Source of the DNA: a virus
Virus record (IMG/VR): IMGVR_UViG_3300045790_000685
Coordinates: 1 to 28,145 of that record
Strand: one strand, 5' to 3'
Length of the DNA: 28,145 nucleotides
Position 1 is the stretch's first letter. Every line of letters starts with the position of its first letter. The notes beneath the pieces were generated by a model. That model did no database searches. It saw only the letters and a program-made list of their open reading frames with translations, and was not told the DNA's origin. The translations under genes were made by a program, and so were the position numbers. This document shows positions 1 to 28,145 of this stretch, piece after piece.

Positions 1-1135
1 AACCACGTACGAGCTTATTAGTAAAATATCTAAGGTCATCAATTTCTCCAAGGTTAGTACCGCCAGGCAATGTTTCAACTTTTGAACCGCGCCCTTCTGC
101 TGTTTGTGGGAAGAAGTAATCTTCGTTAATTGATAACGGATTATAACTACTATCAATTACATTTGTGCCGCCGCCAGTTGCACTAGGAATACGTCTTTGA
201 TGTATTTCTGTTTTTACACGCTCAACAAATTGCATTGCTAAGTGACTTGGCATATTACCTACGTCAACATAAAATACTCTTCTTTCTGGAGCACGTTGTA
301 CACGATAGATAATAATTGCATCTTCAAGTAATTCTTTTTGCTTGTATACTTTAAAAACTGTTTCTAACAAACTATTACCAAACGGATAGTTTTGATCTAG
401 TCCTTCACTTAAACTTAAATGTATAACGTTTTCAGCGTTAACTGATAGTTCTCCATCTTCTGTAGTGTAACGGTTACCAGCACCTTGTGGAGCATTACCT
501 ACCATGCCGCGCACTTGGCCGCCTTGTGTACCGCCGCCGCCATTAATATTTCCGCTTGTAACATGCGGAGTAGTTGCAACCATATCTCTAAAGTTTAAGT
601 TAAAGTTTTTAATAACATATTGCTCAGGTGTTTTACCTTCGCTTTCGTTAACAATGATACGTGTTACGTTTGCACTGTCTACGTGGAATAATTTTTTAGT
701 TTCTGGATCTCTTACAAAAAACTGATCTCCATACTTAAACACATTGCGCAATATTCTAAACATACGTGTTTCAAATTTGTTTAACTTACACCATTGCTGT
801 AAGTACTGCGCTATAATAGTAGTTTCAGTGTTTGTAGATTTCTTTTTAAAGTCTATTGTAAAAGGAGTTCTGTTATTAGTATTTTGTTGCGAACAAAACT
901 CTGCTAGAATATCAAGTGCCGCATTAACTTCTGAATCCATATCCATAGTGTTATACTGGCCGTAACGTTCAACTCTGTTAGGACTTCCTACATATACATC
1001 CGGTAAGTAAGAACTGTAATTAGTTCTTGCAGGCCCAGGAGTTCCGCCGTTATACTTTCCACCGCCTAACGGTGAATAGCTTCCTCCCATATTGTCGCCT
1101 GTTTGTACAGGTGTAAAATGCTTCTTCCAACTCAT
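1..1135 (-). CDS. 20: Portal vertex protein (T4 gp20-like), 3' end truncated by window edge
   Basis: This is the portal protein, the dodecameric ring at the head vertex through which DNA is packaged and to which the neck and tail attach. About 378 codons are visible and the reading frame runs off the window edge, so the C-terminal part is missing. The translation carries recognisable gp20 signatures: QYLQQWCKLNKFETRMFRI near the N-terminal third, the RAPERRVFYVDVGNMP block typical of the family, then EDYFFPQTAEGRGSKVETLPGG and IDDLRYFTNKL at the visible end. The ATG at 1135-1133 is preceded by an AGGAAA ribosome site. It lies 17 bp downstream of the tape-measure gene on the same strand with no promoter box between them, so the two are probably cotranscribed as late genes. 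Assignment is secure from the motifs; the N-terminus has a Gly-rich stretch of the kind common in virion proteins. Confidence 0.93.
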   Translation of the reverse strand, partial: MSWKKHFTPVQTGDNMGGSYSPLGGGKYNGGTPGPARTNYSSYLPDVYVGSPNRVERYGQYNTMDMDSEVNAALDILAEFCSQQNTNNRTPFTIDFKKKSTNTETTIIAQYLQQWCKLNKFETRMFRILRNVFKYGDQFFVRDPETKKLFHVDSANVTRIIVNESEGKTPEQYVIKNFNLNFRDMVATTPHVTSGNINGGGGTQGGQVRGMVGNAPQGAGNRYTTEDGELSVNAENVIHLSLSEGLDQNYPFGNSLLETVFKVYKQKELLEDAIIIYRVQRAPERRVFYVDVGNMPSHLAMQFVERVKTEIHQRRIPSATGGGTNVIDSSYNPLSINEDYFFPQTAEGRGSKVETLPGGTNLGEIDDLRYFTNKLVRG

Positions 1136-1152
1136 GTTGTTTCCTAATTAAT

Positions 1153-3657
1153 CTAGTTACTTAGTGTGTGATCTGTTAACTTCTTGCCGTTTCTTCTGAT
1201 AGCTTCGGTTTCTGTTAATAGCTTGTCTATGTTAGTATTTAGTAGGGTTAGCTGATCTGAGCTACCTGTTCCGGCGCCGCCACCACTAGGCATTGTTGTA
1301 TTACCTGCGTTACTGCCTTTATAGAACGGTATCCAACTGTTGTCTTTAGTTAGCTCGTCGTTCATTTTTTCAAAAGCATTACCAAGGCGCTCCATTTGAT
1401 CAGCATATAGTTTTAAATTACTAACGTCTAAATCTTTACCAAACTTTGACAACCCTTCTAATGCAGTTCCGCTTAATTTTACATTCTCAATAGCTGTTGC
1501 ATCAATTTTTTCAAACTGGTTAATACCCTCAACTAGTGTAGTGAAAGGTGAACTAGAACCAAAGAAGCTAGTAATAGATTCTAGTACTCCGCCCTTAGTA
1601 AGACTTATTAGTGCAGGTCCTAGTAAGCCTAATGATGTAGCAATTTCTGCAAAGTTTGCGGCTCCCTTCATGTTAGCCATTAGTTCAACACCTGCGGCAA
1701 TCTTTTCAACACCGTCTCCGGCTAAGTCGATGCCTTTTCCTGCAAGTGTTATTGCCGCACCAGTACCAATAAGCATTGCAGTAAATACTGCCGCACCAAT
1801 TGCTACTGGGCCATTTGCAAACATTCTAAACACTGTAGTAAGTGCTTTAAATCCAAGAAACACAGCACCAGTAGCTAGTATTGCTCCTAATGCACCTAGC
1901 CCACCTAAAAGAGCTGGTCCTGCAAGCAAGCCTAGGAAACTACTTAATGCACCGCCTTCGCGTTCGCCTGTTGCTGCCATTTGACCTGCAGGACCTGCCA
2001 TTTCCATTTTTTTCTTACCAAATACAACATCTTTAGCTATGTTCATTAGACCTGACATTGCTGTTGATATGTGAGGAGCTATTAACTCGCCGAGTTTACT
2101 TAATCCGTCACCTAGGTATTTTCCTATGTCTTCCATCAAGGTACCTTTTTGGAAGGATTCCATCAAGCCTGTTATTGCTGTTCCAAAGGACGTAGCGGCT
2201 GATTTAATTTTACTAATTCCACCGCCCTCATCCATTAACTCTTGAAACTTAGTAGTTATGTTGCTTAATACTAGGGTAACTGAAGCAAAAATACCACTAT
2301 CAATTAGTGCATTTTTCATTTTGTTTCTTGTGTCTGTTATTGTTTGCTCAAAGTCTAATACAGTTTTTGCTCGCCCTTCGTCAATTGCTTTTTGTTTTTT
2401 TGCTTGCTCAATCTGTGCTGCCGAAACTGATTCTACTAAATTACCAAGGCCAAGCACACTGAGCGTTGTTAACGCAACTTGGTCGCCCATAGCCGCACGT
2501 ACTGCTAACGAATCTTTTTCTGCTGTTGACATTTTTAATACAGTCTGTCTAGCTTTTTCAATTTCTGCGGTCAGCATATCCGCCGCGCCAGGAACACCGT
2601 CACCTAATGCTTTAGTTGCTGCCGCAATTCCAGGGTTTAATAAAGAAAGTGCCACTGCCGATTCACTATATGGTACTCCGCCCATAGCAATCATTTCTTT
2701 AACAGCTTCACCTAGTTCAGCATCACGTGCAGATAACATAGTAACTGTACTTGTTACTGCTAGTCTAGCTGTTTCGTCTAATCCAGCTAGTACACCCTTT
2801 AATCGCTTATCATTAGATACCTCATTCATTGCTCCCGATATTTCATCACGTTGCTTACCAGTTGCTTTTGCAAGTTTGTCAACTTCTTTAATATATGCTT
2901 GAGCAGAGGCTAATGTCTGTTTACTAGATAACCGTTCACCTCGACCAAGTCGCTGTTGCTGGGTTACATAGTCAGCTGTATACTCACTAACTTCTTCCAT
3001 AGTCATGCCCAGTTGGAGGAATAATTTAGAGTTTTTACTTACACCCTGCAGTAATCCAGTAAATGCTTTTGCTCCACCACCAGCTGAGCTGCCAAGTTTT
3101 GCTAACATCTCGGCGTTCGATGAAATCACTCCCGAATACTGTTCCATAGTTAAACTTGTTTTAGTTGCCATATAAGATGCTTCGTACAAGTTTTCACCAA
3201 AGTCGATACCTACTTTTGACAAGTCTCTAAACGTATCAATTTGATTGTCTATTGTTGAAACAAGTAGTTGCCCTATTCCGCCTATTAGTCCTCCAACAAT
3301 TGGAATAGATTCTAACGCACCAGTAACATGACTACTAAAGTCACTTATTCTGTCGCCACCTGTTAATAGTTCGCCTGTTAGACCTTTAAATGCATTTGCA
3401 ATTTGGCCTATGCCGCGGATATAAACGTTACCTACATTGTCTGCGGCCTCTTCTAACTCTCCTAATTCTTTAGTAGTTTTGCCAGACTGTTTAGCTAGTG
3501 CCGCTAATTGTTTTTTAGATTCTTCACCACCGCCTTTGCTGCCGCCATCGCCTTTGGACCCCATCGCCTTGAGCAATTTAAGTAAGGTTGCTTCAGTTGC
3601 CGCGTTTTCTAACGTGACATCTTCTTGTCCAATTACACCTGTTACCTTTTCAGCCAT
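1153..3657 (-). CDS. Probable tail tape-measure protein (gp29 role)
   Basis: An 834-residue protein with tape-measure features: long helical Ala/Gly/Leu-rich segments, few Cys residues, a Gly/Lys/Ser-rich N-terminal linker (residues 33-50), a hydrophobic patch at about 117-135 and a long hydrophobic block at about 572-645. Such proteins set tail length and are thought to pass into the host envelope during DNA entry. T4 gp29 is about 590 residues, so this one is considerably longer. The ATG at 3657 has AAGGAA about 10 bp upstream. A perfect TATAAATA late box on the minus strand (3724-3717) lies upstream. The neighbouring divergent gp26-like gene with a frameshift supports the call, because tail chaperones usually sit beside the tape measure. 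I cannot match it to gp29 motif by motif; another large helical structural protein remains possible. Confidence 0.66.
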   Translation of the reverse strand: MAEKVTGVIGQEDVTLENAATEATLLKLLKAMGSKGDGGSKGGGEESKKQLAALAKQSGKTTKELGELEEAADNVGNVYIRGIGQIANAFKGLTGELLTGGDRISDFSSHVTGALESIPIVGGLIGGIGQLLVSTIDNQIDTFRDLSKVGIDFGENLYEASYMATKTSLTMEQYSGVISSNAEMLAKLGSSAGGGAKAFTGLLQGVSKNSKLFLQLGMTMEEVSEYTADYVTQQQRLGRGERLSSKQTLASAQAYIKEVDKLAKATGKQRDEISGAMNEVSNDKRLKGVLAGLDETARLAVTSTVTMLSARDAELGEAVKEMIAMGGVPYSESAVALSLLNPGIAAATKALGDGVPGAADMLTAEIEKARQTVLKMSTAEKDSLAVRAAMGDQVALTTLSVLGLGNLVESVSAAQIEQAKKQKAIDEGRAKTVLDFEQTITDTRNKMKNALIDSGIFASVTLVLSNITTKFQELMDEGGGISKIKSAATSFGTAITGLMESFQKGTLMEDIGKYLGDGLSKLGELIAPHISTAMSGLMNIAKDVVFGKKKMEMAGPAGQMAATGEREGGALSSFLGLLAGPALLGGLGALGAILATGAVFLGFKALTTVFRMFANGPVAIGAAVFTAMLIGTGAAITLAGKGIDLAGDGVEKIAAGVELMANMKGAANFAEIATSLGLLGPALISLTKGGVLESITSFFGSSSPFTTLVEGINQFEKIDATAIENVKLSGTALEGLSKFGKDLDVSNLKLYADQMERLGNAFEKMNDELTKDNSWIPFYKGSNAGNTTMPSGGGAGTGSSDQLTLLNTNIDKLLTETEAIRRNGKKLTDHTLSN

Positions 3658-3684
3658 ATTCTACAGTTCCTTATTAAGTACGCA

Positions 3685-3692
3685 TATAAATA
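3685..3692 (+). promoter_or_regulatory. T4-type late promoter box TATAAATA for the gp26-like gene
   Basis: An exact match to the T4 late consensus TATAAATA, 44 bp upstream of the ATG at 3736. Initiation would fall near 3698-3700. gp55, encoded in this window, is the factor that recognises this box in T4. Several perfect 8-mers are expected by chance in 28 kb of AT-rich DNA. The intergenic placement and the paired box at 3717-3724 make this one credible. Confidence 0.75.
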
Positions 3693-3716
3693 TAAGAGAT
3701 ACATACTTGTATAATG

Positions 3717-3724
3717 TATTTATA
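3717..3724 (-). promoter_or_regulatory. T4-type late promoter box for tape measure and portal
   Basis: The plus strand reads TATTTATA, so the minus strand carries a perfect TATAAATA directed at the tape-measure ATG at 3657. Initiation would be near 3710. It faces the plus-strand box at 3685-3692, so each transcript would run through the other promoter. Confidence 0.72.
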
Positions 3725-3735
3725 CGGAGAATAGA

Positions 3736-4629
3736 ATGACAGATAATAACTCACCAGGAATGGTTGAACTAACTGCGCCAGGTGCTAATCCTTTACAGAA
3801 ATTCTTTAGACAACCTAAATTATATATTACGTTGCCTAGTAAAGGTCGCTGGTATCCAGCAGGGTCTTTAGAAACTACAGAAAATGGCGAGTTAGCAGTA
3901 TTTGCCATGACTGCTAAAGACGAACTAACTTTAAAAACACCAGATGCACTTATTAACGGAGCCGCAACTGTTGAAATTATACAAAGTTGTGTGCCTAGCA
4001 TTTTAAATGCATGGGTAATGCCTAGTATTGATGTTGATGCATTACTTATTGCTATTAGAATTGCAACATATGGTCCAACAATGGACGTAGAAGTAACTGC
4101 ACCAAACACAGAAGAAGCAAACAACTTTCAAATGGACTTACGCCAAGTGCTAGAAACAGTTGGTGTTGAGGAGTTTGTTGAAGATGTACCAACAACAACT
4201 CCAGGACTGCAAGTAAAAATTAGACCTGTGACATACAAAGAGTATACTTCTGCCGCACTACAAACATTTGAAGAAGAAAGAATGTTTAGGATTGTCAACG
4301 ACGGTGACTTAGAACAAGAACGCAAGTTAGAACTGTTTGGCGAAACGTTTACTAAAATTAGAGATTTAACTGTTGGAATGATTTCTAACAGCATTGTATC
4401 AATTACAGTTGACGATGTTGAAGTTACTAATAGGGTTCACATAACTGATTTTATTGATAACGCTGATAAAAGTGTATTTTCAGATATAACAAAGCATATT
4501 GAAACAGAAAAAACTAAACATGCTGTAAAGCCATTAAAGGTATTTGCAACTGAAGAACAACTTGAACTTGGTGCGCCTAAGGAGTTTGAAGTTCCGATTG
4601 TATTCGATCAATCAACTTTTTTCGCCTAA
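3736..4629 (+). CDS. 26: gp26-like baseplate/tail assembly protein (zero-frame product of a frameshifted gene)
   Basis: A 297-residue soluble protein resembling the T4 gp26 / T4_baseplate family found in T4-like phages. Visible hallmarks are LPSKGRWYPAG (about 33-43), MTAKDELTLKTPDALING (58-75), an SCVPSI turn (84-89) and a helix IDVDALLIAIRIATYG just after. The product would act in baseplate hub or tail assembly, probably as a chaperone for the tape-measure protein. The ATG is preceded by CGGAGA 5 bp upstream and by a perfect late promoter. The frame ends at TAA 4627-4629, but a U UUU UUC slippery site lies just before it (4617-4623) and the -1 frame stays open to 4853. In T4, genes 26 and 51 are adjacent, which fits a fused 26-51 product here. 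The gp26 assignment is moderately sure, the frameshift more so. Confidence 0.72.
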   Translation: MTDNNSPGMVELTAPGANPLQKFFRQPKLYITLPSKGRWYPAGSLETTENGELAVFAMTAKDELTLKTPDALINGAATVEIIQSCVPSILNAWVMPSIDVDALLIAIRIATYGPTMDVEVTAPNTEEANNFQMDLRQVLETVGVEEFVEDVPTTTPGLQVKIRPVTYKEYTSAALQTFEEERMFRIVNDGDLEQERKLELFGETFTKIRDLTVGMISNSIVSITVDDVEVTNRVHITDFIDNADKSVFSDITKHIETEKTKHAVKPLKVFATEEQLELGAPKEFEVPIVFDQSTFFA

Positions 4630-4853
4630 GGATCGTTAACTGGCCAGTTGATCAAATCCTACAAGAAGTTTCAGACTTACAAGGCCAAGCAAAGCAGTTT
4701 CGACATTCTATATTAGAAATAATGTGGCACATGCGAGGAAGTGTTAGTATGGATGAAGCGTTTATGTTATCTAATGAAGATAGAGAACTTATTAGTGACA
4801 TTGTTAAAAGCAATTACGAAAACACCAAAAAGTCCGGACTACCTTTAGTTTAA
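3736..4853 (+). CDS. Predicted -1 frameshift fusion product (gp26-gp51-like long tail chaperone)
   Basis: Slipping one base back at 4617-4623 gives 296 zero-frame codons followed by 76 from the -1 frame, about 372 residues. The extension starts RLRIVNWPVDQILQEV and includes HMRGSVSMDEAFMLS, DRELISDIV and ends KKSGLPLV. The -1 frame is open from just after a TGA at 4587-4589 to TAA 4851-4853 and has no start codon until ATG 4722, yet it reads as good helical protein well before that ATG, which argues for entry by frameshift. This is the arrangement of the lambda G/GT and related tail assembly chaperones: an abundant short form and a rarer long form whose tail binds the tape-measure protein. 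The 3' end overlaps the convergent gene ending at 4850 by 4 bp. An alternative is a separate 43-residue protein from ATG 4722, but its ribosome site is poor. Confidence 0.7.
4617..4653 (+). promoter_or_regulatory. Programmed -1 frameshift signal
   Basis: Bases 4617-4623 are T TTT TTC in the zero frame, a textbook X XXY YYZ heptamer, two codons before the stop. A possible stimulatory fold follows 7 bases later: GATC 4631-4634 with GATC 4650-4653, and AACT 4638-4641 with AGTT 4646-4649 around a GGCC loop, with a 3-base bulge. The heptamer is directly seen. The stem is modest and may not be needed. Confidence 0.72.
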
Positions 4854-5455
4854 CGTACTGCTGGACCAATTGGAGCTGCCTTAGTTCCAGTAAGCATTGC
4901 TTTAACTGCTTCGCCTACTCCAGCTTTATTAATTTCTTTAGCTATATTAGTTACTCGCTTAGTAGACAATCCTGGACTAACATCCTTAGGTGCAATAGCC
5001 ATAGTAGCATTATTTTTCCATTGAGCACCTTGCCAAATATAAGTTTGGCCATCGTCGCCATCTAACAACTGTCCTGCACCAGGCGCTACATCAATTCCTG
5101 GATTAGGAACTTTCTTTGGATCAAAATCTGTAGTAGTAGTTGCACTCTTTTCAACGCCGGCTTTCTTTTCAGCTTGTGCTATAAGTGTTTGAAACTTTTG
5201 TAACTGCCCAACGTCTGCGAATATAGCTTGCAATCCTTTAGCAAATGGTGCTAGTTGCTTTGCTAAGTTTGCAGGTAATGCTTCTCCCTTTTCAAGTTTT
5301 TCAAGACCTTTGCCCATTTGACTTGCTGAGCCTTTGCCTCCTAACTTTGATGCCATACGTTTAGCACCTTGAGAAACTTTAGCTTTTATATCTTTGATAC
5401 TAGGTGCTTCATTGATAGTTTCTTTTTCTAAACTTGTAATTTGAGTAACTTGCAT
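4850..5455 (-). CDS. Candidate internal head protein with prohead-protease site (A)
   Basis: A 201-residue basic protein rich in Ala, Lys and Gly, of no family I can name. It begins MQVTQITSLEKETINEAPS: I14-N15-E16 followed by A17 fits the T4 gp21 prohead-protease consensus (Leu/Ile-x-Glu, cut before Ala/Ser/Gly). In T4 a short N-terminal peptide ending at such a site targets internal proteins to the head core and is then removed. A TYIWQGAQWKN segment (about 135-148) resembles a short motif in other marine phage structural proteins, recalled rather than checked. The ATG at 5455 overlaps the upstream stop as TAATG, so translation is coupled to the neighbour, which has the same N-terminal pattern. 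The two are probably paralogous in role, not closely in sequence. Function is inferred from the N-terminus only. Confidence 0.6.
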   Translation of the reverse strand: MQVTQITSLEKETINEAPSIKDIKAKVSQGAKRMASKLGGKGSASQMGKGLEKLEKGEALPANLAKQLAPFAKGLQAIFADVGQLQKFQTLIAQAEKKAGVEKSATTTTDFDPKKVPNPGIDVAPGAGQLLDGDDGQTYIWQGAQWKNNATMAIAPKDVSPGLSTKRVTNIAKEINKAGVGEAVKAMLTGTKAAPIGPAVR

Positions 5456-6069
5456 TATAACATTCCCGCTAATTCTTTTCTTTGCTTAACTGATAAACTA
5501 TCAATAGTTGCTTGTAACTTCGGATCAATTTTTGCTGGCTTACCTACTGGAGGTGCTTTTGTTCCTGCCGCATTTCCTGTAGCCGGTGCTTTCGCGCCAG
5601 GCGTTTTTTTAGCAGTTCCTTTTTTACCAGTTTTAGCTTGCATTTTATCTAATACACTGTTACCAACTGTTGGTTCTATTTTAGCTTTTCCGGCTGGTTG
5701 TTTATCTGGAGCCGCAGCCGCATTACCGCCTGTAAGTTTATTCTTTGCGGCTTGTTTCAAAACATCCATAACTGTTTTCTTATCAAGCGTGCCTGCCGGT
5801 AATGTTATTCCACCCGCAGATAACTTATTTTGTTTCATAAATGCGCCAAAGTCTTGGTCAGTCATGTTTTTATCATTCTTGCCGTTAATGCCTTGCCACT
5901 TCTTGAGAGTCTTATATAATGCGTTAGCTTCTTTACCCATCTCAGCATTACCAGCTATACGTTCAGCACCAGGTAGTTTACCCACAGCACCTTTAATCGC
6001 ATTACCAACACCACTAGTAGGTGCTTCGTTAATTATTTTATCTTCGCTTATAATATCATAAACATTCAT
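5455..6069 (-). CDS. Candidate internal head protein with prohead-protease site (B)
   Basis: A 204-residue, strongly basic protein without a recognised domain. It starts MNVYDIISEDKIINEAPTS, with I13-N14-E15 before A16 as a gp21-type cleavage site and a second weaker site at I7-S8-E9. After a small helical region (about 45-115) come low-complexity Ala/Pro/Lys/Gly repeats (about 115-180), then a short helix KQRKELAGML at the end. This composition would suit DNA binding inside the capsid or injection with the DNA, as for T4 internal proteins. The ATG at 6069 has AAGGA 7 bp upstream. Weak late-type boxes lie at 6106-6113 and 6098-6105. It is the first gene of a coupled pair. A non-capsid role cannot be excluded. 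Confidence 0.6.
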   Translation of the reverse strand: MNVYDIISEDKIINEAPTSGVGNAIKGAVGKLPGAERIAGNAEMGKEANALYKTLKKWQGINGKNDKNMTDQDFGAFMKQNKLSAGGITLPAGTLDKKTVMDVLKQAAKNKLTGGNAAAAPDKQPAGKAKIEPTVGNSVLDKMQAKTGKKGTAKKTPGAKAPATGNAAGTKAPPVGKPAKIDPKLQATIDSLSVKQRKELAGML

Positions 6070-6097
6070 GAGTAGTCCTTAAATTACTTATTAATTG

Positions 6098-6113
6098 TAT
6101 TTAGTGTTTTATA
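6098..6113 (-). promoter_or_regulatory. Weak candidate late promoter boxes for the internal-protein pair
   Basis: On the minus strand TATAAAAC (6113-6106) and ACTAAATA (6105-6098) each match the TATAAATA late consensus at 6 of 8 positions and lie 29-44 bp upstream of the ATG at 6069. Late expression would suit head proteins, but 6 of 8 is common in AT-rich DNA. Confidence 0.28.
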
Positions 6114-6179
6114 TGTCTTAACTTCGTTAATACAAGTTATCGCTAACGCTCAAACTACTTACACTTCGTTTTAACTTAA

Positions 6180-6640
6180 ATGTTATTAAATGAATTATAT
6201 GAAAAGCATTATTACGAATGTAATAATGTTTATACTTCATGTAGATTGTTTTAGTCAGACGGAACTATTTCTAGCCCCGTCATCTTGTTGAAAACTTCAT
6301 GTGAGTCTGCCACAGCCAAGACATTGGAAAGAGGTAATTTTTATACACAAGTTCAATGGGCTCTGACCTTTCCCATCCTCCGTCGACATTATGTAACATA
6401 GAGAATACAGTAAGCTAGTTAGTGTAATCTCTATAGTACAATATTCCCTCGCTTCGTTCCTAGTGCTAAAGGGTTTTTATGAACTATGTTGTGTTTTTCG
6501 ACTGCCAACAATGCAATCTATATCAACCAGTGAGCCCAATTTGTTTGGTGGCTTCCTACCTCTGGGTAGTCAATCAATATGTACGTGTGCTTCTATACGA
6601 GAGCTTTTTCCACAGCGGTAATTTAAACTGGCCCGCTAAC
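6180..6640 (-). ncRNA. Candidate structured RNA in the largest intergenic gap
   Basis: The gap 6070-6641 holds no convincing gene but repeated stem-loops: 6207-6228 (9-bp perfect stem, 4-base loop); 6258-6281 (10-bp stem closed by GAAA on the minus strand); 6356-6376 (ATGGG/CCCAT); 6398-6434 (7 bp, mismatch, then 4 bp); 6446-6473 (CCCT/AGGG); 6556-6569 (CTACC/GGTAG); and 6614-6637 (AGCGG/CCGCT). The 6258-6281 stem includes two G-U pairs on the minus strand that become A-C mismatches on the plus strand, so the RNA is probably read leftward, like the flanking genes. Local GC looks higher than its surroundings. The direct repeat ACTTCATGT occurs at 6234 and 6294. I could not match it to group I introns, tmRNA, RNase P or tRNA; a GOLLD/ROOL-like phage RNA is a possibility I cannot test. 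Boundaries are approximate. Confidence 0.4.
6207..6228. repeat. Perfect 9-bp inverted repeat
   Basis: CATTATTAC at 6207-6215 pairs with GTAATAATG at 6220-6228 around a 4-base loop. There is no T-run immediately after it on either strand, so it is not a typical intrinsic terminator. It may close the downstream end of the candidate RNA. Confidence 0.6.
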
Positions 6641-6641
6641 C

Positions 6642-7079
6642 TTATGTGTTGGAATGATTTGCCTGTAAATGCTCTTTAAGAATTTTGGATCCGCCAACTC
6701 TAACATTAATAATACCATTGTAGTATTCATCTGTTTCGAGTACTCTGCGTTCAAACTGTTCTCGCGCCTCTAAGTAACTTGCTATGCCTCTGCTAGGACA
6801 AATGTGAATAATTTCTCTTATAAAATTATCTTCGCCTAACTCTAAAACGTCTGCATTAAGTCTGTCACTGGAACCGTAATAGGTTTGCCAATCACTTTCT
6901 TTAGTGCTACGTCTTTTGTTTTTTTTGCCTTTGAGTGGTTTCTTTGTTACTTTAAATTTTGCTAGTTTTTTGCCTACGTACATCATGCCATTGACTTTAT
7001 TTGTTATCAAGTAAACAAACGCTTCACAACCTTCTGGCAGTTTGTCTATTTGTTTACCTTGATAAGTCCATTGCATCAC
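6642..7079 (-). CDS. GIY-YIG-like nuclease
   Basis: A 145-residue protein with the layout of a compact GIY-YIG nuclease. FVYLITNKVNGMMYVGKK (21-38) supplies the first two strands, with VY and YVG standing for GIY and YIG. A basic loop (39-61) follows, then DWQTYYGSS (63-71), R88 in FIREII, the likely metal-binding Glu in YLEARE (about 104), and an Asn in NGIINVRVG (about 121-129). Such enzymes cut DNA; in T4-like phages they are usually free-standing homing (Seg-type) enzymes or small repair nucleases. The first codon is GTG at 7079, directly followed by ATG at 7076, which may be the true start. I see no strong ribosome site for either. It lies 10 bp after the small gene on the same strand and directly before the candidate structured RNA. 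Confidence 0.62.
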   Translation of the reverse strand: MMQWTYQGKQIDKLPEGCEAFVYLITNKVNGMMYVGKKLAKFKVTKKPLKGKKNKRRSTKESDWQTYYGSSDRLNADVLELGEDNFIREIIHICPSRGIASYLEAREQFERRVLETDEYYNGIINVRVGGSKILKEHLQANHSNT

Positions 7080-7089
7080 ATACTTATTG

Positions 7090-7296
7090 TTATTCGCCTT
7101 TGTCTGCCTGTCGTTTGGTTTTGTGCTTTAAATTTATCTCATCACCTCTTATTTTAGCATACTTTCTTATTTCTCTCAACCTTCTTCTGCTTTCTTTATG
7201 TGTTCTAACAGAGTTACGGGCTTCAAACTTTTCATTTGCGTCAAAATAAGCTAGATATGCTTTTATAAGCAAGTCATGTGTGTCATCTTCGATCAT
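7090..7296 (-). CDS. Small basic protein of unknown function
   Basis: A 68-residue charged protein, probably a single long helix pair, with a cluster of Arg residues in SRRRLREIRKYAKIRGDEI (about 37-55) and a Lys-rich tail. Its ATG overlaps the gp46 stop as ATGA, so it is translationally coupled to gp46 and belongs to the same early unit. Small proteins of this Arg-rich type occur beside recombination genes in T4-like phages as far as I recall, but I cannot name a family. The tight coupling and a reading frame that fills the gap exactly support it as a real gene. Confidence 0.68.
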   Translation of the reverse strand: MIEDDTHDLLIKAYLAYFDANEKFEARNSVRTHKESRRRLREIRKYAKIRGDEINLKHKTKRQADKGE

Positions 7297-9065
7297 TCTA
7301 TAATCTCAATATCATTCTCGTAACTAGTAAAGCCGTTTTCTTTAATGACTTTCATTACGTTGTTAACTCTTCCAATCAGTTCATCCTTATGGGATATAAG
7401 ATACACGTTCTTGTCGCCTTCTCTACCCATTTTCTTAAGAACACTAAGTGAACTTTCAACACCAGCAGTATCCATACCACTATCAATTAACTCATCAATA
7501 AACAACAAGTTAATCTTTTGATATAAACTTTCCCAAACATCACGGAATGCAAAGCTCATACCAAGTATAAGTCTGTTACGTTCGCCTCTACTTAGATTAT
7601 CAAAGTCTAAGTCTTGTCCTAGCTGTGTAATTTCAACTGCTAAGTCGTTCTGGAATACAACTTGATGCGGTAAACCTAACTTATCAAGATAATATGTAAG
7701 TCTGTTGTTAAGATACATTAAGTTTTGATCAATAATCTTCTTACGAATAAAGCTATCTTTGTTTGTAAGTAGTTTTAACAAGAAGTCTTGATGCTCTTTG
7801 AAACTAGTGAGATCATTTACTGCACCCCAGTTAACTTCTTGTATAGCACTACTGTTTAACTCGTCAATTTGTAACTGATACGGGTCAGATTCTTGTTCTT
7901 TGCTAGTTAATGCTTGCTTTAAGCTATCAACATTAGTTCTATGATCATATGCTTCTTTTGCACTATCATAAAACGTTCTAGGCTTGCCGTTAATATCACC
8001 AAGTTCAGCTAGTTCATTAACAACTACTGAACATTTAAGATTAATCTCTTGTGCATACGTAGTTGCATCGGTTAATTCTTTAGTTTTCTTATCTGCAATC
8101 TCTGCTTTCTTATCTGCATGTAGTTCTTGACCACAAGTATAACAAGTTGCATCTTCTAAGTCTGCAATGTCTTTCTCAGCCTTAACAACACTCTTGTCAG
8201 CACGTAATAGTGCAGGTTCTAAAGTACTTAACTCCTTTTTAAGAGCCAAAATAGCATTATTATGTTGCGACCAGTTAGATAACTTCTCATGCAACTCAAG
8301 TTCTTCGTCGATGTCTAAATGTTCTAGTTCGTCTATGCCTTTTTGTAGCTTAGATACGTCTTGACTCTTCTTAGATAGCCATGCACGTTGCGTATTTTGC
8401 AAACTAGTAATAGTTCCGCCTATCTTTTCGTTTGCACTCTGAATAGCATTAATTTTTAATGTCTCTTCTTGAATAGCATCCTTAGTATAGCGTGTTTGTT
8501 CTTTAAGTGCATCTGCTTTTTCGGATAATATAGTAATACCTAGCAATTGCTCAATAATAGCACGTTGATCGTTAGTGCGCATACTTAAAAACGGCTCTGT
8601 ATAGGTGTTTAACGCAACAATGTGCTTAAACATATCGTGACTCATATCAAGCAAGTCGTTAATATACTCTTGTGTTTTACGACTATCACCTTGTGATTCG
8701 TCTGTCATCTCTTGTTCTTGGTTATCAACATAAAACTTGAGTATGTTAGGCGAACGTCCGCGCTCAATGCGGTAATCCACGTTGTTCTTTTCAAAATGCA
8801 GTGTAACTAACATGCCTTTGCTGTTAGTTTTATTAATTAAGTTGTTGCGCTTGATGTTTGTAAGTGCAGTACCGTATAGTGCATACGATAATGCATTGAT
8901 AATAGTAGTTTTACCAGTACCATTACGACTTCCGCTATCATCACCGCCTTGATCTAAGTTTTCACCCAACACAAGTGTTAAGTTGTCCTTATCAAAATCA
9001 ACTGCTTGAGTCTGATTACCTACACTCATGAAGTTCTTGCACGTTAAGTCTTTAATTTTTATCAT
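7293..9065 (-). CDS. 46: Recombination endonuclease subunit gp46 (Rad50/SbcC-like ATPase)
   Basis: The large subunit of the T4-type gp46/gp47 complex, which resects DNA ends for recombination-dependent replication and helps degrade host DNA. All Rad50-type elements are visible in 590 residues: Walker A GSRNGTGKTT (45-54), a coiled-coil region broken by a zinc hook C308-Y-T-C311, the ABC signature LSRGER (491-496), Walker B NLLFIDE (519-525) and an LISHKDE switch motif (about 557-563). T4 gp46 is about 560 residues, so the length is normal. The ATG at 9065 overlaps the gp47 stop as ATGA, which gives coupled synthesis of the two partners. Expression should come from the early promoter in front of gp47. 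Confidence 0.96.
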   Translation of the reverse strand: MIKIKDLTCKNFMSVGNQTQAVDFDKDNLTLVLGENLDQGGDDSGSRNGTGKTTIINALSYALYGTALTNIKRNNLINKTNSKGMLVTLHFEKNNVDYRIERGRSPNILKFYVDNQEQEMTDESQGDSRKTQEYINDLLDMSHDMFKHIVALNTYTEPFLSMRTNDQRAIIEQLLGITILSEKADALKEQTRYTKDAIQEETLKINAIQSANEKIGGTITSLQNTQRAWLSKKSQDVSKLQKGIDELEHLDIDEELELHEKLSNWSQHNNAILALKKELSTLEPALLRADKSVVKAEKDIADLEDATCYTCGQELHADKKAEIADKKTKELTDATTYAQEINLKCSVVVNELAELGDINGKPRTFYDSAKEAYDHRTNVDSLKQALTSKEQESDPYQLQIDELNSSAIQEVNWGAVNDLTSFKEHQDFLLKLLTNKDSFIRKKIIDQNLMYLNNRLTYYLDKLGLPHQVVFQNDLAVEITQLGQDLDFDNLSRGERNRLILGMSFAFRDVWESLYQKINLLFIDELIDSGMDTAGVESSLSVLKKMGREGDKNVYLISHKDELIGRVNNVMKVIKENGFTSYENDIEIIE

Positions 9066-10072
9066 AGTTCGTTGTAAATGTCCATAAGCGTCTTCTTATT
9101 GAAGTTGTCTGAGTCGATTGCGGCAATTTCACCAGCAACAATTTGGTCGACACTCTCAAATTGTCTTATATCTAGTTCGGTAGTAAGTTCTTCTAACTGC
9201 TTTTGTGGAATTAAACTAATTTCTCTGCAACCGTACTGGTTAATGAAGGTTTCTTTTACAAAACTAGCTTCTTCAAAGCTAATAGGCAAGTCTAAGTTAA
9301 CTCGCAAGTACATATTAGGCTTAATAAGGGTTTCTTGTTCGTCAATTAGTTGACTTAGCTTAATTGTACGATACTTAGGACAGTCTGCCCAATTAAGATA
9401 TTCAGGTTCTTTATCGTTTTCACGATCAAGTATCATCATACCTCGATCATCGTCCCATGCGTCAGCATAGTTGTGCGGAAATGCATTACCTAAGTAATGT
9501 ACTACACCTTGTTGCTGTCGCTTATGGAAATGTCCACTAAAAACATATGATTGGTGTTTAAAGTCTTCAGCTTTTAGCTCTCCGTGATCAGGCATTTGTA
9601 CCATAGCGTTCATATAGAAGCTAGGAAGCTCAAAATGCCCAAAAACATACTTGCTTTTAAGTGTTCTAAGTTTTTTCCATTCATCACCGACTAACCAAGG
9701 AACAATAGTTACATCTTCAATTGTAGTAATTTCGTCTACAAAGGTAATTCCTGGAATATGTTTTGCAAACGCAGTACTATTAACGTCACGCTTGTCTTTA
9801 TAATACAAATCGTGGTTACCATCAAAGAAGAAGAACTGCTCAAAGGCCGCTCCTAACTTTTCCATGCTTCTAATAGTAGCATCCATTGTTGTTAAGTTTA
9901 AACTATTCCGATTGTGATGCCAATCTCCACAAAAAATACCAGTTTCACAACCGTTAGCTTTTGCTTCTTTGATATACCAATCAATAAAGTCTTCACAATC
10001 CTGATTGTGTACTTTACTGTTGCCTTTAAGGCCAAAGTGAATGTCTGTAAAGACTGCGGCTTTCTTAAACAA
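9062..10072 (-). CDS. 47: Recombination endonuclease subunit gp47 (Mre11/SbcD-like nuclease)
   Basis: The nuclease partner of gp46. The metallophosphoesterase motifs are complete: D10-I-H12, GD50-x-H52, GNHD (85-88), GH (145-146) and SGHFH (179-183), so it should be active. At 336 residues it matches T4 gp47 (about 339). The start is unusual: TTG at 10072-10070, with GAGG 8 bp upstream and no upstream in-frame ATG. The first conserved motif begins at residue 9, so a later start is impossible. A TTG start may lower its rate of synthesis relative to gp46. It is preceded by its own sigma-70-type promoter (10127-10099), inside the gap after gp55. Confidence 0.96.
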   Translation of the reverse strand: MFKKAAVFTDIHFGLKGNSKVHNQDCEDFIDWYIKEAKANGCETGIFCGDWHHNRNSLNLTTMDATIRSMEKLGAAFEQFFFFDGNHDLYYKDKRDVNSTAFAKHIPGITFVDEITTIEDVTIVPWLVGDEWKKLRTLKSKYVFGHFELPSFYMNAMVQMPDHGELKAEDFKHQSYVFSGHFHKRQQQGVVHYLGNAFPHNYADAWDDDRGMMILDRENDKEPEYLNWADCPKYRTIKLSQLIDEQETLIKPNMYLRVNLDLPISFEEASFVKETFINQYGCREISLIPQKQLEELTTELDIRQFESVDQIVAGEIAAIDSDNFNKKTLMDIYNEL

Positions 10073-10098
10073 ATTTAAATCCTCTATAGTTCTAATAC

Positions 10099-10127
10099 AT
10101 TATACATTAAAAGCAGGCAAAAGTCAA
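10099..10127 (-). promoter_or_regulatory. Host sigma-70-type (early) promoter for gp47-gp46
   Basis: On the minus strand TTGACT (10127-10122), 17 bp, then TATAAT (10104-10099). The -10 box is perfect, the -35 is 5 of 6 and the spacing is optimal. The -35 overlaps the gp55 stop codon. Initiation near 10092 leaves a short leader to the TTG start at 10072. Confidence 0.8.
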
Positions 10128-10975
10128 TCGCTTTTGGTTTTAGTACCTGGATTAGCCATATCGTGTTCGCGCTTTTGTTGTGCTTCCCATTCACCGGAAT
10201 GTTGTCTAGTAAAACTAGGATTCATATCATTCATTTCAAGAATATCGTCACGTATGTTCTGCGCACGTTTCTCGATGTTGATAACACGTACAAAACTGTT
10301 AGTAACTGCGGCAGTATAATATGCAAACGGATTTTGTGACTTAGATTCGTCAAATTGTAGTCCAATTTGTGCAAGTTGTAATATTGCTTGACCGCGCATT
10401 TCGTCATTGTAAGTGTATCCACGTACATTACCACGTGTTGCATAACGATCACATAACTTCATCCACATCATAGCAAGCGTATTAGTTGCTTTACCATGAG
10501 TTTTATTAAAGTTACCATTTTCCATACCACCTTGCCAATGACTTTTACCAACTAGTACAAGCTCTCCTTCGTCATTATACTTGTAATGATGAAATGGTGG
10601 AAAGTTTAACTTAGTCTTTGTATCTGCAATGGTCTTTGGGTTCTTTTTACGACCTGGTTCTTCTGGAATATGATCAAATGACATAACACGAAAGATTATT
10701 TCTTCTTTAGTAATCTTCTTATAGTCATGTTCGCACTCTGCTTGCTTAACTTTTTCTCCTGCTAGTTTTCTACGATCGTATTCAGCAACACTTAACTTCT
10801 TTGCTTTATTTCGCTTTGCTTCAGCAGTGGTTCTTATGTTTATTTTGTCAATATCAAGTAAGATAATGTCAAAATCAGCATACGAGTCTTCAGTATAGCT
10901 ACAAAAGGTAGCCTTTGATTTATGAATTTCTTTTAATATGTCTTTGTTGTTTAGGTAATTTACACGTCTAGCCAT
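10124..10975 (-). CDS. 55: Late-transcription sigma factor gp55, enlarged form
   Basis: The phage sigma factor that directs host RNA polymerase to TATAAATA late promoters. The start at ATG 10975 (283 residues) is preferred over a longer frame from 11023 because GGAG lies 6 bp upstream of it and the longer start would precede the predicted transcript start. Matches to T4 gp55, from memory: VNYLNNKDILKEI (5-17, T4 VNNKELLQAI); a region-2-like block GYTYNDEMRGQAI (186-198), FDESKSQNPFAYYTAAV (208-224) and FVRVINIEKR (228-237, T4 FVQRIKKERK). T4 gp55 is 185 residues: here roughly 120 extra residues sit between the NNK block and the sigma core, and the C-terminus (ANPGTKTKSD) lacks an evident hydrophobic clamp-binding motif such as T4 SLDFLYE. 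It has its own early promoter and lies divergent from the tail operon. Confidence 0.87.
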   Translation of the reverse strand: MARRVNYLNNKDILKEIHKSKATFCSYTEDSYADFDIILLDIDKINIRTTAEAKRNKAKKLSVAEYDRRKLAGEKVKQAECEHDYKKITKEEIIFRVMSFDHIPEEPGRKKNPKTIADTKTKLNFPPFHHYKYNDEGELVLVGKSHWQGGMENGNFNKTHGKATNTLAMMWMKLCDRYATRGNVRGYTYNDEMRGQAILQLAQIGLQFDESKSQNPFAYYTAAVTNSFVRVINIEKRAQNIRDDILEMNDMNPSFTRQHSGEWEAQQKREHDMANPGTKTKSD

Positions 10976-11005
10976 TATTTCTCCAAGTTCTAAGATGTTA
11001 CATAC

Positions 11006-11034
11006 ATTATAATATACATACATTAAAAAGTCAA
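11006..11034 (-). promoter_or_regulatory. Host sigma-70-type (early) promoter for gp55
   Basis: On the minus strand TTGACT (11034-11029), 17 bp, TATAAT (11011-11006). It has the same boxes and spacing as the gp47 promoter, and both continue TATAATGTAT. The start would be near 10999, giving a leader of about 24 bases. Confidence 0.82.
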
Positions 11035-11041
11035 CTAAATA
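11034..11041 (+). promoter_or_regulatory. Weak candidate late promoter for the tail/baseplate operon
   Basis: ACTAAATA matches the late consensus at 6 of 8, 21 bp upstream of ATG 11062. The same ACTAAATA occurs before the internal-protein pair. It abuts the -35 of the leftward gp55 promoter. A late promoter is expected here, but the match is weak. Confidence 0.35.
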
Positions 11042-11061
11042 ACACTATAGAAGGAGCAATT

Positions 11062-11910
11062 ATGCCAAATAATTTTATCACCAGCTTAGTAAAGGACTTT
11101 GGGGATGTTGTAACACAATCTGCATCCAAAGCATTTAACACAATTAATCAAGCCCAGTCTTGGGCAGACAATCCAATGGGGTTAATGAAAGGTATACGTA
11201 GCGTAAACTTACCAACTGACGCTATGCCAGTATTTAAATCACATACCGGCGCTACTGTTAAAACTCCTAAGGGCGATAATGACTGGCGAGTTAGTCTAAG
11301 TATTCCGCCTATTATGCAAAACATGCCAATGGACCTATTAGCCCCCCTTGCTAAAACAGATGGTAAAATGGTATTTCCTTTTACGCCTTCTATAATATTT
11401 TCTCACTCCGCAAGCTACAATGCAATGCAACCTACACATACTAATTATCCGTTTTTTAACTATCAGAGCTCGGCTGTGGACGCTATAACTATTGCAGGAG
11501 ACTTTTTTGCTGAAAATGCAGAAGATGCACAATATTGGGTAGCGGCTGTAACGTATTTGCGTACTGTAACTAAAATGTTTTACGGCAATAGCGAAAATGC
11601 AGGCAATCCACCGCCTATTGTTAAACTTAATGGTTATGGAGAATTTGTATTTAATGATGTACCTTGTGTAGTGACAGCATTTAACATTGATTTACCTCAA
11701 GACGTTGATTATATTAAAACATCAAATGTAACAACTACTCCAGGAAACCATCATAATGATCCAACATCAGAATCTGGTCCAGGAACTTGGGTACCAGCAC
11801 AAAGTTTAATCTCAGTAACAGTACAACCAATATACAGTAGAGCAAAGCAAGCAGAATTTAATTTAAATAATTTTGTTAGCGGTGACTTAATAACTAAAGG
11901 AATGATTTAA
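11062..11910 (+). CDS. Baseplate tail-tube cap/initiator (gp48/gp54-like)
   Basis: A 282-residue protein placed at the head of the baseplate operon. The central part has NYPFFNYQSSAVDAITIAGDF (starting about 128), then WVAAVTYLRTVTKMFYG (159-175), GNPPPIVKLNGYG (181-193) and VVTAFNIDLPQDVDYI (203-218). I recall this pattern from the gp48/gp54 tube-cap family of T4-like phages. These proteins sit on the hub and start tail-tube polymerisation. I cannot tell gp48 from gp54 from sequence alone, and only one copy is visible here. The ATG is preceded by AAGGAG at optimal spacing. The gene overlaps the next one as TAATG. Confidence 0.66.
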   Translation: MPNNFITSLVKDFGDVVTQSASKAFNTINQAQSWADNPMGLMKGIRSVNLPTDAMPVFKSHTGATVKTPKGDNDWRVSLSIPPIMQNMPMDLLAPLAKTDGKMVFPFTPSIIFSHSASYNAMQPTHTNYPFFNYQSSAVDAITIAGDFFAENAEDAQYWVAAVTYLRTVTKMFYGNSENAGNPPPIVKLNGYGEFVFNDVPCVVTAFNIDLPQDVDYIKTSNVTTTPGNHHNDPTSESGPGTWVPAQSLISVTVQPIYSRAKQAEFNLNNFVSGDLITKGMI

Positions 11911-12212
11911 TGGCAACTTACGGAAATAGCAGTCCTTGGCAAAATACTAAAGTTGTAGATAATCAGTATCTTGGACATTTTGAAATTAGACCTGTGCCCG
12001 GTGAAGCTGATGACATCCTTTATGAGATTGAAGCACAATACACTCATAGACCAGACTTATTAGCGTATGACTTATACGGTACTACAAAATTATGGTGGGT
12101 ATTTGCACAAAGAAATATGGATACAATAAAAGACCCAGTATATGACATTGAAGCAGGCATTGGTATTTTTCTACCAAAAGGCCCTTCATTAAAACGATTG
12201 CTAGGAATGTAA
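11910..12212 (+). CDS. 53: Baseplate wedge protein gp53
   Basis: A 100-residue protein with the core of the gp53 wedge family: YTHRPDLLAYDLYGTTKLWW (44-63) followed by VFAQRNMD and KDPVYDIEAGIGIFLPKG. T4 gp53 joins neighbouring baseplate wedges and is larger (about 196 residues), so this is a compact form holding the LysM-like conserved part. The ATG overlaps the previous stop as TAATG, indicating coupled translation. Confidence 0.83.
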   Translation: MATYGNSSPWQNTKVVDNQYLGHFEIRPVPGEADDILYEIEAQYTHRPDLLAYDLYGTTKLWWVFAQRNMDTIKDPVYDIEAGIGIFLPKGPSLKRLLGM

Positions 12213-12215
12213 ATT

Positions 12216-14870
12216 ATGAGAGGACATCATAGTTTTACCGGAATAAAAAATAATATAACAAAAAAACTGAATGTTATTAGAGATCATCATCCGGAATTAA
12301 AACAAGCTATAAACAATGTGGCCGCTGTCACTAGCGCAATCCATGTTGGCACAACTGAAGAATTTTATGCTAGACAGGGAGGAGCTGTTGTTAATGCCGT
12401 TGCAGAAAAAACAATGGACAAATCAGCATCTCCGGGATCTGTAGGAAAAAGATCTACACCGGGCGAACTTGAACCAGGAATTACTCCAGCACCGTGGGCT
12501 AATGAACTTGAAGGTTTTGCAAGTATGAACTGTATAGTAACACTTTCTGTATTAAGTGTTGACGAAGTTAACGATCCTGATGGCACTTATAGATCTAGCG
12601 GATTACGAAATGATTCAATAATTGCTAGAAGTGGCGGCAGCGGTAAGTTTAAAGTTAAAACAGCATATGAAAAAGTTCTAGGCAAATCCTTAGAGTTTTT
12701 TATAGATGATTTAGAGTTTATGGCAATATGTTCTCCAGATATTAATTCTAGAAATGCTAACGTAACAACACTAGAATTTAAAATTCAAGAACCGTATAGT
12801 ATGGGATTATTTTTAAATGCCCTTAAAGCGGCAGCAACTATAGGCGGTCATCCAAACTATATTGCGGCAACTTATATGTTAACTCTTGAATTTGTCGGAA
12901 CTGACGAAGAGGGCAATGTAGGACAAGCACCTCATTCAAGAAGATTTCTTCCAATTAAATTTAAAACCGTTGAGTTTCAAGTCACTGGCGCCGGCTCAGA
13001 ATACGCTTGCTCAGCATATCTATCTAATGAACAAGCGTTAACTGACAGAGTGACTCAAATAAAAACTGATATTTCAATAACTGGATCAACAGTTAGAGAA
13101 CTGTTACAAACAGGTGGGCAAAGTTTAACAACTGTTATCAATACTAGATTGCTTGACAAAGAAGAAAATGATGAACTTGACACGGCTGATCAATATGTTA
13201 TTATATTTCCTAGCTCAGGAGAGTATAATAGTGAAAACAGGAACAGCTCCCAAGTTGCTTCAACCCAAAACCGTGCAATGCAAACAGCAGACGGGCCACC
13301 TGGCTCTACCGCAGTAGACTTTACACTATCAAAAGCTGAATTACAAAAACAGTATAGTTCTATAACTGGTAATACTGATGATGTTCCTTTAAACTACGAC
13401 GAGTATATAAGTCAAATTACTGGTATTGTTAAATCTTCGTCACAATTTGGAAAAGCATTTAAAGATTATGCAAACAGTGATTATGCAAAAAATGAAGTAG
13501 GCGAAAGTGACATCATTGCTAACCCTGGCGAAACAGGACAATCACCGATGGGCCAGATGAAGTATGCAGAAGAGCTAGTTAATAATATCCCTATTTTTTC
13601 TAGAGGATCTGCGCAACTACAAACTAGTTCTACTAATAGAATGTTCAAGTTTTTAAAAGGAACAAGAATACAAGACATTATTGAAGAAGTATTATTAATA
13701 AGCACATACGGACAAAATCTTGCAACACAACTTTCTGACATTACTGATCCAATGGGAATGATTACTTGGTATAGAATAGAAACTGATGTTTATATAGTGC
13801 CCGGCTCAAAAGAAGTTTTACGATCAGGCAATACTCCAAATATATATGTTTATAGAGTTGTTCCGTACAAAGTGCATTCTAGTATATTTAATAACCCAAC
13901 AGCACCGGCTATTGGAATAAGCGAGTTAAAATCGGTTGCCGCTAAAGAATACAATTATATATACACAGGACTTAACAAAGATATTTTAGATGTAGACATA
14001 AAATATAAATTTGCATTCCAAGCAGGAGCCATTGCTGATTCAGGTGCGTTAACAGCTAGCCAACGAAAGGGTACTGCTAATAAATCTTCAGCTGACCAGA
14101 CAGAAAATGATTATAAACTAAGTCAAGGTGGTACTGGTAATGCTCCGGCTGAAGGAATTGGTGGATCATACGAAACTATTAACAATACTGCAATGGCTAA
14201 TGGCGGCTCAGAGATAAGCAATGCAGATATCAATATTGCAAGAGGTTTTAATCAACGCCTAGTAAATAGTCATGCAGACTTGCTTATGATGACTATGACA
14301 ATTATGGGCGATCCGTTTTATATAAGCGACAACGGCGCTGGCAATTATCATGTTGGCGGAGATAACTCGTATACTAACATGACAAAAGATGGAACAGCAA
14401 ATTACTCCAATGGACAACTTCATATTAACTTATTATTTAGAACACCAGTTGACATTAATGAAGATACAGGCGGATATATTTACCCTGAAGATTTGCTATT
14501 AGTTGAATCATTTAGTGGGATATATTCAGTTATTAGAGTTGAGAGCTCTATTTCAGGAAATAAATTTACGCAAGTACTAACTATGAATAGAGTAATTAAC
14601 CAACAAGAAACTCAAACAACAGCAGGCGCTGCCAAATTTGAAGAAAGTTTTGGCAGCGAATCTCCGGGATGGCGGGAACGGATGAATAAGCTCGGCGGCG
14701 TATCCCAAATGGCTCCTGGAGGCAGTACTTCAACCATAGCTGGCTCTGGACCAGCTGGCCAATATGTTCCAATTGTTACTCCAGAGGCTCTCAAGGAAGC
14801 AGCCGACCTAAGAAAACAAGTTGCATTAAACCGCGCTGGTGCTATTTATACCGACGGCCGCCCTAGATGA
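12216..14870 (+). CDS. Baseplate hub protein (gp27-like), large form
   Basis: An 884-residue protein just before the spike gene, the expected place for the gp27-type hub that the spike trimer plugs into. The N-terminal part (about 90-300) contains EFKIQEPYSMGLFLNALKAA and the beta-rich stretch YMLTLEFVGTDEEG, ending near ACSAYLSNEQALTDRV. The C-terminal part has MTIMGDPFYIS (about 693-703) and EDLLLVESFSGIYSVIRVES (about 760-780), hub-type signatures. The ends are Ser/Gly/Pro-rich and probably flexible. T4 gp27 is 391 residues, so this may also contain parts held by other hub proteins in T4. It begins 3 bp after the gp53 stop. Hub role is likely, exact T4 equivalence less so. Confidence 0.7.
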   Translation: MRGHHSFTGIKNNITKKLNVIRDHHPELKQAINNVAAVTSAIHVGTTEEFYARQGGAVVNAVAEKTMDKSASPGSVGKRSTPGELEPGITPAPWANELEGFASMNCIVTLSVLSVDEVNDPDGTYRSSGLRNDSIIARSGGSGKFKVKTAYEKVLGKSLEFFIDDLEFMAICSPDINSRNANVTTLEFKIQEPYSMGLFLNALKAAATIGGHPNYIAATYMLTLEFVGTDEEGNVGQAPHSRRFLPIKFKTVEFQVTGAGSEYACSAYLSNEQALTDRVTQIKTDISITGSTVRELLQTGGQSLTTVINTRLLDKEENDELDTADQYVIIFPSSGEYNSENRNSSQVASTQNRAMQTADGPPGSTAVDFTLSKAELQKQYSSITGNTDDVPLNYDEYISQITGIVKSSSQFGKAFKDYANSDYAKNEVGESDIIANPGETGQSPMGQMKYAEELVNNIPIFSRGSAQLQTSSTNRMFKFLKGTRIQDIIEEVLLISTYGQNLATQLSDITDPMGMITWYRIETDVYIVPGSKEVLRSGNTPNIYVYRVVPYKVHSSIFNNPTAPAIGISELKSVAAKEYNYIYTGLNKDILDVDIKYKFAFQAGAIADSGALTASQRKGTANKSSADQTENDYKLSQGGTGNAPAEGIGGSYETINNTAMANGGSEISNADINIARGFNQRLVNSHADLLMMTMTIMGDPFYISDNGAGNYHVGGDNSYTNMTKDGTANYSNGQLHINLLFRTPVDINEDTGGYIYPEDLLLVESFSGIYSVIRVESSISGNKFTQVLTMNRVINQQETQTTAGAAKFEESFGSESPGWRERMNKLGGVSQMAPGGSTSTIAGSGPAGQYVPIVTPEALKEAADLRKQVALNRAGAIYTDGRPR

Positions 14871-14889
14871 TTAGTGAGAGATAATAACA

Positions 14890-17604
14890 ATGTCAGAAAA
14901 TCCAAATATACTAAGAGCCAACAAATACGTCAACTCCAGTTCGACGGGTCCGTTTGAAGCAATTGTAGTAAACCATTTAGATCCGCATTATATGGGAACA
15001 TTGCAAGTTGAATTATTAAAGCAAACCGGCTCAGGTAATCAACCTGAAACTACAGGACAACTAGTTGAAGCTAGATATTTAAGTCCGTTTTATGGTGTAA
15101 CACCTTTATCACAAAATTCTAATAATGAAGGTTACAAAAATACACAAAAGTCATATGGCTTTTGGGGAGTTCCACCAGATATTGGTACTACTGTTTTAGT
15201 AATACTTGTAGAAGGAAATATATCCAAAGCATATTGGATTGGATGTGTACAAGAAGAAAACATGAACTTTATGGTTCCTGGATATGCTGGTACAGATAAC
15301 TTAGAAGGCCAGCCTGCGGGTATTAGGGCACCTGCCGCAGAATATAATAAAAAAATACAGTCAGCAAAACTTACAGATGCAACACGGTATAAAAAGCCTG
15401 CACATGATGATATGGCAATAAGTTTAATCCAACAAGGATTGCTAGAAGATGACGCTCGAGGAATAACGACATCAAGTGCAAGGCGAGAAGTTCCTAGTGC
15501 AGTATTTGGTATTAGTACAGGAGGACCGCTAGACAAGCGACCTGGTGCTCCTAAGGCAGAACAAGGACCAGTTGGCCAAAAAGCTAACTTACATACCCAT
15601 AGACTTGGCGGATCATCATTTGTTATGGACGATGGTGACGACAAGTTTATAAGAAAAGGTAAAGCAGAAAGTACTCCAATGGAGTACGTAAGTTTAGAAG
15701 CAGGCGAAGCAGGCGGAGATCCTACATTGCCTGCTAATGAATTATTTAGGATGCGCACACGCACAGGTCATCAGATATTAATGCATAATACTGAAGACTT
15801 AATTTATATTGGTAATGCCAAAGGCACTGCTTGGATTGAACTTACGTCTAACGGAAAAATTGATATTTTTGCCGCAGATAGTATAAGCATTCATACACAG
15901 GAAGATATAAACTTTACAGCAGACAGAGATATAAACTTTACAGCTGGTCAAAATTTAAACATGGTAGTAGGTAAAGATCTTAAAGCTACTACTGGGTCTA
16001 ACACAAACTTTGTTGTAGGAACAAACGCTCTTTGGAATGTAGGCGATAGTTATGAAGTAGCCGCAGGATCTAACATAACACAATCTGCTGAAGAAAACGC
16101 AACATATTCGTCTACTGGTAATGCTAACTTTTTATCTGCCGCAGAAGTGTTCCTTGGTTCATCTGGCGGAAATGTTAATATTGATGCATTTAATAGTTTA
16201 ATTGTTAATGCTGATAAAGAAGGCCATATACATATTGGAACTGATTTACATATCACTTCTAAAGGTGAAACAGACATTAAGTCAACTGGCGAAATGGCAG
16301 TGCAAAGTACTGCGGCTATGAGAATTCACAGCGAAGCTACACTAGATATTCTTGGAGCAACTACTACAAAAATTACTTCAACAGGCACATTAGACATTAA
16401 CGGCGGAACTGCAATTAAAGTAACTGGTGGACAAATAGATTTAAACTCTGCAGACGCTATTGCATCTATAGCAGTAGCTGGCGCCGCAGAAACTGCATCA
16501 GTACCGGCAGCTCCGACGCCTACTGCTCCTGAGCCGGCTGCACTAGCTGGACAAGCGGCAAGAGTACCACAGCACGAGCCATGGTACGAACACGAAAACT
16601 TAAATCCGTTAGCATACACACCAGAAAAAACTAGAGCAAATACGGAACAAACTCAAACTTTTGTTCCGCGTACTCCGGACACGTTTGCTAAATCAATTGG
16701 AGTTCCTAAGAAAGGTGCTCCGCCTGCTAAGTCAACTAGGCAGAATAATACAGGCGATGTAGGTGTAACAACTAGTGGCACTTATACTGCACCTGCAGGA
16801 AATCCAGCTAGGTCTACATCAACAAATGCACAAGGTGCACCTGTCTCTAATGATGTTAGAGAACGTGGTAGAATATTAGCACAAAGTATGCGAGCAGTTG
16901 GGTTTACTGACGACGAAACATTACTTTCTATTATTGCAGTATGTTATACAGAAAGTAGATTACTACCTGCAGAAGAACTTAGTTATGGAAATAATACAAA
17001 CGCTTATATTCGTAGTATATTTAAAACTGCAACTAGAGGTGTTAGCGAAGCTGAATTAACTGCGGCTAAAGCAACAAAGGAAACTTTCTTTGAACTAGTG
17101 TATGGTAACAACAATAAAAAAGGACTTGAATTAGGTAATGAATTTAATGGCGACGGCGGAGCATTTATAGGAAGGGGAGTTATACAAATAACTGGTAGAG
17201 CTAACTATGAAACATTTGGAAAAGCCGCTGGATTAATAGATGAAACATTAATTGACGGTCCTGTTAGTGACGCTGATCCGGACGGTACTAATACAAACCC
17301 ATTTGGTGTTAAAATACTATTTGATCCAAAATTGTTAGCTACTGACTTTGTAACAAGTTGTGATGTTGCGGCACAATATCTTAAAGCAAGATATAGACCA
17401 AACCGAGGTAAGGGTATTTTGGGTGATTTACGAATAGCAATTAACCCAGGTGGATACGATCATGCATATCCTAAGGATTTAGCATTTTACAAAGGATTAG
17501 ATACTACTTGGTTAGAAGCACCTAAGCCTGAATCAACAGCAGGCATTGATGCTAATGTTGCAAGTGCAGGCGGCACACAAGAAGTAAATAAAGGACCACA
17601 ATAA
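14890..17604 (+). CDS. 5: gp5-like baseplate spike with C-terminal GH19 (chitinase-type) lysin domain
   Basis: A 904-residue cell-puncturing protein. Residues 18-130 form the gp5 OB-fold domain (FEAIVVNHLDPHYMGTLQVE, then YGFWGVPPDIGT). A linker carries HTHRLGGSSFVMDDGD (235-250). Residues about 285-525 show the repeating short beta-strand pattern of the gp5/VgrG beta-helix (DINFTADRDINFTAGQNLN). A Pro/Ala-rich linker (about 530-655) leads to a GH19-type glycosidase, with YTESRLL holding the likely catalytic Glu688, GRGVIQITGRANYETFGKAA (761-780) and INPGG (851-855). GH19 enzymes cut chitin or peptidoglycan glycan; in a phage spike, peptidoglycan is the sensible target. T4 gp5 instead carries a GH24 lysozyme between OB fold and helix. 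It overlaps the next gene as TAATG. The ribosome site is weak (GAGAG). Confidence 0.88.
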   Translation: MSENPNILRANKYVNSSSTGPFEAIVVNHLDPHYMGTLQVELLKQTGSGNQPETTGQLVEARYLSPFYGVTPLSQNSNNEGYKNTQKSYGFWGVPPDIGTTVLVILVEGNISKAYWIGCVQEENMNFMVPGYAGTDNLEGQPAGIRAPAAEYNKKIQSAKLTDATRYKKPAHDDMAISLIQQGLLEDDARGITTSSARREVPSAVFGISTGGPLDKRPGAPKAEQGPVGQKANLHTHRLGGSSFVMDDGDDKFIRKGKAESTPMEYVSLEAGEAGGDPTLPANELFRMRTRTGHQILMHNTEDLIYIGNAKGTAWIELTSNGKIDIFAADSISIHTQEDINFTADRDINFTAGQNLNMVVGKDLKATTGSNTNFVVGTNALWNVGDSYEVAAGSNITQSAEENATYSSTGNANFLSAAEVFLGSSGGNVNIDAFNSLIVNADKEGHIHIGTDLHITSKGETDIKSTGEMAVQSTAAMRIHSEATLDILGATTTKITSTGTLDINGGTAIKVTGGQIDLNSADAIASIAVAGAAETASVPAAPTPTAPEPAALAGQAARVPQHEPWYEHENLNPLAYTPEKTRANTEQTQTFVPRTPDTFAKSIGVPKKGAPPAKSTRQNNTGDVGVTTSGTYTAPAGNPARSTSTNAQGAPVSNDVRERGRILAQSMRAVGFTDDETLLSIIAVCYTESRLLPAEELSYGNNTNAYIRSIFKTATRGVSEAELTAAKATKETFFELVYGNNNKKGLELGNEFNGDGGAFIGRGVIQITGRANYETFGKAAGLIDETLIDGPVSDADPDGTNTNPFGVKILFDPKLLATDFVTSCDVAAQYLKARYRPNRGKGILGDLRIAINPGGYDHAYPKDLAFYKGLDTTWLEAPKPESTAGIDANVASAGGTQEVNKGPQ

Positions 17605-18371
17605 TGTGTAATGTTTTTATACCAGAAGTTAAAGTAACACGCCCTGGCATGGTACAAGATTTATCATCACAGTCTGCAGGACTAAATGAACAACGGTTTA
17701 ATTATACCGGAGCTGAATCAAACCTTGAAGGTGATTATCCTCAAAGCACCGGCGGTCTAAATTCACAAAGTGGATCACCAATTGTCTATGCAGATCCTGG
17801 CCCAATTCCTTCAGGACCCGGATACTTAAAATTAAAAGCTATACTTGATAACGTTATAACAGGCGATTGGAAAGAAAGAGGAAAAGTTGGAAATCCAAAT
17901 ATATTAGCATGTTACGGTGCATGTGGACATTCTTATTCGCAAGATAGCGGATCAATGGCATATGCATGGTGTGCGGCATTTGTAAGTTATGCACTAAAAA
18001 CAGCCGGTATTGATAGCTTGCGTTCTATGAGCAGCCAAGCATATAAAAATTATGGAAATGAAGTTGATTGGCGCACACTAGACAAAATAAGATACTTAGA
18101 TATTTGTGTCTTTAAGTCAAGAACACGATCCGGCGGCCACATAGGATTTATTGTAGGTGTAGACAACAAGACAGGCAAACTTAAAATACTTGGAGGCAAC
18201 CAAGGCGATGATGCTAAAATATCAACTTACAGTGTTTCAAGTAAAAGCCAGTATGTATTAAACATTAAACGTAACTGGGATATTCCAGCAGAGTACGATA
18301 AGCCGTTGTTTGGTGATAATAAATTAGATATTAATGCTGTATCAACTGGCACAAATAGTACAACAATTTAA
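17604..18371 (+). CDS. CHAP/NlpC-like peptidoglycan hydrolase (TIGR02594-type)
   Basis: A 255-residue protein with a papain-fold cell-wall hydrolase domain at about 75-225: YAWCAAFVSYALKTAGI with the nucleophile C123, SGGHIGFIVG with H179, and ILGGNQGDDAKIS with N199. This trio fits the TIGR02594/CHAP type that cuts peptide cross-links. The first 70 residues are Gly/Ser/Pro-rich and may anchor it to the tail. No signal peptide or membrane helix is seen, so it is more likely a virion enzyme than a secreted lysin. It is coupled (TAATG) to the spike gene, so a glycosidase and a peptidase would be made together. A role in host lysis cannot be excluded. Confidence 0.78.
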   Translation: MCNVFIPEVKVTRPGMVQDLSSQSAGLNEQRFNYTGAESNLEGDYPQSTGGLNSQSGSPIVYADPGPIPSGPGYLKLKAILDNVITGDWKERGKVGNPNILACYGACGHSYSQDSGSMAYAWCAAFVSYALKTAGIDSLRSMSSQAYKNYGNEVDWRTLDKIRYLDICVFKSRTRSGGHIGFIVGVDNKTGKLKILGGNQGDDAKISTYSVSSKSQYVLNIKRNWDIPAEYDKPLFGDNKLDINAVSTGTNSTTI

Positions 18372-18386
18372 GTAGGTAAATATAGT

Positions 18387-18836
18387 ATGAGCACATTAGA
18401 AAAAAGTATATATGAAAGAATTACAGTAGCTGGCGATAAGAAAGTGCCTAATAGTCCTCCAGCGTCTAGAGCTTATAGAGGACTTAGTACAGTAAACCCA
18501 AATAATACGTCAACTACGTTATATGACCTTTCGTTAATTAAACAAGATTTAATAAATCATTTTCATATCAGACAAGGTGAAAAATTAGAAAATCCTGAGT
18601 TTGGAACAATCATTTGGGAAGTTTTATTTGAACCAATGACAGCGGCATTAAAAAACGCCGTTGCAAAGAATGTTACTGATATTGTAAATTACGATCCGCG
18701 TACACAAGTAAATTCAGTAACAGTTGACTCGTTTGAAACTGGAATTCAGATTGAATTGGATCTTACATATCTTCCGTACAATATATCTGAATCAATGCGC
18801 TTAACTTTTGATGAAAACAATGGTTTAATTTCGTAA
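18387..18836 (+). CDS. 25: Baseplate wedge protein gp25
   Basis: A 149-residue protein of the gp25/GPW family, the small wedge protein that forms the inner baseplate ring and joins the sheath initiator. The motifs are clear: GEKLENPEFGTIIWEVLFEP (64-83) and YDPRTQVNSVTVDSF. T4 gp25 is 132 residues; the extra length is an N-terminal extension rich in Ser, Pro and Asn. It starts 15 bp after the hydrolase gene with a TAGGTAA ribosome site. Confidence 0.92.
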   Translation: MSTLEKSIYERITVAGDKKVPNSPPASRAYRGLSTVNPNNTSTTLYDLSLIKQDLINHFHIRQGEKLENPEFGTIIWEVLFEPMTAALKNAVAKNVTDIVNYDPRTQVNSVTVDSFETGIQIELDLTYLPYNISESMRLTFDENNGLIS

Positions 18837-18861
18837 CTTATATACGCACTTATCCGAAACC

Positions 18862-18869
18862 AATAAATA
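18862..18869 (+). promoter_or_regulatory. Candidate late promoter for gp6 and downstream gene
   Basis: AATAAATA matches the late consensus at 7 of 8 and lies in the 57-bp gap between gp25 and gp6, 24 bp before the ATG at 18894. It would boost the large wedge genes within the operon. Confidence 0.45.
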
Positions 18870-18893
18870 CATGTAAGTGAAGGAAGCAATAAT

Positions 18894-21800
18894 ATGTCAA
18901 CAACCGATAGACAAAATAGGTTATTAGTAGCAGAGAATTGGAAACGTATATACCAAAGTTTCCGTAATGCTGACTTTCAAAGTTATGACTTTGATAATTT
19001 AAGAAGAACAATGATATCTTACCTTAGGACTAATTATCCTGAGGACTTTAACGACTACATTGAGTCGAGTGAATACCTTGCACTGATTGATTTGATTGCA
19101 TTTTTAGGTCAAAACATATCGTTCCGCATGGATCTAAATGCAAGAGAAAACTTTTTAGAATTAGCAGAACGTAGAGAATCAGTTCTCCGTTTAGCACGGT
19201 TGCTTTCTTATAATCCAAAGCGCAATCAAGCCGCAACAGGTATGTTAAAAGTAACTAGTGTTTCTACTACAGAAGAAGTAATAGATACTAACAACTTTAA
19301 TTTAGCAAACCAATCCATTCAATGGAATGACCCAACTAATATAGATTGGTATGAGCAGTTTATTAAAGTAATGAATTCTGCACTACCTGCAAATGGTACA
19401 TTTGGTCGCCCAATTAAAAAAGAAATAGTAGATGGTGTTCCGCATCAGCAGTATAGATTTAACGCTGTTAATACAGATATTCCAACATACGGATTTAATA
19501 AATCTGTCCAAGGAAAAAATGTATCATTTGAAGTTGTGTCCTCAGACATAGACTCTGCTACAAAGAATGTTGAAGAAGAAATTCCATTAACGGCAAACAG
19601 TTTTGCATACCTGTACAAAGACGACGGCCGCGGACCTGCAAGTAGTAACACTGGTTTCTTTTGCATGTTTAAACAAGGTACATTAGACAGTGGCCAATTT
19701 ATAGTTAATAATCCTACAACTAATCAAGTAATTGATATAGACGCAACAAACATTAACAACAGCGATGTTTGGCTTTATAAGCTAGACGAAAACGGACAAG
19801 AGTCTGAAATTTGGACAAAGGTTGATGCAATAGAAGGCAACAACGTTATCTATAATAGCGTTAGTAAAAAGATTAGATCAGTTTATAGTGTACTTACAAG
19901 AGTAAGTGACAGAATTAGTTTAGTGTTTTCAGATGGAACATTTGGCGAATTGCCTAAAGGTGTATTTAAAGTTTTTTATAGAACCAGTAACAACCAAAGT
20001 TATGTTATTAAGCCAAATGATATGACTGGAATACAAGTTAGAGTTCCTTATTTAAGTAGAAGTAATACTGTTGAAACAATTACGCTTAATTTAGAATTAA
20101 AATACACAGTAGCAAATAGTGCGCCAAGTGAGTCAACAGAAAGTATTAAACAAAATGCTCCGTCAACTTATTATACACAAAACAGAATGGTAACTGCTGA
20201 AGATTATAATGTTGCACCATTAGGCATTAGTCAAGATATTATTAAAGTAAAATCAGTTAATAGATTTGCAAGCGGAATTAGTAGGTACTATGATTTATTA
20301 GATGCTACTGGAAAATATAGTACCACAAATTTATACGCAAATGACGGTATTGTTTATAAAGAAAATTTAGTTAATAAAGATAGTTTTGCATATGTAACAC
20401 AGACTGATATTGAAAGTGCTATTACAAATAAAATAGAACCAATATTAAAAGATAGAAGAGTGTTAAACTATTATCTAACAAACTTTACAAAGATTATTAC
20501 TTCTGATTTAAAAGCAGAATGGGTACAAGTAACTACAGATACCAATAGAGGCACTGGCAACTTAATTGACGAAAGTAGTGCATCTTATAAAGTAGGAACT
20601 TACACAGCAAATAATTTACGTTTACTTGAAGCCGGCTCACTTCTTAAATTTGAAGCACCTGCAGGATATCATTTTATGGTAGGCGATAACACTACATTAA
20701 TGGCAGGCTCTGCAACTCATGCAGGATCGTTATCTTATAAGTGGGTAAAAGTAATTAGTGTTAACGGTGACGGTACGAAAACTACTACAGCTGGATTAGG
20801 TGCTATTACACTTAATGATAGTATTCCGACAACAGCATTATTGACTGAAATTAGACCTAAACTTACTACAGATATAGCTCCGGCAGTCAAAACACAACTT
20901 ATTGATCAAGCATTTGCAAATAATACATTTGGATTGAGATACGATGTTGCTACTAGACAGTGGAGAATTATTACAGAAGTAAATCTAAATACTACTAGTG
21001 CATTTACTACAGGTAAAACAGGCGACGTTAGCAGTCAAAATTTAGATGCAAGTTGGTTATTGTGGTTTAAAACAGATGGCGAAAAGTATAATATTAATTA
21101 TCGAGCTATGCGGTATGTTTACGAAAGCGACGAAGAGATTAAGTTCTACTACGACAGTAGTGATAAAATTTACGATAATAAAACAGGCAAAGTTATTAAA
21201 GATAAAATTGAAGTATTAAGCATTAATACACAGCCTGACTTAACAGTACCATTTACAGCAGATTATAATTTTGAAATTACAAAAGAATATAGAGATGCTG
21301 AAGGATATGTTGATTCAAAGAAAATAGAAGTATCTTTCTTTGATGCAGACGATGACGGCGTAGTTGACAACCCAGGATCATTCCTTGATATTGTTAACGA
21401 GACAGTTGCTCCTACTACAAAATATATATTCCAAAAGAAGTACACTACATCTGACGGTGTTGAAGACTTTAAATACGTAACTGCTACATCACAAAACATA
21501 ACAGTGCTTACTTCAGAATCAGCTATAGGAGCATATAGCTCTTATGATGCATCAACTGTATTTTTTGCAGTTGACACTGGTTTATTTAAGAAGTTATCAA
21601 CAGATAAACTTTCACTATCACAGGTATCAGACTTTAGAGCATTCATTGGTAGAGCAGGTCTAAAATTTAGATATGTACACGCTGCCGATAATAATAAAAG
21701 AATTGATCCTAGTAGCACAAACTTAATAGACACATTCTTGTTAACACGGTTGTATGACACTACTTATAGGCAGTGGTTAAATGGCGATGTTATAGCACAA

Positions 21801-22370
21801 CCATTACCACCAAGTAGTGATCAGTTGTATAGAAGTTATGGCGCAGAACTAGATAAAATTAAATCAATTAGTGACGAAGTTATATATCATCCAGTAAAGT
21901 ATAAAATACTATTTGGATCATCAGCGGAGACTGGGTTGCAAGCAACATTTAAAATTGTAAAGAATATTGAGACTGTTACTAATGACAATGAAATAAAATC
22001 AAACGTAGTTAGTGCAATAAATGAATATTTTAGTTTAGACAATTGGGAGTTTGGAGAGTCGTTTTACTTCTCGGAACTTTCAACATACATAATGAATCAA
22101 CTTGCACCAACTATTAGTTCTATAGTAATTGTACCAGATGAAGATTCACAAGCATTTGGATCATTGTTTGAGATTAAATCAGAATCAGATGAAATTTTTA
22201 TAAGCGGTGCAACAGTAGCAAACATAGAAATAATAGATAGCATTACAGCAACTAGATTAAAAGCATCCGGCACTGTTATTACAGCAAGTGTTGAAGTTGC
22301 AAATACTGGAATACAAAGTTCTAGTACAGCATATACATCGACAATAAACACCGGAGGCTCTAGCTACTAA
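18894..22370 (+). CDS. 6: Baseplate wedge protein gp6
   Basis: A large wedge protein (1158 residues; T4 gp6 is 660) that with gp7 and gp53 builds the baseplate ring. The N-terminal part is typical of gp6: NFDNLRR-like FDNLRRTMISYLRTNYPEDF (about 33-52), SSEYLALIDLIAFLGQNISF (59-78) and MDLNARENFLELAERRESVL (79-98). A middle block carries the MVTAEDYNVAPLG motif, and the C-terminal part (about 1000-1090) has VKYKILFGS and FSELSTYIMNQLAPTISSIV. Extra beta-rich insertions account for the length. The ATG is preceded by GAAGGAAG. It overlaps the next gene as TAATG. Confidence 0.93.
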   Translation: MSTTDRQNRLLVAENWKRIYQSFRNADFQSYDFDNLRRTMISYLRTNYPEDFNDYIESSEYLALIDLIAFLGQNISFRMDLNARENFLELAERRESVLRLARLLSYNPKRNQAATGMLKVTSVSTTEEVIDTNNFNLANQSIQWNDPTNIDWYEQFIKVMNSALPANGTFGRPIKKEIVDGVPHQQYRFNAVNTDIPTYGFNKSVQGKNVSFEVVSSDIDSATKNVEEEIPLTANSFAYLYKDDGRGPASSNTGFFCMFKQGTLDSGQFIVNNPTTNQVIDIDATNINNSDVWLYKLDENGQESEIWTKVDAIEGNNVIYNSVSKKIRSVYSVLTRVSDRISLVFSDGTFGELPKGVFKVFYRTSNNQSYVIKPNDMTGIQVRVPYLSRSNTVETITLNLELKYTVANSAPSESTESIKQNAPSTYYTQNRMVTAEDYNVAPLGISQDIIKVKSVNRFASGISRYYDLLDATGKYSTTNLYANDGIVYKENLVNKDSFAYVTQTDIESAITNKIEPILKDRRVLNYYLTNFTKIITSDLKAEWVQVTTDTNRGTGNLIDESSASYKVGTYTANNLRLLEAGSLLKFEAPAGYHFMVGDNTTLMAGSATHAGSLSYKWVKVISVNGDGTKTTTAGLGAITLNDSIPTTALLTEIRPKLTTDIAPAVKTQLIDQAFANNTFGLRYDVATRQWRIITEVNLNTTSAFTTGKTGDVSSQNLDASWLLWFKTDGEKYNINYRAMRYVYESDEEIKFYYDSSDKIYDNKTGKVIKDKIEVLSINTQPDLTVPFTADYNFEITKEYRDAEGYVDSKKIEVSFFDADDDGVVDNPGSFLDIVNETVAPTTKYIFQKKYTTSDGVEDFKYVTATSQNITVLTSESAIGAYSSYDASTVFFAVDTGLFKKLSTDKLSLSQVSDFRAFIGRAGLKFRYVHAADNNKRIDPSSTNLIDTFLLTRLYDTTYRQWLNGDVIAQPLPPSSDQLYRSYGAELDKIKSISDEVIYHPVKYKILFGSSAETGLQATFKIVKNIETVTNDNEIKSNVVSAINEYFSLDNWEFGESFYFSELSTYIMNQLAPTISSIVIVPDEDSQAFGSLFEIKSESDEIFISGATVANIEIIDSITATRLKASGTVITASVEVANTGIQSSSTAYTSTINTGGSSY

Positions 22371-25300
22371 TGGCTTATAATAATGACCAAAATGAATATC
22401 CACTTCCAGTTAATGGCAAATCTAACAGGAAGTCTGCAGAGTTACTACCAAGGTATTTTCGAACCGAAGCTAACACTAAGTTTTTAAATGCTACATTAGA
22501 TCAACTTACAAAGCCCGGTACTGCAAAAAAATTAAATGGATATTTTGGAAGAAAAACAGCTAATGCTTATACTCCAAATGACTTGTACATTGGTGATATT
22601 TCTTCCCAAAGAGAAACACATCAACTAGAGCCTGCACTTGTATCTAAAGATATTCTTAATAATGTTTTATTTTATAAAGACTATAATGATTTTAGAAATC
22701 AATTAGATATATTAGGCGCAACAGTTTCAAACGAAAGTTTACTAAACAGCCAAGAGTATTATGCATGGAACCCAAATTTAGATTGGGATAAACTTACTAA
22801 CTTTAGAGAGTATTATTGGTTACCATCTGGTCCTGCACCTGTTAGTGTATTTGGTCAAAATGATGATGTAACAAGTACTTACACAGTAACAAGTGTAGAC
22901 AATGCAGGAAACAAAGGATTTGTGTTTAACGGAAACATAACACAAAATCCTACATTAGAATTATACAGAGGCCAAACATACATGTTTGATGTTTCTGCTC
23001 CAGGACTGCCATTTACTATTAGAACTTCACGACAAATTGAAAGTGACAATGAGTATGCAACTGGTATTACAAATTCAGGAACAGATTCAGGAATAGTTGA
23101 ATTTACTGTACCTTTAAATGCGCCCGAGAGATTGTACTATGTATCAGAAACTGATGTTAACACAGGCGGTACACTTAGAATTGCAGACATTGAGTCTAAC
23201 ACATCGATAGATGTTGTTAGCGACATACTGGGCAAAAAAACATACACTACAGCAAATGGATTTTCGTTAATGAACGGAATGAAATTAAAGTTTGAAGGAA
23301 CTGTTACTCCGGAAAAGTATGCAACTAATACATGGTATGTTGAAGGTGTTGGTGATAAGATTGTATTAATAAAAGATAGTGATCTTGTAATTTCACAAGC
23401 GTACTCAGCAGACGTAGAAGTGTTGTTTGATGCAAATGACTTTGACAAGTTACCGTACAGTACTGCAAGTTCTTATGCGGCAACTAAAGATTATATTGTA
23501 ATTAATAGAGCTTCTTCAGATAAGAATGCTTGGTCGAGAAATAACAGATGGTTCCATAAATCAGTACTTGAAAAAACTGCTGAATTAAACGGCGAAGTAT
23601 TTGATATTGATCAAAGTGCAAGAGCAAAACGACCTGTTATTGAATTTATTGCAGGATTAAAATTGTTTGAGTTTGGTACTGAAGCAAAAACTGAAAATGT
23701 AAACTTAGTTGACACGTTTACAAAAGATGCATTTTCAACAATTAGCGGAGCAGACGGTTATAGCATTGACGGTGTTGATGTCACTGACGGTATGCGTATT
23801 TTGTTCACTGCAGATACTGATGTACTTGTAAACAATAACATTTATAAAGTAAAGTTTATTAAACATAACTCCACAGTTTCTCAAATTGCGCTAGTTGACG
23901 AAACAGATACTACACCAATTAATAATCAAGTAGCGTTAATTACACAGGGTACTAATGCAGGTAAACAGTATTACTATAATGGAACTTCTTGGAAGTTAGC
24001 ACAGTACAAGTCAAGTATAAACCAACAACCGTTGTTTGAATTGTTTGACGATTATGGTATTAGTTACAGCGATGCTACAACTTATCCGGTAAGTAATTTT
24101 GCTGGTAATAAGATTTTTAGTTATAAAGTTGGCACAGGGAAAAATGATGTTGAATTAGGCTTTCCTGTAACATACAGAGCACTTGAAAATGTTGGCGATA
24201 TTACGTTTGACTTTAACCTAGCATCGGAAAGGTTTAGTTACCAAGTTGATAATGTTCCTTATGATAAAACTACTGAAATTGGATTTTGTAAAACATATAC
24301 TGATATTGATAGCTTTACATATTGCAACGGCTGGACAAAGGCTAAAACTAATACAGTGCAAAAAGTTATTAGACAGTATGATGTTACTACTGCAACGACA
24401 GACTTTGCTATTGACACTTATAACAATAGTGGATCATTAACTGATTTAACTGTTGCAGTACAAGTAAATAGTGCTTGGAGATTTGATTATACATTAGTTG
24501 ATGTTAACGGAGTTATGACTGTTAGATTTACAACAGCAATTCCTGCAAATAGCAGTGTAATAATTAAAACTAATAGCGACACAATTAAAAATGCAAATGG
24601 ATATTACGAATTTCCACATGCAATGGAAAAGAATCCACAAAACGACAAACTTACTTCGTTTACACTAGGCGAAGTTAACGATCATGTATTTTCAATGATT
24701 GAAGACATGCCTGGCTTTACAGGTATATTTCCTGGACCAAGCAATCTTAGTAACTTAGGAAATGTAAATTCTTATGGTAAGAAGTTTTTACAATATGCAG
24801 GCTCGTCGAATATTAGTACATACCATGTAACAGATAGAGATGCAAATATAATTAAGGCTATTGATCATTCTAGACGCGAATACAGAAAGTTTAAAAGATC
24901 ATTTATGCAAGAGGCTGACACGTTGGGGTATGATGGCCCGACTAAGCAACACGTTGACTTAGTATTAAAGAGTGTTAATAAAGATAAAACTAATACTCAC
25001 CCTTATCACTTTAGTGACATGATTCCGTTTGAAGGATCTAAGCGTTTAGAATTTACAGTGTACGATATAGAAAATACTTTCTTCTCGTTGAGCGAAACGT
25101 TTAGTTTAGCAACACTTTCAACTAAGGCAGTATTAGTATATCAAAATGGTATTCAGCTAATACACGATAAAGATTATACATTTAATACAGACGGATTTGT
25201 TGTTATATCTGCAACTAAAGTCAAAGATGATTTAATTGAAATATACGAATATGGAAATACTGATGGGTGTTATGTACCACCAACTCCTAGTAAGTTAGGA

Positions 25301-28145
25301 TTGTATCCAGTATTTTATCCTGCAATAATTAACGATAATACCTACTTAACAACTACTAAAGTAATCCAAGGACACGACGGTAGCAAGACTGTAGCATACG
25401 ATGATTATAGAGATGAGTTATTATTAGAACTCGAAAAGCGAATTTATAATAACATTAAAGTAAAATATGATACTACTAGATTAGATGTAAACGATTTTAT
25501 TCCAGGAATAGATAGAGATACAAAGTTTACTAAAACACAAGTTGATGCAGGAATGATGCGCGACTTTGTACAGTGGACTGAAAGTTTAGGTGATGTTAAT
25601 TATACTGATAGCAGTAGTTTTTACACTAGAGATAATAGCTTTACTTGGAACTACTCTAACATGGCATCGTGGAATGGAAAAGCGATTACTGGTTTTTGGA
25701 GATCTGTTTATAAACAAGCATTTGATACAGATCGCCCACATACCCATCCTTGGGAAATGTTAGGCTTTACAATAATGCCTACATGGTGGGAAACAACATA
25801 TGGTCCTGCACCATATACAAGCGACAACTTAGTATTGTGGGAAGATCTACAAGAAGGTAGAGTTAAAGCTACAGGCGTTCCTATAGAAATCATTACCAAA
25901 TATAAAAGATCTAAATTATTAACACACATTCCGGTAGATGAGTTTGGCGATCTATTAAGTCCTCAATCAGCAGGATTTACTTCAGGATTTGTTTCTGAAA
26001 ATATAGACGCATCATTTAAATTCGGCGACGAAGCTCCGGCTGAAACAGCATGGAGACGAAGTGGTGAATATCCATTTAGTTTAATTAAGTCATGGATATT
26101 AAATCAACCTAATAAAGTAATTGGGTTAGGCTTTGACACATCAAGAATGAAAAAGTCGTTGTCTGGACAATGGATTTACACAGCATCAAACAAAGCAATA
26201 ACTCCTGCAGATATAGTTTATCCAAATATAATAACTGATCCAGCACAAGTATTAACAAGTGGATTAATTAACTATGTTATTGAATACTTAACTTCAGAAG
26301 CAACAACTGATGTTGAAAGTTATAAAGCACAATTTAAATTAGTAAAAAATCAATTAGGAATTAAATTAGGTTCTTTTACTGATAAAGAAAAATTAAAATT
26401 TATTTTAGATAGCAGAACTCCGTTTAATAAAGGTAACGTATTTCTTCCTAAGGAGAATTACAATATATTCCTTAACACAAGTTCTCCATTAACTGTTGCT
26501 TCTTACAGCGGCATAATGGTTGAGTTAGCACCGTCTGGATATATTGTCCGAGGTTACAACAGTACTAATCCTGTATTTACATATTTTGATCCTAGGTCAA
26601 CTAGTACAGATCCAAATATTAATGTTGGAGGAGTATCAGAAACATACCTTGAATGGGCCCCAGGACAACGCTACGTAGTTGGAAGTAATGTACAGTATAA
26701 TAATGTATTCTATAGAGTAAAAACAAATCATACAAGTACTGAATCTTTTGAATCTGTAAACTTCCAAAAACTTGCTGAACTTCCAATGGTGGGAGGAGTA
26801 ACTGCAACGTATAGAAAAGCATTTACAACTGACAAAATTGATGTTCCTTACGGTACATTATTTAAAACAGTTCAAGAGGTAGTAGACTTTATATTAGGTT
26901 ACGGTGCTTACTTAGAATCACAAGGATTTAAATTTAATTATTATAATCCAGAATCACAGGTTGTTGAAGATTGGAAATTAAGTACTAAAGAGTTCTTATA
27001 TTTCACTACACAAAATTGGTCAGCTGGCACAGTATTGTCAATAAGCCCGGCAGCAACTAAGTTAGAATTTAAATCATCGTATACTACCACTGACGACTTA
27101 TATAATAGCTTTTATAATTACAGCATTTTAAATGCTAGTGGCGAGAAAATATCTGAAAACCTTACTAGACTGAATAGAGAAGACAGTGTTTTCCAAATGC
27201 AGTTAAAAGATACATCAGAAGGAATATACCATGTTGTATTACCTCAAGTACAAGTTGAGCATGTTGCTGTATTAGATAATATTTCAGATTTTAAAGATGT
27301 AATATATAGTCCTGCAACTGGTTACAGACAAGAACGTATTAAAGTATTAGGCTATGCAGCCGCAGGTTGGGACGGAAGTTTAAACATTCCAGGATTTGTG
27401 TTTGACCAAGCTGAAGTTACAGAATGGGCATCTTGGAAAGATTATGCAATTGGCGATGTTGTAAAGTATAAAGAATTTTACTATAGCGCATTAATTGAAG
27501 CAGTCGGTACTGAAACGTTTGTTGCACTTAGTTGGGCAAGACTAGAAAGCAAGCCTACTCCAAAGTTAATGCCAAACCTTGATTATAGAGTTAATCAGTT
27601 TGCTGATTTTTATGATCTTGATTCGGACAATTTTGATGCTGAACAGCAGAAGATGGCACAGCATTTAACAGGTTATCAAAAGCGTCAATACTTAGAAAAT
27701 ATTATTAATGACGATGTTAGTCAGTATAAGTTTTATCAAGGTATGATAGCTGACAAAGGTACACGTAATGCTATTGACAAGTTATTTGATAGTTTAGCAA
27801 GTGCTGACAAAGATAGCATAGACTTTTACGAAGAATGGGCAATTAAATCAGCACAGTACGGCGCCAGTACAGGTTTTGAAGAAATTGAATATCAGTTAGA
27901 TGAATCTAAGTTTAGATTAGAACCACAGCCTATTGAGTTAGTTGACGTTGTTCCAACAGCAACAACTGATTTAGTTTATAGAGTACCGCATCATGATGTA
28001 TTCTTAAAGCCAACAAACTATGAAACTACTAGGCTTCCTACAAAATATTTAAATAACGAATATATTAAAACAGTTGGATATGTTACAAGCGATGATGTTG
28101 ATAGAGCAGTAACAACTAAAGACGGAATATTAAACTTTGCTACAG
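22370..28145 (+). CDS. Giant baseplate/tail structural protein in gp7 position, 3' end truncated
   Basis: An open frame of at least 1925 codons running off the window end, starting at an ATG that overlaps the gp6 stop (TAATG). T4 gp7, the gene after gp6, is only about 1032 residues. The N-terminus has LLPRYFRTEANTKFLNATLD, then an NLDWDKLTNFREYYWLPSGP block (about 133-160), a pattern I recall from large tail proteins of marine T4-like phages. The middle includes HPWEMLGFTIMPTWWETTYG (about 1125-1145). Two short aromatic modules near residues 1429 and 1686 look like carbohydrate-binding repeats (ChiC/CBM5-12 type). The order and size suggest a wedge or periphery protein reaching outward to the host. 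Exact equivalence to gp7 is not shown. Confidence 0.7.
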   Translation, partial: MAYNNDQNEYPLPVNGKSNRKSAELLPRYFRTEANTKFLNATLDQLTKPGTAKKLNGYFGRKTANAYTPNDLYIGDISSQRETHQLEPALVSKDILNNVLFYKDYNDFRNQLDILGATVSNESLLNSQEYYAWNPNLDWDKLTNFREYYWLPSGPAPVSVFGQNDDVTSTYTVTSVDNAGNKGFVFNGNITQNPTLELYRGQTYMFDVSAPGLPFTIRTSRQIESDNEYATGITNSGTDSGIVEFTVPLNAPERLYYVSETDVNTGGTLRIADIESNTSIDVVSDILGKKTYTTANGFSLMNGMKLKFEGTVTPEKYATNTWYVEGVGDKIVLIKDSDLVISQAYSADVEVLFDANDFDKLPYSTASSYAATKDYIVINRASSDKNAWSRNNRWFHKSVLEKTAELNGEVFDIDQSARAKRPVIEFIAGLKLFEFGTEAKTENVNLVDTFTKDAFSTISGADGYSIDGVDVTDGMRILFTADTDVLVNNNIYKVKFIKHNSTVSQIALVDETDTTPINNQVALITQGTNAGKQYYYNGTSWKLAQYKSSINQQPLFELFDDYGISYSDATTYPVSNFAGNKIFSYKVGTGKNDVELGFPVTYRALENVGDITFDFNLASERFSYQVDNVPYDKTTEIGFCKTYTDIDSFTYCNGWTKAKTNTVQKVIRQYDVTTATTDFAIDTYNNSGSLTDLTVAVQVNSAWRFDYTLVDVNGVMTVRFTTAIPANSSVIIKTNSDTIKNANGYYEFPHAMEKNPQNDKLTSFTLGEVNDHVFSMIEDMPGFTGIFPGPSNLSNLGNVNSYGKKFLQYAGSSNISTYHVTDRDANIIKAIDHSRREYRKFKRSFMQEADTLGYDGPTKQHVDLVLKSVNKDKTNTHPYHFSDMIPFEGSKRLEFTVYDIENTFFSLSETFSLATLSTKAVLVYQNGIQLIHDKDYTFNTDGFVVISATKVKDDLIEIYEYGNTDGCYVPPTPSKLGLYPVFYPAIINDNTYLTTTKVIQGHDGSKTVAYDDYRDELLLELEKRIYNNIKVKYDTTRLDVNDFIPGIDRDTKFTKTQVDAGMMRDFVQWTESLGDVNYTDSSSFYTRDNSFTWNYSNMASWNGKAITGFWRSVYKQAFDTDRPHTHPWEMLGFTIMPTWWETTYGPAPYTSDNLVLWEDLQEGRVKATGVPIEIITKYKRSKLLTHIPVDEFGDLLSPQSAGFTSGFVSENIDASFKFGDEAPAETAWRRSGEYPFSLIKSWILNQPNKVIGLGFDTSRMKKSLSGQWIYTASNKAITPADIVYPNIITDPAQVLTSGLINYVIEYLTSEATTDVESYKAQFKLVKNQLGIKLGSFTDKEKLKFILDSRTPFNKGNVFLPKENYNIFLNTSSPLTVASYSGIMVELAPSGYIVRGYNSTNPVFTYFDPRSTSTDPNINVGGVSETYLEWAPGQRYVVGSNVQYNNVFYRVKTNHTSTESFESVNFQKLAELPMVGGVTATYRKAFTTDKIDVPYGTLFKTVQEVVDFILGYGAYLESQGFKFNYYNPESQVVEDWKLSTKEFLYFTTQNWSAGTVLSISPAATKLEFKSSYTTTDDLYNSFYNYSILNASGEKISENLTRLNREDSVFQMQLKDTSEGIYHVVLPQVQVEHVAVLDNISDFKDVIYSPATGYRQERIKVLGYAAAGWDGSLNIPGFVFDQAEVTEWASWKDYAIGDVVKYKEFYYSALIEAVGTETFVALSWARLESKPTPKLMPNLDYRVNQFADFYDLDSDNFDAEQQKMAQHLTGYQKRQYLENIINDDVSQYKFYQGMIADKGTRNAIDKLFDSLASADKDSIDFYEEWAIKSAQYGASTGFEEIEYQLDESKFRLEPQPIELVDVVPTATTDLVYRVPHHDVFLKPTNYETTRLPTKYLNNEYIKTVGYVTSDDVDRAVTTKDGILNFAT

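Follow-up and report, generated by a model that had tools for sequence, protein, structure and literature searches.

The gp26-like gene and its -1 frame in the window

The window (the whole stretch of viral DNA analyzed here, 28,145 nucleotides of IMG/VR record IMGVR_UViG_3300045790_000685) contains an open reading frame at positions 3736 to 4629 that encodes a gp26-like protein of 297 amino acids. The protein matched the Pfam family PF12322 (T4_baseplate) with an E value of 2e-14 and a score of 54.2 bits, compared to a Pfam cutoff of 24.5, and the PHROG family phrog_150 (baseplate hub) with an E value of 2e-17. Read directly, the frame ends with ACT TTT TTC GCC TAA. The T TTT TTC at positions 4617 to 4623 is a canonical X XXY YYZ heptamer in the phase of the zero frame. 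The original prediction, made from the sequence of the window, had placed this heptamer two codons before the stop. Heptamer and phase stand, whereas the distance does not, since exactly one codon (GCC) separates the two. The -1 frame is free of stop codons from 4590 to 4853, and slippage would join 296 residues to a 76-residue extension (RLRIV...SGLPLV), yielding a product of 372 amino acids as had been proposed. The features of the locus are as follows.

1153..3657, minus strand: probable tape-measure/virion structural protein, 834 amino acids (phrog_14121, virion structural protein, E value of 2e-8)
3736..4629, plus strand: gp26-like gene, putative short chaperone form (TAC-N), 297 amino acids (PF12322, phrog_150, AlphaFold model)
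4617..4623, plus strand: slippery heptamer T TTT TTC (kept in each of 162 gp26-like loci)
4623..4853, plus strand: -1 extension, 76 residues and stop, open and conserved; with the upstream 296 residues it would form the 372-amino-acid long form (TAC-NC)
4627..4629, plus strand: TAA stop of the short form (direct reading)
4629..4660, plus strand: candidate downstream stimulatory hairpin, outer stem 4629-4633/4656-4660, inner stem 4635-4641/4646-4652

The heptamer by itself is uninformative, since the window has 12 copies of TTTTTTC compared to 11.6 expected by chance. The case is therefore carried by its phase, its position, the open frame, and conservation.

The gp26-like gene adjoins the probable tape-measure gene at 1153 to 3657, as had been noted originally by analogy with classical tail chaperones. 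The adjacency holds; the two genes, however, lie on opposite strands and are divergent, whereas classical G/GT genes directly precede the tape-measure gene and share its strand. The same divergent layout was found in RaK2, PA5oct, and 121Q, and the RaK2 gene at this place is annotated as similar to tape measure protein. The product of 1153 to 3657 is likely the tape-measure protein. On the other side of the gp26-like gene, the stop of the extension (4850-4853) overlaps the stop of a convergent gene at 4850 to 5455, so that the extension exactly fills the room up to its neighbor. This convergent gene and the next one (5455-6069, minus strand) encode adjacent uncharacterized proteins of about 200 amino acids, each with an N-terminal 'INEAP' motif, which is perhaps a processing or packaging signal.

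Conservation of the slip site, the extension, and the hairpin

The window protein and an alignment built from jumbo-phage homologues served as queries against viral contigs. Together with the window and the named jumbo phages Atu_ph07, Phosso, PA5oct, RaK2, 121Q, and JNE01, they formed a set of 162 gp26-like loci, which includes near-copies and represents 106 distinct extensions. Conservation of the heptamer and of the -1 frame among relatives had been put forward as a check on the original prediction, and both were kept throughout. T TTT TTC was located 3 to 8 codons upstream of the gp26 stop in 162/162 loci, and the -1 frame was open in every one of them, interrupted solely where the contig ended, in three loci. 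A cyanophage gp26 query retrieved 80 further loci of the cyanophage type. All of those with a readable gp26 end carried either T TTT TTC or T TTT TTA/G; in the latter, the second Phe is replaced by Leu, so that the heptamer is retained even though the amino acid changes. Slip site and -1 frame were also present in the Aeromonas phages CC2 and PX29, the KVP40-like phage R11Z, Ps15, Mosig, Vibrio phage 2.275.O, GAP32, XaC1, CBB, and P-SSM2, while Cr30 and RAS14 combine a T TTT TTT slip site with a preserved -1 frame. Other Phe-Phe pairs in the marine loci were encoded by T TTT TTC in 21 of 420 instances (5%).

The sole frame break among the cyanophage-type loci was observed in Synechococcus phage S-SCSM1 (L165:4687-4710). 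An apparent 11-nt insertion directly past its slip site places the extension in the +1 frame, reflecting either a sequencing error or an extension that started at its own ATG. A different departure was seen in the Ackermannviridae phages Kevin, SenM-2, and Kuja, in Vibrio phage K493, and in Cygsa01. The -1 extension after gp26 is retained in these phages, and no X XXY YYZ heptamer was found at their junctions; the stop is preceded just by NTT TTC/T, in some cases with a TAATG overlap. The heptamer-less loci are listed here and form one clade in the tree.

L166:4660-4860, L254:2290-2486, L253:2210-2435, L252:2190-2390, and L168:4270-4482: heptamer-less loci of Ackermannviridae, K493, and Cygsa01

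This clade may rely on a single T TTC slip or on reinitiation.

The mean heterozygosity of 99 equal-length marine extensions at the three codon positions of the -1 frame was 0.37, 0.22, and 0.54, which is the pattern of a protein. By this sequence signal, the marine extension is protein coding in the -1 frame. The first possible start after the Phe-Phe pair (ATG, GTG, or TTG) was scattered from codon 3 to codon 38 across the marine extensions, and there is thus no conserved start codon for the extension. The earliest ATG found for the -1 frame of the window is at 4722, 35 codons past the first F; the original prediction had seen no usable start near the beginning of the extension. Counted from FF, extensions of the marine group mostly have 78 residues with invariant FFR, W-x-MRG, and N residues, and they follow the pattern FFR...W.MRG...KENLETTKKSG.P.F. 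Neither Pfam nor PHROG contains a family that recognizes the marine extension; the PHROG search returned no consistent family, with two families each matching 1 of 67 members. The AlphaFold model of the extension (pLDDT of 90.5) is entirely helical. Its best matches among viral structures were uncharacterized small phage proteins (E value of 0.005; TM scores of 0.79/0.85 for the best), and comparison with the Moogle tape measure chaperone was not significant (E value of 0.74).

A weak hairpin at lambda G/GT-like spacing had likewise been proposed, and the analysis of the family bears this out. In the window, the hairpin at 4629 to 4660 starts 5 nt past the heptamer, a spacing within the 5 to 9 nt considered for such stimulators, and has a minimum free energy of -9.3 kcal/mol, which on its own is unremarkable (z of -0.94). 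Across 60 loci, the 55 nt past the heptamer folded better than synonymous shuffles, with a mean z of -2.7 and 77% of the loci below -1.5. A helix model of 11 bp (columns 13-23/34-44) was paired in 74.6% of cells compared to at most 48.5% when slid, and G-C is exchanged for A-U at two of its outer-stem pairs, in 6 and 10 sequences. Pairing was poor in the model's inner half (38 to 70% of cells), and one slid register outscored the model in covariation. No consensus structure was obtained by RNAalifold on 89 sequences or by a direct ViennaRNA run; support for the outer stem derives from hand-built helix counting and synonymous shuffles. Hairpins were strong in P-SSM2, PA5oct, and Atu_ph07 and weak in RaK2 and 121Q. 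We read these folding patterns as pointing to a real stimulator that is evolutionarily plastic.

Relation to T4 gp26 and gp51 and to known chaperones

PF12322 matched T4 gp26 (residues 1-206, E value of 9e-64) and T4 gp51 (residues 1-201, E value of 4e-52) alike. By contrast, phrog_634 ('baseplate hub assembly catalyst') covered only residues 147 to 246 of gp51 and the -1 extension of cyanophages. The fused frameshift product of the cyanophage type aligned end to end with T4 gp51 (E value of 4e-20), and its extension alone matched the gp51 C terminus (E value of 1e-9). T4 gp51 is thus a complete gp26 paralogue with a C-terminal extension. Since it aligns with the fusion, gp51 corresponds to the long form and gp26 to the short form. 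The original prediction that the frameshift links the T4 26/51 pair to the frameshifted chaperones is supported in its essence, except that gp51 is a full paralogue and not the extension alone. The same correspondence, together with the frameshifted cyanophage extension, explains why cyanophage gp51 was reported to be devoid of about 200 N-terminal residues, in a study in which a frameshift is not mentioned (Sullivan et al. 2010, PMC3037559). The cyanophage 'gp51' lies at the same place after gp26, in the -1 frame and behind T TTT TTC, while its extension sequence is unlike the marine one described here.

Copy number follows the same division. Slip-site phage records with one PF12322 gene are those of Atu_ph07, Phosso, PA5oct, RaK2, 121Q, P-SSM2, and R11Z, whereas T4 and EC-F2, which do not have the frameshift arrangement, carry two PF12322 genes each. 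Marine contigs, which may be incomplete, each contained one gp26-like gene and one extension. In the PF12322 tree, which is rooted at the midpoint only, T4-type gp26 and gp51 form one group (98/98) that adjoins the frameshifting CC2, PX29, and R11Z (81/81); the T4 26/51 pair thus has frameshifting Straboviridae as its neighbors. T4 genes 51 and 26 are divergent. In Enterobacter phage EC-F2 (L266:1501-2794), a gp51-like long gene overlaps a short gp26-like gene in tandem, and this arrangement may represent an intermediate stage from the frameshifted gene to the divergent pair of T4. Tree, copy numbers, and the tandem and divergent layouts fit a loss of the frameshift by duplication. T4 appears to have swapped the frameshift for a gene duplication rather than to have split a fusion. 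We consider it somewhat more probable than not that the -1 frameshift is ancestral in the T4 superfamily and was lost once, in T4-type Straboviridae, by a duplication whose products are the tandem long-short genes of EC-F2-like phages and the divergent 51/26 genes of T4, so that the slip site and a second PF12322 copy are mutually exclusive across the superfamily.

The conserved tail-gene frameshift and the lambda gpG/gpGT pair were reportedly described by Xu, Hendrix, and Duda in 2004. The lambda slip site is GGGAAAG. Like lambda gpG/gpGT, the locus encodes a short protein with a predicted rarer -1 extension beside a probable tape-measure gene; unlike in lambda, the slip site is T TTT TTC, the N domain is larger, the tape-measure gene is on the opposite strand, and no fold match to solved structures was found.

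The link between T4-like phages and frameshifted chaperones is credited to Vladimirov, Gautam, and Davidson 2022 (Virology 566:9) by two citing papers, and the core idea is therefore not new. As cited in PRFect, that study describes separate short and long chaperone genes in some T4-like phages (PMC10885494); as cited in the Adele paper, it describes poly-T slip sites in T4-like TAC-N genes (PMC12846349). Part of the ancestral-frameshift reading may already be contained in it. As far as we know, the present analysis adds two sets of lineages, marine and jumbo, as well as an extension that had gone unannotated, figures on conservation, and the contrast in copy number. The locus shares the PF12322 family and the two forms with the T4-like gp26/gp51 chaperones as these are represented in the citing papers. 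It differs from them in having one gene and a frameshift, in belonging to a marine lineage that groups with RaK2, PA5oct, and Atu_ph07, in being divergent from the tape-measure gene, and in carrying an extension that escapes PHROG and Pfam. Tail assembly chaperones of Pakpunavirus and Vandenendeviridae similarly have a -1 shift near the end of TAC-N, a poly-T motif, and a commonly unannotated extension; they belong to a different phage family, and their motif is GTTTTT instead of the T TTT TTC heptamer (PMC12846349).

Proposed expression of two forms and alternative readings

The locus very probably codes for a lambda G/GT-type pair of tail assembly chaperones, with a short form and a rarer long form produced by -1 slippage at T TTT TTC. 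Comparative sequence supports the identity of the gene, its slip site, the coding -1 frame, the hairpin, and the single copy; we infer that ribosomes slip in cells and how efficiently they do so, that the products act as chaperones, and which protein is their client. Most ribosomes would terminate at 4627 and release the 297-amino-acid gp26-like protein. A minority would slip by -1 at the heptamer, assisted by the hairpin 5 nt downstream, and synthesize the 372-amino-acid product with its predicted helical C-terminal domain of 76 residues. By analogy with lambda G/GT and T4 gp26/gp51, the short form may coat or solubilize the tape-measure protein, presumably the product of 1153 to 3657 on the minus strand, and the rare long form may mediate its docking to the machinery of the tail tube or hub. 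T4 gp26 and gp51 are listed among the chaperones of hub assembly; the second of them is essential and missing from the particle (PMC3004832). Both proteins of this type are named 'tape measure protein assembly chaperone' in the record of Acinetobacter phage AM101.

Existing annotation suggests another reading, with the extension translated on its own as a stand-alone 'gp51', a small protein initiated at a dedicated start codon or by ribosomes that reinitiate past the gp26 stop. The extension is recorded as such in P-SSM2 (gp51, 2223-2396), 121Q (gp595), and Phosso (gp319), and an ATG in the extension frame overlaps the gp26 stop in some named phages. In RaK2 and PA5oct, the extension is not annotated, and in Atu_ph07 it is annotated only from an internal start. 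The scatter of possible starts argues against this reading, and initiation at 4722 in the window would lose about 33 residues of the extension, conserved ones among them. An own start leaves the invariant T TTT TTC and the -1 phase unexplained, and it is the full-length T4 gp51 that matches the fusion; we regard a separate protein as very unlikely. Single-base indels are common in metagenome assemblies, and heptamer and open frame could in principle be the remnant of a recent frameshift mutation, or of a sequencing error, in a normally in-frame fusion. This is extremely improbable given that more than 240 loci from separate assemblies and isolate genomes share this slip site and the -1 phase, that an in-frame fusion at the junction was found in none of the relatives examined, and that T4 gp51 is a separate paralogue.

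A further alternative accepts the frameshifted chaperone and concerns the origin of its C-terminal domain. The marine extension may not be homologous to the gp51 C terminus but an independently acquired or replaced tape-measure-binding domain. Profiles of the marine and the cyanophage/T4-type extensions fail to match over their length (E value of 0.13, with local E values of 0.005 to 0.008 at best over about 30 residues), and about 16 residues more are present in the marine extension, which has no consistent PHROG match. On the other hand, position and frame are identical, both types share the pattern (S/T)LxExxxLxxxER, the RAS14 extension resembles both, and the fused marine profile aligned with the fused T4-like (cyanophage-type) profile across both domains with an E value of 2.7e-17. 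A replaced domain seems unlikely to us, though clearly less so than the readings above. The putative homology of the marine extension to the gp51 C terminus is based on its having the same position, frame, and slip site, together with the full-length match of the fused profiles.

On this comparative evidence, a marine bacterial virus almost certainly makes a short and a rarer long version of a tail-building helper protein. The slip site is kept in nearly all relatives examined, and T4 has two gene copies instead. A commonly missed protein becomes visible across an extensive set of marine and jumbo phages, and the locus offers a clean comparative test of how phages come to produce two chaperone forms by gene duplication in place of translational recoding.

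The AlphaFold model of the gp26-like protein (pLDDT of 86) matched predicted T4-like baseplate hub assembly proteins with E values down to 9e-24. PDB sequence and fold searches yielded nothing useful; no hit to the model fell below an E value of 0.5, and no solved tail chaperone was matched. We therefore claim the mechanism of lambda G but not homology to lambda G or HK97 gp13. Among matches of the predicted fold in BFVD, uncharacterized proteins of 500 to 550 amino acids from the large phages RSF1, RP12, Special G, and PS1 were found with TM scores of about 0.4 to 0.5, and from these model comparisons, it is possible that they represent a longer chaperone.
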